Shown piece by piece: positions 1-64,000 of a DNA stretch of 64,000 nt. The notes below the pieces were generated by a model. That model made no database searches and had not been told where the DNA came from. It was given only the letters and a program-made list of their open reading frames with translations. Positions within the stretch are counted from its first letter, which is position 1, and the number at the start of each line of letters is the position of its first letter. The stretch lies in the NCBI GenBank assembly GCA_035530615.1, contig DATKUL010000002.1:744001-808000 (forward strand), written 5' to 3'. Both the position numbers and the translations under genes were made by a program. This DNA comes from Candidatus Paceibacterota bacterium. Lineage in GTDB: Bacteria > Actinomycetota > Actinomycetes > Nanopelagicales > Nanopelagicaceae.

Positions 1-190
1 GAAAACTATTTCACGGACACATTCTAGGAATTTTATTGTGGCTGTTTAATTTTTCACAGGCAGTAGATCTGCACATTTAGAGTTCGCCTCAGATCCTCAC
101 ACATTGAACACTTCTACATTCACTCCGTCCCAAAGCCTGCTCCCTCGAGAGTTCAACCGATCCGTCATCGGACCAATTGAACTCCTGATT

Positions 191-208
191 TCCTAACCTC
201 CGTTAGGA
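191..208 (+). promoter_or_regulatory. Hairpin upstream of a small membrane peptide ORF
   Basis: TCCTAAC and GTTAGGA pair around a 4-nt loop, about 12 nt before a strong AAGGAGG ribosome binding site. The hairpin may shape the 5' leader of the small ORF that follows. Nothing else is recognisable in positions 1-190. Confidence 0.4.
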
Positions 209-229
209 AATTCGAGGAAGGAGGCCGTT

Positions 230-343
230 ATGGATATTCACAGTTGGCTAGCCCTCATCGTAAGCGTGATTCGAATTGCCTTTCTAGTGATAGAAAAACA
301 TCGATCTCGCCACGATGGTGGTAAAACCAACAACGAGTCCTAA
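230..343 (+). CDS. Small single-pass membrane peptide (37 aa), type I toxin-like
   Basis: A 37-codon ORF starts with ATG 5 nt after a strong AAGGAGG site. Residues 6-21 form one hydrophobic segment with a single Arg, followed by a charged tail rich in Lys, Arg, His and Asn. A strong intrinsic terminator begins 10 nt after the stop, so the unit has a hairpin, a ribosome binding site, an ORF and a terminator of its own. Short hydrophobic peptides with this layout are typical of type I toxins and of small membrane regulators; no specific family is recognised. It lies just downstream of the convergent hipBA pair. The ORF is well supported by its signals, but the function is inference. Confidence 0.5.
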   Translation: MDIHSWLALIVSVIRIAFLVIEKHRSRHDGGKTNNES

Positions 344-353
344 CGTGGGACGG

Positions 354-390
354 CCGCCTCGGGGTTTTGCCTCGAGGCGGTTCTATTTTT
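354..390 (+). terminator. Rho-independent terminator
   Basis: CCGCCTCG and CGAGGCGG form a GC-rich stem followed by TTCTATTTTT. It ends the short transcript of the 37-aa peptide and faces the 3' end of hipA. Positions 391-501 hold nothing recognisable. Confidence 0.8.
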
Positions 391-501
391 ACACCCACTT
401 TTTCGTTACTGCAATGACAAATGACCCGAAAAAATCATTTATATAAAAGAAAACTCTCCGTTGTAATCAGAAGAGTCCTTTCTGTAACTCTGCGTGAGGA
501 T

Positions 502-1809
502 TTATAGTCGATGTTCGGCCATATCTTTTTCGATCCTTTTCTGACTTTCTGTGCTCACTCCAGCCAGATTGGCAAAAGTCACCCAACTATCTACCACATC
601 AAGAATCTCAGCAACAACTGACTTGTACGCAGGAATTGCCTGGGCGCTTCCAACTTCATAAATATCCGCGAGCGTGATGAATTCGTATTTGGAGTTGATA
701 CTCATCTGGTGGCGTTGAGTCCACTTGCCTTCCGGATTGAACGCATGAGTCACGTCGTATGCAGGCGCAAGATTCCACGTGCTGTCTTCTCGCAATAGGA
801 ATCCCACATTCTTGGTGTGATCGTCCCGATTCATACCAACCACGTTAAACACCATGCGGCGAAAAGCCTGAGTGAGTTCTTCTGTGCCCATTCCCAATCT
901 TCTAATCACATTGAAATATTGTGAGTAGTCATGCGTGTCTCTATATCGAAAATCCAATTGATCCATCGCGCACAAGGACTGAAGATGAATCCGCCCGCCT
1001 TCACTATCACGGTCAAAACGGCGAGTGAGGAAATGCGCGCGGTTCCCCTCTTCATATAATCGACATTCACTCATCGTTATGCCAGCTGCTTGCGCCATTA
1101 AGTAATAGGCATACTCAATTCGAGTGAACTGCTCTGGTCTGTCCAGAGAATTCACGGACCCGTCAGCGGATTTACTGACTCCATCGAGTTTCATTAACCA
1201 GGGTTCGAAGCCAGGCTCGGCGCTTACATACCCTGATCGAAATTGGTGAGTATGTGGCTGATATTGAACGACTGCTTTTGCCCTCGCCCCACCCGCTGAT
1301 GAGCCAACTTGAATCAATTGCATGAGAGCGTCATGGTCCGAACCCGCCTCGGCGGCTTTGCCAGAGAGAACGAGGCGAGCGCCGGCGACGATATCCGCAA
1401 TCTGGATTGCTGTAGCGGGACCTTGAAGATGCTGCTGTGCTGGATGAAATGTCAGCGCGCCGAGCGCCCTCTCTCCTGCGTACGCCAATCGATCCAGCGT
1501 CTTTATCTCAGACTTGGCAATTCCCTCCGCGGCCAGCCACGCATCAATGACAGCATTTCCAAATGCATCAGGAAGCGCATCGGCAATCATTGCGGGCAGA
1601 CCGTAATAAGTTTCCTTTGCTAATTGCGGAAAGGAGTATGTGCCGGACCGATTGACCATATGCAACGGCGCAAGTTCTACGCCACTTGATATCCATTCCG
1701 GGGTGTACTCAAAGACGTTAAGTCCCAACCTTGAGTCATATGCCAACGCGCCGACTGATCTACCCCAACATCTAACTTCAATCACATCGACCGCTACATA
1801 AACGCTCAC
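502..1809 (-). CDS. hipA: HipA-family serine/threonine kinase toxin
   Basis: This is a HipA-type toxin kinase of 435 residues, the normal family length. Visible signatures are the N-terminal HipA_N region, the Gly/Ser-rich stretch GSSAGGARAKAVV near residue 165, the catalytic/metal segment NRDDHTKNVGFLL near residue 325, and the DFG-like APAYDVT shortly after. HipA kinases phosphorylate translation factors such as a glutamyl-tRNA synthetase and cause dormancy; the target here is unknown. It starts with GTG inside the hipB stop codon (GTGA overlap), so the two genes are translationally coupled, antitoxin first. All key motifs look intact. A second, divergent HipBA pair lies at 30.3-31.9 kb. 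Confidence 0.93.
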   Translation of the reverse strand: MSVYVAVDVIEVRCWGRSVGALAYDSRLGLNVFEYTPEWISSGVELAPLHMVNRSGTYSFPQLAKETYYGLPAMIADALPDAFGNAVIDAWLAAEGIAKSEIKTLDRLAYAGERALGALTFHPAQQHLQGPATAIQIADIVAGARLVLSGKAAEAGSDHDALMQLIQVGSSAGGARAKAVVQYQPHTHQFRSGYVSAEPGFEPWLMKLDGVSKSADGSVNSLDRPEQFTRIEYAYYLMAQAAGITMSECRLYEEGNRAHFLTRRFDRDSEGGRIHLQSLCAMDQLDFRYRDTHDYSQYFNVIRRLGMGTEELTQAFRRMVFNVVGMNRDDHTKNVGFLLREDSTWNLAPAYDVTHAFNPEGKWTQRHQMSINSKYEFITLADIYEVGSAQAIPAYKSVVAEILDVVDSWVTFANLAGVSTESQKRIEKDMAEHRL

Positions 1810-2096
1810 AACTGACCGGCTTTTTTCTTAGCTTGCAAGAGCGCCAACGGTGAGATCGTCGAGACCACCGCAAATATCTGATCCAGATTTTCATCTAGTT
1901 CAAGTGCCCGCACGACATTAAGGAATGTGGCAAGGCTCGACCCTTTGCCCGCTTCCAAGTACTTGATAGCCGAACGCGAGACATTGGATCGGTCTGCCAA
2001 CTCTTGCTGAGTCATCTTCCGCTGCTTGCGCACGAGGCGAACGCGACTGCCCAACTCGGCCTCCCAATCGGAAGTGCTCCTTACTATCGTTGCCAT
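1806..2096 (-). CDS. hipB: HipB-like XRE-family antitoxin
   Basis: A 96-residue Cro/C1-type helix-turn-helix protein; the HTH spans roughly residues 18-72, with MTQQELADRSNVSRSAIKYLE as the recognisable core. As in HipB, it would neutralise the downstream HipA kinase and repress the operon by binding operators near its promoter. It overlaps hipA by 4 nt. The upstream intergenic region contains a long near-perfect inverted repeat (16-nt arms at 2162-2217) that could be its operator. The alternative, an unrelated XRE regulator, is made unlikely by the overlap with hipA. Confidence 0.9.
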   Translation of the reverse strand: MATIVRSTSDWEAELGSRVRLVRKQRKMTQQELADRSNVSRSAIKYLEAGKGSSLATFLNVVRALELDENLDQIFAVVSTISPLALLQAKKKAGQL

Positions 2097-2161
2097 TGTA
2101 TCCCCATGGACTCATTGTAAGCCATTTGTGGAGTAATTGGGATCTTTCGTAACCTCTAAGT

Positions 2162-2217
2162 GGCTTATATTTAGTCCATAATTGACGATGACAGACATTT
2201 TGGACTAGATATAAGCC
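2162..2217. promoter_or_regulatory. 16-nt near-perfect inverted repeat upstream of hipB
   Basis: Arms GGCTTATATTTAGTCC and GGACTAGATATAAGCC match at 15 of 16 positions around a 24-nt spacer. The element sits between the ATPase gene and hipB, both read leftwards. It could be a pair of HipB operator half-sites or a weak terminator for the upstream gene. No T-run follows in either direction, which favours an operator. Confidence 0.5.
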
Positions 2218-2248
2218 CTCTTTTTGGAAATTTCCCCAAAAGATTGAT

Positions 2249-3721
2249 TCACCTCACTTCGGTTAGGACAGTGGCTGCATCCAACAGAAGTATCCGAGAA
2301 TCTTCACTCGCCATTCGCTTAACGTCTCTCGTAAAACCGCCACGGCTAGTGAGTAGAACCAGACGCGACGGCGCGATTGTGAAGCCAGCGGCTAGCAGCG
2401 CCGGTTCCTTGTGATTGATCAAATCGTTCACTACGGCAACTTTCAATTTTCCGTTCTTCCATTTAGCCTCGCCCAGGATGAGGACTTTCCGCCCTTTAAT
2501 TCCAACAACGTCGATCTCTTCTTTACTTCTGACGGCCCCTTCGACTGGGGTTGAAACAGACGCCGCCTTACCCCACCAATTTCCGACCAGTGGCGAAGAT
2601 GGATATTTCTGAATGACCCATCGCTGAAAAACACGTTCGAATTCCAATGACGTGTGCTCGGCCAACATAGGCATGATGTGCTGATTGACGTGGGCTTGCG
2701 AGTCTGCACCGGACTCAAGTCCCGCTCGATATGGCCAAACATACCTAAACCAAAATCGGATGAAGCCATCAATGCACTCCCATTGGTAGGTTCGAGATTT
2801 TGGGTCCGATCCAACGGGCTGCTTTTTCTTTATGATCCGCATAGCTTCAAGCCTTCGCAAGTACGTCCCCAGGCTATTGGATTCTTGACCGATCGCATCG
2901 GCTATGTCGCCGATTTCCTTTGGGCTAACTGCCAGCTCAGCCAGAATTGCAAAGTAAACCCCGGGCTGAATCAGCTCCGCTTCCAGGAGGGACGTGACCT
3001 CGGAGTACAAAGGCGAGTTCGGGTTAACAATTTTTTCGGAGAGGACTCGAGCAAGATCGCCACCGCCAAGCAAACTGAGGTATCTGGGCATGCCACCGGC
3101 GACCGAGTAGCGAGTGATGTGGTCTAAGACATTACTGCCCTTAAAAAATGGACGAGACTCAGCAAAAGTAAGTGGCTTCAGTTCAAATTTTTGGAGTCGT
3201 CCAAATAGTGGGCTGGAGTGTTCCTGCATGGACTCCATTTCAGCCAAAGCGGATCCGCAGAGAATGAGCTTGATCATCGAGTCGTCACGCATATCCTCGA
3301 TGACTTTTGCTACCACATGAAGCGAAGAATTTACCTCCGCTGCCGATGTTCCAAGGAGGTATGGAAATTCATCAATAACAACGAGTATCTCCTCACTCGC
3401 GGCCAGACCGTACAAGATTCTGACAAGCTCGCCGATATCTTTGATTGCTGGCGTAAAACTGAGATAACTAGTCAATTGTTCAGCCAACTTCATCAATTGC
3501 TGCGACCTGGTAGTTTTCTCAACTACCAGGACAATTGCCTTCTTCCCATGTGCAAACTTGCGAATGAGCCAACTTTTCCCTACGCGTCTTCGCCCATACA
3601 AATTTATTGGATCGGCATTCTCGTCCGCCCACCATCTTTCCAGTTCGGCGAGGGAATTTTGACGACCAATGAATCTTGGCTCAGCGGACCACTTGAAGAC
3701 TGGAATTTTCACGGATGTCAC
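2249..3721 (-). CDS. AAA-type ATPase (archaeal ATPase/DUF234-like)
   Basis: A 490-residue protein with a clear P-loop, GRRRVGKSWL near residue 43, and a Walker B segment ILVVIDEFPYLL near residue 114. The N-terminal FIGRQNSLAELERWW is typical of the ATPase_2 family; a winged-helix region follows the ATPase, and the C-terminal part has a nuclease-like stretch (KEEIDVVGI...VLILGEAKW near residues 400-425) as in DUF234 proteins of the PD-(D/E)XK kind. Such single-gene ATPases are common in accessory regions and their role is unclear. The start is GTG with GGAGG 4-5 nt upstream. The promoter region carries a TATAGTT/AACTATA palindrome. The family assignment is sound; the function is unknown. Confidence 0.85.
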   Translation of the reverse strand: MTSVKIPVFKWSAEPRFIGRQNSLAELERWWADENADPINLYGRRRVGKSWLIRKFAHGKKAIVLVVEKTTRSQQLMKLAEQLTSYLSFTPAIKDIGELVRILYGLAASEEILVVIDEFPYLLGTSAAEVNSSLHVVAKVIEDMRDDSMIKLILCGSALAEMESMQEHSSPLFGRLQKFELKPLTFAESRPFFKGSNVLDHITRYSVAGGMPRYLSLLGGGDLARVLSEKIVNPNSPLYSEVTSLLEAELIQPGVYFAILAELAVSPKEIGDIADAIGQESNSLGTYLRRLEAMRIIKKKQPVGSDPKSRTYQWECIDGFIRFWFRYVWPYRAGLESGADSQAHVNQHIMPMLAEHTSLEFERVFQRWVIQKYPSSPLVGNWWGKAASVSTPVEGAVRSKEEIDVVGIKGRKVLILGEAKWKNGKLKVAVVNDLINHKEPALLAAGFTIAPSRLVLLTSRGGFTRDVKRMASEDSRILLLDAATVLTEVR

Positions 3722-3742
3722 CTGCCTCCATGTATGGATTAA

Positions 3743-3758
3743 TATAGTTTGAACTATA
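3743..3758. promoter_or_regulatory. Palindromic operator-like site upstream of the ATPase gene
   Basis: TATAGTT-TG-AACTATA is a perfect 7+7 palindrome in a very AT-rich stretch 22 nt before the GTG start, where a -10 region would lie. It suggests repressor control. The remaining intergenic DNA, 3759-4025, shows no gene or structure. Confidence 0.45.
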
Positions 3759-4025
3759 CTAGTTTGGATTATATTAACCTAATCTTGATTTTACTCGACA
3801 AGCGGTATGGCGAGCCTTAACCCACTCAGCATCTCTACTTTTCTTATTCGCCCGGTCTGTTTATTAGGCCCGTCTAGCCGCTGTTCAACCGCATTTGTCT
3901 GGGCTTCCGTCCAATCCCCCGAATCACCCTATCCGTCTGAAGCACATTTTCTACAATGACCAATTTCCCAATGACAAGACACAGATCCGCTCAACCTGAT
4001 TTTGAGTTTGATTCGATCCTACGAA

Positions 4026-4802
4026 TTACTTCTTTTTCGGAGCTCTTGCCGATGGCCTGCTCGGTCGAGGTGCTTCTGGCTTGAGTATCAGACGCATTTC
4101 GCTGCCGTCTTGAAGATCAAAAACGACCTCCGCGGGAGAAGAAGGATCACGATGGATACCCGTGATTTTCTGTCCTACCGCCTGCTCAATCTCAAAACCA
4201 ATCTCCGGAGTTCTCAACGCGTACAGCCGAGCCAGCGCCAACCTCAGACGACCACGTGCGTCATTGCTCAGACTTGCCACTCTGTCTTCTAACAAGTTTC
4301 TATCTATGGTGGCCGCGTAGGCTAGATCCGCGACGCTGTCCTGGGCTATTTCTCCACTTGGTAGTGGCGGTACATAGAAGCAACCAATGGTCTCCCCGGA
4401 CTTGATTTGTACAGCATCTGTGTGGAATTCTGACATGAGAAGAATGGGTACGACCGTGATGAACCTATCGAGATTAGGGTCCTCCTCCGCCTTACGAATC
4501 GCCTCGGCCTTACTCAGTTTAGGTTTGCCGTTGCGCAACTTTTGATAGAGAGAGTTCATCTCCTTATCCATCTGACAATCGTGAGAGATGACCATCACGG
4601 GTCCGTATCCGACTTTAGCGTTCAGCGCGGACGTACCCTTGCCGTCCTCGCTGATACTTAGATCGTACTCATCCATGGCTGCCCAGCGATGTCCCACGGG
4701 CGGCGGATCGGACTCCAATCTTGCGATCGGAGCAAAACAAATGTCGCCTTGTTGCAAACTATCAGGTGGAGTCTTTAGGTAATAGTTGGCGCTCTCACTC
4801 AC
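4026..4802 (-). CDS. Unknown protein downstream of an XRE regulator
   Basis: A 258-residue soluble protein that I do not recognise. The N-terminal half contains GDICFAPI and a VISHDCQMDKEM segment (near residue 73) with a His-Asp-Cys cluster that could be catalytic or metal-binding. The C-terminus is basic and Pro/Arg/Lys-rich (APRPSRPSARAPKKK), which suggests nucleic acid contact. Its ATG overlaps the stop of the upstream XRE gene by 4 nt. The two-gene HTH-plus-unknown arrangement resembles a toxin-antitoxin or defence pair. Function is not assigned. Confidence 0.75.
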   Translation of the reverse strand: MSESANYYLKTPPDSLQQGDICFAPIARLESDPPPVGHRWAAMDEYDLSISEDGKGTSALNAKVGYGPVMVISHDCQMDKEMNSLYQKLRNGKPKLSKAEAIRKAEEDPNLDRFITVVPILLMSEFHTDAVQIKSGETIGCFYVPPLPSGEIAQDSVADLAYAATIDRNLLEDRVASLSNDARGRLRLALARLYALRTPEIGFEIEQAVGQKITGIHRDPSSPAEVVFDLQDGSEMRLILKPEAPRPSRPSARAPKKK

Positions 4803-5269
4803 TTGGTCTTCGCGCTTCGTTTGCTAGCAGGAACAAAAGTACGTCGAACTACACGGGCAGGAACAGGCTTAGACAGCGCATCAATAGCTACCTCACTCAA
4901 CCCACCACCTTCTCCTTTGTGCGGAGTAAGGCGTCGAACTGGGATGTTTGCCTCTCGATTGCGCAAGGCGGTCAGGTAGGTCTCCCTTGGTGCATACCCT
5001 TGCGATGCGCCAACTTTGCGGACTGCGATGATGTCCTCAACTTCGCAGTCGTAGGCCCGCAGTAGACCCAGAAGAGTTCCCCAACGGATCTGCTTAGTCT
5101 TACCGGACTCAATTTTGGATAGTTCTTCGGGGCGAATGCCGACAACTGCGGCCACCTCAGCAAGGGTGCGATCCTTGCGAAGATCGGCTATTTTGATTAC
5201 GAGAACGCTCTCATCGATGCGAGCAACTTCTGTCTCGACCTTTGGTCGGATCAGTGACGTCAGTACCAT
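4799..5269 (-). CDS. XRE-family regulator, probable antitoxin-like partner
   Basis: A 156-residue protein with a Cro/C1-type HTH in residues 25-85, recognisable by TLAEVAAVVGIRPEELSKIE. The C-terminal 60 residues are basic (RRLTPHK, RVVRRTFVPASKRSAKTK). It is the first gene of a two-gene unit, overlapping the unknown 258-aa protein by 4 nt. Direct repeats of GGCTATAC in its promoter are plausible autoregulatory operators. HTH assignment is firm; the antitoxin role is inferred from arrangement. Confidence 0.8.
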   Translation of the reverse strand: MVLTSLIRPKVETEVARIDESVLVIKIADLRKDRTLAEVAAVVGIRPEELSKIESGKTKQIRWGTLLGLLRAYDCEVEDIIAVRKVGASQGYAPRETYLTALRNREANIPVRRLTPHKGEGGGLSEVAIDALSKPVPARVVRRTFVPASKRSAKTK

Positions 5270-5282
5270 TTTTAACCCCCTT

Positions 5283-5312
5283 GGCTATACCCCATACTGT
5301 ACTGGGCTATAC
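5283..5312. promoter_or_regulatory. Direct-repeat operator in front of the XRE module
   Basis: GGCTATAC occurs at 5283-5290 and 5305-5312, and the DNA between them forms a TATA-C-CCC/GGG-C-TATA dyad. This lies 14-43 nt upstream of the XRE start and is best explained as its own binding site. Confidence 0.45.
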
Positions 5313-5467
5313 TCCACTTCGCAATCATTCTAGCAAAGTTGTCTTTTGAACCCAGGTTCTAAGCCCAGATCGCACTGTCCAAACGGCGGCAAATCAAGGA
5401 AAGAGGACCGCAACCCAACGAGTAGAACAATGAAGAAGATACCGACGAAGCAACACATCACCAGAGG

Positions 5468-5947
5468 TTGGCCGAAGTTCTTGAAAATGGATACACAAGC
5501 GAATATGAAAGAGTTTTTTATGGACTTGACCCTGAGGTTCCCTTAGAACAATGTCGATTCGTGTGGGATGTACTTGATCTTTTTCGAATAATTCGGGCAA
5601 GCCTCAAGAAATACACGGCAAAACAACGGACAGAATTCAATGATCATGAGACTGGATTCGCTGGATTCGATCTAAATTCGACAGAAGAAGCACCCCTGCT
5701 CGGTTACGCGCGTTATCTCGTCGCCAACGGTCGTTGGTCTGAACTCAAGAATCTGTTCGATGACAAACACGAGGGAGGGAACTCTCACCATACAACCGTG
5801 CCGCGATATCGCGCCATGACAACTCGCTGGCATCAAATTCAACGAGACAAACGCCGAAGTCATGCATACCTATCGCCAGATGAATATCTACTCAATCCCG
5901 AAGAGCTGGAACTGATTCTGGATGCTGGACGACTTGGCAAACAATAA
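5468..5947 (+). CDS. YfbU-family protein with missing or frameshifted N-terminus
   Basis: The 159-residue frame matches the YfbU domain through most of its length: LENGYTSEYE, the helix VWDVLDLFRII, FAGFDLNS, GYARYLVANGRW and YLSPDEYLLNPEELELIL. Function of the family is not established. Only a TTG at 5468 is available and it lies about 30 residues inside the usual domain. Upstream, the codons after a TAG at 5423 still read like the family (DEATHHQRLAEV), and the neighbouring frame reads KEDRNPTSRTMKKI, resembling the expected N-terminus. A single frameshift near 5440 would join them. So the gene is either a recent pseudogene, a sequencing error or a truncated version. Confidence 0.65.
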   Translation: MAEVLENGYTSEYERVFYGLDPEVPLEQCRFVWDVLDLFRIIRASLKKYTAKQRTEFNDHETGFAGFDLNSTEEAPLLGYARYLVANGRWSELKNLFDDKHEGGNSHHTTVPRYRAMTTRWHQIQRDKRRSHAYLSPDEYLLNPEELELILDAGRLGKQ

Positions 5948-6002
5948 ATTATTTAATCCGAAACGCGTAAGGCATATTCTACGCACCCGTCATTGGTTTC
6001 AT

Positions 6003-6040
6003 AGAAAATCCCCGGTTATTAAATTAACCGGGGATTTTCT
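6003..6040. terminator. Bidirectional intrinsic terminator
   Basis: AGAAAATCCCCGGTTA pairs with its complement around a 5-6 nt loop, giving A/T tracts on both sides. It separates the YfbU-family gene (plus strand) from nrdJ (minus strand). Positions 6041-6180 show nothing else. Confidence 0.85.
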
Positions 6041-6180
6041 ATAACTCACATCAACTGTGTAGTAACTTCCATGTGGCAGTGAAGTCATTGAATCTTTGTC
6101 TGTCCGTTCTGACCTGCTTGCCGCTTCTACCGCGAGATGGGTGCCACCTCACTCTAAACTTCCCAAACGCTTATTGAACA

Positions 6181-9012
6181 TCAGCTGCAACCAGATGTAT
6201 TGCCACAGCCTTCGCAGACGTAGCAAGCACCTGAGATACGCATCTTCACTCCACATGTCATACACAAAGGAGCATCGGATTTAATTCCGGAGATCGCTTC
6301 GAGCAATTCCGTGGAAGATCCGTAGCCCTGTGATGGTGCTGTTGTTATCTTGATATCAGCTGGTTTTGAGACTGCAATCGGCGCGACAACAACTGGTTCT
6401 GATGAGCGTTCAAATTCATCAATCTCTGTGGGTGCGTTTTCGGTGTACTCCCCTGTCTCGAGAGCACGTGCGCGCTCTTGAGCAGAGTAAAGACCGATCG
6501 ATGAGCGAGTTGCGAATGGCAAGTAATCCAGTGCTAAGCGACGGAAGATGTAATCCATCATTGATTGTGCAATGCGGATATCTGGATCATCCGTCATTCC
6601 ACTTGGCTCAAAGCGCAAGTTGGTGAACTTCTCAACGAATGTTTCTAGCGGAACGCCATACTGCAATCCAATAGAGACTGCGATGGAGAATGCATCCATG
6701 ACACCGGCAAGAGTCGAACCCTGTTTGCCGAGTTTGAGGAATACCTCACCAAGTGCTCCATCTGCATAAGCGCCAGAGGTCATGTACCCCTCAGCGCCAC
6801 CGACAGAGAATGAGGTTGTCATTGCTGGACGTGACTTTGGAAGACGCTTGCGAACTGCCGCAATAGGTGCAACATCGGAGGGAGCATCCTTTGACTTTGC
6901 TTTGCCGTCAGAGAGTGGCTGACCGACCTTGCAGTTGTCGCGATAGACAGCAAGTGCCTTGAGTCCAAGCTTCCAGCCTTCGTAATAAACCTCTTCAACA
7001 TCGGCAACAGTTGCTTCCTCAGGAAGGTTGACGGTCTTGGAGATCGCGCCGGAGAGGAATGGCTGGCAGGCAGCCATCATTCGGACGTGACCCATAGGCG
7101 CGATGGAACGAGCGCCCAATGCGCAATCAAAGACGTCATAGTGCTCATGCTTGAGGCCTGGTGCATCAATAACGTGACCATGTGTTGCGATGAATTCAAC
7201 GATTGCTTCGATGGTCTCTTCGACGTATCCGAGTTTGCGAAGCGCCGCAGGCACAGTCTGGTTGACGATCTGCATCGATCCGCCACCGACAAGCTTCTTG
7301 AACTTCACCAGCGAGAAGTCAGGCTCGATACCAGTCGTGTCGCAGTCCATCATCAAACCGATGGTGCCGGTTGGGGCAAGAACTGAAATCTGCGCGTTGC
7401 GCCATCCGTTCTTCTCGCCGATCGCGGTGTTGGCGTCCCACGCCTTGTTGGCTTCGGTCCATACATCGCGATCCAGTGTGGTCACTGACTTAGCTGAGAT
7501 GGAGGCCGAGGCATGCTTGCGCATGACGCGAGTATGCGGGGCTGCATTTCGTGCGAAGCCCTCGTACGGGCCGACAATTCCGGCGAGTTCTGCAGAGCGC
7601 TTGTAGGTGATGCCCGACATTAATGATGTGATCGCACCGGCAAGAGCGCGTCCGCCGTCAGAATCGTATGGAAGGCCTGATGCCATCAGAAGTGCACCGA
7701 GGTTTGCATAACCAATTCCAAGTTGGCGGTAAGCACGAGTTGTCTCACCGATCGCCTGGGTTGGGAAGTCTGCGAAGCAGATTGAAATGTCCATCGCAGT
7801 GATGATCATCTCTGCTGCGCGAGCGAAGGTCTTGGAATCAAAGGATCCATCGGCCTTCAAGAACTTCATCAAGTTGAGGGAGGCAAGGTTGCAGGAAGAA
7901 TTATCCAGTGACATGTACTCAGAGCAAGGGTTGGATGCATTGATCCGTCCAGTCTCTGGATTGGTGTGCCAGTCATTGATCGTGTCGTCGTACTGAATTC
8001 CTGGATCAGCACATGCCCACGCCGCCTCTGCCATCTTGCGGAACAAGCCGCGTGCATCAACGGTCTCAATGACTTCACCGGTTGAGCGCGCGACGAGTCC
8101 AAACTCCGAGCCATTCTCATATGCACGCATGAACTTATCGCTCACGCGTACTGAGTTATTGGCGTTCTGGTACTGGACGGAGATGATGTCTTTCCCACCC
8201 AGGTCCATATCGAAACCTGCATCGCGAAGTGCGCGGATCTTGTCCTCTTCGCGGACCTTTGTCTCGATGAATTCTTCGATATCTGGGTGGTCCACATCCA
8301 AGACAACCATCTTGGCTGCGCGGCGTGTTGCGCCACCACTCTTGATGGTACCAGCAGATGCATCAGCGCCACGCATGAAGGAGACGGGACCAGAAGCTGT
8401 TCCGCCGGACTTCAAAAGTTCTTTTGACGAACGGATACGAGAGAGGTTGAGGCCAGCACCAGATCCGCCCTTGAAAATCATTCCTTCTTCACGGTACCAG
8501 TTGAGGATTGAATCCATAGTGTCGTCCACGGAGAGAATGAAGCAAGCGCTTACTTGCTGCGGGGCCGGTGTACCAACGTTAAACCAGACCGGCGAGTTGA
8601 AAGAAAAAACTTGGTGAAGGAGCATGTATGTAATTTCATGCTCGAAAACTTCAGCATCTGCCTCTGTTGCAAAGTACCCGTTTTCTTTGCCTGCTTTTGT
8701 GTACGTCAGAACGACGCGATCGATAACTTGCTTGAGTGACCATTCGCGATTCTCTGCACCAACTGCGCCCCGGAAATATTTCGTTGTCACAATGGTCGAT
8801 GCATTGACCGACCAGAAATCTGGATACTCGACACCGCGTTGTTCAAAAACTGCCTCACCCGTTCGCCAGTTAGTTTGAACAACATCGCGACGTTCCCACG
8901 TCACCTCATCATATGGATGCACTCCCGCGCTCGTATAAATACGTTCGAGTACAAGTCCTTTTCCGGACTTGGCGGTGGACTTAGCTGGTCGGTTGATGAC
9001 CGTTTCTGACAT
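6181..9012 (-). CDS. nrdJ: Vitamin B12-dependent ribonucleotide reductase (class II)
   Basis: A 943-residue class II ribonucleotide reductase, which reduces ribonucleoside diphosphates with adenosylcobalamin and needs no oxygen. Visible active-site features are FNSPVWFNVGTP (residues 138-149), the redox Cys157 in SACFILSV, the radical-relay segment NPCSEYM (361-367, Cys363 and Glu365), and the APTGTIGLMMDCDTTGIEP loop. The C-terminal tail has the zinc-binding Cys pairs CMTCG, CYVCEGCG and a final Cys typical of NrdJ. It lies 31 nt downstream of nrdR and is read with it. All key residues are present. Confidence 0.97.
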   Translation of the reverse strand: MSETVINRPAKSTAKSGKGLVLERIYTSAGVHPYDEVTWERRDVVQTNWRTGEAVFEQRGVEYPDFWSVNASTIVTTKYFRGAVGAENREWSLKQVIDRVVLTYTKAGKENGYFATEADAEVFEHEITYMLLHQVFSFNSPVWFNVGTPAPQQVSACFILSVDDTMDSILNWYREEGMIFKGGSGAGLNLSRIRSSKELLKSGGTASGPVSFMRGADASAGTIKSGGATRRAAKMVVLDVDHPDIEEFIETKVREEDKIRALRDAGFDMDLGGKDIISVQYQNANNSVRVSDKFMRAYENGSEFGLVARSTGEVIETVDARGLFRKMAEAAWACADPGIQYDDTINDWHTNPETGRINASNPCSEYMSLDNSSCNLASLNLMKFLKADGSFDSKTFARAAEMIITAMDISICFADFPTQAIGETTRAYRQLGIGYANLGALLMASGLPYDSDGGRALAGAITSLMSGITYKRSAELAGIVGPYEGFARNAAPHTRVMRKHASASISAKSVTTLDRDVWTEANKAWDANTAIGEKNGWRNAQISVLAPTGTIGLMMDCDTTGIEPDFSLVKFKKLVGGGSMQIVNQTVPAALRKLGYVEETIEAIVEFIATHGHVIDAPGLKHEHYDVFDCALGARSIAPMGHVRMMAACQPFLSGAISKTVNLPEEATVADVEEVYYEGWKLGLKALAVYRDNCKVGQPLSDGKAKSKDAPSDVAPIAAVRKRLPKSRPAMTTSFSVGGAEGYMTSGAYADGALGEVFLKLGKQGSTLAGVMDAFSIAVSIGLQYGVPLETFVEKFTNLRFEPSGMTDDPDIRIAQSMMDYIFRRLALDYLPFATRSSIGLYSAQERARALETGEYTENAPTEIDEFERSSEPVVVAPIAVSKPADIKITTAPSQGYGSSTELLEAISGIKSDAPLCMTCGVKMRISGACYVCEGCGNTSGCS

Positions 9013-9043
9013 GTGTATTTCTCCGGGTTCTTTAGTAGTGCTG

Positions 9044-9574
9044 TTAATTTTTGGTGTTGCTTGTTAGAGCATTGCTTTTAGTTGCGGGTGTATTCGTAAC
9101 CGGGAAATTACTCTGCAAAGATGTTCGAGAATGTACAGCTCGCAATACTGCGATCTCACCTTCGAAGTCTTCAAGGGAGTTAAAGTTACGGTAAACCGAG
9201 GCATATCGCAGGTAAGCCACTTCATCGAGTTCGCGCAGTGGCGCCAATATTGCCAGCCCAACTTCTTGGGCTTCGATCTCGGCCTGACCGGTGCCACGCA
9301 GGGTTTCCTCCACGCGCATGGCCAGCAGAGCTAGGTCGTCATTGCTGACGGGACGTCCCTGGCAGGCCTTGCGGACTCCAGCGACCACCTTCTCGCGGCT
9401 AAAGGGCTCGGTGGCCCCACTTCGCTTCACAATGTTGAGAATGGCGCTTTCTTGGGTGGTAAATCGCGACCCACATTCCGGGCATTCTCGACGGCGGCGA
9501 ATCTGGGTGCCGTCTTCAGCGGGACGAGAATCCACGACGCGAGAATCATCGTGTCGGCAAAATGGACAGATCAT
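9044..9574 (-). CDS. nrdR: Transcriptional repressor NrdR
   Basis: A 176-residue NrdR, the ATP/dATP-sensing repressor of ribonucleotide reductase genes. The N-terminal zinc ribbon CPFC...CPECGSRF is complete (residues 3-37), followed by the ATP-cone beginning at VVKRSG-like [15 protein letters not shown]. The C-terminal 25 residues are an unstructured Thr/Asn-rich tail. It precedes nrdJ on the same strand, the standard actinobacterial arrangement. I looked for tandem NrdR boxes in the upstream 126 nt and could not assign them with confidence. Confidence 0.97.
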
Positions 9575-9639
9575 GCGGCGTGTCTTCCTTCCTAATGTGC
9601 TTTCGGGGTATAAAGCGATTTTCTAGAAATTCCCTGACG

Positions 9640-9655
9640 AGTGGTTAAAACCACT
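9640..9655. promoter_or_regulatory. Palindrome upstream of nrdR
   Basis: AGTGGTT-AA-AACCACT is a perfect 7+7 inverted repeat 66 nt before the nrdR start. It could be an operator. It does not match the NrdR box consensus. Confidence 0.35.
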
Positions 9656-9700
9656 AATTATGGAACTATATCGCGCTTGGACCCCTACATCTAGTAGTAA

Positions 9701-10753
9701 CTATAAAGCGAGTCTTGAGGGTTCGGCAATATGTGCCGGATGAATTCTTTTAGGGCGTGTCGCCATCCCTGCTGCACGGTAAATATCGTCGATAAATGCG
9801 GCATTGGCCAGGGCGTCCTCCATTACCCCCACACTCTCTCTTTGACCGCCGATCTGTTCGGCAAAAGCCTGGAGTTGCCAAGTGTAAGAGGAGATTCGAG
9901 TAGTCCTTTCGGTCCGACTCGTGCCACCAATCGTGACCACCAGCGAATCATCCATGCCAGGCTGAACGAAGGATGGCACAAAGAGCTCGCCCTCGGAACC
10001 AACAATCCGCAATGTAGACTCAAAATGAGTGGACTCCATACTGCACGAGAGGGTCCCTACCGCCCCATTCTTATAAGCAATCTTTGCTTCCATAAATGTG
10101 TCGACACCAGGCCTGCCTTCTCTACTGAGAGCCGAAATCAACGTTGGTTCTTCCCCGAAGAGCGCCAATGAAAGGCGGCGTTGAATATGAAGTGAATAGC
10201 AACCAAGATCCATCATCGCACCGCCGGCTAAAGCAAGGCTCCAGCAGATATCTGAATCGGGTGGTGGAGAAGTATTGAATGCAGATGTAACAGTGAGAAT
10301 ATTTCCTAGTTCACCGGAGTGGGCAATTTCAATCGCGCGTTGTATTGAAGGGTGATACTGATAGTGAAAGCCTTCAATTATTTTTCCGGTTGAGATTGCC
10401 GCAACGTCAGCCACACGCTTCGCCTCTTCGTAGTTGCTGGCAAAGGGCTTCTCGGAGAGCACATTTTTGCCAGCTTTAAGTGCGGCTATGTTCCAGAACG
10501 CATGATGAGAATTTGGTAGGGCGTTATAAACGAGATCTACATCAGGGTGATTGACGACGGCTTCATACCCTTGGACAGCGTTCTCTACACCCCAGCGCTC
10601 CTTAAATGCTTCTGCTTTAGATAGCTCGCGTGATCCGATAACCACCAGTCGATGCCCAAGCACGGCCGCGGGAATGCAGATTGCATTGGGAGCGATTTGA
10701 GCGGCACCAAGAATTCCAATTCGTAATACCCGTGGTGCGGAAGTGTCATTCAT
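9701..10753 (-). CDS. Gfo/Idh/MocA-family NAD(P)-dependent oxidoreductase
   Basis: A 350-residue sugar or polyol dehydrogenase-like enzyme. The N-terminal Rossmann fold shows GILGAAQIAPNA (residues 12-23) and the diagnostic EKPFASNYEEAK motif (near residue 97) with the catalytic-site Lys; a C-terminal alpha/beta domain follows. Substrate cannot be told from sequence. Its ATG overlaps the stop of the vapC-like gene by 4 nt, which couples it to the VapBC unit, an odd partner probably created by insertion of the toxin-antitoxin pair. Confidence 0.9.
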   Translation of the reverse strand: MNDTSAPRVLRIGILGAAQIAPNAICIPAAVLGHRLVVIGSRELSKAEAFKERWGVENAVQGYEAVVNHPDVDLVYNALPNSHHAFWNIAALKAGKNVLSEKPFASNYEEAKRVADVAAISTGKIIEGFHYQYHPSIQRAIEIAHSGELGNILTVTSAFNTSPPPDSDICWSLALAGGAMMDLGCYSLHIQRRLSLALFGEEPTLISALSREGRPGVDTFMEAKIAYKNGAVGTLSCSMESTHFESTLRIVGSEGELFVPSFVQPGMDDSLVVTIGGTSRTERTTRISSYTWQLQAFAEQIGGQRESVGVMEDALANAAFIDDIYRAAGMATRPKRIHPAHIAEPSRLAL

Positions 10754-11145
10754 TGCGCTCCCCCGATCAAGACTGCCCCCTTATGGGCTTTGGCTAAACG
10801 CCGATCAAGGGTCCAGAGCTGGGTTTTAGCAAAGGTGGCAGTGGCACTAATAATGGCATCGGGAATCTTGAGGCCTGTTTTTGCTCGAACCATAGACGCC
10901 GCAACCGCTATCTCCTGATTGACATCGTAAACCTGGGTCATCGCTTCACTGATTCGCTCCACCATATGTTTCAAGGAGGCCGGGCCCTTCCGAGATGCGT
11001 GTGTCAAAGTTTCGGCCAGAGAGATGGTCGAAATGAAGTAACTATTATCTTTTCCATCCATAAAACTTCTGACACTGTCACAGTGCACATCGCCTTCGTA
11101 AAACATCGAGATCAAGATGGAAGAGTCGAGGGTTACTCGCCCCAT
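10750..11145 (-). CDS. vapC: VapC-like PIN-domain ribonuclease toxin
   Basis: A 131-residue PIN-domain protein. The start is taken as the ATG at 11145 (MGRVTLDSSILI) because the N-terminal Asp of the PIN active site (TLDSSILI) should follow within a few residues. Other acidic positions are ETLTHAS, KIPDAIISATA and LWTLDRRLA. It overlaps the AbrB-type antitoxin by 13 nt and the downstream oxidoreductase by 4 nt. VapC toxins cleave tRNA or rRNA. Confidence 0.88.
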   Translation of the reverse strand: MGRVTLDSSILISMFYEGDVHCDSVRSFMDGKDNSYFISTISLAETLTHASRKGPASLKHMVERISEAMTQVYDVNQEIAVAASMVRAKTGLKIPDAIISATATFAKTQLWTLDRRLAKAHKGAVLIGGAQ

Positions 11146-11432
11146 GCGTCTGCCCTTTCTGCTTCCCAATCGAGATCGTCAAATATTCCATTGCCTGCAC
11201 CAAATAGGCTCATGATTGGGTTCTGGGGTGGAGAGAGCTCGATCTTTCCATCCTTTGTCACGGTGCAATAAATAGTGTCCCCCACTTTGAATCCAGCCTT
11301 TCGAATAATCTCCACCGGCAAAGTCACCTGATTTTTAGAACTCAATCGAGTTGTTGTCGTGCGCCCTTTGCGCGTTTTTACCAGAGTTTTAGCAGTAGGG
11401 GCTTTTTTCTTAGCCTTTACCTTAGCGACCAT
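11133..11432 (-). CDS. AbrB/MazE-type antitoxin paired with VapC
   Basis: A 99-residue antitoxin. The first 25 residues are Lys/Arg/Thr-rich, then comes a SpoVT/AbrB swapped-hairpin DNA-binding domain (RLSSKNQVTLPVEIIRKAGF, residues 29-48, and KVGDTI). The C-terminal tail NPIMSLFGAGNGIFDDLDWE would clasp the toxin. The same tail motif recurs in the shortened antitoxin at 34341-34529, so the two pairs are homologous. It is the first gene of the module. Confidence 0.87.
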   Translation of the reverse strand: MVAKVKAKKKAPTAKTLVKTRKGRTTTTRLSSKNQVTLPVEIIRKAGFKVGDTIYCTVTKDGKIELSPPQNPIMSLFGAGNGIFDDLDWEAERADAWGE

Positions 11433-11480
11433 AAGTCAAGGCTAACAGGTAAAGTTCAATCAAAAAAGTGAATAAAAGAA

Positions 11481-11807
11481 TTAAGCGGGAACTCGCAATA
11501 CCTGGCCCGCAGCCACATCAGGTGTCGCAAGCGAGTTTGCCGACATGACTTCATCCACCATCGCCCGTACATCACCGCTCCCCGCGGCATCAGTTGCGAT
11601 CGACCAGAGGGACTCACCGGGGGCCACTACGACTGTTATATAGGAAGCAGGAGACGGATTCACGGAATCTCCCGCCCCAGCTTTCATGGCAAAACCGGCG
11701 CCCAGTACTACCGTCAGAGAAAGCACCACGAGGAATCGCGCCAACCGACCGCGTCTATTGAGACCCAGACGTGGAAGGGACGGATGCTGCAGTGCGATTG
11801 CGCTCAT
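11481..11807 (-). CDS. LysM-domain membrane protein, SOS-linked (YneA/Rv2719c-like)
   Basis: A 108-residue protein starting at ATG 11807, with AGGAG upstream. Residues 24-46 form a signal/transmembrane segment ([19 protein letters not shown]), and residues 55-106 form a LysM peptidoglycan-binding domain ([12 protein letters not shown]...VLRVPA). It is divergent from lexA with two LexA-box sequences between them. In Bacillus yneA and the mycobacterial homologue Rv2719c the same arrangement encodes an SOS-induced division or cell-wall factor; the same role is inferred here. The longer reading frame extending to 12134 is excluded because it would run through the lexA operator and gene. Confidence 0.85.
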
Positions 11808-11823
11808 GGTCTTCACTCCTTTT

Positions 11824-11839
11824 TCGAACGTTTGTTCGA
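11824..11839. promoter_or_regulatory. LexA box 1
   Basis: TCGAACGTTTGTTCGA is a perfect actinobacterial SOS box (TCGAAC-N4-GTTCGA), 17 nt from the LysM gene start. LexA would repress both divergent genes from here and at box 2. Confidence 0.92.
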
Positions 11840-11883
11840 TAGGACATTTATACTCCACCCCACTGACAAAACGCAAGATAAAT

Positions 11884-11899
11884 TCGAACAGATGTTTGA
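11884..11899. promoter_or_regulatory. LexA box 2
   Basis: TCGAACAGATGTTTGA has one mismatch from the SOS box and lies 32 nt before the lexA start, spaced 60 nt from box 1. It is consistent with autoregulation of lexA. Confidence 0.85.
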
Positions 11900-11930
11900 A
11901 TTTCTGATGAACTTCCTCTACCCTCAAACC

Positions 11931-12620
11931 ATGGCCAAAACGAGCAAACCTGCAGATCTCATCACCGAACTCCCCGATGGCCCCGCCGATGAGCACGGGC
12001 TGACCACGCGCCAGTTCAAGATCCTCCAGGCAATCAAGGAAGCCCTCATCACCAACGGGTATCCGCCCAGCATGCGGGAAATCGGTGCCGCAGCCGGCCT
12101 GGCCTCCCCCGCCTCGGTCCAGTACCAGCTCCAAGCCCTAGAGAAGAAGGGGTTCATCCGCCGCGACCCCACCCGGGGAAGAGCCCTGGAAGTACTACTG
12201 CCTGGGGAAACATCCCACCTTGAGAACTCCGCCAGTACTGACCGCACGAAGTTAGTTCCCCTCGTCGGTCGCATTGCCGCTGGTGGTCCGATCCTTGCCG
12301 AGCAGGCCATCGAAGAGACTTTTCCTCTACCTGAATCCATCGTCGGCCAAGGCGAACTCTTCATGCTCAAAGTGGTCGGTGACTCCATGATCGATGCCGC
12401 TATCTGCGATGGCGATTACGTCGTCATCCGCTCACAAAAGAACTGCGAGAAGGGCGAGATCATCGCCGCCATGATCGATGGTGAAGCAACAGTCAAAACT
12501 TTCTCACGCAAAGATGGTCACATCTGGCTCCTACCGGCCAACGATAATTTTGCACCGATCAATGGCGATGATTGCGAAATCTTGGGCAAGGTCACTGCGG
12601 TGTTGCGAAGTATTGGTTAG
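11931..12620 (+). CDS. lexA: SOS-response repressor/protease LexA
   Basis: A 229-residue LexA. Residues 25-88 are the winged helix-turn-helix ([16 protein letters not shown] ... [20 protein letters not shown]). The self-cleavage site is Ala117-Gly118 in RIAAGGPI, and the catalytic dyad is Ser152 (GDSMID) and Lys189 (EATVKTF). The start at 11931 (MAKTSK) gives the normal LexA length; the open frame upstream runs through the operator region and is not coding. The internal ATG at 11907 is possible but lacks a ribosome binding site. A decayed partial copy of lexA lies at 22.0 kb. Confidence 0.96.
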
Positions 12621-12705
12621 GGTTCGCGCCATTCATTGACAGGTTGTGCTATGCTTTTTTTGTCATAAAAAGCAGACTCTAGTATGTCAATTAGGGAGCA
12701 TGACT

Positions 12706-13182
12706 GTGAACCGAGAATCCCGCGCACGTGACCGCCGAACCCTCGATAACCGGCTAAAAAAATTCCCTAAAAAAGAAGAATTTACTGTCCCAAGACAAGG
12801 ATGGATTAAGTCCATTCGTGAAGCTCTCGGGATGAGCGCTGCCGACCTTGGGGACCGCATGGGAATAGCTCGGCAATCGGTGCTCACACTTGAAGAATCA
12901 GAATCTGGGGGCAGAGCAGGAATGGATTCGCTCAAACGCGCAGCAGAAGCCATGGACTGTTCGTTTGTATATGCCTTTATACCGAACTCAAGTTTGGAAA
13001 ATGTTCTCCGAAAACAAATCGAGAAGGTCGTCGCGCAAAGAATGGGAAATGTTTCTCATTCGATGAAACTTGAGGATCAAGTAACCGAACTGACGGATTC
13101 GGTTTATGAGGCCCTAGTCAAGGATCTAATGAATTCTCCGAAAGTTTGGCATTCAGCGATTCCGAAACATAGGCCGAAGTGA
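12706..13182 (+). CDS. Mobile mystery protein A (HTH regulator of a Fic module)
   Basis: A 158-residue protein of the 'mobile mystery protein A' family. Residues 35-80 are a Cro/C1 HTH (REALGMSAADLGDRMGIA), followed by the diagnostic AAEAMDCSFVYAFIP. The start is set at GTG 12706 because AGGGAG lies 7 nt upstream and the second copy of the gene (33071) also begins with GTG at the equivalent residue. Its stop overlaps the start of the Fic gene (GTGA). It is probably the antitoxin and repressor of the pair. TTGACA and TGTCAA flank the promoter region as an inverted repeat. Confidence 0.88.
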   Translation: MNRESRARDRRTLDNRLKKFPKKEEFTVPRQGWIKSIREALGMSAADLGDRMGIARQSVLTLEESESGGRAGMDSLKRAAEAMDCSFVYAFIPNSSLENVLRKQIEKVVAQRMGNVSHSMKLEDQVTELTDSVYEALVKDLMNSPKVWHSAIPKHRPK

Positions 13183-13787
13183 CTCCCGAGGATATTTTCT
13201 ACGGACCGCCTGGCTCAACTCCCCTTACTGAAGAAGAAAAAGAGGGATTGATTCCTCGTGCAATAACAATGAGATCAGAATTGAACGAGGCAGAACAAGA
13301 AAATATCCTCAAAGCCAACATTTGGCTAGACCGATCCAAGATGAGTGCTGAACAACTATTAGCCGCCAAACGGCTGAAAACCATTCATGGAAGGATGTTT
13401 GGTCAAGTATGGAGGTGGGCGAAACAATTTCGAAGGACAGATAAGAATATTGGAATCAGATGGTGGGATATTCCAACTCAACTGGATTCACTCCTCGCTG
13501 ACACTCTTGCGCAACTTACTGACACAACTAATGCGCGAAGGTCAAATGATGAAGTAGCCATTCGCTTTCACCATCGACTTGTTCAGATACATCCTTTTGT
13601 AAATGGAAATGGCCGCCATGCACGCCTCGTCACTGACAAACTTCTACGTATTTTGGGCGAAGAAGAATTCACTTGGGGCAGTTCGAGTATCGATGAAGAT
13701 GGCACCGTTCGTGAGAATTACATCCATGCTTTAAAAGACGCTGATAATCATGATTTCACTGCCTTACTGGGGTTCGTTCGCTCCTAA
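13179..13787 (+). CDS. Mobile mystery protein B (Fic-domain protein)
   Basis: A 202-residue Fic-family protein. The catalytic loop HPFVNGNGRHAR (near residues 137-148) matches HxFx(D/N)GNGRxxR fully, so it should transfer AMP or another nucleotide monophosphate to a target. The N-terminus has the family signature FYGPPGSTPL. It starts with GTG inside the stop of mobile mystery protein A. Compared with the second copy at 33.5 kb this one is full length and undamaged. Confidence 0.9.
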   Translation: MTPEDIFYGPPGSTPLTEEEKEGLIPRAITMRSELNEAEQENILKANIWLDRSKMSAEQLLAAKRLKTIHGRMFGQVWRWAKQFRRTDKNIGIRWWDIPTQLDSLLADTLAQLTDTTNARRSNDEVAIRFHHRLVQIHPFVNGNGRHARLVTDKLLRILGEEEFTWGSSSIDEDGTVRENYIHALKDADNHDFTALLGFVRS

Positions 13788-13795
13788 ACCTCTCG

Positions 13796-14827
13796 CTAAA
13801 CCGATTTCCGTTTCAAAGGTTGTCGAATAGTCCGGGTCTTCACCGAACTTGCGCGCACGATGAGTTCTGGATCAAAAACTATTGTCTGCGGCGCAGAGTC
13901 ATCACCCTCAAGCCGTTCAATCAATCTTCTTGCTGCCGCAGTGCCCATTTCATAGGTTGGTTGACGCACTGTCGTGACACCCGGGCTGACGATGTCGGCC
14001 CACGGTAAATCATCAAATCCGACCAGACTCACTTCATCTGGAATAGAGACATCAAATTCCTTCAATGCATGAAGCGCACCCGTCGTCATTCGATTATTGG
14101 TCACAAAGATCGCATCGGGTGGATCTTCCATTTCCAACAAGAGCCCGATCGCGTGATATCCACCCTCATCTTTGAAATCGGAATAAAACTGGAGATCTGC
14201 CTCGGCTACCAAGCCGGCCGCTTCCAGGGCCTGCACATATCCCGCTAGTCGATCGCGTGCGGTGCTCGCAAATCGAGGCCCGGTGATGCAGGCCACCCGG
14301 CGAGCCCCCGATGAGAGCAAGTGCTGGGTTGCGATCTGCGAACCTAGTTGGTTGTTGATCCGCACTGCATCGCAATCAATCGGAAGTTCGCGGTCGATAG
14401 TAAGGATGTTGATCCCGCGTTCGACCAGCGGGGTCACATCGGTTGAGTCATACGATGCCGGGCTAATAATCACTCCGGAAACATTTTGCGAGGAGAGCAT
14501 GGAGATGTACTCCTGCTCCTTGGCAAGATCGCCATCTGCATTGCAGAGCATCACCGAATAGCCGGCACTACTTGCCACATCCTCGACTCCGCGACAGACG
14601 GAGGTGAAAAATGGGTTCTCGATATCCGAAATGATCAGAGCGATGACTGGAGTCGACTGCGTGCGCAGACCACGTGCCGTCAGATTCGGTTTATATTTAA
14701 GCCTCTCCACCGCACTCATTACTCGCGAGACAAGGGCCGGGTCGACGTCGGCAGATTTATTCAACACTCGAGAGACGGTTGCCGTTGAGACACCCGCCGC
14801 CTCTGCCACGTCCTTCATGACTACCAA
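13796..14827 (-). CDS. LacI-family transcriptional regulator
   Basis: A 343-residue LacI/GalR repressor. The N-terminal HTH is MKDVAEAAGVSTATVSRVLNK, followed by the hinge helix (VERLKYKPNLTARGLR) and a periplasmic-binding-protein-like effector domain with FDDLPWADIVSPGVTTVRQP near residue 275. It is the last gene of the sugar operon on the same strand, 48 nt after the permease start-side neighbour ends. The likely operator is TGTAATCGATTACA at the operon head. The inducer is probably the transported sugar or its phosphate. Confidence 0.93.
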   Translation of the reverse strand: MVVMKDVAEAAGVSTATVSRVLNKSADVDPALVSRVMSAVERLKYKPNLTARGLRTQSTPVIALIISDIENPFFTSVCRGVEDVASSAGYSVMLCNADGDLAKEQEYISMLSSQNVSGVIISPASYDSTDVTPLVERGINILTIDRELPIDCDAVRINNQLGSQIATQHLLSSGARRVACITGPRFASTARDRLAGYVQALEAAGLVAEADLQFYSDFKDEGGYHAIGLLLEMEDPPDAIFVTNNRMTTGALHALKEFDVSIPDEVSLVGFDDLPWADIVSPGVTTVRQPTYEMGTAAARRLIERLEGDDSAPQTIVFDPELIVRASSVKTRTIRQPLKRKSV

Positions 14828-14875
14828 GACGCTCTCCTATCTCTGATACAACTCGCCCGTGAACCTAACCCCCGG

Positions 14876-15904
14876 TCACGTCTTCGCATATCGCCTAGCA
14901 ATGGTCGAGAGCGCAACCGCCGCGACCAAGATTCCGCCTTTGAATATGTACTGCCAGAACACGGGGGTGCCCAATTGACTCAGGCCATTAAACCCCACAT
15001 TGACGATCAGAACGCCGATCAACGTGCCAACAATATGAAACTCTCCGTCGCGCAGGGTTGCCGACCCGAGGAAGACCGCCGCAAAAGAATCCATCAGATA
15101 ACTGTCGGCGGCGCTGACGGTTCCGCTTCCAAGTAGGGAAGCCAACATCACTCCGGTGATCGCAGCCATGAGCCCGGCGATCATGAAGGTGATGATCTTG
15201 GTTCGGTCAGTTCTGATTCCAGCCAGGCGAGCTGCATGCAAATTGCCGCCCACTGCCTGAATCCGCTGCCCCAGCGGCGTCCGATTCAAAACCATCCAGA
15301 GCAAGAAAAGAACGATGATCATCAACCAGATGGGGTTCGCCAACCCGAAGGTCTTGCCCAGTGCCAGTTGTAGAAAAGAATCGGGCACTTGCACAATCGG
15401 CGAGCCGGCGGTGTAACCATAACTCAAGCCCACAACAATCGTGCCCACTCCCAACGTCGCCACCACGGCATTGACCCGTGCTTTGGTCACGACAATTCCA
15501 TTGATACCACCGATACCCAATCCGATCGCAAGCGTGGCCACAATTGCTAAAAAGAGCGGCAGATGCTGCTTCTCCACCAGGCCGGTCACTAATACACCGG
15601 CGAGGCTGGCGACGTATCCGATGCTCAAGTCAAATTCCCCAACGACGAGGACAATGGTCAGACCTGAGGCAATAATCGCGGTTAAAGAAGATTGCTCGAC
15701 GATATTGAGCAAGTTGTCCCAGTTGAAGAAATATCCATTAGGCACGACGATCGAAAAAATCAATAGCATCAGAGCCATCGCAGTGAGAGTCCCGTACTTC
15801 GAGAGAAGAATAAGAGCCACCTTCGAACGAGGCATCGATGCATACCGTGACCGATTCTTTTTCGTGCCCTCGCCTAATGTAGGCGACACCTTTGCTGTGG
15901 TCAT
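14876..15904 (-). CDS. Sugar ABC transporter permease (RbsC type)
   Basis: A 342-residue integral membrane protein with about 8-10 hydrophobic segments and the BPD_transp_2 signature GEFDLSIGYVASLAGVLV (near residues 88-105) and SLLGSGTVSAADSYLMDSFAAV near residue 265. It pairs with the ATPase immediately upstream (1-nt overlap) and the binding protein to form a CUT2-type monosaccharide importer. Confidence 0.93.
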   Translation of the reverse strand: MTTAKVSPTLGEGTKKNRSRYASMPRSKVALILLSKYGTLTAMALMLLIFSIVVPNGYFFNWDNLLNIVEQSSLTAIIASGLTIVLVVGEFDLSIGYVASLAGVLVTGLVEKQHLPLFLAIVATLAIGLGIGGINGIVVTKARVNAVVATLGVGTIVVGLSYGYTAGSPIVQVPDSFLQLALGKTFGLANPIWLMIIVLFLLWMVLNRTPLGQRIQAVGGNLHAARLAGIRTDRTKIITFMIAGLMAAITGVMLASLLGSGTVSAADSYLMDSFAAVFLGSATLRDGEFHIVGTLIGVLIVNVGFNGLSQLGTPVFWQYIFKGGILVAAVALSTIARRYAKT

Positions 15905-17463
15905 TAGTGATCTTCCCTTCGATGGAAACTCATGGAGACGATATTTTCTAAAGTAATTCGTGGGCCAACCAGCTCATCTGTAATTTTTCCTTCATTCATC
16001 ACGACAACGCGATCGCACAGATCCACCAGTTCTTCGCTATCGGATGAAATTGCGATGACGGCAGTTCCTTGGTCGGCCAACTCGCGAATGACACGGTGAA
16101 TTTCAGCGCGAGCTCCAACATCCACCCCACGCGATGGCTCGTCAAGAATCAACAACTTCGGCTTCTGCGTGATCCAACGAGCAATAACAACTTTCTGCTG
16201 ATTTCCACCCGAGAGGGATCCAATCAGCATCTTCATATCCTTGGTGTTGACCCCCACCTCCTGCGTGGACTTCAGCGCGCGCAAATTGCTGTGACGGGGT
16301 TTGAGCAACGGGAGCCAGCGCCACCAAACAGAATCCCGCAGAGATGAGATTGTCACGTTAAAGCCAATAGACCGCTCCAGGAATACGCCTTGCGAGCGAC
16401 GTTCCTCCGGTACGAGTCCAATTCCAGCTTCTGCACCGTCGGCAGCCGAGCGAAATTTCGTCTTGACTCCATCCAGATAAATTTCACCCGCGGTCGCTCT
16501 GGCGTCACCGTAAATGATCTGCGCTAGTTCGGTGCGTCCGGCTCCCACTAGTCCAGCAAGTCCGAGCACTTCACCTTCATGCACCTGCAAGGAGATATTT
16601 CGCAGCAGGTTCTTGTCGCTAATAGAGCGCACATCCAGAACAACTCGGCCCTCGGTCTGCGCAACATGTTTTTCAAGGTGCTCGACATCCCCACCGACGA
16701 TTGCCCGAACTAGATCGGGTTTCGTAATCTGATCGCGAGTCGTGCTGAGTACCATCTCGCCGTCGCGGAAAACAGTGATGTCATCACACAGGTCCATGAC
16801 CTCATCCAAGCGATGTGAGACATAAACAACGGCCACCCCCTGATCTCTGAGATCCCGCACGATGGCGTGCACGCGCTCGGCCTCCACGGCCGAGAGCGAA
16901 GCGGTTGGTTCATCCATCGCAATCATCACTGCGTCTCTCATCAATGCCCGCCCGATAAGCACCAGCCATTGCTCTGCGGTACTGAGATCGTCAGTCCGCG
17001 CGTTAAGTGAAAAATTCATTCCAAGACGATCGTGGACCAATTCCGCACGACGGCGCGTGGGACCCCAATCAATAATTCCAAAGTGGGTCACAGGCGGAAT
17101 TCCCATCGCCATATTGCGCAGAACACTAAATTCAGGAACCAAACTCACTTCCTGATGGATAAATGCCAGACCTAAGTCGGAGGCTTTATGCGGATCAGGA
17201 ATCTCAACTTTCTTGCCTTCAATCACTATCTCGCCAGCATCCGGTTGGACGACTCCGGCCAGGCAGCGGATCACAGTCGACTTGCCGGCACCGTTGGCAC
17301 CGACGAGACCGTGGACTGCGCCACGGCGCAGACGTAGAGAGACATCTTTGAGCGCGTAGACACCGCCAAATTGTTTTGATAGATCCCTTACCTCAAGCCA
17401 TGGGGGGCTTGAGGTAAGGGATGAAGGGTCGGACAAATGGGATCCTATTGAATCTGCTTTCAC
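15904..17463 (-). CDS. Sugar ABC transporter ATP-binding protein (RbsA/MglA type)
   Basis: A 519-residue ATPase with two tandem nucleotide-binding domains, as expected for CUT2 transporters. The first has Walker A GLVGANGAGKST (near residue 52) and the degenerate signature DLSTAEQWLV; the second has the usual atypical Walker A GLAGLVGAGRTEL and the signature LSGGNQQKVVIARWI with Walker B LLILDEPSRGVDVG. The GTG start has GGAGGG upstream. Confidence 0.95.
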   Translation of the reverse strand: MKADSIGSHLSDPSSLTSSPPWLEVRDLSKQFGGVYALKDVSLRLRRGAVHGLVGANGAGKSTVIRCLAGVVQPDAGEIVIEGKKVEIPDPHKASDLGLAFIHQEVSLVPEFSVLRNMAMGIPPVTHFGIIDWGPTRRRAELVHDRLGMNFSLNARTDDLSTAEQWLVLIGRALMRDAVMIAMDEPTASLSAVEAERVHAIVRDLRDQGVAVVYVSHRLDEVMDLCDDITVFRDGEMVLSTTRDQITKPDLVRAIVGGDVEHLEKHVAQTEGRVVLDVRSISDKNLLRNISLQVHEGEVLGLAGLVGAGRTELAQIIYGDARATAGEIYLDGVKTKFRSAADGAEAGIGLVPEERRSQGVFLERSIGFNVTISSLRDSVWWRWLPLLKPRHSNLRALKSTQEVGVNTKDMKMLIGSLSGGNQQKVVIARWITQKPKLLILDEPSRGVDVGARAEIHRVIRELADQGTAVIAISSDSEELVDLCDRVVVMNEGKITDELVGPRITLENIVSMSFHRREDH

Positions 17464-17504
17464 GTCGACCCTCCCTCTATCTCTTCTTAGTTGTTTCTTA
17501 GCGC

Positions 17505-18458
17505 TTACTTGAGTGCTTCTGGATGCGAAGTTACGAAGGCGCCAACATTTGATGCTGTTACAAGAACGCCAGGTACGTTAATAGTAATTGGCTTCCACTT
17601 CTTACCTGCCTTGATTGCCTTGAGGGTAGTTGCAAACATCATGGCACCCTCTTTAACGCCTTCTTCGTAAACAGTTGCAGTCAATGAACCATCTTGGACG
17701 GCCTTGATTGCGGTGCTGCTTCCGTTGATGCCGTAGGTCAATACATCAGTGCGACCTTGCTGCTTGAGTGCTGAAATTGCACCCAGGGTTGGGTCTTCCC
17801 AGCATCCCCAGATTGCAAGCTTTCCAGAGCCGGCAGGGTGAGCTGCCAGCCAAGCAGTTGCGTATTTTGCACCATCTTGCAAGTAGCCTGGGATTGTCAC
17901 TTCGTTCTTGGTGACAGTGATTCCAGCCTTACCTGTAAGCATGTTGTCGAAAATGGTTTCACGATCGCGACAGACCTGGCCGGTGCGGTAGGTCAACGCA
18001 AGGATGTGCCCTTCTGGGCCCATTGCTCCAAGTAGTGCCTTGGTTGCAGGACCAGCGAATGGAGCACCATTGCCAGTTGTCATAACGACGCCCTTACCTA
18101 AGCCACCACCCCAGGTTGCAACCGGGATGTTCTTAGCACGAGCGGCTGCAAGGCCAGCGCCCAATGATGAAGTTGGGAATACGAGATCGAAAATCATTCC
18201 GGCTTTTCTGCTGGCGAAGTTTCTGATCGCAGCATTAGCAGTGGCGGCATTACCTTGCGCATCCACTACCTGAACGGTCCAACCAGCGGCCTTGGCGGCT
18301 GCGGTTGCGCCCTTGATTACACGAGCGTTATTTGAATCCGTCGCAGTAATCGAAACAATACCGAGCAATTTCTTTGGAGCTGCTGACGCACTGCTTACTC
18401 CCGCGAACAGGAGCGCCGCTGCCGTAGCAACTACGATGTACTTTCTTGTTCGTAACAT
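17505..18458 (-). CDS. Sugar-binding lipoprotein/periplasmic protein of the CUT2 importer
   Basis: A 317-residue Peripla_BP_4 family protein. The start is set to ATG 18458 because AAGGA lies 6-7 nt upstream; the more distal TTG would put that site inside the gene. Residues 1-27 are a signal peptide ending ASAA; there is no lipobox Cys. The mature part begins KKLLGIVSITATDSNNARVIKG. It delivers a sugar to the permease encoded downstream. The specificity is unknown; the linked mutarotase and kinase suggest a pentose or deoxysugar. Confidence 0.92.
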   Translation of the reverse strand: MLRTRKYIVVATAAALLFAGVSSASAAPKKLLGIVSITATDSNNARVIKGATAAAKAAGWTVQVVDAQGNAATANAAIRNFASRKAGMIFDLVFPTSSLGAGLAAARAKNIPVATWGGGLGKGVVMTTGNGAPFAGPATKALLGAMGPEGHILALTYRTGQVCRDRETIFDNMLTGKAGITVTKNEVTIPGYLQDGAKYATAWLAAHPAGSGKLAIWGCWEDPTLGAISALKQQGRTDVLTYGINGSSTAIKAVQDGSLTATVYEEGVKEGAMMFATTLKAIKAGKKWKPITINVPGVLVTASNVGAFVTSHPEALK

Positions 18459-18564
18459 GGATTTCCTTTTCAATCTGTAGAAGTTGCGTGGGATTTGGTA
18501 GCGCCTTGGGGGGCGCCTTTTACGAGAGTCATCTCCATATTGAGATCTCTATACGAAGCAGTCC

Positions 18565-18960
18565 TCAATAAGCGACTCCTGAAGCAAGCAGCACGTTCCC
18601 GTATGCATGGAAATCACCGGTACGTACAATCCCCCGAGCCTCAAGTGCGAGTTTTTTGAACTCGAGATGAGGGACTGGGAAACTTTTGGCGCGCGGGAAG
18701 ATCTTTTGGATCTCGGCCGAACGGCTATCTGGACTAGGCAAAACTTCATTGGCAAAGTAGAACTGCTCCACTTCAAGTTCAAGTGCCAGCATGTTGAGAA
18801 CCTCTAGAACGGTGGGCATATTGGCCCCCATTGTCAGATCAATGCACGGCACACCTTTGGGAATTGGAAAACCAGCATCAGTGACCACCAGTCGGTCGTA
18901 ATGTCCCATCGCCGCCACCAGGGCTGCGATGTCGCGATTGAGAATCCCGGTCTTTTTCAT
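18565..18960 (-). CDS. RbsD/FucU-family sugar mutarotase
   Basis: A 131-residue protein with the family N-terminus MKKTGILNRDIAALVAAMGHYD, in which His20 is the conserved catalytic residue, and DAGFPIPKGV following. RbsD converts beta-pyranose to the furanose form used by ribokinase. It overlaps the upstream MBL gene by 4 nt. A GC-rich hairpin lies in the 106-nt gap to the binding-protein gene. Confidence 0.93.
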   Translation of the reverse strand: MKKTGILNRDIAALVAAMGHYDRLVVTDAGFPIPKGVPCIDLTMGANMPTVLEVLNMLALELEVEQFYFANEVLPSPDSRSAEIQKIFPRAKSFPVPHLEFKKLALEARGIVRTGDFHAYGNVLLASGVAY

Positions 18961-19835
18961 GCGTTTTCCTTTTCGTCTAGAGGCCGGCGGCTAGCAGTGC
19001 CCGCGGCAAGGTGAAGTTCAGCGATGGATAAATCTGATGCGGATTTCCACGATGGATGCCGCTCAAAAGTCTCGTTCTCATGCACGATGACAAGTCGGTC
19101 AGTGCTTCCTGTAATGGAGATCATCTCGTCAATAGTGACCAGGTTGTTCCACGCGCCGCCGCCGCCAAATCCGACGGCAATGTACTCACCGCTCTTATTT
19201 ATTCCTTCGGCGTTCTGGTAGCTATAAAGATTGTCGCCCGCCAAAACCCAGTTCTCCTTGGGCGTTGAAACGACGACGTATTGAGAGCCATCTGAATGCG
19301 TATCAAATGCGGGTCGTAAATCGAGCCCGGGCAGCAGATCCTCTACAACGCCCTCAACGAGTGTGAGCTGACCTTTCTCTTTTAGTTCCAGCAAGTACAT
19401 GACATCGGCAGGATCCAGCGCCCCCGTGAGTTGGCCAAATTTCGGGCCCTTGGCCATCGCCCACTGCCAGTGCTCAATCTCCCTGCGCTGCAAGTAGACG
19501 TGCGCATTAGGAAACTTGGAAAGATTGCCTACATGGTCATAGTGTGCGTGCGTCAAAATGACAGTATCGATTTCCTCTGGCTTCACACCGACGCTTGCCA
19601 GCACAACGTCAGCATCGCGCCAATTCACCACGTCATAGCGTGCTCCTAAGTCGCCGCCGTATGTCGCCTCGTCGTAGCCAACATCAACCAGAACTTTGTG
19701 GCCGTGGCCCTCTAAATAAACATATGAGTAGGGGAATTGCCTCACACCTTCATTCCAGTGACCAAAGAGAATGCACCCGACCGGTTGCGTCATGCAGCGG
19801 GCGTACTCCAACATCCAAATCGACCAATCGCTCAT
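18957..19835 (-). CDS. Metallo-beta-lactamase-fold hydrolase (lactonase-like)
   Basis: A 292-residue MBL-fold enzyme with the metal motif THAHYDHVG (near residues 94-102) and downstream metal residues in FDTHSDGSQYVV and AGDNLYSYQN. It resembles the quorum-quenching and gluconolactonase-like N-acyl homoserine lactonase group. Within a sugar operon a lactonase for a sugar acid lactone is the more likely role. It overlaps both neighbours by 4 nt, so it belongs to the operon. Confidence 0.87.
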   Translation of the reverse strand: MSDWSIWMLEYARCMTQPVGCILFGHWNEGVRQFPYSYVYLEGHGHKVLVDVGYDEATYGGDLGARYDVVNWRDADVVLASVGVKPEEIDTVILTHAHYDHVGNLSKFPNAHVYLQRREIEHWQWAMAKGPKFGQLTGALDPADVMYLLELKEKGQLTLVEGVVEDLLPGLDLRPAFDTHSDGSQYVVVSTPKENWVLAGDNLYSYQNAEGINKSGEYIAVGFGGGGAWNNLVTIDEMISITGSTDRLVIVHENETFERHPSWKSASDLSIAELHLAAGTASRRPLDEKENA

Positions 19836-20308
19836 GACGCTCCCCTTAAGAATCGTGGTCGGCCTTCAGGAGCGAATTCGTAGAACCACATCAGTGCACA
19901 GGAATTACGGAAAGCACGATAGGCAAGGCGCAACGCCTTCGCAGACTCACCATCAATTCCAAAATTTGCTATCGCATTGGCTTGATCGCCTAAAAACTTT
20001 ATATCTCGAACAATTTGACCGATAAGGCCGTCCTTCGCTGCGCTCTCGTATCGAGTCGCGATCTGCTCTGCTGCTTCATTACAAATGGCGGCCAATTCGT
20101 AAGCCAGCGCGACCACGCCCTTTGGCGAATCGCCCTGCAATCCTGCGGCACCGATGCGAATCACCAGTCGCTTAGTGCGCTTCATCGTTGGCAGAAGATC
20201 GTGGGCCAGTTGATTCAACTCAGCGTTCAATCCCGGCACGAGATTCCACACCTCTTCGTGACTGTGCTCTGCCACCATTAACTGATCAACTCCGCCGTTG
20301 TTTTTCAT
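19832..20308 (-). CDS. Unknown operon protein, alpha-helical
   Basis: A 158-residue, mostly helical protein I do not recognise. It has LLPTMKRTKRLVIRIGAAGLQGDSP near the middle and an arginine-rich C-terminus (FAPEGRPRFLRG). It overlaps the MBL gene and the kinase gene by 4 nt each, so it must be translated with them and probably serves the same pathway, perhaps as a small accessory or regulatory subunit. Confidence 0.75.
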   Translation of the reverse strand: MKNNGGVDQLMVAEHSHEEVWNLVPGLNAELNQLAHDLLPTMKRTKRLVIRIGAAGLQGDSPKGVVALAYELAAICNEAAEQIATRYESAAKDGLIGQIVRDIKFLGDQANAIANFGIDGESAKALRLAYRAFRNSCALMWFYEFAPEGRPRFLRGAS

Positions 20309-21234
20309 TCTGCGACCTTCTCTAACGAAAGCTCGCGCATAAAACTTTCCACTTCAGCGGCAGCAGGAGCAGCCAGTGCGGCTCCGCGTCGAGTGACAGA
20401 AAGACTGGCCGCATGCACTGCCTGACGAGCGGCGTCGAAAAGATTCTCACCATAAGAAAGTCGTGCACTCAAATAACCGCAGAGCGTGTCACCAGCACCA
20501 ACCGTGTCCACAGAATCCACAGTAGGTGCCAAGATCATTTCCGATGAAGTGCCATCGCTCACAAATGCGCCCTTAGCGCCAAGAGTGATAACAATCTCTT
20601 TGCAACCAAGCATTTTTCGAAGCGAATTCGCCTGCTCTTCAAGAGTAAAGGTCTCGCTGGTGAGTGATGCGGCCTCCACTTGATTCGGGACCAAAACATC
20701 AATGAATCCAACATACGCATCCAACGCAGCCACCGGCGCTGGAGTAAGCACTACTCGCACTCCTGCCTCTTTCGCAATGCGTGCTGCTGCGACCGCACCG
20801 GATGCGGGAAGTTCCAACTGCAATAACAAGACATCTGACGAGCGAATCAAACCTGCATGCCGATTGACGAAACTCTCATCGGCCAAATCATTAGCGCGCG
20901 GAATAATGATGATCGAGTTATCGCCATTAGCACTCACAACTGGAAGTCCGACCCCAGTGCCAATCTCGGCGTCGCGCTCTACGCCAGTGGAGTCAATTCC
21001 CTCATTCTTAAGTACCTCAAGAAAGGTGTCACCAAAAGAATCGGCGCCTACGCGACCGAGCATGAAACTCTGCGCCCCCGCGCGGGATGCAGCCACCGCC
21101 TGGTTGAACCCTTTGCCACCTACTGCAATTGCAAAATCATTTCCGCGAATCGTCTCTCCTGAGGCAGGGCGGCGCGATGTGTACGCCACCAGGTCCATCA
21201 TGAAGCTACCGAGCACACAGACGCGTCCGCTCAC
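20305..21234 (-). CDS. PfkB-family sugar kinase (ribokinase-like)
   Basis: A 309-residue ribokinase-family enzyme: GGKGFNQAVAASRAG (PfkB signature 1, residues 39-53) and DTVGAGDTLCGYL (signature 2, near residue 248) with the catalytic Asp in GAGD. It would phosphorylate the imported sugar. It overlaps the SIS gene upstream by 4 nt. Confidence 0.93.
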   Translation of the reverse strand: MSGRVCVLGSFMMDLVAYTSRRPASGETIRGNDFAIAVGGKGFNQAVAASRAGAQSFMLGRVGADSFGDTFLEVLKNEGIDSTGVERDAEIGTGVGLPVVSANGDNSIIIIPRANDLADESFVNRHAGLIRSSDVLLLQLELPASGAVAAARIAKEAGVRVVLTPAPVAALDAYVGFIDVLVPNQVEAASLTSETFTLEEQANSLRKMLGCKEIVITLGAKGAFVSDGTSSEMILAPTVDSVDTVGAGDTLCGYLSARLSYGENLFDAARQAVHAASLSVTRRGAALAAPAAAEVESFMRELSLEKVAE

Positions 21235-21884
21235 ATTTTCTCCGACGATGTCTCAGGGGACGAAAGTTGCTTGCCCAAAGCCCCCGATGGGTGCCTGCGT
21301 GCAAAATCCTCCGGCGTAAAATTCCGCGCCGCCATCAGCGCACTAGCCAGCGCATCACCCAATGCCAATGTCACGGTCGTCGATGAAGTCGGCGCCAAAT
21401 TCAAAGGATCGGCCTCACGCGAAATGGAAATATCCAGCACTACATCAGCGATCCTTGCCAACGGAGAATCCAGTTGCCCTGTCATTGCCAGAACATGGAC
21501 CCCTGAGTTCTTTGCCATCTGGGCAATCGCACAAACTTCACCAGTCGCACCAGAGTTTGAGATAGCAATAAGGACATCGCCTTCGACAAGCACCCCTGAA
21601 TCCCCGTGAAGGGAATCTGCAGCGTGCAGGAAGAAGGAGGGTGTCCCAGTACTCGAAAATGTGGCCGCGATCTTGGCACCGACGAGTCCAGATTTTCCTA
21701 AACCGGTGACTACGACACGACCTTGGCAAAGGAGAAGAGGCGCCAAAGATCGCTCGACCTGAACATCCAACCGAGACAGAAGTCCCTTCAACTCTGATAT
21801 CTCAGACTGCACAGCAGAACGAGCCGCGGCCGCGGCCCGCTCGGCTTGCGCCTGATCTACGCGAGAGTCCAACGATTTCACCAT
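21231..21884 (-). CDS. SIS-domain sugar-phosphate isomerase (KpsF/GutQ-like, no CBS)
   Basis: A 217-residue SIS protein. GLGKSGLVGAKIAATFSSTG (near residues 60-79), the HAADSLHGDSG loop and AISNSGATGE are typical of arabinose-5-phosphate isomerases of the KpsF/GutQ/KdsD group. The CBS pair normally found after the SIS domain is absent. It is the first gene of the sugar operon, so a catabolic aldose-ketose isomerisation, not lipopolysaccharide synthesis, is the likely role. The perfect palindrome TGTAATCGATTACA lies 11 nt before its start. Confidence 0.88.
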   Translation of the reverse strand: MVKSLDSRVDQAQAERAAAAARSAVQSEISELKGLLSRLDVQVERSLAPLLLCQGRVVVTGLGKSGLVGAKIAATFSSTGTPSFFLHAADSLHGDSGVLVEGDVLIAISNSGATGEVCAIAQMAKNSGVHVLAMTGQLDSPLARIADVVLDISISREADPLNLAPTSSTTVTLALGDALASALMAARNFTPEDFARRHPSGALGKQLSSPETSSEKM

Positions 21885-21894
21885 ATTAGGCTCC

Positions 21895-21908
21895 TGTAAT
21901 CGATTACA
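21895..21908. promoter_or_regulatory. LacI-type operator of the sugar operon
   Basis: TGTAATCGATTACA is a perfect 14-bp palindrome with the central CG expected of LacI/GalR operators, placed directly in front of the first operon gene. The LacI regulator at the end of the operon is the natural ligand. Confidence 0.75.
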
Positions 21909-22010
21909 TATTCGATTTCTGAACCATAAAGGCAGTCATATCCCCTGTCAACACCAGAAGGTAACGATTTGGCAACATTAATTCAGATGAGGGACAGCCC
22001 GGTCAATAAG

Positions 22011-22235
22011 CCCCGAATGGTCCCTCTTCCCGAATCTATCGTCGGCCGGAACGTGCTCTACATACCCAAGGTCATCGGTGACTCCATGATCGATGGCGGA
22101 GCCACGGTCATGACTTTCTCAAAGAAGGATGGGCACATCTGGCTGCTACCAGCCAATGATTCCTATGCCTAAATCACCGGTGACGCTTGTGAGATGTTGG
22201 GCAAGGTCACTGCGGTTCCGCGGAGTGCCCAATAG
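22011..22235 (+). pseudogene. Decayed lexA fragment (C-terminal domain)
   Basis: The translated segment keeps [16 protein letters not shown], the basic Lys region [17 protein letters not shown] and, after an in-frame TAA at 22170-22172, ITGDACEMLGKVTAV, all nearly identical to LexA at 11931. The winged HTH, the cleavage site and the ~30 residues between DSMID and GEATVKTF are missing. A stop codon and an internal deletion make it non-functional. It probably came from a duplication or a transferred fragment that ended next to the restriction island. Confidence 0.85.
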
Positions 22236-22270
22236 AAGTTGGTCGAATCTAGGGTAGTTAAACTCCATTT

Positions 22271-22747
22271 GTGTCAAAAAGGATTTCGCACATCGAACAG
22301 GAACTGTCGTGGGCATCCAGCCCAGCGGTGCGCAAGTCGATGCTAGGTAATAAGAGTAGGGACACTAAACCCGAACTCGTCGTCCGTCGACATTTGCACG
22401 CGGCCGGCCTGCGTTATCGCGTCCACGCAAGGCCCATCAAAACCTGGAATAGAAGAGCCGACATCGTCTTCTCTCGCGCTAAGACAGCAATATTTATTAA
22501 CGGTTGCTATTGGCACGGCTACCCTAAGCACTACGTGGAACCCAAAACAAATACGGATTACTGGTCACATAAAATCGAAAGGAACAAGGAGCGGGACGCC
22601 GAAACATTTAGGCGGCTAAGGAATGAAAAGTGGTTGGTAATTCCCGTCTGGGAGCACGAAAACTTAGTTGCGAGAGCCGAAAAAATAGCGATTAGAGTCC
22701 GTAAACGCATTAATCACTTGGACCAAAATGGCTCATCCAAATTCTAA
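22271..22747 (+). CDS. vsr: Very short patch repair endonuclease Vsr
   Basis: A 158-residue Vsr that repairs T:G mismatches left by deamination of 5-methylcytosine. Landmarks are Asp64 in RRADIVF (equivalent of the catalytic Asp), FINGCYWHGYP with His82, and WLVIPVWEHE. The GTG start at 22271 is used. It faces the methyltransferase operon and its last 4 nt overlap the end of the neighbouring restriction-enzyme candidate. Confidence 0.94.
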   Translation: MSKRISHIEQELSWASSPAVRKSMLGNKSRDTKPELVVRRHLHAAGLRYRVHARPIKTWNRRADIVFSRAKTAIFINGCYWHGYPKHYVEPKTNTDYWSHKIERNKERDAETFRRLRNEKWLVIPVWEHENLVARAEKIAIRVRKRINHLDQNGSSKF

Positions 22748-23361
22748 TTTATCTCCTTGCCGCCGACCAATGCAGTAAAGGTCGGGGCAGATATAAGGGT
22801 AAGGGCTTTCAATTCTGCGATTAAATCGTCAAAGCCGGGTTCGTTAGCGATAACGACTCTTTCGAGATTGGTAACGTCTCCTTTCTCGATTTTCTTTTGG
22901 ACACCGTCTGCTTCATGCGAATGCAAGGTTACGAGGAAAGAACGTGAGCGCCTGTAGACGGCTCGTAGTGCAAATGATTCTAGGTCCGCTTGTTTATAAC
23001 GTTCCCGCAAACTGGTTTTTGCCGAAATGACAATCGGACCAAATTCCTCGGAATATAGGAGAAGATCGAATTTGGCATTGGGCACAAATTGAACCTCAGC
23101 GCCCATGTAGAAAGGAACAATTCCTTCCTTGATCAATACGCAGGCTAGGACCAGTTCAAAAAATTGACCGTTCAGACTTGACGAGTAGTGGGACTCTTCA
23201 ACTTTCTTCCAAGTCATGTCCATGTATTTTGAGGCACTCTCATAATTGATGTCTGCAAGGGAAGGCTGGATCTCTAGAAGCGCTTTGCCGGCTTCCGATG
23301 AGTGATTCCGTTTGAGAACTCCATGCTCGACTAGGTAATCAGCAATAGGCGATTCAGTCAC
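22744..23361 (-). CDS. Candidate type II restriction endonuclease (PD-(D/E)XK)
   Basis: A 205-residue protein. Residues near 105-120 read KFDLLLYSEEFGPIVISAKTSLRERYKQADLE, of which FDLLL, ISAKTS and RERYKQADLE fit a PD-(D/E)XK nuclease core with a variant SAK; the acidic residues FELVL lie 45 residues upstream. It follows the C5 methyltransferase at 2 nt, so it is the likely cognate nuclease. Recognition site unknown. The call rests on core motif and context only. Confidence 0.7.
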   Translation of the reverse strand: MTESPIADYLVEHGVLKRNHSSEAGKALLEIQPSLADINYESASKYMDMTWKKVEESHYSSSLNGQFFELVLACVLIKEGIVPFYMGAEVQFVPNAKFDLLLYSEEFGPIVISAKTSLRERYKQADLESFALRAVYRRSRSFLVTLHSHEADGVQKKIEKGDVTNLERVVIANEPGFDDLIAELKALTLISAPTFTALVGGKEIN

Positions 23362-23363
23362 TT

Positions 23364-24296
23364 TTACCTTCCAAAGCTATCGAGATGCTCGATCATAGAC
23401 TTGGCAACGGCTTCCACAACAGGTACTGCCACGGAATTACCGAACTGACGATACATCTGGGTCCTCGAAACCGGCACCTTGAAGGATTTGGGAAATCCCA
23501 TAATCGCCTTACATTCGGCTTCTGAAAGAAGTCGAAGCCCTGTCGGACCGTCCTGGACGAAGGTGCCCGTAAGTCTCTGTATCTTGTGATAAGTCGCAAC
23601 GAGAGTTTTGACCTGGATCTCACTTTCGGTGGTTACTATTTCGGGTCGGCCATCATCGACTTTATTCATGTAAACCTTCTGCAAATGCTTTGAGATTGAC
23701 AAATCATCACGACCCGTCTCAATAAACTTCCCAATCCCAACTTTTCCTTTTCTCGGACTTGGATATAGAAATTCCGCCGACTTCACTTTCTTACGATTAA
23801 AACCCACGATATAAATGCGTGCTCGTTTTTGTGGTACGCGAAAATTAGCAGCGTCCAAAATACGATATTCCACCCTGTAACCGAGATCGTTCAATGTCTC
23901 CAAAATGATCTTCAAGGTGCGGCCATGATCGTGGGTGACTAAGCCGGACACATTTTCGAGAAGAAATGCCTTCGGTTTGTGATGTGCAATTATACGAGCA
24001 ATATCGTGAAAAAGAGTCCCCTGAGTTTCGTGTTCAAAACCCTGTCGCTTTCCAATTGAACTAAATGGCTGACAAGGAAAGCCGCCCACCAAGATATCAA
24101 AGCGTGGGATATCAGCTTCATCAATTTGTGTGATATCCCCAGCAGGAAATTCCCCAAAATTCGCAAAATAAGTTTTCTGGGCGAATTGATCCCACTCGCT
24201 GGAGAAAACGCACTCGGCCCCATTACGTTCGAAAGCTAAACGCATTCCACCAATTCCTGCAAAGAGGTCTATGAAGCGGTGTTTATGACTCATCAA
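23364..24296 (-). CDS. dcm: DNA (cytosine-5) methyltransferase
   Basis: A 310-residue C5 methyltransferase with motif I DLFAGIGG (residues 10-17), the PCQ motif with Cys75 in GGFPCQPFS, motif VI ENVSG (114-118) and motif VIII QKRARIYI (156-163). The target recognition region is short, ending in motif IX/X with GNSVAVPVVEAV. The expected SAM- and target-binding features are all present. The two neighbours, Vsr and the nuclease candidate, form a normal R-M-repair set. Confidence 0.96.
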   Translation of the reverse strand: MMSHKHRFIDLFAGIGGMRLAFERNGAECVFSSEWDQFAQKTYFANFGEFPAGDITQIDEADIPRFDILVGGFPCQPFSSIGKRQGFEHETQGTLFHDIARIIAHHKPKAFLLENVSGLVTHDHGRTLKIILETLNDLGYRVEYRILDAANFRVPQKRARIYIVGFNRKKVKSAEFLYPSPRKGKVGIGKFIETGRDDLSISKHLQKVYMNKVDDGRPEIVTTESEIQVKTLVATYHKIQRLTGTFVQDGPTGLRLLSEAECKAIMGFPKSFKVPVSRTQMYRQFGNSVAVPVVEAVAKSMIEHLDSFGR

Positions 24297-24320
24297 CGGA
24301 CCTCTCCAAATGCATCACGA

Positions 24321-25103
24321 TTAGCGTAAATGGCGATTTTCTTTCCTGACCTTCGAGACTAGATAATTGAAGTTCTTCGGCAATAAATCCAAGAGATCCC
24401 GAACCGACATGCTCTCATAGTCTACCGTCAGATCGAGTTGCTTAAAGTATTTACTCAATTGTTGCGCTTCGCCCGGTTTATCGGTTAAACCATCTCGAAT
24501 TTTTTTAGTTTTCGGATCAACGTAGAGCAACGTCGCCAAATGTGTCAGCGAGCCATAAGACAATTCTCTTTTACCTGAGATTCGTTCGGCAACCTCCCCG
24601 AAAATCAGAACTGGCGGCACTCCCTTAATTGGTGAATTGGATTCCGCGAGTTGACAGAGGGCATGGTCTGTGTCTGGCCAGTTGTTTCTGAAAACAAAAA
24701 ATGGTCCTGAGACCAAATGGCGGTGGTAAGAACGCGAACTTTCGGTAAGGACCCACCTTTCAATTTCCTCGTCCCTCTTCTTTTGAACATAATTCATATC
24801 CGAACCAACCAGCGTTTGGAATAGAGCGGCCGAGAGCCAGTTCCATACAAGGCGATTTCCTGCTTCTCTTTCAAGAGGCTTTTCGAAACCAAAAAGCTCC
24901 CACAATGTCTTGGCCAAATCCAAGCGAGTCCTGACTGGGTGCCAAATCAGACTCATCCCGAGATCCTCGGACAAACTTGGATCTGCTACAAGTGTCTCCA
25001 ATTTCTCGAACAGATCTAGGGGTCTCGTACGAAGCAATTCCACGTATTTCTTGGAGCCTTCTTCGCCAAACTTCCTCATTTCCAACGCACCATTCACGAT
25101 CAT
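24321..25103 (-). CDS. Unknown protein of the restriction island
   Basis: A 260-residue protein that I do not recognise for certain. It has a helical N-terminus, RLDLAKTLWELFGFEKP, WNWLSAALFQTLVG and the pattern SRSYHRHLVSGPFFVFRNNW (near residues 125-144), with Tyr and His in a conserved-looking Y-x-R-H-L-x-x-GPF layout. Such proteins accompany restriction-type systems, so an accessory role in target handling is inferred. It overlaps the upstream gene by 4 nt and is 24 nt before dcm. Confidence 0.75.
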   Translation of the reverse strand: MIVNGALEMRKFGEEGSKKYVELLRTRPLDLFEKLETLVADPSLSEDLGMSLIWHPVRTRLDLAKTLWELFGFEKPLEREAGNRLVWNWLSAALFQTLVGSDMNYVQKKRDEEIERWVLTESSRSYHRHLVSGPFFVFRNNWPDTDHALCQLAESNSPIKGVPPVLIFGEVAERISGKRELSYGSLTHLATLLYVDPKTKKIRDGLTDKPGEAQQLSKYFKQLDLTVDYESMSVRDLLDLLPKNFNYLVSKVRKENRHLR

Positions 25104-25888
25104 TCGTCACCGCTTTCGATTGCTGCCAGAAAACTGAAATACTCTTGATCGAATACGAATGCTTCTGACACCTCATTGGATCTGTTTGTGATGTCCAGTC
25201 GCTCGACGCTCGTCATTTCGGCAAACTCCGACAAGCCGTCGAAATAGGACCGTGGACACCCCAATTCTTCAAAAATTGCCTTCCAGCCCTCCGCATGGAT
25301 GGAATCCATCTCATCGTCACCGGATACTAGCCAAAGGAAGATTTGTCTCACTACATCGGGGAGAACAAGCGCATCAAACTCGGGGGTAAAAAGCGTCAAT
25401 TTGTTATACAACCCATTCCGATCAGAGATATGAAGCGTCGGAATTCCTTCATCGATCTGAAGCCTCCAAGGTACGCTTAATTGCGAATCCTTTGTAGTCT
25501 TGAGCAAAGACCGACGAGAACTGACAGCCTTCGGAAGCTCCGGCTGGAAATTCTCCAGTATTGCTATAATTACCGGAACACCATTCGAATCTCGACTCAC
25601 TACCTTCATGGTGACAGTTATCTCTTGCGGCGTACTTATTTCAGCCAGGTCAACTTTTAATGTCCCACTTGAGACTTCGACTCTAGCAACTTTCTCGCGA
25701 TGAGTTTGACCAATAACTTTCAGAACAAAAACAAGATCATAAATACTAGGGAGAGAATATTCGGTGAGTCTCCAATCAAAACAGATCTCGTACTTATCTG
25801 TGGCGCCAACTTTTGGAAGCACCTGGGCTCTGAGAACATCATGAGCAAGAGCAATTCGATTTGTATAATTAAATTTAGTTGACATCAT
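25100..25888 (-). CDS. Unknown protein of the restriction island (beta-rich)
   Basis: A 262-residue protein with a beta-rich middle (residues 60-110, alternating hydrophobic strands). The C-terminal part is acidic. It starts inside the GHKL ATPase gene (14-nt overlap), so it is translated with it. Unknown family. Context makes it a partner of the ATPase. Confidence 0.75.
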   Translation of the reverse strand: MMSTKFNYTNRIALAHDVLRAQVLPKVGATDKYEICFDWRLTEYSLPSIYDLVFVLKVIGQTHREKVARVEVSSGTLKVDLAEISTPQEITVTMKVVSRDSNGVPVIIAILENFQPELPKAVSSRRSLLKTTKDSQLSVPWRLQIDEGIPTLHISDRNGLYNKLTLFTPEFDALVLPDVVRQIFLWLVSGDDEMDSIHAEGWKAIFEELGCPRSYFDGLSEFAEMTSVERLDITNRSNEVSEAFVFDQEYFSFLAAIESGDE

Positions 25889-27821
25889 TTACCGCCACAA
25901 CCAAGTCACGATACCTGTCAAAATCTTCAAATTGTGCAAGAAAATCTGGTTTCTGGACCTCTAAAGTCAGATAATTCATCGCGCTGCCCACAATTCCTAA
26001 ACCTTTAGATTCTCTCTTACTTAAGTGCTCTATAAGCTGAAAATCATCAGAAGATTTTGCTAAAGGATTGCCCGATGACATCGCGTATCCCGCTCGCACT
26101 TCAAATTTGTCGCCCACTTTTAATGTTGTAGTTGCTGAACACCTTATTTGAAAGCCCCCCCTGATTTGAACTAGCGAATAATTCGGATTGACCAAAACCG
26201 GCTTTGCTCGCTTCTTCTTCCGACGCTTTCTAACGGGCTTCGGTTTGTTCGCCTCTGAATCATCCGACGATTCTTTTGGCCTCGGCCCTTCAGCTGAAGA
26301 GATCGGGAATATGTTCGCATACCTCAAATCTTCAACTTCATTTTCTTGTAGTTGAACAATATTGAGAATACGCATTACGGACTGTCGGACGTACTTGATT
26401 GTCTCCTCACCAGCAACGGGGGGCAAATACTTCCCATGAAACTTCTCTTCCTCCCATGACCATTTTTCATGCGAAGGGCCCTCGGCGTCGCCCAGGAAAT
26501 CCGCCAAATGTCCGCTGTCGACTATGACCAAGGCTAAATAGCCTGCAATTTTCGAAGAGTTGGCGGACGGAATAAGAATCCCCTCCCTTGAAAAAGTTGC
26601 CGGGGTGTTTGTATTCTCCCGCCTCTTTACTAGGACCGTAAAGGAATCTTCTCGAACCGGTATCCCTTTATTGGTTTCAGGAACAAAAGTGTGAACTCGA
26701 AACTCAACAATTTCTTCGTCGTCCAGTGAATTTCTGATGGACTCTCTCTCCAAAACCGGAATGTCGAGCCCATCCCAATGATTTCGCCGACTCGCTTTAT
26801 CACCGAATTCAACTATCTTGGTTCTCCTCTCCTTGCGAGCAATATAGAGTCTGCACAGCTCAAGAAGCTCTTCCTTCGATTTTGAATTCTTGGTTAGGAG
26901 CGAAATATCAAGACTCTCTAGATTAGACATAATTGTTTCGGAATTGAGGGTGACCGAGAAACCAGACTCATCTCTAACTTCAATTTCGACTATTCCATCT
27001 AAGATAGCTACAAAATAATCCTGGGTAATACACTGCGCCAGCTGTCTGGCTGAAAATCTAGGGTCGCAATAAGGAATCACAATGCTCGTGCCATGCTCGT
27101 TTGGTCTCCTCCTAAGCTTCCAGTCAGAAATGAATTCCTGAACTTCGGATTCATCGGAGCTAGGCACGTGGTATCCCCTATCGTCCTTGATCATCCAATG
27201 ACTCTCAGGCACCCACTTGTGGCCATCCAATTCATGGGTTTTCAAAATGCTTGTACCGAACAATAGATTTCTCGGTTCGTCGGTCAGGCCGGACGTGTCG
27301 CGCGAAGAGAGCACAAGGAATGACTTGATACGGGAACTTTTTGGAAAAACAATTTTCCCAACTCCGTTCTTGCCTCGAGTTCCTTCTTTTTTGTTGGATT
27401 TCCCTGTGGCCCACGTGAAGTAGAAGTAGCTTCCGATTCGCGGATCATCGCTCGGCAGGTCATTTATAGTGGTACCCAAGAGTCCAGTCGTCTTGAAGTC
27501 CTCTATTAGAATGTATTGACAACTCTCATCGATAGTTGGGGCGCTATCCAAACATTTGGTTATGCGGGGAAACTGCTTTTCAAAGTACTTACGCCCGATA
27601 GAACTCGACGCTTGCCCCACAAGGAAATGCATCTTGACTTTGTTTGTTGAGTCCTTGGCATCAATCGCGTTCTGGATCGACTCCCGAATCAGTATCGATT
27701 GACCAGTCAAAACATCCGTATTAGTGAAGAAGTTTGCATGCTGGCTTTCGTTCTCAACAATGTTCTTCTCCTTAATGGTGGCGAGCCACGCTATGTTCGA
27801 TCTGGATTCTGCTGTAGTCAT
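25875..27821 (-). CDS. GHKL-type ATPase (MutL/MORC-like) of the restriction island
   Basis: A 648-residue protein with the Bergerat-fold motifs in order: N box RESIQNAIDA (residues 46-55), G1 IEDFKTTGL (106-114, a variant with DF-KTTG in place of DxGxG) and G2 GTRGKNGVGKIVF (147-159). A long C-terminal region has a basic stretch KPVRKRRKKKRAKP near residue 530. MutL/MORC-like ATPases tied to C5 methylases and Vsr-type nucleases have been described computationally as a restriction-modification class. The protein is probably the motor that decides on cleavage or loads it. The weak G1 motif still leaves the Mg-coordinating Asn of the N box intact. Confidence 0.85.
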   Translation of the reverse strand: MTTAESRSNIAWLATIKEKNIVENESQHANFFTNTDVLTGQSILIRESIQNAIDAKDSTNKVKMHFLVGQASSSIGRKYFEKQFPRITKCLDSAPTIDESCQYILIEDFKTTGLLGTTINDLPSDDPRIGSYFYFTWATGKSNKKEGTRGKNGVGKIVFPKSSRIKSFLVLSSRDTSGLTDEPRNLLFGTSILKTHELDGHKWVPESHWMIKDDRGYHVPSSDESEVQEFISDWKLRRRPNEHGTSIVIPYCDPRFSARQLAQCITQDYFVAILDGIVEIEVRDESGFSVTLNSETIMSNLESLDISLLTKNSKSKEELLELCRLYIARKERRTKIVEFGDKASRRNHWDGLDIPVLERESIRNSLDDEEIVEFRVHTFVPETNKGIPVREDSFTVLVKRRENTNTPATFSREGILIPSANSSKIAGYLALVIVDSGHLADFLGDAEGPSHEKWSWEEEKFHGKYLPPVAGEETIKYVRQSVMRILNIVQLQENEVEDLRYANIFPISSAEGPRPKESSDDSEANKPKPVRKRRKKKRAKPVLVNPNYSLVQIRGGFQIRCSATTTLKVGDKFEVRAGYAMSSGNPLAKSSDDFQLIEHLSKRESKGLGIVGSAMNYLTLEVQKPDFLAQFEDFDRYRDLVVAVNDVN

Positions 27822-28045
27822 TGTTTTAACTTAAATCCTCTCGCTGACACTTTGCTCTTGGGTTTGAATTGCGTCTTTAATCCATTGATCTCGGCCTGAA
27901 GAGTCATGAGAATCCTTCGCACATCTTCTTCCGTGTATTCATAATTACTGCGATTTGAGAGATTGCCGATAATCCGTATCGAATCGATAGCCCGAGTAAC
28001 TCGAGATTCGGCGAGACGGACAAAATTGTCCCTTTTCGTGCTCAT
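27818..28045 (-). CDS. Small leader protein of the restriction island
   Basis: A 75-residue basic protein (AESRVTRAIDSIRIIGNLSNRSNYEYTEEDVRRILMTL), mainly helical. It is the first gene of the operon, overlaps the GHKL ATPase by 4 nt, and has a strong GAGGAGG site 7 nt before ATG. Small proteins of this composition recur at the head of GHKL-type restriction operons; a regulator (controller) role is plausible because a perfect inverted repeat lies just upstream. No HTH is obvious. Confidence 0.78.
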   Translation of the reverse strand: MSTKRDNFVRLAESRVTRAIDSIRIIGNLSNRSNYEYTEEDVRRILMTLQAEINGLKTQFKPKSKVSARGFKLKQ

Positions 28046-28058
28046 TCGGTGACCTCCT

Positions 28059-28096
28059 CATCCAAATATGCGCCAAATAGTAACCATATTTGGATG
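28059..28096. promoter_or_regulatory. 12-bp inverted-repeat operator of the restriction island
   Basis: CATCCAAATATG and CATATTTGGATG are perfect inverted arms separated by 14 nt, starting 14 nt before the small-protein ATG. An additional half-site CATATCTGG follows. This is the layout of a controller-type operator in restriction operons. Confidence 0.6.
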
Positions 28097-28399
28097 AATA
28101 TGTCAACATATCTGGGGAAAATAGGCCGATATGCTGCGCCTCCTTGACCCAGACCTACTTGAAGGCTTTCCCGACAACTTCAATCCGTCATACGTCTGTG
28201 ACGGAGTTTTCGGTGTGGGATATGGATCTGACGTGAAAGCCTCTGATGTCGGTCCCCCGAGTTGCATTCGACTTTCAAGCAGCAACTTCTAAGGAGAGGC
28301 AAATGGGGACAACTTACAAGCATCGATATCGAATAATTGAGGGGGCATGAGTTTTATGCAAGTACTCGTGGCATAACAGGGCCGTTCGTGAATGAAGCC
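28097..28399. other. Intergenic region with no firm gene
   Basis: The 303 nt between the operator and the next small ORF contain one plus-strand frame (28131-28292, 53 codons) that lacks a ribosome binding site and a recognisable product. I do not call it a gene. Confidence 0.4.
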
Positions 28400-28489
28400 T
28401 CATCTGAATTCCCTCTCCATGGCAGTTACTAATCCAACTGCACCAAAACGCTTAAGGAAATCGTCTCTATCCTTCTGGGTTAAAGCCAT
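28400..28489 (-). CDS. Possible 29-aa small protein
   Basis: An ATG at 28489 is preceded by GGAGA at 6 nt spacing. The 29-residue product begins MALTQKDRDDFLKRFGA, charged and helical. The signal and the composition suggest a translated peptide, but no homologue is recognised and a truncated remnant of a larger gene is equally likely. Confidence 0.35.
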   Translation of the reverse strand: MALTQKDRDDFLKRFGAVGLVTAMEREFR

Positions 28490-28704
28490 GGTGAATCTCC
28501 CTTGGTTGCTTAGGGATTCGGTTCTGATTCGAATCCGCATTCCGTAAATCCTCAATTGCGAGGTTTACAGCCTGTCTTCCATCGGTTCCACCGGTGCGGT
28601 TGCCCGGTTGGCGTGGAGCAAGCCGAAGGGCTTTGCGCTCCAAAACCTTCTTCTGCAAGGCGCGAGCCTTGGACAGTTTGTGTCACACCTTTTGTGCGAC
28701 AAAG

Positions 28705-28815
28705 AGAAGATAACACCTGGGAGTGACAGAGCTCTACTGCAGTCATTGGAGTGTCGGTGGCCTCTGCTACCTTTTCAATTGCTCAAGAAGTGAGTCACAA
28801 GCCCTCTGGCTGACG
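28705..28815 (+). repeat. Leader-repeat copy A (truncated)
   Basis: This ~110-nt stretch matches the start of the structured leaders at 29.88 and 34.72 kb, including TTTTCAATTGCTCAAGAAGT and CCCTCTGGCTGAC, and stops just before the conserved hairpin GCCAACC. What follows is the 3' end of the first Abi gene. It is a broken copy of the leader. Confidence 0.75.
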
Positions 28816-28824
28816 CCAAATTCG

Positions 28825-29472
28825 TTATGGTCTTTCTGCCAGTAATTGCAGGACGCGGGAATTATCGGCAGTCCATTGTGCGATAGCTGGCGAAATGGCG
28901 TACAGGACTTCTATGCAGATTTGGAAGTCGCGAGCAATATCACGGCGGTGGATAGGCTCATGGTGGGCGATGCGGTTGCGCAAGATATTGAGGTGGTGCA
29001 CTCGAGTAAAGATGTATTCGGGTTGTCCGGTTGGCGCATTGGGGAAACTGAAGCGAAGCGCGTTCCGCCAGAGTGTGTCTTTGTAACGCTTAGTGAGAAG
29101 TGAGCGCCAAAACCCCAATGTCAACTCAGCCACAATATTTGGATGCAGCATTGGCTTCGCGTGCTTGGTTACGTAAAATTCTGCCTTAATAATTTCAAAC
29201 TTACGCTCAGGGGAAATATCTAAAAACACCTCATGAAACCAACTACCTGCATTACCGAGAGTAACGTTTAGAGTTTGTAGCTCAACATCCATGGCACTAC
29301 GCATAAAGATTTCTGTATCTGCAATAATTTCCCATAGTGCAGACGAAAGGCACTTATTCCATAGGTACAACTTCACGGCGCGAGAAGAATCATGATTGGA
29401 GTCGCGGAGAAAGGTCCGAAAATGATCGGCACCGATCTGAGTTATCAACTCATCAAGATTTGTTGTTGACAA
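28825..29472 (-). CDS. Abi-like HEPN protein 1 (Abi_2 family)
   Basis: A 215-residue Abi_2-type protein. The C-terminal half has GFWRSLLTK, PEYIFTRVHHLNILRNRIAHHEP, and the HEPN-type RNase motif R-x4-H (RNRIAH) around residues 163-168. HEPN proteins of this group act as RNA-cleaving abortive-infection toxins. The start is taken as TTG 29472, with GGAGGAG just upstream: in all three paralogues the start codon is 34 nt from the 37-nt hairpin. The in-frame ATG farther upstream lies inside the hairpin and is not favoured. The tandem hairpins may be its regulatory RNA or operator. Confidence 0.87.
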   Translation of the reverse strand: MSTTNLDELITQIGADHFRTFLRDSNHDSSRAVKLYLWNKCLSSALWEIIADTEIFMRSAMDVELQTLNVTLGNAGSWFHEVFLDISPERKFEIIKAEFYVTKHAKPMLHPNIVAELTLGFWRSLLTKRYKDTLWRNALRFSFPNAPTGQPEYIFTRVHHLNILRNRIAHHEPIHRRDIARDFQICIEVLYAISPAIAQWTADNSRVLQLLAERP

Positions 29473-29505
29473 GTCTCCTCCATAGCGTAGAATATGTACC
29501 CAATA

Positions 29506-29542
29506 CCCCGGTGGGCCCCTGACGAAAGTCATGCTGCCGGGG
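29506..29542 (+). repeat. 37-nt Abi-associated hairpin, copy a
   Basis: CCCCGG...CCGGGG outer stem with an inner TGAC-GAAA-GTCA hairpin closed by a GNRA tetraloop, followed by a T-rich run. It lies 34 nt from the Abi 1 start, the distance seen in all three loci. Confidence 0.85.
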
Positions 29543-29570
29543 TTTTATTTTTATATCCTTTATGCGCGCG

Positions 29571-29607
29571 CCCCGGTAGGCCCCTGATCCAAGTTATGCT
29601 GCCGGGG
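29571..29607 (+). repeat. 37-nt Abi-associated hairpin, copy b
   Basis: A diverged copy, 65 nt from copy a. The outer stem is intact (CCCCGG/CCGGGG); the inner hairpin is TGAT-CCAA-GTTA, still able to pair with one G-T. Tandem copies a and b resemble the c/d pair at the second locus, spaced 66 nt. Confidence 0.8.
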
Positions 29608-29627
29608 CTTTGTAATTCCCTAACGGA

Positions 29628-29870
29628 TTATGGGCTCGCAAGTAGAAAATGCGATTGATAAAAGATAACGCCGTGCAAAGGGCAACATCTGTGTATTGAA
29701 TCTAAATCATGAAGTCGATATCTTCTTAAGGAACTCTTTGCCCCGCCATGTTTGAACGTTTCCTTGTTGGCGCAGATGATTAACAAGTCACGGGCGCGGG
29801 GAATAGCGGTGTAGAGCATCTCCTTCTTCTGATCTTCAATTTTCCAACCTTGGAGTGACAGGCCTCTACT
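29628..29870 (-). pseudogene. Remnant of a superfamily 1 helicase C-terminus
   Basis: The minus frame reads GWKIEDQKKEMLYTAIPRARDLLIICANKETF. The part EMLYTAIPRARDLLIIC resembles helicase motif VI of UvrD/RecD-type helicases (LxYTAITRAR). The rest of the protein is absent upstream. The 3' 65 nt share sequence with 43786-43860 next to the third Abi locus, so this DNA travelled with the hairpin. Confidence 0.5.
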
Positions 29871-29878
29871 ACAGTCCT

Positions 29879-30038
29879 TGGAATGTCAGTGGCGCCTGCT
29901 ATCTTTTCAATTGCTCAAGAAGTGAGTCATAAGCCCTCTGGCTGACTCGCTGCCAACCGCGTCCTTCGCACACGGTGGTTCCAGAGGAAGAGCTGCTCGG
30001 AGGCAAAAGGCATCCGAGAAGAGCGAGAGGTATCTGCA
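29879..30038 (+). ncRNA. Structured leader element, copy B
   Basis: A 160-nt element nearly identical in its first 95 nt to 34723-34818. Paired elements include CCTCTGG with CCAGAGG, ACCG with CGGT inside it, and a downstream CTCGGA.../TCCGAG hairpin that covaries with the other copy (CTCGGGCAC.../GTGCGCGAG). The ribosome binding site GAGAGG lies right after it, 8 nt before the ATG. The layout is that of a cis-regulatory RNA such as a riboswitch; the central GCCAACC...GGTGG recalls the SAM-clan core, but this is not proven. Confidence 0.6.
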
Positions 30039-30236
30039 ATGGGAAGACTTATTCCGACCGGTATTTCAAAAAACGGACACAAATTTGAACTTGACTATTC
30101 GGTGGTAACTGGCGTCACCCGGTGTTTCGCTACGTGCGCCTGCGGCTTTGCAGAGGAACTCCACAGTTTTCGAAATCCAGGAGGAACAAAAGAAGTTCAA
30201 CTCATCTGGGAAAAACACACCAATGCAACGAAGTAA
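30039..30236 (+). CDS. Small Cys-containing protein downstream of leader B
   Basis: A 65-residue protein with CFATCACGFAEE (Cys-x3-Cys-x-Cys-Gly) in the middle, possibly metal-binding. Start: ATG at 30039, GAGAGG at 8 nt. It is the only cargo between leader B and the terminator-like hairpin at 30232. Unknown function. The stop codon lies inside the hairpin. Confidence 0.55.
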   Translation: MGRLIPTGISKNGHKFELDYSVVTGVTRCFATCACGFAEELHSFRNPGGTKEVQLIWEKHTNATK

Positions 30237-30269
30237 CGCTCCCTTCAATGAATTGAGCGGAGCGTTACT
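30232..30269. terminator. Terminator-like hairpin ending the leader-B module
   Basis: AGTAACGCTCC pairs with GGAGCGTTACT, with an inner CAAT/ATTG. There is no T-run after it; GGTGATGTG follows, as in the second copy at 36508-36552. It marks the 3' end of the module and overlaps the stop codon. Confidence 0.65.
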
Positions 30270-30301
30270 GGTGATGTGAGTAATTACAAATTTGAATCGA
30301 G

Positions 30302-31597
30302 CTAGGAGGTTGATCCGGTAGCTTCAAGCGATTTTTTGCAAGAGGTAACTCGTCCGGCAACACCATCAACCAGCCGCCCAGGCAAAGCGCTCTTGAGGCT
30401 TAGAACTGAGTCGGTGCTAGTGGCCATTGCAAAAGCATCGGGTGCTTTTTCGACTATCTCCCTAGCGCGAGCGCGGACAGTCTCCTCAGACATTCCTAAG
30501 TCAGAGGCGAGAATCTTCCAGGCAGATGGTCTTATCTCAACTCCGTAGCCACCCCCGAATTTCATCGCGAGTTTTATCTCCCTTCTCTTATAGTCATACG
30601 GCAGCGTGGATGAGATGTCGTAGAGCGGAGCCAGAGCGACGTCATTACTTCCGATCAACATCGAGTAGTTCTTTCCGTGCGCATCTGTTGCACACAAGAG
30701 CCAATTCCAGACCAGAGCGTCTAAAAACTTCCCTATTGAGTCAGCACTTCTTGTTGCAGGTATAACAATTCGCATCAAGTTGGCGATGGCTTTGGGCGAC
30801 GGCCCGCCACTCTCCTGATATTTCTTCAATGGATGCAATCCAAGGGCTTGGCACATATCTTCTTGGTGCAGGCGGATCTGCTGCCCGTTTATTTCTGTCC
30901 TGTCGTAGCGCCGCACAAAAAGTGCGGTTTGATCTTCGAACCCGTGTATTTCTGTCGCAACGGCGTCGATGCCAGCGTTCCTTGCGGCACTGAGGCAAAG
31001 GTGTTCGTTTAGGTCGTGGGAGTCCAATCCCTTGATCGCTGGTTTGACTATGTGGGTCGTCGCAGTTGAACCGTTTGGGCGCCCCCATCTTTGCCCATCC
31101 CAGAGCAACGCTGTTTTTGACTGTGCTCCCGCAAGACTGAACCTGCCGGGGGGATTCGTCCCAAGCCAGTCAGTGGCATCCGCCTTTAGATTACGAATCA
31201 AGGTGGCCATCTCGGTATCACTCAACCAATCACTCTGATTTGGTCTAGCAATAAAGTCATCAATCCGTTCGGGTCTCACAAAGGAGAATGCCCCCGGACA
31301 ATCTTCTCCGACGGGGGATCCAAGCAGTCCAAATGGCTTCCGTTCCCTCACCCCAAAATCTATGCGCCACTTTTCCAGCACATTCGGATCATCCGGCAGT
31401 AGGCCCCAAAGCCAGTTTTCCAGAGCAGCACCTTTGTACGATGAGCTCTCGAGCGGCATCATCGTAGATAGTGGTACTGCATGGATATCGGCGCGGTAGG
31501 CGTCATCGAATCGGATTTCGAGTTCTCCGCCCGAGTGCAGAATCAACTCCCCAACTACGTGATTTTGGTAGATGACGTGAAGGCTGCCAGTCGTCAT
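30302..31597 (-). CDS. hipA: HipA-family kinase toxin no. 2
   Basis: A 431-residue HipA. Landmarks: the N-terminal domain ending around residue 100, FSLAGAQSKTALLW (nucleotide loop, near residue 150), the catalytic segment ATDAHGKNYSMLI (near residue 300) and LAPLYDISSTLPY. It is a different subfamily from HipA at 502 (only the core motifs agree), so two unrelated HipBA modules are present. It overlaps its antitoxin gene by 4 nt. Confidence 0.93.
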   Translation of the reverse strand: MTTGSLHVIYQNHVVGELILHSGGELEIRFDDAYRADIHAVPLSTMMPLESSSYKGAALENWLWGLLPDDPNVLEKWRIDFGVRERKPFGLLGSPVGEDCPGAFSFVRPERIDDFIARPNQSDWLSDTEMATLIRNLKADATDWLGTNPPGRFSLAGAQSKTALLWDGQRWGRPNGSTATTHIVKPAIKGLDSHDLNEHLCLSAARNAGIDAVATEIHGFEDQTALFVRRYDRTEINGQQIRLHQEDMCQALGLHPLKKYQESGGPSPKAIANLMRIVIPATRSADSIGKFLDALVWNWLLCATDAHGKNYSMLIGSNDVALAPLYDISSTLPYDYKRREIKLAMKFGGGYGVEIRPSAWKILASDLGMSEETVRARAREIVEKAPDAFAMATSTDSVLSLKSALPGRLVDGVAGRVTSCKKSLEATGSTS

Positions 31598-31941
31598 TTT
31601 TGCTTGCCTAAGATCTCATTCAGATCAATCTGCAGTAGCTTCCGCTGGCCTACCGAATGCTTTGTATCCACGTACTTACCTGTACTCACATCCGTCGGAG
31701 GGGTTCTATCGACGATTACCAGGTCGAGTCCTAATGTATCGATCAACCGCAATACGAGTTCTAACTCTGCCCGAGAACTCCCTTTCTCGAATGTTGAAAT
31801 CCATTTCCTTGAAACGCCAGCCTGATTTGCGAGTTCGGTTTGAGTAAGTCCCAACTCGTGTCTCCTCGCGAGCACCCTAGATCGAATGCTGTTTATCGAC
31901 CGAATTGTCTTCACTGATCCAAGACCGCTATTCGAACTCAT
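31594..31941 (-). CDS. hipB: HipB-like XRE antitoxin no. 2
   Basis: A 115-residue HTH protein; residues 24-75 contain RRHELGLTQTELANQAGVSR, a Cro/C1 HTH. The C-terminus is the toxin-binding part. A GGAGGG site lies just upstream of ATG 31941. Four identical-type palindromic operators spaced 27 nt apart start 14 nt upstream, indicating strong cooperative autoregulation. Confidence 0.91.
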   Translation of the reverse strand: MSSNSGLGSVKTIRSINSIRSRVLARRHELGLTQTELANQAGVSRKWISTFEKGSSRAELELVLRLIDTLGLDLVIVDRTPPTDVSTGKYVDTKHSVGQRKLLQIDLNEILGKQK

Positions 31942-31955
31942 CGGATACCCTCCTT

Positions 31956-32054
31956 TGTAACCACTTGGTTACAATATCACAATGTAACCACTTGGTTACA
32001 ATATCACAATGTAACCATTTGGTGTCAGAAATCAAATGTAACCACTTGGTGTCA
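31956..32054. promoter_or_regulatory. Four operators on a 27-bp period upstream of hipB2
   Basis: Sites at 31956, 31983, 32010 and 32037 have the form TGTAACC-AYTT-GG(T/G)... The first two are perfect palindromes (TGTAACC/GGTTACA); the last two are degenerate in the right arm (GGTGTCA). The period is exactly 27 bp, so they lie about 2.5 helical turns apart on alternating faces. Nothing is seen in 32055-32250. Confidence 0.9.
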
Positions 32055-32250
32055 AAAGTATTTGCCACACTCTTCGCGGTCTCTTTGAAGGTCCCTTGCG
32101 TCATCCCTGTCGGCTGGAGCGTTCTGACATTGCTAGGACAGCCTGCGAAGCCATTAGCGGATTCACATGGATTGCGTTGAGTACAAATTCTGGAGGACGT
32201 TGGGTAGTAATACCGACCGGCACTGCTGTGAAGAACAAGATGTGTTCTCC

Positions 32251-32772
32251 CTATTTGGGCTTTTGAATTGTGCCGGTATCCGGCTTTCGTACCTTTTGCA
32301 GAAGGCTTAAGTAGTCACTCGGCAACGCATCCTCTGAGGCGTCGTACAAATCATCTAGAGCCCTGTACTGCTGCTCTTTACGTGCTGCCCGGTATTTTAA
32401 AACTTGGTCAATGGAAATTCTTCGATGTCTTCCGACCAGTTCAAATTCGATCAAACCCTTTTCCAGTAGTGAAATGAGAGTGGGACGGCTGATGCCGATG
32501 ATATTTGCCGCCTCTTGCGTTGTGAGCATGGCCGCTTGTGGAGCGACCGTTACGGCCATTCCCTTTTTCATAACTTCCACCACCTGTACTAATACTTGAT
32601 AGAACTCCTCCGGCAGTTGTACCTGTTCGCCAACCTTCGCGCCAACAAGCAGGTAGCGCTGTGGAAAAGACTTTCCTTTTCCAACTTGAAAGGCAGCCAG
32701 GAAATTGGAGACTACTTCCAACTCCTTTGCGGACTGCGGGAGGTAGGTCTCTGCCTTCATTGATGCTTCCAT
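32251..32772 (-). CDS. Excisionase/antitoxin-type DNA-binding protein, apparently orphan
   Basis: A 173-residue protein with a MerR/excisionase-like HTH (MLTTQEAANIIGISRPTLIS, residues 84-103, and the wing LVGRHRRISIDQVLKY). Proteins like this usually precede a PIN toxin gene. Here no toxin follows; the next minus-strand gene is hipB2 with its operators. So it is either an orphan antitoxin or a regulator. The N-terminal half (residues 1-80) is unclassified. Confidence 0.75.
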   Translation of the reverse strand: MEASMKAETYLPQSAKELEVVSNFLAAFQVGKGKSFPQRYLLVGAKVGEQVQLPEEFYQVLVQVVEVMKKGMAVTVAPQAAMLTTQEAANIIGISRPTLISLLEKGLIEFELVGRHRRISIDQVLKYRAARKEQQYRALDDLYDASEDALPSDYLSLLQKVRKPDTGTIQKPK

Positions 32773-33001
32773 GGCGGATCCTTTCTATTCGCAGTAATCG
32801 TAACACATTGCGGATATTGTGATTACTTAAAGAATCCCTAGCGCGCTACTGAACTGAGCCCCTGAAGTTGGAGCCTCTCTTTGAAAGTCTCGGCCGTATT
32901 CCGGTACCTGAGGGGCAGTAATCCGCATGCAGCACGCGTCAAATTCGTAAGCCAGCGCAACTCTTCAGTTGGATGAAAACGAACCCCGAGTAAGCCTCGT
33001 T

Positions 33002-33057
33002 AACAGAGTATAGTATGTTATTATAACTCGATTAAACAGTGTATAGGCTGTTATTAT
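33002..33057. promoter_or_regulatory. Direct-repeat palindromic operators of the second mobile-mystery module
   Basis: AACAGAGTATAGTATGTT and AACAGTGTATAGGCTGTT, each an imperfect AACAg/cTGTT palindrome, start 33 nt apart, just before the HTH gene. They are likely its binding sites. Positions 32773-33001 show nothing else. Confidence 0.65.
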
Positions 33058-33070
33058 GCAGGAGGCACAA

Positions 33071-33544
33071 GTGAAGCGACGAACTCGAGAAAAGGTACGC
33101 CGGAGCCTAGATATTCGATTCAAGAGCCTTCCGCCTGTCGCCACTTTCGCACCCCCACAACAAAGCTGGATTCGAGCCATACGCGAATCACTTGGCATGA
33201 GTGCGGCTGATCTTGGCTCCCGTATGGGCATAACGCCCCAATCGGTCCTTGCTCTTGAAATTTCAGAATCCGAAGGTCGAGTTCGAGTCGAATCCCTAAG
33301 TCGAGCCGCGGAGGCAATGGATTGCACTCTCGTCTACACCTTAATTCCGCGCGATGGATTGGAATCTAATGTACGACGCCAGGCGGAATCTGTCTTTGAA
33401 GAAACGATGAAGAAGGTGTCTCACTCCATGAAATTGGAGTCACAACAGAAGGCGCCTGACGCGTCAACAAGGCAGGAACTTGTATCTGAACTGATGAACT
33501 CAGGCGCACTTTGGCGCGCCTCCGCTTCGAGGAAGAGTAAGTGA
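33071..33544 (+). CDS. Mobile mystery protein A, copy 2 (HTH)
   Basis: A 157-residue HTH protein (RESLGMSAADLGSRMGIT; AAEAMDCTLVYTLIPR), clearly a paralogue of the protein at 12706. GTG at 33071 has AGGAGG 5 nt upstream and is preferred over the ATG at 33056, which lies before that site. Its stop overlaps the start of the partner gene (GTGA). Intact although its partner is broken. Confidence 0.88.
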   Translation: MKRRTREKVRRSLDIRFKSLPPVATFAPPQQSWIRAIRESLGMSAADLGSRMGITPQSVLALEISESEGRVRVESLSRAAEAMDCTLVYTLIPRDGLESNVRRQAESVFEETMKKVSHSMKLESQQKAPDASTRQELVSELMNSGALWRASASRKSK

Positions 33545-33821
33545 CCACACCGAACTTATTTGGTGGCCCGCCTGGATCGACTCCAGTGGAAGATGATCAC
33601 CGGCTCGCGTTGATTCATCCTTTTGTAAATGGGAACGGACGTCATACGCGGCTTGTGACAAATAAACTTCTATCCATTCTTGATGAACCAGAATTTACGT
33701 GGGCACGGGATTCACTCCAGGATGAGAAGGAGTTAAGACGTGCATATATATATCTGCATTACAAATTGCCGACTCGCAGAATGACTACAAAGAGTTATTG
33801 TCTTTTGCTCAAAGCCCCTAG
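33541..33821 (+). pseudogene. Mobile mystery protein B, copy 2, broken Fic gene
   Basis: It keeps the N-terminal signature FGGPPGSTPV and the Fic motif HPFVNGNGRHTR but lacks about 115 residues between them, an in-frame deletion. After a (AT)n run at 33743-33754 the frame shifts; the other frame reads on as SALQIADSQNDYKELLSFAQSP and stops at 33821, matching the C-terminus of the intact copy. The open frame continues artificially to 33891. So it is a doubly damaged gene. Confidence 0.85.
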
Positions 33822-33954
33822 TTCAATCAACTATTTCGCACTCGTTTTGGAAGTGTTAGGTGTGCATGCAATCGACCCACATCGAAATTAAATGGATCAG
33901 AGGCCTCACTCATCTCTGAAAGACATGCCGTTTCAGCAATCTAGCCGTGTCTGG

Positions 33955-34350
33955 CTAATTCTCGATCAGCCGTACAGGCCCCGGATGTCTCGATGCTTGC
34001 GCTAGATCACACGTCCATAATTCTGCGTCCTGAGTGATAGCGGTTCCACAAATCAACGCGTCTGCCAATTTCATTCCCTGCGTCGCCCGAATAATCGCCG
34101 CAGCGCGCGCCACGATGATCGTCACTGGCACGATTGACTTTACACCAAGTCGAATTTGCTTCTCCAGTTTCAGACCCTCTACCGAACCGCCCCTATACCC
34201 AGAAACCAAAGACTCAGAAAGCGTTGCGGAAGAAATAATGTAAACATTCTGAGTATTCTGTTTCAAAAGAAAAACCGTTCCTACATGAAATCTATCGGCG
34301 GTATTTAAAGTAGCGATTAATGCAGAGGTGTCTAGAAGTACTAACCCCAC
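33955..34350 (-). CDS. vapC: VapC-like PIN-domain toxin
   Basis: A 131-residue PIN protein: LLDTSALIATL (N-terminal Asp), SESLVSGYRGG (middle Glu), MKLADALICGTAITQDAELWTCD (C-terminal acidic cluster). Full-length and intact. It overlaps the shortened antitoxin gene (34341-34529) by 10 nt. Confidence 0.88.
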   Translation of the reverse strand: MGLVLLDTSALIATLNTADRFHVGTVFLLKQNTQNVYIISSATLSESLVSGYRGGSVEGLKLEKQIRLGVKSIVPVTIIVARAAAIIRATQGMKLADALICGTAITQDAELWTCDLAQASRHPGPVRLIEN

Positions 34351-34529
34351 TCTTCGCGGTCTTTTTGAAGGTCAAAATCATCAAAAAGTCGACCGCCAGC
34401 GCCAATGAGAGTGAGAATTGGATTCGGTTGACTAGCTTGGTTCGTATTCTTGGATACAGATTTAGTGGTACGTCTCTCAGGAGTTGTGGATTTCTTGCGA
34501 GGGCGCACTCTTTGCGCGGATTTCGTCAT
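34341..34529 (-). CDS. Shortened antitoxin lacking the AbrB core
   Basis: A 62-residue protein. Its C-terminus NPILTLIGAGGRLFDDFDLQKDREEWG aligns with NPIMSLFGAGNGIFDDLDWE of the antitoxin at 11133. The Arg/Lys/Thr N-terminus also aligns (RRTTKSVSKN against GRTTTTRLSSKN), but the ~35-residue AbrB DNA-binding core is gone. The toxin-binding tail is kept, so it could still neutralise the toxin while having lost autoregulation. Confidence 0.75.
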   Translation of the reverse strand: MTKSAQRVRPRKKSTTPERRTTKSVSKNTNQASQPNPILTLIGAGGRLFDDFDLQKDREEWG

Positions 34530-34634
34530 AGGAAGACGGTAGCACTAAGGATGATTCGGATGAAGGAGATATCTTCCTTTGTGTAGACACCCACCGGTTA
34601 CTTAGTGTGATGGATTCATGTCCTACAAACTTAA

Positions 34635-34708
34635 GGTGAGGGGGTAGGTCCGTATGTGGGCTTGGCAGTTGATAAAGCATCGTGCCAAGAAGGTTACCTC
34701 CCCCTCAC
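34635..34708. repeat. 74-nt direct repeat, left copy
   Basis: Starts GGTGAGGGGGTAGGT, ends ACCTCCCCCTCAC; the ends form a long stem and GCTTGGCA/TGCCAAG forms an inner stem, so each copy is a double-stem structure. It matches the copy at 36897-36970 except at a few positions. Confidence 0.9.
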
Positions 34709-34722
34709 AAAATCGCTGTTAA

Positions 34723-34880
34723 GGAGTGTCAGTGGCCCCTGCTATCTTTTCAATTGCTCAAGAAGTGAGTCATAAGCCCTCTGGCTGACTCGCTGCCAAC
34801 CGCGTCCTTCGCACACGGTGGCCCCAGAGGTAGAGCTGCTCGGGCACACGGCGTGCGCGAGAAGAGCCGGAGGTTTACTT
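34723..34880 (+). ncRNA. Structured leader element, copy C
   Basis: Near-identical to copy B over the first 95 nt (CAATTGCTCAAGAAGTGAGT, CCTCTGG/CCAGAGG stem, ACCG/CGGT hairpin), then diverging with compensatory changes in the third hairpin (CTCG...CGAG). GGAGG follows, 7 nt before ATG 34881. It precedes a two-gene operon. Confidence 0.6.
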
Positions 34881-35675
34881 ATGATTACTTTCGCTGAAAT
34901 AGACCACGCGAAGAGCCGCTTTCCAAAAGAGAAACTATATGTCTGCACCACATGCTTCCAACTAACCTCCCTGGCAAAGGATTGGGCACGATGCGCTTGT
35001 GAACCTGCTATCCAAATAGACGATCCAATAACTTTTGATCCGACTGTCGTCCTACTCTGTGTTCTTTGTGCCCGCGGTGCAGTACCCAAAGGAGAACCGT
35101 TTTGGTGGCAGGGGTGTTCCTGCTGTTTGAGGGTCAATGGCCAGTTACGGGCGCGCATGGGTGCCACTTTGCAGATGATTCGCATGTCATCCACCAACTA
35201 CGCTCTCGTCGAACACTTTGCTAAAGACGAACTAACGATAAGACGTATGAACGCACACGTTGATAAGTGGACAAAAGAGTGGAATGCGATTTTCCAATGG
35301 GCACATTCGCTCGCAAAAGAGTTGTGGTCTTCTGTCCCGGAATGGGCTGATGACAGGTATATCGGCGTAAAAGCGTGGGAAGCGAAATTCCCGAGGAGTC
35401 CTGAAATTTCGGAGAAGATGCTCTTGCAATTCACTGGATGGAAGGACATGGCTACTCTAGACAAGGCGTCCATAGAGCAGAAGTCTCGCCTCGAAGCAGA
35501 AAAAGCCCAGCCAATCCAAGCCGGACAGCAGGATAGACGCTTTTACAAAATTCCTGAAGGAATCTCAAAGATGACCGATGCAGAAATTGATGATTGGGCT
35601 GCCAACGTCTACGAGAAGTTTGTGTCAGCGACCCCAAGTATCGTGAAAGAAGTTCAGAAAGGTGACGAATTATGA
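34881..35675 (+). CDS. Unknown Cys-rich protein downstream of leader C
   Basis: A 264-residue protein, start ATG 34881 with GGAGG at 7 nt. The N-terminal third has VCTTCFQL...CACEP and LLCVLCARGA...CSCCLRV, two Cys clusters suggestive of zinc knuckles. The middle is helical with many Trp (residues ~120-170). No family is recognised. It overlaps the HD-domain gene by 4 nt and belongs to the same transcript. Confidence 0.65.
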   Translation: MITFAEIDHAKSRFPKEKLYVCTTCFQLTSLAKDWARCACEPAIQIDDPITFDPTVVLLCVLCARGAVPKGEPFWWQGCSCCLRVNGQLRARMGATLQMIRMSSTNYALVEHFAKDELTIRRMNAHVDKWTKEWNAIFQWAHSLAKELWSSVPEWADDRYIGVKAWEAKFPRSPEISEKMLLQFTGWKDMATLDKASIEQKSRLEAEKAQPIQAGQQDRRFYKIPEGISKMTDAEIDDWAANVYEKFVSATPSIVKEVQKGDEL

Positions 35676-36487
35676 AAAAGAACGAAGTAATGCCTGCCAG
35701 AAGAACTCGATGGACTTCCCTTCCTTGCCCACAGTGTGGTCGAAAGGGACCCATGCTCGAGATTCTCTACGGTCTTCGCGACGCTCCCCCAGATTCCAAG
35801 AAATACGTCTCGGGAGGGTGTTGTATTGAAACTTGGCATGACGAAATTTGCTGCGGAGAATGTGGCTGGGGCGGAACAAAAGAGGATTTAAGAGCCTTAT
35901 CTGTGCCGCCGGTTGTTTTAACTTCCAGATTTCTGGATGCAATGAACTACGCCAATGCCCAACACTCTGGTCAGACTCGCAAGGCGACCAATATCGCCTA
36001 CATCAGTCACCCCTTTGGCGTTGCGGCACTCATTATTGAAGCCCGTGGCGATGAAGATCAGGCTATTGGAGGGTTGCTCCATGATGTTGCTGAGGACTGT
36101 GGCGGCGAGGTGCGCCTGCAAGAGATCAAGAAGAAATTCGGTGCTCGAGTTGAAGCGATCGTAAGAGGATGCAGTGATTCATTAACTGGAAGTAAAGAAA
36201 AGAAGGCGCCTTGGCGAGTGCGCAAAGAGGCGCATATCGCACATTTGTGGAATGCCAACGATGATGTACTGCTGGTCACTGCCGCAGATAAAACACACAA
36301 TGCGCGAGCGATAGTGACTGATTTGGATTGCATCGGTCCTGTGTTGTGGAACCGATTCAATGCGACATCAGACGACATTGTCTGGTACTACGAAAGCGTT
36401 TATGACGTCCTCAAAGATAGGGGCGTCACCTCAGTGCTGCTTTCGCCATTAATGACTTCGATTAATGCGATGAAGCGACATCTATAA
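35672..36487 (+). CDS. HD-domain alarmone-hydrolase-like protein with N-terminal zinc ribbon
   Basis: A 271-residue protein. Residues 10-70 have Cys pairs (LPCPQCGRKG, CCGECGWGG) of a zinc-ribbon/CPCC type. From ~residue 85 the HD domain of the RelA/SpoT hydrolase type follows: YISHPFGVAALI, LLHDVAEDCGG, AADKTHNARAIV. Small alarmone hydrolases degrade (p)ppGpp, and related TA toxin partners exist. So it may be a regulatory or defence enzyme. All metal ligands of the HD motif appear present. Confidence 0.82.
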   Translation: MKKNEVMPARRTRWTSLPCPQCGRKGPMLEILYGLRDAPPDSKKYVSGGCCIETWHDEICCGECGWGGTKEDLRALSVPPVVLTSRFLDAMNYANAQHSGQTRKATNIAYISHPFGVAALIIEARGDEDQAIGGLLHDVAEDCGGEVRLQEIKKKFGARVEAIVRGCSDSLTGSKEKKAPWRVRKEAHIAHLWNANDDVLLVTAADKTHNARAIVTDLDCIGPVLWNRFNATSDDIVWYYESVYDVLKDRGVTSVLLSPLMTSINAMKRHL

Positions 36488-36507
36488 AAGGCCAACTCAA
36501 AGAACGA

Positions 36508-36544
36508 AGTAACGCCCCACTCAATAAATGAGTGGGGCGTTACT
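36508..36544. terminator. Terminator-like hairpin ending the leader-C module
   Basis: AGTAACGCCCCACTCA and TGAGTGGGGCGTTACT form a 16-bp perfect stem with loop ATAAA. The following GGTGATGTG is shared with the hairpin at 30232-30269. The tRNA-like gene begins 8 nt further. Confidence 0.7.
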
Positions 36545-36551
36545 GGTGATG

Positions 36552-36624
36552 TGCCCCTGACGGGACTCGAACCCGTATCTCCGGCTTCGTTGGAACCGTG
36601 CTCTGTCCATTGAGCTACAGAGGC
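36552..36624 (-). tRNA. tRNA-like gene with an unusual anticodon loop
   Basis: A 73-nt cloverleaf folds well: acceptor GCCTCTG/CAGGGGC, D-arm GCTC/GAGC, T-arm ACGGG/CCCGT with TTCGAGT, discriminator A, no CCA encoded. The anticodon stem is CGGTT/AGCCG with loop CCAACGA, in which position 33 is C rather than U and the anticodon would be AAC. Either a degenerate or unusual tRNA, or one with an indel; the body resembles actinobacterial Arg tRNAs. Confidence 0.65.
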
Positions 36625-36828
36625 ACCTCACGAAAGGTAAGACATTTCGACTAAGAGGAGACCATTTCCAAGACTCGCTGTGGAGAACGGAACACCGCGG
36701 ATGGCAAATAACTACGCAAAGTGATATTCATTTTTCCAACAAGCCCGGAGAAGTATCTAGAGACCGTGCTAGAATTGCGATACTTCGTTGGGGCCGTATA
36801 AATGCTCAATCAATTGAGTTACTACCAA

Positions 36829-36857
36829 AAACCTCGAGAGACAATCTCGAGGTTTTT
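36829..36857 (+). terminator. Intrinsic terminator
   Basis: AACCTCGAGA-GACAA-TCTCGAGGTTTTT is a 10-bp stem followed by TTTTTGTGTTT. It sits between the tRNA-like gene and the 74-nt repeat. Positions 36625-36828 contain no gene that I can support. Confidence 0.8.
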
Positions 36858-36896
36858 GTGTTTCTATAAGCAGATTTATTAAACTCGAATTTTTAA

Positions 36897-36970
36897 GGTG
36901 AGGGGGTAGGTCAGTATGTGGGCTTGGCAGTTGATAATTCGTCGTGCCAAGAAGGTTACCTCCCCCTCAC
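36897..36970. repeat. 74-nt direct repeat, right copy
   Basis: Same double-stem structure as 34635-34708 (GGTGAGGGGGTAGGT ... ACCTCCCCCTCAC). The two copies bracket the leader-C operon, the terminator-like hairpin and the tRNA-like gene, a 2.2-kb unit. The right copy ends 79 nt before the acyl-CoA dehydrogenase gene. Confidence 0.9.
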
Positions 36971-37048
36971 GAAATGAATTTTACTCCTACTCGGGCGAAT
37001 TGTTCCTATGTAATTAGTAATATTTTGGCGAGTCGCTACGCTTCAACC

Positions 37049-38218
37049 ATGACGACACAGCACCCCTTTACGCTCCTTGACATTGAACGAGAGTTAACTC
37101 AGGAGCAAAGGGAGATTCAAAGCGTCACCAGGAAATATGTCGTAGATCGCATTAAGCCAAACATTGCGCAGTGGTTTGAGAGTGGTAATTTACCTTTGAC
37201 CGAACTTGCAAAAGAGCTCGGCGAAGTTGGTCTGCTTGGCATGCACCTTGAGGGTTACGGGTGTGCAGGCACCGATGCCACGTCTTACGGTTTAGCGTGC
37301 ATGGAAATAGAAGCAGGCGACTCCGGGCTTCGTTCTCTTGTTTCAGTACAAGGCTCTCTTGCAATGTTTGCGATACATGCATATGGAAGTGAAGAACAGA
37401 AACAAGAATGGCTTCCGCAAATGGCGTCAGGGGACGCAATTGGTTGCTTTGGTCTGACTGAAGCCGATCATGGATCCAACCCATCGGGCATGATCACCAC
37501 TGCTAAAAAAGATGGTGGCGATTGGATAATCAATGGCAGCAAAATGTGGATTACCAACGGAGGCGTTGCTGCGGTGGCAGTTATTTGGGCACGGAGCGAT
37601 GAAGGAATTCGAGGCTTTGTTGTGCCAACGAACACTCCAGGATTTAGTACCAACGAAATCAAACACAAGTTGTCTCTTCGAGCATCTGTTACCTCTGAAC
37701 TAGTTTTCACCGATATGCGTCTGCCGGATAGTGCTCGACTCCCCCTCGCGACAAGCCTTCGTGCTCCGCTTATGTGCCTTGCTGAAGCACGGTATGGAAT
37801 TATTTTTGGAGCTGTTGGTGCTGCACGCGATTGCTTTGAAGTTGCGTTGAATTACGCTTCTACCCGCGAGCAATTTGATGGACCTATCTCTCGCCACCAA
37901 TTGACCCAGGGCAAATTGGCGCAGATGGCTACGAAATTAAATACCGCAATGCTTCTAGCTCTGCATCTTGGAAAGTTGAAAGATGCGCATGAGATCAAGC
38001 CCGCGCAGATCAGCATGGGAAAGTTCAATAACGTCAACGGCGCACTTGAGATTGCTCGTGATGCGCGATCCATTCTTGGCGCCGCCGGTATTACGTCGGA
38101 GTATTCGATCTTCCGTCATATGAGCAATCTTGAGACTGTCTTGACCTATGAGGGCACGCACGAGATTCATGCACTGGTGATTGGTGAGGCGCTTACCGGG
38201 ATTGCGGCTTACAGATAG
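37049..38218 (+). CDS. Acyl-CoA dehydrogenase, glutaryl-CoA dehydrogenase type
   Basis: A 389-residue flavoprotein. Start is taken at ATG 37049 (MTTQHPFTLLDIE); the open frame upstream runs through the 74-nt repeat. FAD-binding signatures FGLTEADHGSNPSG (near residue 133) and IINGSKMWITNGG, and the catalytic-base region TYEGTHEIHALVIG near the C-terminus, fit glutaryl-CoA dehydrogenase. It oxidises and decarboxylates glutaryl-CoA in lysine or tryptophan breakdown. The CoA-transferase at 40403, convergent, is the expected partner; a toxin cluster separates them. Confidence 0.85.
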   Translation: MTTQHPFTLLDIERELTQEQREIQSVTRKYVVDRIKPNIAQWFESGNLPLTELAKELGEVGLLGMHLEGYGCAGTDATSYGLACMEIEAGDSGLRSLVSVQGSLAMFAIHAYGSEEQKQEWLPQMASGDAIGCFGLTEADHGSNPSGMITTAKKDGGDWIINGSKMWITNGGVAAVAVIWARSDEGIRGFVVPTNTPGFSTNEIKHKLSLRASVTSELVFTDMRLPDSARLPLATSLRAPLMCLAEARYGIIFGAVGAARDCFEVALNYASTREQFDGPISRHQLTQGKLAQMATKLNTAMLLALHLGKLKDAHEIKPAQISMGKFNNVNGALEIARDARSILGAAGITSEYSIFRHMSNLETVLTYEGTHEIHALVIGEALTGIAAYR

Positions 38219-38320
38219 AAGGAATTGTCGAAGTAAAACGTCTCCTTAAAGATCCACGCTTGAAATGTGAATTTTCCGATTGTCGGGGCACTCTGGGGGC
38301 ACGACAGATCTTTCAGACAG

Positions 38321-38725
38321 TTATCTCGCTCTCACTGGCCCTTGTACAGTGAATAGATTAGAAATTGTCTGGAGGGTTTGAGAGATTAAATCGTCACTCA
38401 GAGTGTCTAGGGGTCCGTCCTTTTTGGTGAGACGACTTGGATGAATTGAATAGATATTTCGTGCACGGATATGTGAGCCAGGGTCCAACTTATATTTCTC
38501 TGGTTCAAGAATTTCGATCTCTCCAGTTCGAGGCTGACCGCCATTCCCATGAGAAGTGATGGGCACAACTAAAATGATTTCATCATTATTCTTGAAAAAT
38601 TGGGACCACCCGACGATTGCTGCGGGTCTTCGGTCTAACTTAGTTTCTGAATCAGTATGTGGAACGTTAACCCACCAAATCTGACCCAAATGAATCAACA
38701 ACGTTCCATCAGAAACCGCACTCAA
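38321..38725 (-). CDS. PemK/MazF-type endoribonuclease toxin
   Basis: A 134-residue protein with LGQIWWVNVP (residues 13-22), RRPAAIVGWSQFF and VVPITSHGN, as in MazF/PemK. MazF cleaves mRNA at short sequences. Third gene of a three-gene unit (DUF3467 protein, 107-aa protein, toxin). Confidence 0.8.
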   Translation of the reverse strand: MSAVSDGTLLIHLGQIWWVNVPHTDSETKLDRRPAAIVGWSQFFKNNDEIILVVPITSHGNGGQPRTGEIEILEPEKYKLDPGSHIRARNIYSIHPSRLTKKDGPLDTLSDDLISQTLQTISNLFTVQGPVRAR

Positions 38726-38736
38726 GAAAATTAACC

Positions 38737-39060
38737 TTATTGGTCAGATAAAGACGCTTTAATCCAAAAAATGTCTTCATCGTCCGGCTGATTTAATTGC
38801 TTAAGATCTATCTTGATCGAGGGCCGATTGCCATTTCGCAAACTTTCCTGCATTTTTGAGATAGCGCTACTTATAAGCAATTGGGCCGTTCGAACAGGTT
38901 CAAGCTGTTGTTCAACAGGTAGAGCCTTTGAAAAATTGATAAATGAGATAGTGGTTCCATTCGTCGTTGTGGACGTTTCGATTGGTGGCGTATAAGTAAC
39001 ATGCGTATTCGGGCCGGAGACAAAATATCTCTGGTCTTCAAGTCGGGCTGTTCTAGCCAT
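38737..39060 (-). CDS. Unknown protein between DUF3467 protein and MazF-like toxin
   Basis: A 107-residue protein, Thr/Ser-rich in residues 10-50. Placed directly upstream of the MazF-like toxin (11-nt gap) and overlapping the DUF3467 gene by 8 nt. It has no AbrB or RHH motif, so if it is the antitoxin it is of a different type. Confidence 0.6.
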   Translation of the reverse strand: MARTARLEDQRYFVSGPNTHVTYTPPIETSTTTNGTTISFINFSKALPVEQQLEPVRTAQLLISSAISKMQESLRNGNRPSIKIDLKQLNQPDDEDIFWIKASLSDQ

Positions 39061-39337
39061 GATCTCTCACTTCTGGTGGCATCGCCTTATCCGAATAAAT
39101 CTGCCAATTGACCTGCAGGGCGTCAATCAATTGACTGACGAACAGCGGGGAAAGGTTCACCCTGGAGACCACGACGCCCGTCGCGTTCCCCTCTGGATCG
39201 AAGTCTAATCTCGCGAAGTCGATAGTGAATTCATATTGACTGTGCTTTACGGAGGCAAAATTGGCCCAAACCCCACCCATGTCCTTCATGTCCATCTGCA
39301 AAGCGATGTTATTCATTTTTGGAGCCTCGTCGGTCAT
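39053..39337 (-). CDS. DUF3467-family protein
   Basis: A 94-residue protein with GGVWANFASVKHSQYEFTIDFARLDF and VVSRVNLSPLFVSQLIDALQVN, typical of DUF3467, whose role is unknown. The start ATG 39337 gives the usual ~95-residue length; the frame remains open to 39475 but that part does not resemble the family. First gene of the three-gene operon. Confidence 0.72.
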   Translation of the reverse strand: MTDEAPKMNNIALQMDMKDMGGVWANFASVKHSQYEFTIDFARLDFDPEGNATGVVVSRVNLSPLFVSQLIDALQVNWQIYSDKAMPPEVRDHG

Positions 39338-39585
39338 AGATAAACTGTAGGCTGAATTAAACGCCATATCCAATGTAATATCCGTTTTCTCCTGAGGATC
39401 TGTTGAAAAGGAACGGGAGTGACGCAATTGGCGGATTGGACATCGAAGGTTGACGGAGTCGATACCGAAGGCCACCCGCCTGAGCGGGTGCGTTCCCTGT
39501 TACGCAGCGCCTGCAAAATACATGATGCCGGCCCTGGGAATGGCATCACCCCATTTTTGTCTTGAGTGGGTAATTAAGTTAAATT

Positions 39586-39610
39586 TCCCACGATATGGAT
39601 TATCATGGGA
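39586..39610. promoter_or_regulatory. Operator overlapping the start of a VapB-like gene
   Basis: TCCCACGATA and TATCATGGGA form a near-perfect inverted repeat (one mismatch) that spans the ATG at 39605. Likely autorepressor site of the antitoxin. Between 39338 and 39585 there is a TGATGCC/GGCATCA hairpin at 39523-39548 and no gene. Confidence 0.6.
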
Positions 39611-39901
39611 GTTATGAACGAGTCCTCCCTTCCCCACAAGACTTCCTACCTGGTACGGCTTGATGGTCGACGACGTCCCACGCTCCCTTCTGCACTATTA
39701 GAGGAGGCAGGCATCATGGCTGGTTCCCAAGAACTTGTCGCTCGTGTGGATGGTCCAGGGCGAGTGGTTCTAGAGGATCCAACCGCGTTACTTGAAGCAT
39801 TACAGAAGAGCGTTGCGGCGCACAAACGCAAACGGCATGTTCGAGGCTCTCTGGCGGATCGTCTTCTTGAAGACCGTCGTGATGACAAGAGTTTGAAGTA
39901 G
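39605..39901 (+). CDS. AbrB-type antitoxin of a PIN-toxin pair
   Basis: A 98-residue protein: SYLVRLDGRRRPTLPSALLEEAGI is a swapped-hairpin AbrB fold, followed by a helical Lys/Arg-rich tail (AAHKRKRHVRGSLADRLLEDRR). The start at 39605 or 39614 is uncertain because the operator overlaps both. Followed 3 nt later by the PIN gene. Confidence 0.78.
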   Translation: MGVMNESSLPHKTSYLVRLDGRRRPTLPSALLEEAGIMAGSQELVARVDGPGRVVLEDPTALLEALQKSVAAHKRKRHVRGSLADRLLEDRRDDKSLK

Positions 39902-39904
39902 TAG

Positions 39905-40387
39905 GTGGCAACCAAACCAACTCTTCCTTCGGGCAAGATCCTTGTAGATGCCTCGCTTCTGATCGGCATCATTGATAGTGACCGAGATGCGTGTGTGTTT
40001 ATCCCCATTCTGTCGAGATGTGTTGTGACATCTATCAATTTCGGGGAGACGCTATACAAGTTGGAGCAATTACTAGATGTAGACCCTCAAAAAGTAGAGA
40101 GCGCCTTCGTTGGATTTGGACTGCAAATCGATTCGTTTGACTTGTCTGCCGCGCGATATTTCAACACGCTCAAAAATATAGATGAGGTGAGTCGCGATGC
40201 TCAGTTGGGGGCTGGAGTTGCAAAGAGCGCAATCAAGAGTTTGTCCCTTGCAGATCTAGCATGTCTGTCCTATGGCCTTGACGCGAAGTTACCGATCCTT
40301 ACCGGTGATAAGCATTGGTGCACATTAAGTCAGTATGGTTTCAAAGGATCTGTGTTTGATTTTCGAAGTCCAGCCACAACTTTCTGA
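39905..40387 (+). CDS. PIN-domain toxin
   Basis: A 160-residue PIN protein. The N-terminal Asp is in ILVDASLLIGIID (residues 12-24), the Glu in NFGETLYKLE, and the C-terminal acidic residues in SLADLACLSYGLDAKLPILTGDKHW. It starts with GTG at 39905. Partner of the antitoxin upstream. Confidence 0.85.
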   Translation: MATKPTLPSGKILVDASLLIGIIDSDRDACVFIPILSRCVVTSINFGETLYKLEQLLDVDPQKVESAFVGFGLQIDSFDLSAARYFNTLKNIDEVSRDAQLGAGVAKSAIKSLSLADLACLSYGLDAKLPILTGDKHWCTLSQYGFKGSVFDFRSPATTF

Positions 40388-40402
40388 ATGCGCAATAGTC
40401 GG

Positions 40403-41521
40403 TCAATCGTCAATCCCTAACGACGGCGGCCCGCAACGATAAATAACTGGGGTCTCTGAGAACTTGATCGGGTTGGCGATCGTCTTGCTGATCGTCCCGT
40501 CGCGCGAGTCCTTGATTGTGATGATGGGGTCGAGTTCGAGTCTTTCGGCCAAGTGAATAGCTTGCTCAATATTGTTAATCGGCCCAGCTGGAACTCCGAC
40601 TTTATTGAAGGCAGCCACCCACTCCCCTGCACTTTTAGTAACCAAAATTGCCGTCATAAGTCCGTTTAGTTCGGAGCGATTGTTGACACGGCTTGGGTTG
40701 GTCAAGAATTTAGGGTCCGTCGCAAACGGCGCGTCCATCACAGCGCACAACTTTGCGAACTGAGCGTCATTTCCAACGGCAACAACAATTTGCTTGTCCT
40801 TGGTCTTATAAGTCTCATAAGGAGAAATGCTGGGATGCGCATTGCCCATCGCTTGCGCGACAACACCGGCGCCAGCGAATGCACCAGTTTGGTTGACCAT
40901 GCCAGAGAGGGCAGAGCTCAAAAGGTTGATTTCGATTTTCTGGCCTCTGCCGCTTTCTTTACGGTGGTAGAGGGCGGTCACAATTCCGAGTGAACTATGC
41001 AGTCCCGCCAGGACGTCAATGAGTGCAACACCCACTTTGCTCGGGTGATCAGAATCGGTGCCGGTTATGCTCATGAGGCCACTCATCGCTTGGACCAATA
41101 AGTCGTAACCCGGTAGTGCCCTTGCTTCATCGCTTCCGCCAAAACCCGAGATGGAGCAGTAGATGAGTCCTGGAAATTGCTTGGAGAGATCTTCGTATCC
41201 GAGCCCGAACTTCTCCATGGTACCGACCGCAAAGTTTTCGACAAGGACATCGCAGGTGGCGATCAGTTCGAGTGCTTTCCTTTTTCCGGCGTCGGTAGCG
41301 AAGTCAGCGGTGATGCCTTCCTTATTCCTATTGACTGATTGGAAATAGGTGGCCCGCCCTTCGGAATCAAAGGGCGGTCCCCAGGATCGAGTGTCGTCAC
41401 CAAGGCCCGGGCGTTCGACTTTGATTACTTGCGCGCCCATGTCCCCCAACAACATGGTGGCGTAAGGACCAGCGAGCACGCGGGAGAAATCTGCGATCTT
41501 TACATCACGAAGCGCGCCCAC
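40403..41521 (-). CDS. CaiB/BaiF-type (class III) CoA-transferase
   Basis: A 372-residue family III CoA-transferase. Landmarks are FSRVLAGPYATMLLGDMGAQVIKVERP, GDDTRSWGPP and the acylated-Asp region (LPGYDLLVQAMSGLMSITG). With the glutaryl-CoA dehydrogenase it may form the succinyl-CoA:glutarate CoA-transferase step. It faces the dehydrogenase with three toxin-antitoxin units in between. Confidence 0.85.
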   Translation of the reverse strand: MGALRDVKIADFSRVLAGPYATMLLGDMGAQVIKVERPGLGDDTRSWGPPFDSEGRATYFQSVNRNKEGITADFATDAGKRKALELIATCDVLVENFAVGTMEKFGLGYEDLSKQFPGLIYCSISGFGGSDEARALPGYDLLVQAMSGLMSITGTDSDHPSKVGVALIDVLAGLHSSLGIVTALYHRKESGRGQKIEINLLSSALSGMVNQTGAFAGAGVVAQAMGNAHPSISPYETYKTKDKQIVVAVGNDAQFAKLCAVMDAPFATDPKFLTNPSRVNNRSELNGLMTAILVTKSAGEWVAAFNKVGVPAGPINNIEQAIHLAERLELDPIITIKDSRDGTISKTIANPIKFSETPVIYRCGPPSLGIDD

Positions 41522-41552
41522 CTCTTAAACCTAGCAATGAATGCCAGGATTA

Positions 41553-41990
41553 CTAGATCTTCTTCATGATTTGGTTGGCCCATTGGGCGGCACTCTCTAT
41601 TTCGCCTTGAAAGAGCGGTCCCACGCGGCCAGTGACGTAGAACTCCCGAGGCTCTGCGATCAATTCTCCGCCTTTTTCGGCAATGACCTCAGCCAATTTA
41701 TCCTTGGCATCTCCATGGATGAAAAGTTTGACACGAGTATCGAAGGTGGAGAATTTGACGCCGGAGAAATCATGTTCCTTAAAGCGATCTAGAACTTTCA
41801 TTGTCGTCGCCGTGGCATTCCATCCATTGATCGGACTGCCCAGAACAAGAAGTTCGACACCAACCATATCTTTAGGAGTGAATTCCCGGACGGAGAGCGT
41901 CCTGACGTCATTTCCAAGGTTTTCTGCAACTTCTTCAGCAATCAGTTTCGTATTGCCAAAATTAGAATCATAAACAACAAGTGCTTTCAT
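41553..41990 (-). CDS. Flavodoxin-like protein
   Basis: A 145-residue flavodoxin-fold protein. The FMN phosphate loop is VVYDSNFGNTKLIAEE (residues 4-19), and GSPINGWNATATTM follows. Carries electrons between flavoenzymes. Reads as a single gene. Confidence 0.85.
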   Translation of the reverse strand: MKALVVYDSNFGNTKLIAEEVAENLGNDVRTLSVREFTPKDMVGVELLVLGSPINGWNATATTMKVLDRFKEHDFSGVKFSTFDTRVKLFIHGDAKDKLAEVIAEKGGELIAEPREFYVTGRVGPLFQGEIESAAQWANQIMKKI

Positions 41991-42112
41991 GATGCCCCAT
42001 TTCCAATAATGATTTTACGGAGGCACCGTTAACATAATCAGTCGGCTAGCACTCAACTTTCGCAATTGAGTCCAAACTCACGAATTTTGATCCGTAACTC
42101 CTTGCGGAGACT

Positions 42113-42131
42113 TGAGCCGCACGGCTTTTTT
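42113..42131 (+). terminator. Short terminator-like hairpin
   Basis: AGCCG-CA-CGGCT followed by TTTTTT. Only 5 bp, so weak. The gap 41991-42152 otherwise has no gene. Confidence 0.4.
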
Positions 42132-42152
42132 ATTGAGATTGCGGCCTGAGGG

Positions 42153-42803
42153 TCATTGTGGCTTCTTAGCTAGCACCTCGAGGACGCGCGAATTCTCGGC
42201 AGACCAGGCGGCAATAGTGGGCGAAATGGCATATAAAACTTCGATGCAAATCTGGTAATCACGGGCGATATCTCGATTGTGTATGGGTTCGTGGTGAGCA
42301 ATGCGATTCCGTAAGACGTGGAGATGACGGACCCTGGTGAAGATGTATTCGGGCTGACGCGAAGGTGAATGTGGAAAGGCAAAGCGAAGAGCGTTGGGCC
42401 AGAGAACGCCTTTATTCCACTTAACCAGGAAGGATCTCCAAAAACCAAAATTCAATTGGCTTACGATGTTCGAGTGATCCAATGTCTGCCCGTCTGCGGC
42501 AAGATAGTACTTTGCACGGGCTATATCTAAACGGCGAACTGGTGGTATGAATTGAATGAGTTCGTCTAACCAGGTCAAATTGTTACCAAGAGTAACATTG
42601 AACTTCTGAAGTTCCCGATCGATGACATTTCGGAGAAATATTTCCACGTCTGCCAAGATTTTAAATACTTCCGCGGAAATTTCAGTATTCCACTTATACA
42701 GTTCAAGGGCTTGATCTAAATGACCGTGAGTAACATTTAAATAGGATTGCAATCGGTGCACACCTAAATAGTTAGAAACAATTTCAATGCCCTGGCTTGA
42801 CAT
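42153..42803 (-). CDS. Abi-like HEPN protein 2 (Abi_2 family)
   Basis: A 216-residue paralogue, MSSQGIEIVSNYLGVHRLQSYL at the N-terminus, GFWRSFLVK, and the HEPN motif RNRIAHHEP (R-x4-H). The C-terminal 90 residues are nearly identical to Abi 3. ATG at 42803, with GGGGG upstream, is 34 nt from the hairpin repeat, as in the other two loci. Probably an RNA-cleaving abortive-infection toxin. Confidence 0.87.
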   Translation of the reverse strand: MSSQGIEIVSNYLGVHRLQSYLNVTHGHLDQALELYKWNTEISAEVFKILADVEIFLRNVIDRELQKFNVTLGNNLTWLDELIQFIPPVRRLDIARAKYYLAADGQTLDHSNIVSQLNFGFWRSFLVKWNKGVLWPNALRFAFPHSPSRQPEYIFTRVRHLHVLRNRIAHHEPIHNRDIARDYQICIEVLYAISPTIAAWSAENSRVLEVLAKKPQ

Positions 42804-42836
42804 TTACCCCCGACCCCGTAAAATCGCAAATACGAA

Positions 42837-42873
42837 CCCCGGTGGGCCCCTGACGAAAGTCAAGCTGCCGGGG
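42837..42873 (+). repeat. 37-nt Abi-associated hairpin, copy c
   Basis: CCCCGG/CCGGGG stem, inner TGAC-GAAA-GTCA (GNRA tetraloop), T-rich stretch after. Exactly 34 nt from the Abi 2 start. Confidence 0.85.
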
Positions 42874-42902
42874 TCTTTCCTTGTTATCATTGGCGTCAGT
42901 TA

Positions 42903-42939
42903 CCCCGGTGGGCCCCTGACGAAAGTCAAGCTGCCGGGG
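42903..42939 (+). repeat. 37-nt Abi-associated hairpin, copy d
   Basis: Identical in the stems and tetraloop to copy c, 66 nt from it. Second member of the tandem pair, as with a/b at 29.5 kb. Nothing else is seen between 42940 and 43044. Confidence 0.85.
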
Positions 42940-43044
42940 TTCCTTTATTGTGCAGTGGATTCTGCAACAAATATTCCGTCGCGGATTTAAATCAAAATTG
43001 AAAGGTGCAAATTCTTGGATCTGTGTATCAGTCCTATATCAGAG

Positions 43045-43695
43045 TTATAGAGGCCTATCCCCAAGGACTGCAACGACGCGTGAATTCTCAGCAGACCAGG
43101 CGGCGATTATGGGGGAAATTGAGTTTAGGACTTCTATGCAAATCTGGTAATCACGGGCGATATCTCGATTGTGAATAGGTTCGTGGTGGGCAATGCGGTT
43201 GCGTAAGACATGAAGGTGACGAACTCTGGTGAAGATGTATTCGGGCTGGCGCGAGGGTGAATGTGGAAAGGCAAAGCGTAAAGCCTCGCGCCAAAGCGTG
43301 TCCTTGTATTGCTTTGTCAGAAAGGAACGCCAGAAGCCGAAACTGAGTTCGCTCACAATATTTGAATGCGTAAGGAACTTTCCGTCATTTCTTAAATATT
43401 CCTTTGCGTTGTTAATCTGCTTGCGCCACACACTTGAAACGCCAACATTGAGTTCATCGAACCAATCCCCTTGATTACCCAGCGTGACATTTAGACTCTG
43501 CATTTCTACATCCACGGCATTTCTTACAACGATTTCAACATCTCCGAGGACGTGAAACATTGCGGAAGAAACGGATGAGTTCCACTGATAAAGAGCAAGC
43601 GCGAGAGATGCCTCACCCTTCGTCGACTCAAGATAAGAACTCAAGCGATCCACACTCAAATGTTTCACCAGAACTTCATGATCTTGGCTTGACAA
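43045..43695 (-). CDS. Abi-like HEPN protein 3 (Abi_2 family)
   Basis: A 216-residue paralogue (LSSQDHEVLVKHLSVDRLSSYL, GFWRSFLTK, LRNRIAHHEPIHNRDIARDYQ). TTG at 43695 aligns with the ATG of Abi 2 (residues xSSQ) and is 34 nt from the hairpin, so it is chosen over the ATG inside the hairpin. Highly similar to Abi 2 from the middle to the end, which indicates recent duplication or gene conversion. Confidence 0.85.
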   Translation of the reverse strand: MSSQDHEVLVKHLSVDRLSSYLESTKGEASLALALYQWNSSVSSAMFHVLGDVEIVVRNAVDVEMQSLNVTLGNQGDWFDELNVGVSSVWRKQINNAKEYLRNDGKFLTHSNIVSELSFGFWRSFLTKQYKDTLWREALRFAFPHSPSRQPEYIFTRVRHLHVLRNRIAHHEPIHNRDIARDYQICIEVLNSISPIIAAWSAENSRVVAVLGDRPL

Positions 43696-43728
43696 GTTTA
43701 TCCGTTCATCTAAACTATCAGGCGAGCG

Positions 43729-43765
43729 CCCCGGTGGGCCCCTGACGCAAGTCATGCTGCCGGGG
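43729..43765 (+). repeat. 37-nt Abi-associated hairpin, copy e
   Basis: Same outer stem, inner hairpin TGAC-GCAA-GTCA: the GNRA tetraloop is conserved with a changed sequence (GCAA for GAAA), which supports a structured RNA. Single copy here; downstream DNA (43786-43860) is shared with 29628-29700. Confidence 0.85.
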
Positions 43766-43864
43766 CCTTGTCTTGCGCTAATTAATTATGGGCTTGCGCC
43801 TGGAAGTCTCGATTGATAAAAGGTAATACCGTGCAAAGAGCAATAACTGTGCATTAAGTTGAGA

Positions 43865-45019
43865 TCATCTACCCAATGGATCGGAATAGACCAACAAATT
43901 AGGAGAGCGAGGTCCCGCATCCACAATGACCCCAACGGTCGCTGATGATGCGAGCGCCAATGCAATTTCTGATGGCGTTGAGGTTGGCGTTCTAGATAAC
44001 AAGACTGCCGCAACTCCTGCAACATGTGGCGTGGACATTGAGGTTCCAGAGAGCGTGTTCGTCGCAGTCGTCGAGGTGATCCAATCCGACACGATGTATG
44101 AGCCGGGGGCGAAGAGATCAACGCATGATCCGAAATTCGAGTAGGGCGCGCGACTATCCATGGCGTTTGTCGCACCAACGGTAATCGCTTCTGTGACACG
44201 AGCCGGCGATGCGGTGCATGCATTTGTGTGTGCATTGCCTGCGGCAACAACAACAGTTACGCCATCTTGAAAGACTCGTACCACTGCCGCATCCAGGGCT
44301 CTACTTGGCCTTCCGCCCAGACTCATATTCGCCACCGCTGGTCCAGAAGTGTGGTCACCTGCGACCCAATCCAACCCAGCGACTACTCCAGCAGTTGATC
44401 CCGATCCCTGACAATCAAGGACGCGTACTGGAACAATTGTTGCTTCTTTTGCCACACCGTACGTCGTACCAGCAAGGGTGCCTGCAACATGTGTGCCGTG
44501 CCCATTGCAGTCATCGGTTGTGTTAACCACGTCGTTGATGGCGCTGTAGCCACTGGTAACCCGACCACCGAAGTCGGTGTGCGTTGAGAGCACACCGGTA
44601 TCAACGACGTATGCGCGTACACCTGAGCCGTTACCGGTGGAGGAATAATCAAAACTATTCGACAGTGGCAATGAGTGTTGATCGATTCGATCCAGGCCCC
44701 ACGATGGAGCCGGTGCTTGGGTATCTGAAGCAGTCATTTCTGCATCGCGTTCAACGTACAACACCTTGGGATTGCGCTCCAGACCGGCAACCGCGGTTGT
44801 CGGAAGGGTTATTGCGAAACCAGAAAATACATTGGTGTAGTTGTGATCAATACGCCAACCAGATCTTTGAAACTCACTCGCCGCAGCCGCGTGATCAGAG
44901 CCCGGTTGAAGCACGACGATATATGTCACTAACTCTGGAGCGGCAAAGGATGGAGTCGCTGCAAGAGGGAAGAGAGCGATTGAAAGTAAACCTAGGGAAA
45001 ATCCAATTAGTCTGCGCAT
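43865..45019 (-). CDS. Secreted S8 subtilisin-like serine protease
   Basis: A 384-residue subtilase. Residues 1-26 are a signal peptide; residues 30-95 an inhibitor I9 propeptide (TYIVVLQPG, KVLYVERDAEM). The catalytic triad is Asp140 (VVDTGV), His174 (NGHGTHVAG) and Ser327 (SGTSMSTPH), with the oxyanion Asn262 in AAGNA. There is no extra C-terminal domain. It is an extracellular protease and looks intact. Confidence 0.93.
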   Translation of the reverse strand: MRRLIGFSLGLLSIALFPLAATPSFAAPELVTYIVVLQPGSDHAAAASEFQRSGWRIDHNYTNVFSGFAITLPTTAVAGLERNPKVLYVERDAEMTASDTQAPAPSWGLDRIDQHSLPLSNSFDYSSTGNGSGVRAYVVDTGVLSTHTDFGGRVTSGYSAINDVVNTTDDCNGHGTHVAGTLAGTTYGVAKEATIVPVRVLDCQGSGSTAGVVAGLDWVAGDHTSGPAVANMSLGGRPSRALDAAVVRVFQDGVTVVVAAGNAHTNACTASPARVTEAITVGATNAMDSRAPYSNFGSCVDLFAPGSYIVSDWITSTTATNTLSGTSMSTPHVAGVAAVLLSRTPTSTPSEIALALASSATVGVIVDAGPRSPNLLVYSDPLGR

Positions 45020-45055
45020 TGCGTAAATATACCTGCTCAGAAGGTTTAAGCGATA

Positions 45056-46303
45056 CTAAATCAAACCAAATTCTGCTGCCTTGGCCCTTAATTCTTCACG
45101 AACACTCGGGTGTGCCGCTTTCTCAATGAGGTTGCGAGCCTGGTCGTTCTGCGAATGCCCGAAGCAATCTGCAATGCCATTTTCGGTGGCGACATAACTG
45201 TGTTGGAAACTCGTCACGTTGGAGGCAATGCGCGGAACAATCGTGGAGACGTTTGCTTTAGGGTGCCAGGAAGGAAGCGCCATGAAGGACTGTCCTCCGC
45301 GCGAGTGGAGCGACCCGACGATGAAATCTGTCGATCCTCCAAATCCGGAATAGATCTGCCCGCGAACATGGCTGGCATTTGCTTGATCGAAGAGATCGAC
45401 TTCGAGTGCGCCGTTGATACTTGTCATCTTCGCTTGGCGTGCAATCTGGCTCGGATCATTGGTGCGCTCAGTGCGCATCATCCGCACTTTTCTATTGAGG
45501 TTGAGCCAGTCGTACAACTCTTGAGATCCGAAGACAAAAGAAGCGGTCAGGAGAATCTCGTCATCAAGCGCTCCGCCTTTATGAAGATCTAAAACGCCGT
45601 CACTGAACATCTCAGTCCAGATACGAAGACCCTTACGGTGACCCAACTCAGCCAGAACGGAATCCGGAACGGCGCCAATGCCGAGTTGAAGAGTGGAGTT
45701 GTCCTCTATGAGTGCCGCGATCCTCGATCCGATCTGACGGGAAGTGTCATCCAGGATGGTCTGCGGCTTAGTGGCGAGAGGTTCATCGACTTCAACGAGA
45801 TAGTCGATCTCGTTCTCATAGATCTGCGCATCGCCATATGTATATGGCATCCGAACATTGGACTGCGCAATCACAATTCCATTGCGGGCACGGGCGGCTT
45901 CAATTGCTGACGGCAGAACATTTACTTCAGTACCGAGACTGACGGTGTCAAAGCGAGGGGAAGATACATGAAGCATGACGATGTCAGGGCGATAGTGATC
46001 GCGGTAGAGAACCGGCAGGAGACTAAGGCGCGTTGGAATGTAATTAAGACGCGAGTGTCCGCGCATTCCGGTGCCGACAAAGGCAGTTTCATAGGTAATG
46101 CCTTCGCGATCTGGGATTCCCGGCTGGCCATTGAGCATGTGCAGGCGAAACTCTGGAAGACACTCATCTGCCAAGGCGAGAAGCGTTTTAGGTGTTGCGA
46201 AATTGCCAGAGGAGACAATCCGAGGGTTTGGAGGGAGGGATGCGAGCACACCTTTTAACTGATCGACGCTCACCACTCGCATAAGTTGAGGATAGCACTG
46301 CAC
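45056..46303 (-). CDS. Acetyl-CoA hydrolase/4-hydroxybutyrate CoA-transferase family
   Basis: A 415-residue class I CoA-transferase/hydrolase. Family signatures are LQLGIGAVPDSVLAELGHRKG (Gly-rich loop, residues near 208) and GFGGSTDFIVGSLHSRGGQSFMAL, with a final IVPRIASNVTSFQHSYVATENGIADCFGH. The catalytic Glu is probably WTEMFSDGV. Single gene, downstream of a class II amidotransferase on the same strand. Confidence 0.9.
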   Translation of the reverse strand: MQCYPQLMRVVSVDQLKGVLASLPPNPRIVSSGNFATPKTLLALADECLPEFRLHMLNGQPGIPDREGITYETAFVGTGMRGHSRLNYIPTRLSLLPVLYRDHYRPDIVMLHVSSPRFDTVSLGTEVNVLPSAIEAARARNGIVIAQSNVRMPYTYGDAQIYENEIDYLVEVDEPLATKPQTILDDTSRQIGSRIAALIEDNSTLQLGIGAVPDSVLAELGHRKGLRIWTEMFSDGVLDLHKGGALDDEILLTASFVFGSQELYDWLNLNRKVRMMRTERTNDPSQIARQAKMTSINGALEVDLFDQANASHVRGQIYSGFGGSTDFIVGSLHSRGGQSFMALPSWHPKANVSTIVPRIASNVTSFQHSYVATENGIADCFGHSQNDQARNLIEKAAHPSVREELRAKAAEFGLI

Positions 46304-46319
46304 AAACCTCCTCTAGAAT

Positions 46320-47060
46320 CTAGAGCGGAAAGAGTTGTATTGCAAAATTCTTGCGATCCACAACGAGCATATGGTGGTTGGGAAGTGGCGTCCACCCTTC
46401 TTGTGGCCATCCAGTGGATGCGACAAGGACACCATCTTTATCTTTACGGTAATTGAGTTCGTAGTAATCATCTGGGCCAAAATCAGGTTTGCGTGCAGGA
46501 TCGAATTCGCTCACAACAATAAATGTTTCTTCATTCATGATCATTGCGTTAATACTTGAGTAGTCGGCATGCTCTTTCACGGTCTCAACGGCTTTGCGCA
46601 CTCCTTCAACAAATCCGTGATGCTTAATCATCGTCATCATGAGATAGAAATACCGTTCGCTATCCGTCTCCCCGGTAATCAACCATGAAAATGCTGGATC
46701 GATAAATGCATCCACGGCGCTGGGTGGATTGATAGAACCGTTATGGATGAAGGTGTAATCCTCATAGACAAATGGATGCGAATTGTTCTCACTGACGGGC
46801 AAACCTTTGGTCGCCCAACGAAGATGGAGCAATCCCCCATCGGCTATTGATGAAGCAATCGCGTTATCGAACTGTGAACTTGTGTGTGCCATCTCAGCGG
46901 CGCGGACGAGGTGAGCCTTCTCTTCATCATGATCGATTGTTGCTACTCCCCATCCATCGCAATGAATGGAAGACAAGGCGATGAAATCTGAAAAGTGCGA
47001 GCCGGCAATTTGAGGAAAAGTGGTCTTTTCGTTGGAAACAAAACCCATAAGTCTGCACAT
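46320..47060 (-). CDS. Class II glutamine amidotransferase
   Basis: A 246-residue Ntn-type amidotransferase. The start is set to ATG 47060 so that Cys is residue 2 (MCRLMGFVS), the catalytic nucleophile after Met removal. Other features: HLRWATKGLPVSENNSHPF and FIHNGSINPPS. Similar to YafJ/EgtC-like proteins. Placed near a gamma-glutamyl ligase and a class I amidotransferase it may hydrolyse gamma-glutamyl intermediates. Confidence 0.88.
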   Translation of the reverse strand: MCRLMGFVSNEKTTFPQIAGSHFSDFIALSSIHCDGWGVATIDHDEEKAHLVRAAEMAHTSSQFDNAIASSIADGGLLHLRWATKGLPVSENNSHPFVYEDYTFIHNGSINPPSAVDAFIDPAFSWLITGETDSERYFYLMMTMIKHHGFVEGVRKAVETVKEHADYSSINAMIMNEETFIVVSEFDPARKPDFGPDDYYELNYRKDKDGVLVASTGWPQEGWTPLPNHHMLVVDRKNFAIQLFPL

Positions 47061-47232
47061 ATGGGCATCGTACATTGACGGACAATAGCCTCGCCCGTTG
47101 AGCGTAAATCGCCGCATTTTTTCTATCTACTCTTCAGTAATGGTGGCATTCCCCACGAGTGCTAACACTTAGTCGGCGAATTGGGATGTATAAAATGGAT
47201 TTATGCAGTACCGACACGAGAATAATTAACTT

Positions 47233-47334
47233 TCACAATTGTGAGACAAATTACACCTCTTAAGCCACACTTTGCCTAGAAAGATAGGTCGGCTCCCCCT
47301 AGCCGATCCACTTCCGACGTGGTTCGAACGAACC
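47233..47334 (+). promoter_or_regulatory. Regulatory region of the permease operon
   Basis: Contains TCACAATTGTGA (47233-47244, perfect palindrome), a TCGGCT/TAGCCGA hairpin (47289-47306) and GGTTCG-AA-CGAACC (47321-47334). These precede the AGGAGG at 47351. They suggest repressor binding at the amine-utilisation operon. Confidence 0.5.
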
Positions 47335-47362
47335 ATCGTTAAACGGCTCTAGGAGGAATATC

Positions 47363-48913
47363 TTGCCGAACACAAAAGATGACGAGCGTCGCTTAGCCGA
47401 ACTCGGATATAAACAGGAGCTCAATAGAAGTTGGAGCAGTTTCTCCAACTTCGCCATCTCCTTCTCGATTATTTCTATCCTTGCGGGTTGTTTCACAACC
47501 TTTGCTCAGGGTTGGAATAACGGAGGACCGATTGCTATCTCAATCGGATGGCCGCTCATTTCTGCATTTATTCTCATTATTGGATTGTGTATGTCTGAAC
47601 TCGCCTCTGCCTACCCAACATCGGGTGGTATCTACTGGTGGGCATCCAAATTAGGTGGAGCAAAGGCTGGCTTCTATACCGGCTGGCTCAACTTGATTGG
47701 ACTTCTCGCCGTCACTGCTTCGGTTGGATACGGTGCAGCGTCGTTCCTTAACGTCTTAATCGGATCGATTTCATCTGATTACGGCACATCCTTCATGGGA
47801 GGCGACTACCTCAAGCAGCAGTTCTTCTGGTTCGCAGTACTGATGATTTTTGTCACCGTCATCAATATTTTCGGTGGACATCTTCTCGCAATCATCAACA
47901 ACGTTTCAGTCTGGTGGCATGTGTTCGGTGCTGCGATCGTGGTCGGTATTTTGATTTTCATTCCAGAAAATCACCAGTCACTGAAGTGGATGTACACGAC
48001 CCAGATCAACAACTCTGGCTTCAGTGATAACTCCTACTGGTTCTACGTGCTGCCACTGGGCTTCTTGCTCACGCAGTACACAATTACCGGTTTTGATGCA
48101 TCAGCTCACCTTTCCGAAGAAACACACGGCGCCCATATGGCCGCTGCTCGAGGAATCTGGCAGTCAATTTTCTACTCCGCAGTTGGTGGATACATCCTGT
48201 TGATGGCTTTCCTCTACGCGGCAACCAATACGGATTACATCAACTCCTTTGATCCAGCAGTCAACCCATACGGTGGCGGTTCAATCATTGCGCTTCTCTT
48301 TACCGCACTTGGTAATGGTGCTGCCTTCAAACTCGTCATGATTATCACCACTTCAGGACAGATCTTCTGCGTTGCAGCGTGCCTTACATCCTGCTCGCGC
48401 ATGATGTACGCATTCTCACGCGATGGCGCGGTACCCGGCGGACGTTTGTGGAAGAAAGTGAACAAGCACCGCGTTCCTTTGAACGCAGTACTAGTGTCAG
48501 CACTCATCGGTGTCATCATCACTCTTCCAGCTCTGTACAAGAGCCCAACCGGTGCTCCAACCGCGTTCTATGCAGTCGTTTCAGTTGCGGTTATCGGTCT
48601 CTATCTCGCCTTCTTGATACCTATCTACCTGCGCTGGAAGATGGGTGACAAGTTCGTAGGCGGACAGTGGACACTTGGAAACAAGTACAAGTGGATGAAC
48701 TTGGTTGCGGTTGCGGAAATCGCGATCATTAGCGTTTACTTCATCCTTCCTTTCACGCCTACTGGCGTTCCAGGAAATAAAGACTTCACCTGGACGGCGG
48801 TTAACTACGCACCAATTCTTACCTTTGGAGTGTTAATCATTCTCTGGATTTGGTGGCACATGTCAGTGAAGAACTGGTTCAAGGGTCCAATCAGGACAAT
48901 TGATCAGGCCTAA
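47363..48913 (+). CDS. APC-family amino acid/amine permease
   Basis: A 516-residue permease with 12 predicted transmembrane segments. The first half has FAISFSIISILAGCFTTFAQG and ASAYPTSGGIYWW, typical of the amino acid/GABA/polyamine APC transporters. Start TTG 47363, AGGAGG 6 nt upstream. Followed by a strong terminator and then the gamma-glutamyl ligase. Its place next to GlnA-like and aldehyde dehydrogenase suggests uptake of an amine such as putrescine or ethanolamine. Confidence 0.92.
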   Translation: MPNTKDDERRLAELGYKQELNRSWSSFSNFAISFSIISILAGCFTTFAQGWNNGGPIAISIGWPLISAFILIIGLCMSELASAYPTSGGIYWWASKLGGAKAGFYTGWLNLIGLLAVTASVGYGAASFLNVLIGSISSDYGTSFMGGDYLKQQFFWFAVLMIFVTVINIFGGHLLAIINNVSVWWHVFGAAIVVGILIFIPENHQSLKWMYTTQINNSGFSDNSYWFYVLPLGFLLTQYTITGFDASAHLSEETHGAHMAAARGIWQSIFYSAVGGYILLMAFLYAATNTDYINSFDPAVNPYGGGSIIALLFTALGNGAAFKLVMIITTSGQIFCVAACLTSCSRMMYAFSRDGAVPGGRLWKKVNKHRVPLNAVLVSALIGVIITLPALYKSPTGAPTAFYAVVSVAVIGLYLAFLIPIYLRWKMGDKFVGGQWTLGNKYKWMNLVAVAEIAIISVYFILPFTPTGVPGNKDFTWTAVNYAPILTFGVLIILWIWWHMSVKNWFKGPIRTIDQA

Positions 48914-48934
48914 TTACTAGCAAAAATAGTAAAT

Positions 48935-48970
48935 AAAAAAGCCCGTCGCGAAAGCGACGGGCTTTTTTAT
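48935..48970 (+). terminator. Strong intrinsic terminator
   Basis: GCCCGTCGC-GAAA-GCGACGGGC followed by TTTTTTATTT. It separates the permease gene from the ligase gene. Confidence 0.93.
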
Positions 48971-49049
48971 TTACTGATCCAACAGGTGAAATAACTAAAA
49001 AAACAAAGCGGGGGTTGTCTTTTTGTTGGAACCTGGAATACTAACCGAC

Positions 49050-50408
49050 ATGTCATCACTCACAATTGAAACACTTAAAGAAGAAATTAAATCCGGCAAA
49101 ATCGACACAGTCATTGTTGCCATAACCGATATGCAAGGACGATTGGTTGGCAAGCGAATCCACGGACAGCATTTCTTAGACGACACCCTCCATCACGGTA
49201 CCGAAGGTTGCAATTACCTTCTCGCCGTCGATATGGACATGAACACGGTTGACGGCTACGACATGTCTTCATGGGAGCGCGGTTATAGCGACTTCGTCAT
49301 GTCCCCGGATATGTCCACCCTTCGTCGCATTCCGTGGCAAGAGGGCGCAGCGATGGTTCTTGCCGATGTGAAATGGCTCGATGGAAAAGATGTTGTTGCC
49401 TCGCCACGTCAGATTCTTCGCAAGCAGGTTGATGCTCTCGCCGCCGCGGGCATGAAGGCAATGGTTGGTACCGAACTTGAATTCGTACTCTTCAATAATA
49501 CCTACGAAGACGCATGGGATCGTCACTACATTGATCTCACGCCAGCCAACCAGTACAACGTCGACTACTCCCTCATGGGTGGTGCGCGGGTTGAGCCACT
49601 CCTTCGATCAATCCGTCTGGCCATGGCCGGGGCAGGAATGATGGTCGAGTCGGTCAAGGGTGAATGTAATTTTGGGCAGCACGAGATTGCCTTTCGATAT
49701 TCCGATGCAATCTCCAACTGCGACAACCACGTCATCTACAAGAATGGCGCCAAGGAAATTTCCGCCGCCGCTGGATATGCCTTGACCTTTATGGCTAAGC
49801 CCAATCTGAAGGAAGGAAATTCCTCCCACATCCACTGCTCCTTCCGCGGTCTTGATGACTCGATGGTGATGGCAGATGACTCCGACAAAGAGCATGGCAT
49901 GAGCGATATTGGCCGCCAGTTTATTGCCGGCCAGATCGCCCATATGCGCGAGATTTCCCTTCTCCTGGCACCCAATATCAACTCCTATAAGCGGTACGTA
50001 CCTGGCTCTTTTGCCCCAACAGCAATCCGCTGGGGACGAGATAACCGCACCTGTGCACTCCGTTTAGTTGGTCACGGACAGAGTTTGCGCGTTGAAAACC
50101 GCGTACCGGGCGGAGACGTCAACCCATATTTAGCAGTGGCAGGAATCATCGCGGCAGGCCTTGATGGCATCAAGAATAAGATGAAACTAGAAGATGCTTT
50201 CGCCGGCAATGCTTACGCATCTGATTCAAGTCGCGTCCCTTCTAGCATGCTGGAGGCCCAACTCCTCTGGGCTGGAAGCGAATGGGTCAAGGAATCATTC
50301 GGCAAGGAAGTGCAAGATCACTACACAAACTATGCTGAGGTTGAGTTGGCCGCTTATGGAAAAGCAGTCACCGACTGGGAGCTATTCCGCAACTTCGAAA
50401 GGTCTTAA
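49050..50408 (+). CDS. Glutamine-synthetase-like gamma-glutamyl ligase (PuuA/GlnA4 type)
   Basis: A 452-residue GS-fold ligase (start at ATG 49050; a TTG at 49023 would add 9 residues and lacks a good site). Metal and ATP-binding landmarks are GTELEFVLF, ESVKGECNFGQHEIAFRY, NLKEGNSSHIHCSF (catalytic loop) and YKRYVPGSFAPTAIRWG. PuuA-type enzymes join glutamate to putrescine or other amines. No adenylylation Tyr site is visible. Followed 3 nt later by aldehyde dehydrogenase. Confidence 0.9.
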   Translation: MSSLTIETLKEEIKSGKIDTVIVAITDMQGRLVGKRIHGQHFLDDTLHHGTEGCNYLLAVDMDMNTVDGYDMSSWERGYSDFVMSPDMSTLRRIPWQEGAAMVLADVKWLDGKDVVASPRQILRKQVDALAAAGMKAMVGTELEFVLFNNTYEDAWDRHYIDLTPANQYNVDYSLMGGARVEPLLRSIRLAMAGAGMMVESVKGECNFGQHEIAFRYSDAISNCDNHVIYKNGAKEISAAAGYALTFMAKPNLKEGNSSHIHCSFRGLDDSMVMADDSDKEHGMSDIGRQFIAGQIAHMREISLLLAPNINSYKRYVPGSFAPTAIRWGRDNRTCALRLVGHGQSLRVENRVPGGDVNPYLAVAGIIAAGLDGIKNKMKLEDAFAGNAYASDSSRVPSSMLEAQLLWAGSEWVKESFGKEVQDHYTNYAEVELAAYGKAVTDWELFRNFERS

Positions 50409-50411
50409 CTC

Positions 50412-51764
50412 GTGTCATATGACGTTATAAACCCCGCCACTGAAAAATTAGTCCGTACGATCGAACACCTCGATCTCGCAGGTACTGATGCCGTTATTGC
50501 TAAGGCCGCCAAGGCTTTTGAAACCTGGCGCCATGTCGCACCAGGGGACCGCGGCAAGATGCTCCGTCGCTTTGCCGATGTCGTTGCTGACCATAAAGAC
50601 GAGTTGGCTCAATTAGAGATTGACAACTCTGGTCACACTCGTGGCAATGCACTCTGGGAAGTCGACAACGTCGTCAATGTTCTGACCTACTACTCAGCGG
50701 CGCCAGAGCGCCTCTTCGGACGACAGATCCCGGTGGCCGGTGGCATTGATGTCACATTCAAAGAACCACTCGGAGTTGTCGGTGTCATTGTTCCGTGGAA
50801 CTTCCCGATGCCCATTGCTGGTTGGGGTTTTGCCCCGGCCCTGGCTGCGGGAAATACTGTCGTTCTCAAGCCCGCCGAATACACGCCACTGACCGCAATG
50901 CGTCTTGGTGAATTGGCACTTCTTGCTGGCATTCCAAATGGTGTCTTCAATGTACTTCCTGGCAAAGGAAGCGTCATTGGCGCACGATTTGTCACGCACC
51001 CAGCAGTGCGAAAAATCGTCTTTACCGGCTCCACCGAAGTGGGCAAGGGAATCATGGCGGGCTGTGCCGATCAGGTAAAGCGAGTCACCCTCGAACTCGG
51101 CGGCAAGAGCTCCAACATCATCTTTGCGGATGCAGATATCGCAAAAGCTGCTGCCAGTGCACCTGGTTCTGTCTTTGATAATGCCGGACAGGATTGCTGT
51201 GCTCGCTCTCGCATTCTTGTCGAGGAGAGTGCATTCGATACTTTCATGGAGCACTTTGAGACTGCGGTGAAGAATTTCCGGGTGGAAGATCCAAACCTCG
51301 GAACCGCGCAGATGGGCCCACTGATCTCACGCAAACAGTTCGACGTGGTGCAGACATTCTTGGATGAGCCGGTTGCCTTCAAGGGAAGCGCACCAACTGG
51401 GTCTGGTTACTGGATGGCGCCCACTGTCCTTCTGCCGAAGAACACGCAAGCCCGCTCATGGCGCGAGGAAGTCTTCGGACCTGTTGTGTCTGTTATGACA
51501 TTTAAGGATGAGGCTGAAGGAATTGCGATGGCCAATGACAGCGAATACGGGCTATCGGGATCCATTTGGACCCGCGATGTCGGGCGTGCGCTGCGCGTAT
51601 CGCGTGGCATCGAAACCGGAAACCTCTCGGTTAATTCGCACTCCTCAGTCCGATTCTGGACACCGTTTGGCGGCTTCAAACAATCTGGACTTGGACGCGA
51701 GTTGGGTCCAGACGCACTAGATTCATTCACTGAAGTTAAGAACGTCTTTATCTCTAACGAGTAG
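50412..51764 (+). CDS. Aldehyde dehydrogenase
   Basis: A 450-residue NAD(P)-dependent enzyme: [43 protein letters not shown], catalytic Glu in ELGGKSSN and Cys in [11 protein letters not shown]. In a PuuC-like role it would oxidise gamma-glutamyl-aminobutyraldehyde. GTG start 3 nt after the ligase stop. Catalytic residues intact. Confidence 0.93.
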
Positions 51765-51829
51765 TTCCAACGACTAATTACCACCATCCATTTCCACCAT
51801 CTATCTCCGACAAAGAGGAGCTCAGAAAA

Positions 51830-52603
51830 ATGACTAAACGTCTAGAAGGTCGCGTTGCCACAATTACCGGTGGCGGCAGCGGTATTGGTCTGGCAACCGC
51901 GAAGCGATTCGCCAGTGAAGGTGCAAAGGTCGTCATCGTTGATATGAACTCAGAGTCTGGCGAGGCCGCGGCCAAGGAAGTAGGCGGAATATTCGTCAAA
52001 GCCAATGTCACAGAGACCGCTGATGTCGAGAACATGTACAAGGTCGCCTTTGATACATACGGGCGCATTGATATTGCATTCAACAACGCGGGCATCTCTC
52101 CACCGGATGACGATTCAATCTTGACCACCGGTCTTGATGCATGGGATCGCGTCAACCGCGTCAACCTCACCAGCGTCTTCCTCTGCTGCAAATACGTCAT
52201 TCCTTACATGCAGAAAGCCGGCAAGGGCTCGATCATCAACACCGCATCATTCGTGGCAACCATGGGTGCAGCAACATCACAGATCGCTTACACCGCTTCG
52301 AAGGGTGGCGTTCTTTCGATGACCCGCGAACTCGGCGTGCAATTTGCACGGGAGGGTATCCGCGTGAATGCCCTCTCCCCCGGACCTGTCAACACACCGT
52401 TGCTGATGGAGCTCTTCGCCAAGGATAAAGAGCGCGCAGCTCGCCGACTGGTTCATATTCCAATGGGACGCTTTGCCGATGCCACGGAGATTGCCGCAGC
52501 TGTTGCATTCTTGGCTAGCGATGATTCTTCATTCATCACGGCGTCAAACTTCCTAGTAGATGGCGGAATTTCTGGAGCGTACGTCACTCCACTGGATGCC
52601 TAA
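51830..52603 (+). CDS. Short-chain dehydrogenase/reductase
   Basis: A 257-residue classical SDR: TGGGSGIGLATAKRF (residues 11-25), NNAG, catalytic Tyr-x3-Lys in YTASKGG, and RVNALSPGPVNTPL. GAGGAGCT before the ATG. Reads with the ligase and aldehyde dehydrogenase. Confidence 0.93.
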   Translation: MTKRLEGRVATITGGGSGIGLATAKRFASEGAKVVIVDMNSESGEAAAKEVGGIFVKANVTETADVENMYKVAFDTYGRIDIAFNNAGISPPDDDSILTTGLDAWDRVNRVNLTSVFLCCKYVIPYMQKAGKGSIINTASFVATMGAATSQIAYTASKGGVLSMTRELGVQFAREGIRVNALSPGPVNTPLLMELFAKDKERAARRLVHIPMGRFADATEIAAAVAFLASDDSSFITASNFLVDGGISGAYVTPLDA

Positions 52604-52611
52604 GTAGTTAA

Positions 52612-53349
52612 CTAATCCACTGGCTGTACAGGTGCGCCTGCGATCCGATCAAGAAATTGATCGACAAGATCGTAGGCGCGTTTGTTTGAGTGCTCCTCTT
52701 GCCGGCGCGTCTCTTCGCGCAGAGCTTCGATGCTCATGCCCTCGCCTTCGACTTCTTCACTTCCGCCATCCATCTCCAACCAGAGATCAAGGACATGACT
52801 ATCCATTTCCGGGTGAAACTGCAGGGCAAGGGTTCGACCGAAGGTGAAGGCCTGATTGGCTAATTCGGTCTTGGCGATTTCAACGGCGCCAGGAGGTGTC
52901 GTCCAACGATCCCAGTGGTACTGAAACCACGGTCCTGGTGAAATAAGGGTTGGGTCATTGCTATCTATTGTGTACCAACCTAATTCAGCTTTGGGGCCGC
53001 GAGCGACCGACCCGCCCAAAACGCGGGCCATGAGTTGTCCGCCGAAGCAGATACCAAGGATTGGAATCCCCGAGTTGTGTACTTCTTTGATGAGCTTTAA
53101 TTCAGGAAGGAGCCAATTGCCAATGCGCTCGTCCTCCCACACTCCCCAAGGCGATCCCATAACAACGACGATGTCGAAGGCGAGAAGATCGGGCCACACG
53201 ACGCTGACATTGGGTTGATTGAAATGCAGTTCGGAGACGATATTAAAACGAGAGATGTCATATCCGCGCTTGGAGAACTGCGCCCAGACAGGACCGCCTT
53301 CACTCACATGGTCGTGCTCAATGAAGAGGACTCGCTTATTTGCACTCAC
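52612..53349 (-). CDS. Class I glutamine amidotransferase
   Basis: A 245-residue protein with the GATase1 nucleophile GICFGGQLMARVLGG (Cys near residue 100) and LQFHPEMD (His). A PuuD-like gamma-glutamyl hydrolase is possible. It is on the opposite strand, convergent with the SDR. The C-terminal 40 residues are Glu-rich. Confidence 0.87.
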   Translation of the reverse strand: MSANKRVLFIEHDHVSEGGPVWAQFSKRGYDISRFNIVSELHFNQPNVSVVWPDLLAFDIVVVMGSPWGVWEDERIGNWLLPELKLIKEVHNSGIPILGICFGGQLMARVLGGSVARGPKAELGWYTIDSNDPTLISPGPWFQYHWDRWTTPPGAVEIAKTELANQAFTFGRTLALQFHPEMDSHVLDLWLEMDGGSEEVEGEGMSIEALREETRRQEEHSNKRAYDLVDQFLDRIAGAPVQPVD

Positions 53350-53351
53350 TT

Positions 53352-54137
53352 TTAGTACATGACCAATCCGCCGGAGATATTGAGATCATCACCGGTTATT
53401 CCGGCCGAACGTTCACTGGCAAGGAAAAGAACTCCTTCTGCAATGTTCTCTGGGGAAACGAAATGTTCCATAGGGACCATTCCGATCATCTTTACACGCG
53501 CCTCTTCATGGGAAATCTTCTCCATCTCTGCCACATTGTCGACCACTCCCTCCAGACGCGGGCCAGCGACAAATCCCGGCGAAATAAGATTGACTCTGAT
53601 CCCATTAGATGCCACTTCCAAAGCAAGTGTGCGCATCAGCCCAACCAGGCCCAACTTCGACGCCGCATAAGCACTCCGGTTCTTGAATGGACGCTTTCCA
53701 GTAACTGATCCGATGAAAATGATCGAGCCACTTTCACGTTTAATCATCGCGGGAAGCACCGACTGGGTAAGAAGGAATGGACCTTTGAGATTGGTGTCAA
53801 TCGTCTCATCCCAATCTTTCTCGGGTAACTCGGTTAGCGCTACTGGGTTGCCCGTGATTCCACTGTTGTTTACTAGGACATCTATGCGCCCGAAAGTTTC
53901 TAGAGTCTGCGAAACCGTTGCATTGACCGTAATACGATCAAGTAGATCCAAATGAGCGATCAACGGTGCAAGACCACCTGCGGTTGTGATCAGCCGGGCA
54001 GTCTCTTCCAGACCGACCCGATCTCTGCCGGCCAGAACCAATTGGGCACCGGCCTGGGCTAAGCGAAGACTAATGACCCGACCGATGCCACGACTTGCGC
54101 CAGTCACGAGTGCAACTTTGCCTACCAGCTCTTCCAT
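53352..54137 (-). CDS. Short-chain dehydrogenase/reductase
   Basis: A 261-residue SDR (TGASRGIGRVISLRLA; NNSGITG; YAASKLGLVGLMR). It is 2 nt upstream of the amidotransferase gene on the same strand. Could act on a fatty acid or an alcohol substrate; not determinable. Confidence 0.92.
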   Translation of the reverse strand: MEELVGKVALVTGASRGIGRVISLRLAQAGAQLVLAGRDRVGLEETARLITTAGGLAPLIAHLDLLDRITVNATVSQTLETFGRIDVLVNNSGITGNPVALTELPEKDWDETIDTNLKGPFLLTQSVLPAMIKRESGSIIFIGSVTGKRPFKNRSAYAASKLGLVGLMRTLALEVASNGIRVNLISPGFVAGPRLEGVVDNVAEMEKISHEEARVKMIGMVPMEHFVSPENIAEGVLFLASERSAGITGDDLNISGGLVMY

Positions 54138-54164
54138 GGTGATCCCGTCGCTAGAGGCAAAATA

Positions 54165-55130
54165 CTAACTCAGTCGAATGGGCTCCTGGCCACGCGCGAC
54201 CAACTTATCAAAGTGAGCATCGCGCTTTTCAATAAACCGTGACGCATCTGCCTCGGCCTGGCTAATAAATGCGGCGAGCTCGTCACGAGCGGCATTTCCT
54301 TCACCGTTTAAGTCCTCGCGCTCGAAGATCTTCCATGCGCGAAGCACGGGAGCAACGACCTCGTCAATGTGTTGCTTTTGGTCATAAATTCCAGCCAGAG
54401 CAATCTGTACTGCCTTTCGACCAAATCCTGGCATTCCAACCCCTGGCATTGCAAAGTTGGTGACCACGTCGGTGATTGCCCGCATCGCCGCATTTGGCTC
54501 AAGATCGATCGCCTTGCCCAGAAGGTTGCGGTAGAAAATCATGTGAAGGTTCTCGTCCAATGAAACTCGTTGGAGCAAACTCTCGGCAATGGGATCGTTG
54601 GAAATCCTGCCGGTGTTGCGATGGGAAATACGGGTGGCCAATTCCTGGAATGAAACATAGGCGACGGTGTGGAGCATGTCGGAGTCATATGGAGTCTGAT
54701 AACCCAATTGCATATGAGCCATGCGAAGGTCTTCGAGTTCGTAGGGATCGACACCGCGCGTGGCCATCAAGTAGTCGCGGATCACGATGGCGTGACGCGC
54801 TTCCTCGGCAGTCCATCGCTCCAGCCAATTTCCCCAGGCACCATCGCGACCCATCGCAATAGCGATTTCGCTGTGATAGCTGGGCAAATTATCTTCCGTC
54901 ATTAAATTTAAAACGAGTGAATCTTGGGCAATAACACTCAATCGTGAGTCCTTTGCCTCCCAAGCATCGCCATTAAGAGGGCCTGCAAAGGTCCTGCCTT
55001 CACTCCACGGGACGTATTCGTGTGGGTACCAGTTCTTCTGCACCGATAAGTGACGCGATAACTCAACGGCAACCGTGGGCTCTAGATCGCGGATGAGGCG
55101 AATCTGGATTGCTGGATCAATGGAAGCCAC
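54165..55130 (-). CDS. Acyl-ACP desaturase (diiron, DesA-like)
   Basis: A 321-residue protein with two diiron motifs: ERWTAEEARHAIVIRDYL (E-x2-H) and LDENLHMIFYRNLL (E-x2-H, near residue 195). This is the stearoyl-ACP desaturase group found in mycobacteria and other actinobacteria. A 14-bp perfect palindrome lies 16-29 nt before the start. Confidence 0.88.
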   Translation of the reverse strand: MASIDPAIQIRLIRDLEPTVAVELSRHLSVQKNWYPHEYVPWSEGRTFAGPLNGDAWEAKDSRLSVIAQDSLVLNLMTEDNLPSYHSEIAIAMGRDGAWGNWLERWTAEEARHAIVIRDYLMATRGVDPYELEDLRMAHMQLGYQTPYDSDMLHTVAYVSFQELATRISHRNTGRISNDPIAESLLQRVSLDENLHMIFYRNLLGKAIDLEPNAAMRAITDVVTNFAMPGVGMPGFGRKAVQIALAGIYDQKQHIDEVVAPVLRAWKIFEREDLNGEGNAARDELAAFISQAEADASRFIEKRDAHFDKLVARGQEPIRLS

Positions 55131-55145
55131 GTAGCAATGCTACGC

Positions 55146-55159
55146 GAGTGCTAGCACTC
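55146..55159. promoter_or_regulatory. Perfect palindrome before the desaturase gene
   Basis: GAGTGCTAGCACTC is a perfect 14-bp palindrome overlapping the trmD stop. The half GAGTGCTA resembles CIRCE, but the arms are in the opposite order and there is no 9-nt spacer. It may bind an unknown regulator. Confidence 0.4.
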
Positions 55160-55853
55160 AGGGCGAATTAGGCGCGAGCCCGCCCGCACGAGTCGCTGCG
55201 GTCTGCGCGCGCCACGTGGCGATAGCGCCGTGGTTGCCGCTGAGCAATATCTCGGGCACGGCCAATTCTCGCCAGACTTGAGGCCTTGTGTAATTGGGGT
55301 ATTCGATGAAACCTGCTTCGGCGTGTGACTCCTCCACCAACGAATCCGGGTTGCCGATGACGCCAGGAAGCAATCGAGTGATCGCTTCAATCATTACAAG
55401 GGCGGCAACTTCTCCACCACCCAGGACGTAATTACCAATACTTACCTCGCGCACCTTGATGCCTTGCGCAGCGAAAGACTCTTGCGAGTAGTACTCGCCG
55501 ACTCGCGCATCGATGCCTTCATAGCGGCCGCACGCAAAAATAAGGTGAGGTGACTTCGCCAATTCTTCGGCCATCCGCTGATCGAAAACTTTTCCGGCAG
55601 GAGTCAGGATGATGAGATCTGAGTTGGGAGTCATTAATGGGTCGAGGGCTTCTCCCCACACTTCCGCTTTCATCACCATTCCTGCACCACCACCATAAGG
55701 AGTGTCGTCAACGCTGTGGTGATTGTCATCGGTGAATTCGCGAAGGTCATGAATGGCGATATCGAGAATCCCATTCTCTTGCGCCCTGCCGATCAATGAA
55801 AGTTGAAGGGGTGCGAAATATTCAGGAAATATTGTGACGGCGTCGATATCCAT
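55158..55853 (-). CDS. trmD: tRNA (guanine-N1)-methyltransferase
   Basis: A 231-residue TrmD methylating G37. [16 protein letters not shown] at the N-terminus, the SAM-binding trefoil knot with [13 protein letters not shown] and [30 protein letters not shown]. Located in the canonical order rpsP-KH-rimM-trmD. Confidence 0.97.
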
Positions 55854-55870
55854 ATCTTTACGTTACCTTC

Positions 55871-56371
55871 CTACGCCTGATCCGCAATAGTAGGAGGAAT
55901 GACTATCACTCGTTTTTTTGAAATATCCACGACGGGCACCAATTGTCGAACAAATGGAATGAGGACTTCACCGGTTGAAGTATCAATGGCTAAAAGATCT
56001 TGCCCCGGCAAATTGATAACGTCGGCCACTGTTCCGAACTCTTCGCCTGATTCGAGATATGCCGTGCAGCCGATGAGTTGGAGTACGTGGTAATCGTCTT
56101 TATCTTCGACGCGCTCGTTGATATCAACGTCGCAGTACATCAATGTGTCGCGGAGTTTTTCAATGCCGTTTCGATCAAGGATATTCTCAAAGCCGAGCAG
56201 GAGAATCCCGTTATGCCAGCGATGTGAAGTGATGAGCAATTCACCGTGTGCATCCGTCTGCACGCGAGCGCCGATGGCAAAACGGTCTTCAGGTTGATCG
56301 GTGCGAACCTCTACAGTCGCCTCACCGTGGATTCCGTGAGCACGACCAATTCGCCCCACGAGCAGACGCAT
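55871..56371 (-). CDS. rimM: 16S rRNA processing protein RimM
   Basis: A 166-residue RimM with the N-terminal VGRIGRAHGIHGEATV, PRC-barrel-like second domain (DDYHVLQLIGCTAYLESG ... GQDLLAID) and RKVIVI-like end. Follows the KH protein by 3 nt. Confidence 0.95.
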   Translation of the reverse strand: MRLLVGRIGRAHGIHGEATVEVRTDQPEDRFAIGARVQTDAHGELLITSHRWHNGILLLGFENILDRNGIEKLRDTLMYCDVDINERVEDKDDYHVLQLIGCTAYLESGEEFGTVADVINLPGQDLLAIDTSTGEVLIPFVRQLVPVVDISKKRVIVIPPTIADQA

Positions 56372-56374
56372 GAT

Positions 56375-56614
56375 CTACCTGCCTTCGTCCGTCTCCACGA
56401 GATCGACGCGAATGGAGCGACCTGCAAGAGCGCTCACGACTGTGCGCAGCGCCTTTGCAGTACGTCCATTGCGTCCAATGACTTTGCCGATATCTTCGGG
56501 ATTGACTCGAACTTCCAGCGTGCTTCCACGTCGATGAGTCTTCTCTGTGATGATGACATCCTCAGGATGGTCAACGATTCCCTTAACTAAATGTTCGAGG
56601 GCTTCATCAATCAT
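56375..56614 (-). CDS. KH-domain RNA-binding protein KhpA
   Basis: A 79-residue KH protein with VNPEDIGKVIGRNGRTAKALR (GXXG loop, IGRNGRT). Between rpsP and rimM; the standard gene order in Actinobacteria and Firmicutes. Confidence 0.95.
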   Translation of the reverse strand: MIDEALEHLVKGIVDHPEDVIITEKTHRRGSTLEVRVNPEDIGKVIGRNGRTAKALRTVVSALAGRSIRVDLVETDEGR

Positions 56615-56616
56615 TG

Positions 56617-57168
56617 TTATTCAGCAGCCTCTGCGATTTCGGCCTTGACCTCAGGAGTAGTCGGTTCAACGACATCTGCCATGAGCACCTCAACTGTTGG
56701 CTCTGCTACAGGTGTTGCTACAGTTTCTTCAACGACAGCTGGAGCTTCAACGGCTGGAGCAGATTTGGCAGCAAGTTTCTCTTGTGCCTTCTTCTTCAGA
56801 GTTGTTGCGCCTTCCTTAGGCTCGTTCATCGCGCCCTTGACGGCGGCTTCATAAGCAACGCTCTTGTGAACGCGTGGCGCAGCAACGCGAAGGGTGCCTT
56901 CTGTTCCTGGAAGACCCTTGTGCTTCTGCCAGTCACCGGTGATTTTCAAGATTGCCTCTACAGCAGGTGTTGGAAGTGCGCCGACTCCTAGCCAGTACAC
57001 AGCACGCTCAGAGTTGACCTCGATGAACGATGGCTCTTGGGTAGGTGAGTAACGACCGATCTCTTCAATCGAGAGACCATTGCGGGCCTTGCGTGAATCC
57101 GTAACGACTATTCGGTAGTACGGGGTGCGGATTTTGCCCATGCGCATAAGACGAATTTTTGTAGCCAA
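56617..57168 (-). CDS. rpsP: 30S ribosomal protein S16 with long C-terminal tail
   Basis: A 183-residue S16 (family ~80-110). The first ~100 residues are canonical ([19 protein letters not shown]). The extra C-terminal part is Lys/Ala-rich, then Val/Pro/Glu/Ala-rich ([18 protein letters not shown]), of low complexity. Such tails are seen in some actinobacteria. No gene lies in the 57169-57418 gap. Confidence 0.95.
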
Positions 57169-57392
57169 GTGGTTCTGCTCCTGTAAGTGTGGTTGCCGTT
57201 CAGGTTGATCGCAGCGGGGTGCGCGTCCAACTTGTACAACTATCGAATAGCGGATGTTTGGGGGTAGAGGGCCCCGAACAGGGTCCTAATCTTGCCATCT
57301 GGACGCCCAAAGGTGAAATCCCAGCATGTTTTAACCGCGTTCAGAACTGGAGAGGCCGCCGTGTTGTCGAGGTGGCACTTGATTGTTTTAGT

Positions 57393-57414
57393 GGTACTTC
57401 GTTGTTAAAGTACC
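57393..57414. promoter_or_regulatory. Operator of a VapBC-like pair
   Basis: GGTACTT-CGTTGTTA-AAGTACC, perfect 7-bp inverted repeat ending 4 nt before the antitoxin ATG. Likely antitoxin binding site. Confidence 0.55.
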
Positions 57415-57418
57415 GCCT

Positions 57419-57751
57419 ATGGATATTATCGAGTTGAATGTCAAGGAAAAAGGAAGGACCGTCCTTCCGGTTGAGCTGCAGAAGGCTTGTGGCTTCAAGC
57501 CTGGCGACACCCTGATTGTCCAGGAGATATCAGAGGGCAGATTTACCGTAGAAACCAGAAAGAGAAAAATTCAAAGTCTCTGGGAAAAGGCTCTCTCTTC
57601 AAACGAAACACCCACGACTGAAGGCCTGCTTCGAAAACGTTCCAAAGATGAAGCAGAACGTCTCAAGAGATTAACCACGCCGACCCTCTCCACTGGTGAA
57701 GAGTCCGAGAAAAGAGCCGCAGCACTTCTCGCGGCCGTACTTGGCGAATAG
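57419..57751 (+). CDS. AbrB-type antitoxin
   Basis: A 110-residue protein: LNVKEKGRTVLPVELQKACGFKPGDTLIV is an AbrB/MazE N-terminal domain; a Ser/Thr/Arg/Glu-rich C-terminus (AERLKRLTTPTLSTGEE) binds the toxin. The last codon overlaps the PIN start codon. Confidence 0.83.
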   Translation: MDIIELNVKEKGRTVLPVELQKACGFKPGDTLIVQEISEGRFTVETRKRKIQSLWEKALSSNETPTTEGLLRKRSKDEAERLKRLTTPTLSTGEESEKRAAALLAAVLGE

Positions 57752-58176
57752 TGCCTCACAGTTCGCTGCTGGATGCTTCAGCGCTAGTGGCATTGGTACT
57801 ACGAGAAAATGGCTGGAGAACGGTAGATGCCATTGTCGACTCGGGCTTGGCTCTCACCACTCCAAATACTTTAGCGGAAACCTTTGAAATTTGTAGGCAG
57901 AAAAAAACCGGAATCTCTCAAGATGAAATACTCCAACTTCTGAAGTTGAAGAACGTGCAGGTTGTGCCACTGGTAGAAGAGGACGCGGTAGAGGCTGGAT
58001 ATATCTACAAAAAAGCAGCGGAGCATAATTCAAGAAGCCTGGCACAAATTCACATAAGTCTGGTAGACGTCACTCTTCTCGCAGTCGGCAAGAGATTAAA
58101 TGCCATAGTCGTCTTCTCTGATAATGCCTGGAAACTCATTGATCTACCCGGAATCGAAGTCCGACCATTTCGTTAA
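57751..58176 (+). CDS. PIN-domain toxin
   Basis: A 141-residue VapC-like PIN protein: SLLDASALVALVL (Asp), TLAETFEICRQK (Glu), ISLVDVTLLAVGKRLNAIVVFSDNAWK (Asp, Asp). GTG start at 57751. Partner of the antitoxin just upstream. The 58177-58310 gap is empty. Confidence 0.83.
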   Translation: MPHSSLLDASALVALVLRENGWRTVDAIVDSGLALTTPNTLAETFEICRQKKTGISQDEILQLLKLKNVQVVPLVEEDAVEAGYIYKKAAEHNSRSLAQIHISLVDVTLLAVGKRLNAIVVFSDNAWKLIDLPGIEVRPFR

Positions 58177-58310
58177 TCGGCAGGAACCTTGACATAGTCA
58201 AGTCCGCATTGCAGAGGGCACACACAAACCGCCTTGCCAATTTGTGTCGTTAATTCAAGTGATGCGAACGTTTCCCATCCTCCAAAACTGTACGACCCCA
58301 TAGAATTTAC

Positions 58311-58739
58311 TTAAGGTACATTAACGGTCATCCTGCAACTCAACAGATGCGAAGTGCTGACATCGATTGGCGAATAGTTGCTGTATTGATTGTATGAAAC
58401 ACGTGATACATAATTAACGCTGCTGTATTGGGATATAGCACCCGAATCGCAACTATACCCAGTGGCAAGATAAGTAATATCTGCGGTGTTTTGCCTGCTA
58501 ATCGTCGATCCAGAATCAGTGACGTCGCTTAGTAGAAAATACTTAAATTCGGTCTTGGCACATTTTCCGCTCGTTGGAGACATCTTAAGGGCGCTTGTGA
58601 TTTTATTTGCGCATACATAGTAGCCACTAGTACCAGTTGCAGCAGATGCCGAAGGCAAGGAACTAGTAAGGGCAAAAGTCATGAATCCGCCCAATAATGC
58701 GCTTCCAAAGGCTAGGAGAAAATTCGATTTCGTCTTCAT
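58311..58739 (-). CDS. Secreted small protein, unknown
   Basis: A 142-residue protein starting at ATG 58739, with GAGAGG 8 nt upstream. Residues 5-33 form a signal peptide (LLAFGSALLGGFMTFAL then SASA). The mature part has Cys residues (YYVCANKIT, GKCAKTEF, YSCDSG, SCRMTV), likely two disulfides, and is Ser/Tyr-rich. Extracellular; function unknown. Confidence 0.7.
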   Translation of the reverse strand: MKTKSNFLLAFGSALLGGFMTFALTSSLPSASAATGTSGYYVCANKITSALKMSPTSGKCAKTEFKYFLLSDVTDSGSTISRQNTADITYLATGYSCDSGAISQYSSVNYVSRVSYNQYSNYSPIDVSTSHLLSCRMTVNVP

Positions 58740-59017
58740 TGATTTTGCCTCTCTTGGTGACCCGATATGTGAGCGATTGATTAATGGCGATTGTTGCATT
58801 GAATCAATACTTTGAATACTCTGTTTACGCTCATACTTTGAACACTAGGAACTTTTCTGTCTTTTTGATTGTGAAACGTCGTCGAAATTTTGCCACCTGT
58901 TCCTACGGAGCGACGAAAATTACAACCAGACTAGGGAAGCAACAGTCCAATGAGGGAATATTGCAGACAAATTCGGCATCCAAGCGCTCACACTCATTTC
59001 AGGGTTGCGGTTGGAAA

Positions 59018-59045
59018 GGGGGTGTATTAACGATTGGTGAGGTTG
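59018..59045 (-). repeat. Dispersed cassette repeat, copy 1
   Basis: GTGTATTAACGATTGGTGAGG, about 100 nt beyond the stop of the minus-strand membrane gene. The core TTAACGATTAGTSGGGTT is common to the copies of the family from 59 to 63.7 kb. Seen between a secreted-protein gene and a membrane-protein pair. The rest of 58740-59145 holds no gene. Confidence 0.7.
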
Positions 59046-59145
59046 TTCGTTCTTCTGGTTATTTCGAGTTGAAACCATTTCCCGTCGAATGGCGATTTTG
59101 TCGTGCCTCAAGTTGCAACACCTAGGGTTCCCCTTTATAACCTGT

Positions 59146-59541
59146 TTAGCCGAGACTCAATATCGTGGATATCTCTTTGTCGAGCTCATCATGATCGTCA
59201 TCTTCCTGTCTTTTGCGGCTATTCATAAAAATCCATAGAGTCCCACCAACTACAAAGAAGCCAACGGATGCACAAATGACAGAAGGCATCATATAGATCG
59301 GTAAATTGCTAGCCGTTGTGAGTGATACGGCAGTCAAACCGCAAGTCACTCCACATCCAAGCAGGAAATAGATTACCGCAGCTAAATTGTCTGTCTTGTT
59401 CGTAGATCGTCGAAGCATATTCTGAATATATTTCAATTGATACTTGTTAACGGCGATAAGATCCCGATCTTCATCTGACGGCATCGTTATGTTGAATGGC
59501 CGATCTATCGAGATTTTTGGCTTTTCTCCATCGACTGTCAT
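59146..59541 (-). CDS. Two-TM membrane protein, unknown
   Basis: A 131-residue protein with two transmembrane helices (LAAVIYFLLGCGVTCGLTAV, residues ~54-73; VICASVGFFVVGGTLWIF ~87-104) and an acidic tail. Its ATG overlaps the upstream zinc-ribbon gene by 4 nt, so the two form one cassette. Not recognised. Confidence 0.6.
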   Translation of the reverse strand: MTVDGEKPKISIDRPFNITMPSDEDRDLIAVNKYQLKYIQNMLRRSTNKTDNLAAVIYFLLGCGVTCGLTAVSLTTASNLPIYMMPSVICASVGFFVVGGTLWIFMNSRKRQEDDDHDELDKEISTILSLG

Positions 59542-59939
59542 TGTTTCTCCCCGTCACTGGGGGCCACGGGCGCTGAAGGCTTGAGAATTTGATTCAAAAC
59601 TGCATTCATAAAAAAGGTATACCCGCAATTGAGGCAAGTGACGGGACTAACCGGAAAGATTGGACCTCCTACGATGAGACCACCACCGGAGTACGGGCGC
59701 ATCTCAAATACGGCGCCAACAGTCCAATTAACCTGATGACAGATGGGGCATGTTTTCGGATCCAGCCACTTCTTCGTTAACCATCCGAGCGCCTTTTCGG
59801 AAAACTCCTTATTCGTTCTGATAATTTCCTCTTCGACGGGTTTCGATTGATCGAAAATGGGAACTTCTTCACCCTGATCCACCGCAACCTCTTTCTCTTT
59901 GGATTCAGGAGAGTCTAGAACAACTTTGTCTTTAGGCAA
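59538..59939 (-). CDS. Zinc-ribbon protein, unknown
   Basis: A 133-residue protein with acidic N-terminus and a Cys4 zinc ribbon CPICHQVNW...CLNCGYTFF (residues ~64-108), of the small family with W-x4-CPxC. Coupled with the membrane gene by 4 nt overlap. Confidence 0.62.
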   Translation of the reverse strand: MPKDKVVLDSPESKEKEVAVDQGEEVPIFDQSKPVEEEIIRTNKEFSEKALGWLTKKWLDPKTCPICHQVNWTVGAVFEMRPYSGGGLIVGGPIFPVSPVTCLNCGYTFFMNAVLNQILKPSAPVAPSDGEKQ

Positions 59940-60062
59940 TGGACAACCTTCTACCCTAGATCAAGAAGGCACAGATTTGCGATGGGGGACGAGAATGATC
60001 TGTTCTCTCAGGCGAAAGAACCAGAATAAGGGGAAGTCCAAACGACATATTTCCACTCCAAA

Positions 60063-60092
60063 GGGGTGACATTAACGATTAGTCGGGTTGGC
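60063..60092 (-). repeat. Dispersed cassette repeat, copy 2
   Basis: GGGGTGACATTAACGATTAG core. Similarity with copy 4 extends ~60-90 nt to the left (for instance TCAGGCGAA and AAGGGG). It follows the stop of the 60187-60867 gene by ~95 nt. Confidence 0.75.
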
Positions 60093-60186
60093 ATCATGTG
60101 TGCGCGAACGCTCTGACTCTTACTGGGACCACGAAAAGGATATTGATGAATTGTGGATCGTACCAAGGGGAGAAAAGATCATTAAC

Positions 60187-60867
60187 CTAATCGCCTTGCT
60201 TTGACGGTCTAATTCCAGACATGTACAAATCATAATATTTTCCAACAATATTATTTTCGGCTGAGTACTGCATCCAAAATGCAAAGACACATCCGAAATA
60301 CCATGCCATCTCTCTTAGCCATGTGGAACCGTGCTTTCCAGACTGTTGCACAAGTAGTGCAATGAGATGCTTGAGCAGCAAATAAGATGCGAGTGTAATC
60401 ACTTGATGATCTTCAAGTTTCTGGTCGGCGCTCCCTGCGCCTTGCATGGTGTCAGAAATATCTCGTTGGATATAGAAGGTTCGTTGCTCCGTTGAAAGTT
60501 CCTTTCCCTGCTGGAGGAGCATCGAGATTTTCCGTTCTCTGCCTGTTATCGCAAGCGGCACAAACTTCACTAATGCTTCTTGAAGCAATCTAATGTTGAT
60601 TCCGCTCGAAGCGTAATTGCCGAATCCCTGTGACATGATCTTTAGTTGACTTATATCCTGCTTAAGAAATCCCTCCAGAAACAGACTAAGTTCGTTGCGA
60701 GCGAACTCATCTTTCTGTTGAAATAGTTCGGTGAGGAGGGGGTGGCCCACATGTGAGGGATACGATGGGTAATTGAAAGTGGCTTGCATCCCCGCCAACA
60801 TGTTCTTCGCAATTTGGAAATCGACGTGGTCGTCTTGGAGATTGAACAGCCTACTGAAAATGCCCAT
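60187..60867 (-). CDS. Unknown protein, cassette gene
   Basis: A 226-residue, mostly helical protein with a hydrophobic C-terminal part (VITLASYLLLKHLIALLVQQ; MAWYFGCVFAFWMQYSA). Not recognised. Sits between cassette repeats 2 and 3. Confidence 0.6.
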   Translation of the reverse strand: MGIFSRLFNLQDDHVDFQIAKNMLAGMQATFNYPSYPSHVGHPLLTELFQQKDEFARNELSLFLEGFLKQDISQLKIMSQGFGNYASSGINIRLLQEALVKFVPLAITGRERKISMLLQQGKELSTEQRTFYIQRDISDTMQGAGSADQKLEDHQVITLASYLLLKHLIALLVQQSGKHGSTWLREMAWYFGCVFAFWMQYSAENNIVGKYYDLYMSGIRPSKQGD

Positions 60868-61082
60868 CCATTATTTTAGCGAGGTTGGAGTCAAAAGAGG
60901 AACAATAAACTTCCGCGGTATTTACGAACTTTGTACTCGGGCCTTTGATTAACCTAGATAGAACGGATCTGATCAAACTGTCGGTCGCTCTACCTAACTT
61001 GAGCGGTCTTGATCTCCGTAAATGTGCGTTTTGTCGACCCTGCGAGTGGGAACTCTTTCGGGATGGAGGCCACTCCGTTGAA

Positions 61083-61112
61083 GGGAGGGCGTGTTTACGA
61101 TTGGTGGAGTCA
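61083..61112 (-). repeat. Dispersed cassette repeat, copy 3
   Basis: GGGCGTGTTTACGATTGGTGGAG, degenerate core. Between the genes at 60187 and 61241. A 16-nt imperfect inverted repeat (TTAACAGC/GCTGTTAA) lies between it and the stop of the next gene. Positions 60868-61240 have no gene. Confidence 0.65.
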
Positions 61113-61240
61113 ACGAACAAGGCGCATTGCGAGTTAACAGCAAATTCGATTTTCTTCTTGGTTGGAACTCGAAGCCTCAAGAGAATCCATGGCGACCAAA
61201 GAGCTTCACTCCATTCTTACAAACCCGAACGAGTTCGCTG

Positions 61241-62014
61241 TTAAAGGAGTCTCATCCAAGGCTCAATATTGTATTTGGTCGCAATTTCACACAACGCTTC
61301 AAGTTTCGAATTGGTCTTTACCAGGGATTCTTGAATGGCTAGCACCCAGACGCAACATGCAGCTAGAAAATGAAGACTCACTTCCGGGGTAACGGTCTGA
61401 GAATCCCTAAGCACTGTAATCGGATCTTCACCTTGAAATCCAATGTATGACGCAACCCCGCCCGCAGGATGGACTGTCTGACTTAGTAATCGGTATAACA
61501 TTTTGAAATAGCTCGACTGATCTGGGCGGCCCATGACGAGATGGTCACCTACGGTGGAGTCAGATGGTAGAGCGATTGACACGGTAAGCAATCTAAGCTT
61601 CTCTCTAACCGAGTCAAGTTCAGTTAATGTGGCGCTCTGTACATCGCTTGTGTAATCCGTAGTGAAATTCGTTTCATTCACTGTGTTCCGAAGGAACCTT
61701 TCAAGTTCCATTAAAAACTTTTTATGGATCAGATTTGGCTCATCTTTGTGTAGATAAAAAAATTGTGCGTAGAGAGCGTGCTCCAAAGCCGATCGAGTGA
61801 CAATGTCAGCAGTTGCAAACTCACCTGCACGAAAAAGAATGAGTCCGGCGCGGGCGCACGCCATAGTCGGGCGAATGAGGCCCTGTAGCTCCAAGACGAA
61901 AACGTCGGGTTCAGAGTAAGGAGGAGTGAAATCTAAGTAGGGATCAAACTGTACAAGTGTGTCAAGACAAACTTCCCACTCAGAAACTTCTCCAGTTCGA
62001 TCAGACAATTTCAA
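61241..62014 (-). CDS. Unknown protein resembling DUF5677-type HEPN-like proteins
   Basis: A 257-residue helical protein with RSALEHALYAQFFYLHKD and YFKMLYRLLSQTVHPAGG (residues ~75 and ~175), similar in layout to DUF5677-like proteins, often near mobile DNA. No catalytic motif is clear. Single-gene cassette. Confidence 0.55.
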   Translation of the reverse strand: MKLSDRTGEVSEWEVCLDTLVQFDPYLDFTPPYSEPDVFVLELQGLIRPTMACARAGLILFRAGEFATADIVTRSALEHALYAQFFYLHKDEPNLIHKKFLMELERFLRNTVNETNFTTDYTSDVQSATLTELDSVREKLRLLTVSIALPSDSTVGDHLVMGRPDQSSYFKMLYRLLSQTVHPAGGVASYIGFQGEDPITVLRDSQTVTPEVSLHFLAACCVWVLAIQESLVKTNSKLEALCEIATKYNIEPWMRLL

Positions 62015-62214
62015 TCTCCAATCGCATCGGCCTCAATTCAGCAGGTTCGGATTACTGATCAAGGGACGCCTCTCCTTAGGTGAGTTTAGAATGAACTGGT
62101 GAAAATGGAACCCTTCGGGATCTGTTTTAGCTCTGAGTCCAAGAGCAAGACTTTGTTCTTTCAGGCGAAGGAATTAAAGCAAGGGGTAGTTCCAAATACA
62201 AGAGCCTCCGCTAA

Positions 62215-62242
62215 AGGGTGACATCAACGATTAGTGGGGTTA
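62215..62242 (-). repeat. Dispersed cassette repeat, copy 4
   Basis: GGGTGACATCAACGATTAGT core; left flank similar to copy 2 over ~60-90 nt. Between 62015 and 62581 there is no gene; the region holds copies 4-6, suggesting cassettes whose genes were lost. Confidence 0.75.
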
Positions 62243-62274
62243 ACAGTTTGGACCATCATTTCAAGCAGAGTGAT

Positions 62275-62303
62275 GGGGTTCGTTAACAATTAATAGTGAG
62301 GTT
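62275..62303 (-). repeat. Dispersed cassette repeat, copy 5 (degenerate)
   Basis: GGGGTTCGTTAACAATTAAT, a diverged copy 60 nt right of copy 4. Confidence 0.5.
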
Positions 62304-62393
62304 CAGTATGACCGACCTCATTGATCCTGCTTCCAAAAGGAGAAGGTGGCCTTGACAACTTGTACGGCAAGGGGACATCAACCATCTCTTTTG

Positions 62394-62415
62394 GGAGAGG
62401 GATTAACGACTTGTC
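62394..62415 (-). repeat. Dispersed cassette repeat, copy 6 (degenerate)
   Basis: GAGGGATTAACGACTTGTC, partial match to the core. Confidence 0.4.
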
Positions 62416-62581
62416 TCATACATTGGGATCCGTGGGGTCGAAAGGACGGGAACCGACCTGAAAGATAATCCTTAACTCCATTGACGTGTCGCGGATCGCG
62501 AACAAGAGAATTTCCATGAATAGCCAGTAATCTCTGGACTCTAAAGTCTATTTTTTCCTCATGATGAACTGGGGGCTGAAT

Positions 62582-62977
62582 GTGAAAATTAAACCCGAAG
62601 TCCTAGTCGGGGTTCTCATGGGACTGATAGTTGCGTTTCTTGCAGGGGCACTTGGCGGAGTATTTCTCGGAGGTGAAACTCTTGGGAGCCCTAACTTTTT
62701 CGAAGTTTTTGAACCTATTGTCGGGGTCCTTGTTGGGGTCCTTGCTGGAGTTTTTGCTGGAGTTTTTGTTTTTCTGGCTATGCAAGGCGAGCGTGTCTTT
62801 GAAGCGATTTTAGGTGGTGTCGCGTTGAGTTTTATGGTTAGTGTTCCTGTCGTTGCTGTCCTCTTCTTCTTTAATAACGCTAGGGGAGCCCATTTCACCG
62901 TTGGGGGAGCCTTTTTCTTTATTGGCCTCGCACTGCTAATTTTCGTCGTTCGTCGTCGCAGGAAACGTCCGACTTAA
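62582..62977 (+). CDS. Gly-rich membrane protein, unknown
   Basis: A 131-residue protein (GTG 62582 with GGGGG 6 nt upstream; the ATG at 62561 would add 7 residues). It has LAGALGGVFLGG and a tetrapeptide-like repeat (GVLVGVLAGVFAGVF) over three predicted transmembrane helices. The only plus-strand gene of the array. Confidence 0.55.
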   Translation: MKIKPEVLVGVLMGLIVAFLAGALGGVFLGGETLGSPNFFEVFEPIVGVLVGVLAGVFAGVFVFLAMQGERVFEAILGGVALSFMVSVPVVAVLFFFNNARGAHFTVGGAFFFIGLALLIFVVRRRRKRPT

Positions 62978-63066
62978 AAGTTGGGACTATTTAATTGGAA
63001 TACCGATGGTTTGTTAGTCGTCCAAGTACTCACCCTCACCGTTGTTCACTTAATCATTTTGAATAT

Positions 63067-63097
63067 GAGGGTGTATTAACGATTAGTCGGGTTGGCT
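63067..63097 (-). repeat. Dispersed cassette repeat, copy 7
   Basis: GAGGGTGTATTAACGATTAG core followed by TCGGGTTGGCT. 52 nt beyond the stop of the HIT-like gene. Confidence 0.8.
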
Positions 63098-63148
63098 GCC
63101 TTTGTTATGACCACAAAAATTGCTAACGACGAGGGATCAGATTTTCCT

Positions 63149-63613
63149 TTAGCGACCGGTCAGACAATTCGTGATCGCAACTCGCAGTGCTTTGTGTTGA
63201 TCACCAAGTGCGGTTGCTTCATCTCGCCACTTATCTACCGGGTACAACCACACGGGTCGGTATATGAATTCTGGCGGTTCCCACTCGTACCGAGGCCAAA
63301 CGTGAGCGTGCAAAAAAGCATCGGCATTGCCGAGAATCTCAAGGTTGAGGCGCCGAAAAGAAGGATCAGCTTCTTTGCATGCCCGCTCCACCGCCTCGCC
63401 CAAGTTGGCCATACTTTCCAAGAACGCCGAGCGTTCGGACCGGGATAAATCTGACAAGCGCTCGGCCTTGGGATCGTCGGTAAGCAGTACGCAGTAACCC
63501 GGCAACCACTGTGGGTCGCCCATGACTGCAAAGCCGCCAGGCAGCCGAGCAAGCACGGTCGGGTTCTCACCCCGCAGTGCCGAGCCGATTCGATCTTGTC
63601 GCCACTGGTTCAT
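63149..63613 (-). CDS. HIT-like nucleotide-binding protein
   Basis: A 154-residue protein with LNLEILGNADAFLHAHVWPRY, a variant of the HIT triad (His-x-His-x-x-Pro) near residue 95. N-terminal PGGFAVMGDPQWLPGYCVLL and the layout fit Ap4A-hydrolase-like HIT proteins. Cassette gene. Confidence 0.75.
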   Translation of the reverse strand: MNQWRQDRIGSALRGENPTVLARLPGGFAVMGDPQWLPGYCVLLTDDPKAERLSDLSRSERSAFLESMANLGEAVERACKEADPSFRRLNLEILGNADAFLHAHVWPRYEWEPPEFIYRPVWLYPVDKWRDEATALGDQHKALRVAITNCLTGR

Positions 63614-63648
63614 TTAGAAAGTGTAGTTAGCATCCAATTCAGAACTAA

Positions 63649-63680
63649 GGGGTTGCATTAACGATTAGTGGGGTTGGCTG
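63649..63680 (-). repeat. Dispersed cassette repeat, copy 8
   Basis: GGGGTTGCATTAACGATTAG core followed by TGGGGTTGG. 23 nt beyond the stop of the last gene and 36 nt before the next start. CCAA/TTGG and CTAA/TTAG pair across it. Confidence 0.8.
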
Positions 63681-63702
63681 ATAAGTAGCATCATCTTGCG
63701 CG

Positions 63703-64000
63703 TTACGGCACCTGCGGCGGTCGTGAGACCAAGCCGCGTCTGATCCCTTCGCCAGATCCGTTCATGATCATGAGCGTGGCAGGCTTTTGGCCCATTACCA
63801 CCGCCCACCAGTGTGTGGCATTGCGTCCTGCCTTCGTGCCACACCATGCACCGCGAGCACTTCCGGGCATCGAAGCAAACACATGAGCAAGTGGAACGGT
63901 CGGTTTCGGGCCACCGTATTGATACGTGCGGAATACCGCGACCGTTGCAGGCGCCCACTCCAGTAGGACCGCAGAACGAAAACTTCCTTGACAGATTCGC
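63703..64000 (-). CDS. Partial gene, unknown (runs off the window)
   Basis: The frame SFRSAVLLEWAPATVAVF...WWAVVMGQKPATLMIMNGSGEG ends with TAA at 63703-63705 and has no start in the window. It reads as a folded protein, unlike the overlapping Cys/His-rich frame 63665-63958. Not recognised. Confidence 0.5.
   Translation of the reverse strand, partial: RICQGSFRSAVLLEWAPATVAVFRTYQYGGPKPTVPLAHVFASMPGSARGAWCGTKAGRNATHWWAVVMGQKPATLMIMNGSGEGIRRGLVSRPPQVP

Follow-up and report, generated by a model that had tools for sequence, protein, structure and literature searches.

The A2-B2 locus is best explained, with a probability of roughly 0.78 for the explanation as a whole, as a decayed type II toxin-antitoxin (TA) pair, Fic toxin plus Xre-type antitoxin, in which ordinary toxin-first decay of a mobile mystery protein A (MmA)-mobile mystery protein B (MmB) module would have left A2 as a solitary, self-repressing antitoxin. 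The locus lies in the window, the 64,000-nt stretch that was analyzed (C2:744001-808000 of the source genome G000, 2.16 Mb in three contigs). The lesions of the toxin gene and the intact state of A2 and of its operator-like dyads can be read in the DNA itself (Table 1), and chance similarity of B2 or A2 to the mobile mystery families was ruled out by the E-values of the profile searches.

Table 1. Features of the two mobile mystery loci and their surroundings (positions in the window).
Feature	Position	Strand	Remarks
Paired operator-like dyads upstream of A1	12639-12687	+	2 mismatches to ACA-N10-TGT twice; 2/500 shuffles as good
A1, paralogous antitoxin	12700-13182	+	adjoins lexA; TIGR02612 145.9 bits; ORF from GTG 12646
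B1, paralogous Fic toxin	13179-13787	+	TIGR02613 228.4 bits; model pLDDT 89.7
52-bp direct repeat	30227-30278 and 36503-36553		86.5% identity; flanks 6.3-kb TA block
hipBA	30302-31941		upstream of A2-B2
hipB	31594-31941	-	
HTH_17 (excisionase-type) protein gene	32251-32772		no recognizable partner toxin
Operator-like dyad 1 (ACA-N10-TGT)	33003-33018	+	upstream of A2; 0/500 upstream-region shuffles as good
Operator-like dyad 2	33036-33051	+	upstream of A2; 33 bp from dyad 1
A2, MmA (Xre-type HTH; predicted antitoxin and autorepressor)	33071-33544	+	TIGR02612, HTH_3
B2 ORF, wrecked MmB (Fic)	33541-33891	+	116 aa
B2 toxin N-terminus remnant, 19 codons	33541-33597	+	112-codon deletion at right edge
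B2 retained Fic segment, 51 codons, with catalytic loop	33598-33750	+	63% identity to B1 over 51 residues
(AT)5 run, end of homology in the B2 frame	33744-33753	+	
Toxin C-terminus in another phase	33754-33821	+	three-frame translation; stop TAG 33819-33821
PIN toxin gene with small upstream ORF	33955-34529		downstream of A2-B2

With most of its domain deleted, B2 aligns with the MmB profile (TIGR02613) over model positions 116-168 of 186 only and scores 55 bits, where the cut-off is 124.4. The Pfam Fic match (23.7 bits) falls under the cut-off of 24; B2 is thus a remnant and not a family member. The deletion junction reads GSTPVEDD/HRLALIHPFVNGNGRHTR, and H20 of B2 aligns with H132 of B1; the gap therefore amounts to 112 codons (336 nt) and keeps the frame. 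An earlier note on this DNA had claimed an in-frame loss of about 115 residues, which stands as to the frame but is corrected to 112 codons by the alignment to B1. The same note placed a frameshift at an (AT)n run, and three-frame translation bears this out, with the conserved C-terminal end ALQIADSQNDYKELLSFAQSP continuing in another phase past the (AT)5 run. It was also right that the catalytic loop, HPFVNGNGRHTR, remains, though without its scaffold. Its suggestion that the deletion alone may have removed the target-binding part is too narrow: in the B1 model, the loss covers the first three helices of the Fic fold, the flap, and the greater part of helix 4 (the missing residues, 20-131 of B1, hold the flap, the helices at 32-52, 57-60, 63-74, and 95-114, and most of the one at 123-137). 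Among 24 invariant MmB columns, two within the retained part of B2 are altered (V135 and G167 of B1, both Ala in B2). Judging from the model, the B2 toxin is almost surely dead, having lost most of the Fic fold, and a working short toxin is ruled out on the same ground. Whether the frameshift is real does not matter for this outcome because the 112-codon deletion alone suffices.

At less than even odds, the frameshift could still be a sequencing or assembly error, in which case the product would be a Fic protein that is shortened but has its normal C-terminus, as the genus loci G006 and G011, with open, in-frame-shortened B genes beside an intact A, appear to make. The position of the shift in the (AT)5 run and a downstream phase that stays open, with conserved sequence up to its stop, both agree with an error; against it, the locus is single copy, and the Fic fold is short of 112 codons in either case.

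The antitoxin gene, by contrast with B2, exceeds the curated cut-off of its family (TIGR02612, 144.3 versus 122.6 bits, E 2.5e-42) and matches HTH_3 with 30.1 bits, which agrees with the earlier description of an intact HTH antitoxin next to a toxin killed by deletion plus frameshift, as the family matches and lesions support. With its conserved residues retained, A2 is ruled out as a dead gene; being intact beside a nonfunctional partner toxin, it is an orphan (solitary) antitoxin. Its longest ORF opens at ATG 33056, and the start chosen earlier, GTG 33071, is favored by AGGAGG at 33059-33064. The end of A2 and the beginning of B2 still overlap by four bases (GTGA, 33541-33544).

The intact pair at 12.7 kb is likewise as previously described, since both A1 and B1 exceed their family cut-offs; B1 aligns with TIGR02613 over positions 2-186 and with Pfam Fic at 46.2 bits. 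Its AlphaFold2 model is a Fic fold (pTM 0.84), and the nearest solved folds are VbhT with VbhA (3zcb; TM 0.68/0.73, probability 1.00) and FICD, with EcFicT/EcFicA further down. The Fic fold by which class I FicTA toxins are recognized is thus present in B1 and lost from B2. In a PADLOC scan, the antitoxins gave weak, general matches, and B1 matched PDC-S04 (E 4e-22). A1 and A2 share 49% identity (80/162). In the A tree, A1 groups with G141, G006, G019, and G011 (support 99/97); A2 is not a recent copy of A1 because it stands outside this five-member group. No second copy of the A2-B2 locus was found among the genus genomes searched.

The 51 retained codons of B2 differ from G019 at 17/10/34 first/second/third codon positions, and A2 differs from it at 57/44/102 (156 codons compared). 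The B2 segment is 63 to 65% identical to G000-1, G019, and G141, and A2 is 49 to 57% identical to the A proteins there; for comparison, intact pairs show A at 61 to 68% and B at 80 to 83% identity. The B2 segment looks somewhat less conserved than expected, yet mostly shaped by selection at the protein level, which suggests, from few pairs, that B2 died fairly recently. Since this death may be recent, the retention of A2 need not mean selection.

As judged from the sequences surveyed, toxin losses are repeated among related pairs and a common form of decay. Starting from A genes, B was intact at 29 and broken or absent at 13 of 42 assessable loci; starting from B genes, an intact A stood beside all 21 assessable intact B genes. 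Each search misses loci without its own gene, as the former needs a recognizable A and the latter a recognizable B. The A-seeded tally combines (i) a first search of 26 loci, 25 of them counted (L067 was excluded as weak), of which 16 have an intact B and 9 a broken or missing one (L042, L049, L056, L058, L059, L060, L061, L065, and L066); (ii) the genus search of 21 genomes, adding G000-1, G019, and G007 as intact and G000-2 and G006 as not; (iii) a phylum sample of 396 genomes, adding G549, G291, and G397 as intact and G410 without B; and (iv) 10 loci on viral contigs, 7 intact, L151 without B, and 2 cut by the contig end (L148 and L150, excluded). G570 (stop inside A) was also excluded; G011 and L042, being the same locus, enter the tally once, and matches of the genus and phylum searches that fell short of the family cut-off were left uncounted. 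The intact B genes of the B-seeded tally came from 201 family genomes (5), the phylum sample (3 more), and viral contigs (13), after exclusion of G011 (shortened B), L164 and L169 (contig ends), L170-L172, G250, and G390 (weak or other Fic), and L166-L168 (identical over the fetched stretch, with a divergent B and another HTH gene upstream). The viral counts overstate independence, as L143/L144 and L145-L147 with their B-seeded partners have identical scores and are apparent near-copies.

On the A tree (35 rows, 12 with a broken B; L054, viral loci, and near-copies of L045 left out), the broken-B label requires 10 changes, at least 5 of them forced by well-supported branches, and it is unclustered (288/500 shuffles as low); several branches are long, and parts of the tree are unsure. 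Plasmid tblastn searches returned 265 records with the A query and 254 with the B query, which contribute no counts. A gap between the two in Sinorhizobium plasmids (41 versus 17 records) was considered as a sign of orphan antitoxins and dropped: of five regions fetched, four were annotated (S. medicae SU277 was not), and all four have a full-length B (CDS of 597 to 606 nt). At L069, the solitary MmA of G410, the downstream ORF appears by eye RelE/HigB-like and is followed by an Xre-like ORF.

One lead on these proteins is a conserved motif in MmA. All 35/35 aligned A proteins share the residues L127, E128, and Q130 (A2 numbering), which form a [ST]MxLExQ motif whose Ser/Thr, four residues before the Glu, is present in 34/35 rows (exception L068). 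In the A2 model (pLDDT 81.4, pTM 0.49), E128 terminates a long helix, 102-128. We propose, from sequence comparison, that this segment with its invariant Glu is a Fic-inhibitory helix, and we likewise propose to class MmA, with its Xre domain, as a class I-like Fic antitoxin. The inhibitory-helix signature of Fic antitoxins is given as (S/T)xxxE(G/N) (PMC3667792); the residue after the invariant Glu is Gly or Asn in 10 of the 35 A rows and Asp in 21, and Ser in A2 (SMKLES). The likeness to class I FicTA (VbhA-VbhT, EcFicA-EcFicT) lies in an antitoxin with (S/T)xxxE preceding a Fic toxin and in VbhT as the nearest fold to B1, whereas the Xre-type HTH of MmA, its mostly Asp residue after the Glu, and an Asn in the MmB loop are differences. 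The AMPylation loop consensus is HPFx(D/E)GN(G/K)R (PMC7479194); B1 and all 24 aligned MmB rows depart from it by reading HPFxNGNGR, with an invariant Asn (N142 of B1) at the D/E position. Because Asn replaces the consensus Asp/Glu, the modification catalyzed by MmB is uncertain.

Other known systems resemble the pair in part. A1, A2, and B1 fit the mobile mystery families in score, gene order, and overlap, with B2 differing by its far lower score. These family names are merely listed, in an annotation and a table, in the accessible portions of PMC4725956 and PMC8649781, and in the literature found, available in part, no member is reported as toxic, neutralizing, or DNA-binding. The excerpted text of PMC2701414 describes 22 neighborhoods of Xre-Fic/Doc pairs, likewise with a predicted Xre antitoxin adjoining a Fic toxin. 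Orphan antitoxins of Klebsiella, with the Fic group among the commonest, are also antitoxins without a working toxin, but belong to antitoxin groups of another host; decay or anti-addiction has been offered there as an explanation (PMC7192599). The Fic network of Campylobacter fetus resembles the present case in having multiple Fic modules per cell, with cross-neutralization measured for one antitoxin, Fti3; it differs in that Fti3 is, per its authors, unrelated to known Fic antitoxins, and the available part of that account describes no deletion-wrecked module (PMC5651007).

The earlier note had imagined A2 as a cross-antitoxin. We regard it as unlikely that selection maintains A2 to neutralize B1 or incoming MmB toxins, whether as a cross-antitoxin or as an anti-addiction protein. 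The putative inhibitory segments are nearly identical (VSHSMKLEDQ in A1, VSHSMKLESQ in A2), the A2 dyads are intact, MmAB pairs occur on plasmids and viral contigs, and anti-addiction is already an established idea (PMC7180214, PMC7192599). However, overall identity to A1 is 49%, the A2 locus is missing from the other genus genomes searched, and a second antitoxin would be superfluous for B1 because its own intact, overlapping A1 is present. In C. fetus, Fti3 neutralizes a toxin in trans and its 48%-identical paralogue Fti4 does not (PMC5651007); since the two differ, an identity of about 49% predicts cross-neutralization unsafely, and with this unfavorable precedent, cross-neutralization was set aside as the leading reading.

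A second lead lies in the promoters. Upstream of A2, two 16-bp ACA-N10-TGT dyads span 33003-33051, and the exact pair (33 bp, no mismatch) occurs once in the whole G000 genome, where the reversed control pattern is absent; the dyad pattern alone, with two mismatches allowed, is not enriched in the window (3 matches versus 2.13 expected). Of 500 shuffles per upstream region, none equaled the real sequence of G000-2, G019, or G011, and 2, 3, and 6 did so for G000-1, G141, and G006, respectively; the counts were 133 for G007 and 151 for G089, both of which have other site letters. Site letters vary by lineage (e.g., TAAGGCTATAACCTTA in Bacteroidota). A letter-free score for two alike dyads over 38 upstream regions peaks at exactly 33 bp (mean 21.87, versus 14.89 to 17.21 at the other 37 spacings), and per locus, at 32 to 34 bp, 33/41 related A regions had at most 4/200 shuffles as good; related sequences are not independent here, though the site letters vary between lineages. 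The eight others are those of A1, L128 (G006), L017, L071, L072, L048, L052, and L151. Among 13 scored loci with B broken or absent (A2 itself, L042, L128, L049, L056, L058, L059, L060, L061, L065, L066, L069, and L151), 11 keep the dyad pair, and L128 and L151, on the letter-free score, do not.

We also entertain, as an improbable extension, a double life of MmA: it would read a cross-phylum operator code of two dyads 32 to 33 bp apart, with a constant spacing and drifting letters, and, the toxin having been lost repeatedly, it would persist as a solitary regulator of related MmAB modules in the same cell, through their promoters, their toxins, or both. Rather doubtful is the possibility that A2 represses the A1-B1 promoter in trans, a regulatory and not a protein-level cross talk. 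Both promoters have the two-site geometry, the right-hand A1 site GCAGACTCTAGTATGT and the left-hand A2 site ACAGAGTATAGTATGT agree by eye at 13/16 bases, and A1 and A2 share the recognition-helix core QSVL; the A1 pair, however, carries two consensus mismatches and is not significant by the letter-free score (91/200 shuffles as good).

The toxin lesions themselves are varied, as read from genomes that are partly metagenome assemblies. In-frame losses remove 65 residues in G006, 29 in G011, and 112 in B2; L049 keeps 43 codons of B, in frame; internal deletions in L060 and L065 shift the frame; L059 carries a nonsense codon; and B is truncated or gone in L056, L058, L061, and L066. The lexA gene adjoins the intact pairs G000-1 and G019 and the broken pairs G006 and G011; because both of the latter adjoin it, the toxin was broken at least twice, differently, at one chromosomal site. 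All three broken B deletions of the genus are in frame, which plain decay does not predict (chance 1/27, noticed after the fact), and together with L049 this could hint that shortened toxins are kept in frame as A partners (co-repressors or stabilizers) and are not junk, a very improbable reading given that B2 itself is frameshifted, that the other lesions just listed disrupt the gene by frameshift, truncation, or nonsense, and that 4/6 internal deletions with both ends visible are in frame, no strong excess (chance about 0.1).

The surroundings of A2-B2 are TA-rich, with hipBA, the HTH_17 gene, and the PIN toxin gene region on either side. The HTH_17 gene, searched in the other 20 genus genomes with its partner in view, has no homologue there. 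Just upstream of hipB, positions 31956-32055 hold repeats with a 27-nt spacing containing a palindrome-like TGTAACCA-N2-TGGTTACA, likely an HipB operator array. Intergenic positions 32048-32093 match 34327-34373, where the PIN toxin gene meets the small ORF upstream of it (47-nt match, 85%), and are likely the remnant of a second PIN-type module. The 52-bp direct repeat abuts a tRNA-Val gene (36551-36624, minus strand), and contig C141 of G007 (L117) has one copy with both outer flanks attached to it, which, for this single genome and with a left match of 117 bp, fits gain or loss of the 6.3-kb block via these repeats. Dispersed intergenic repeats (34631-34713 and 36893-36975, 94%; 29880-30031 and 34723-34874, 90%), with further copies in contigs of G007, G019, and G006, could drive gene shuffling here.

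Altogether, we favor toxin-first decay of A2-B2. In a working pair, the MmA helix with [ST]MxLE would block the Fic active site, like class I Fic antitoxins, and MmA would shut down transcription of its own gene from two promoter sites spaced by three helical turns. Inactivation would have struck the toxin gene before the antitoxin gene because a cell that lost the antitoxin first would be poisoned, and A2 would persist as a solitary, self-repressing DNA-binding protein of low cost. A2 may blunt related Fic toxins, but nothing indicates its retention for that purpose; as toxin-first decay explains the locus, no benefit to the host is needed.

By itself, the A2-B2 locus is ordinary, and its value lies in the wider comparison, which offers a counted case of toxin-first decay, each loss with readable lesions. 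Moreover, it gives two testable leads for a "mystery" family: in MmA, a Glu that is a candidate for Fic inhibition, and in the promoter, two operator-like sites at a fixed spacing, which spans Actinomycetota, Pseudomonadota, Bacteroidota, and viral contigs.
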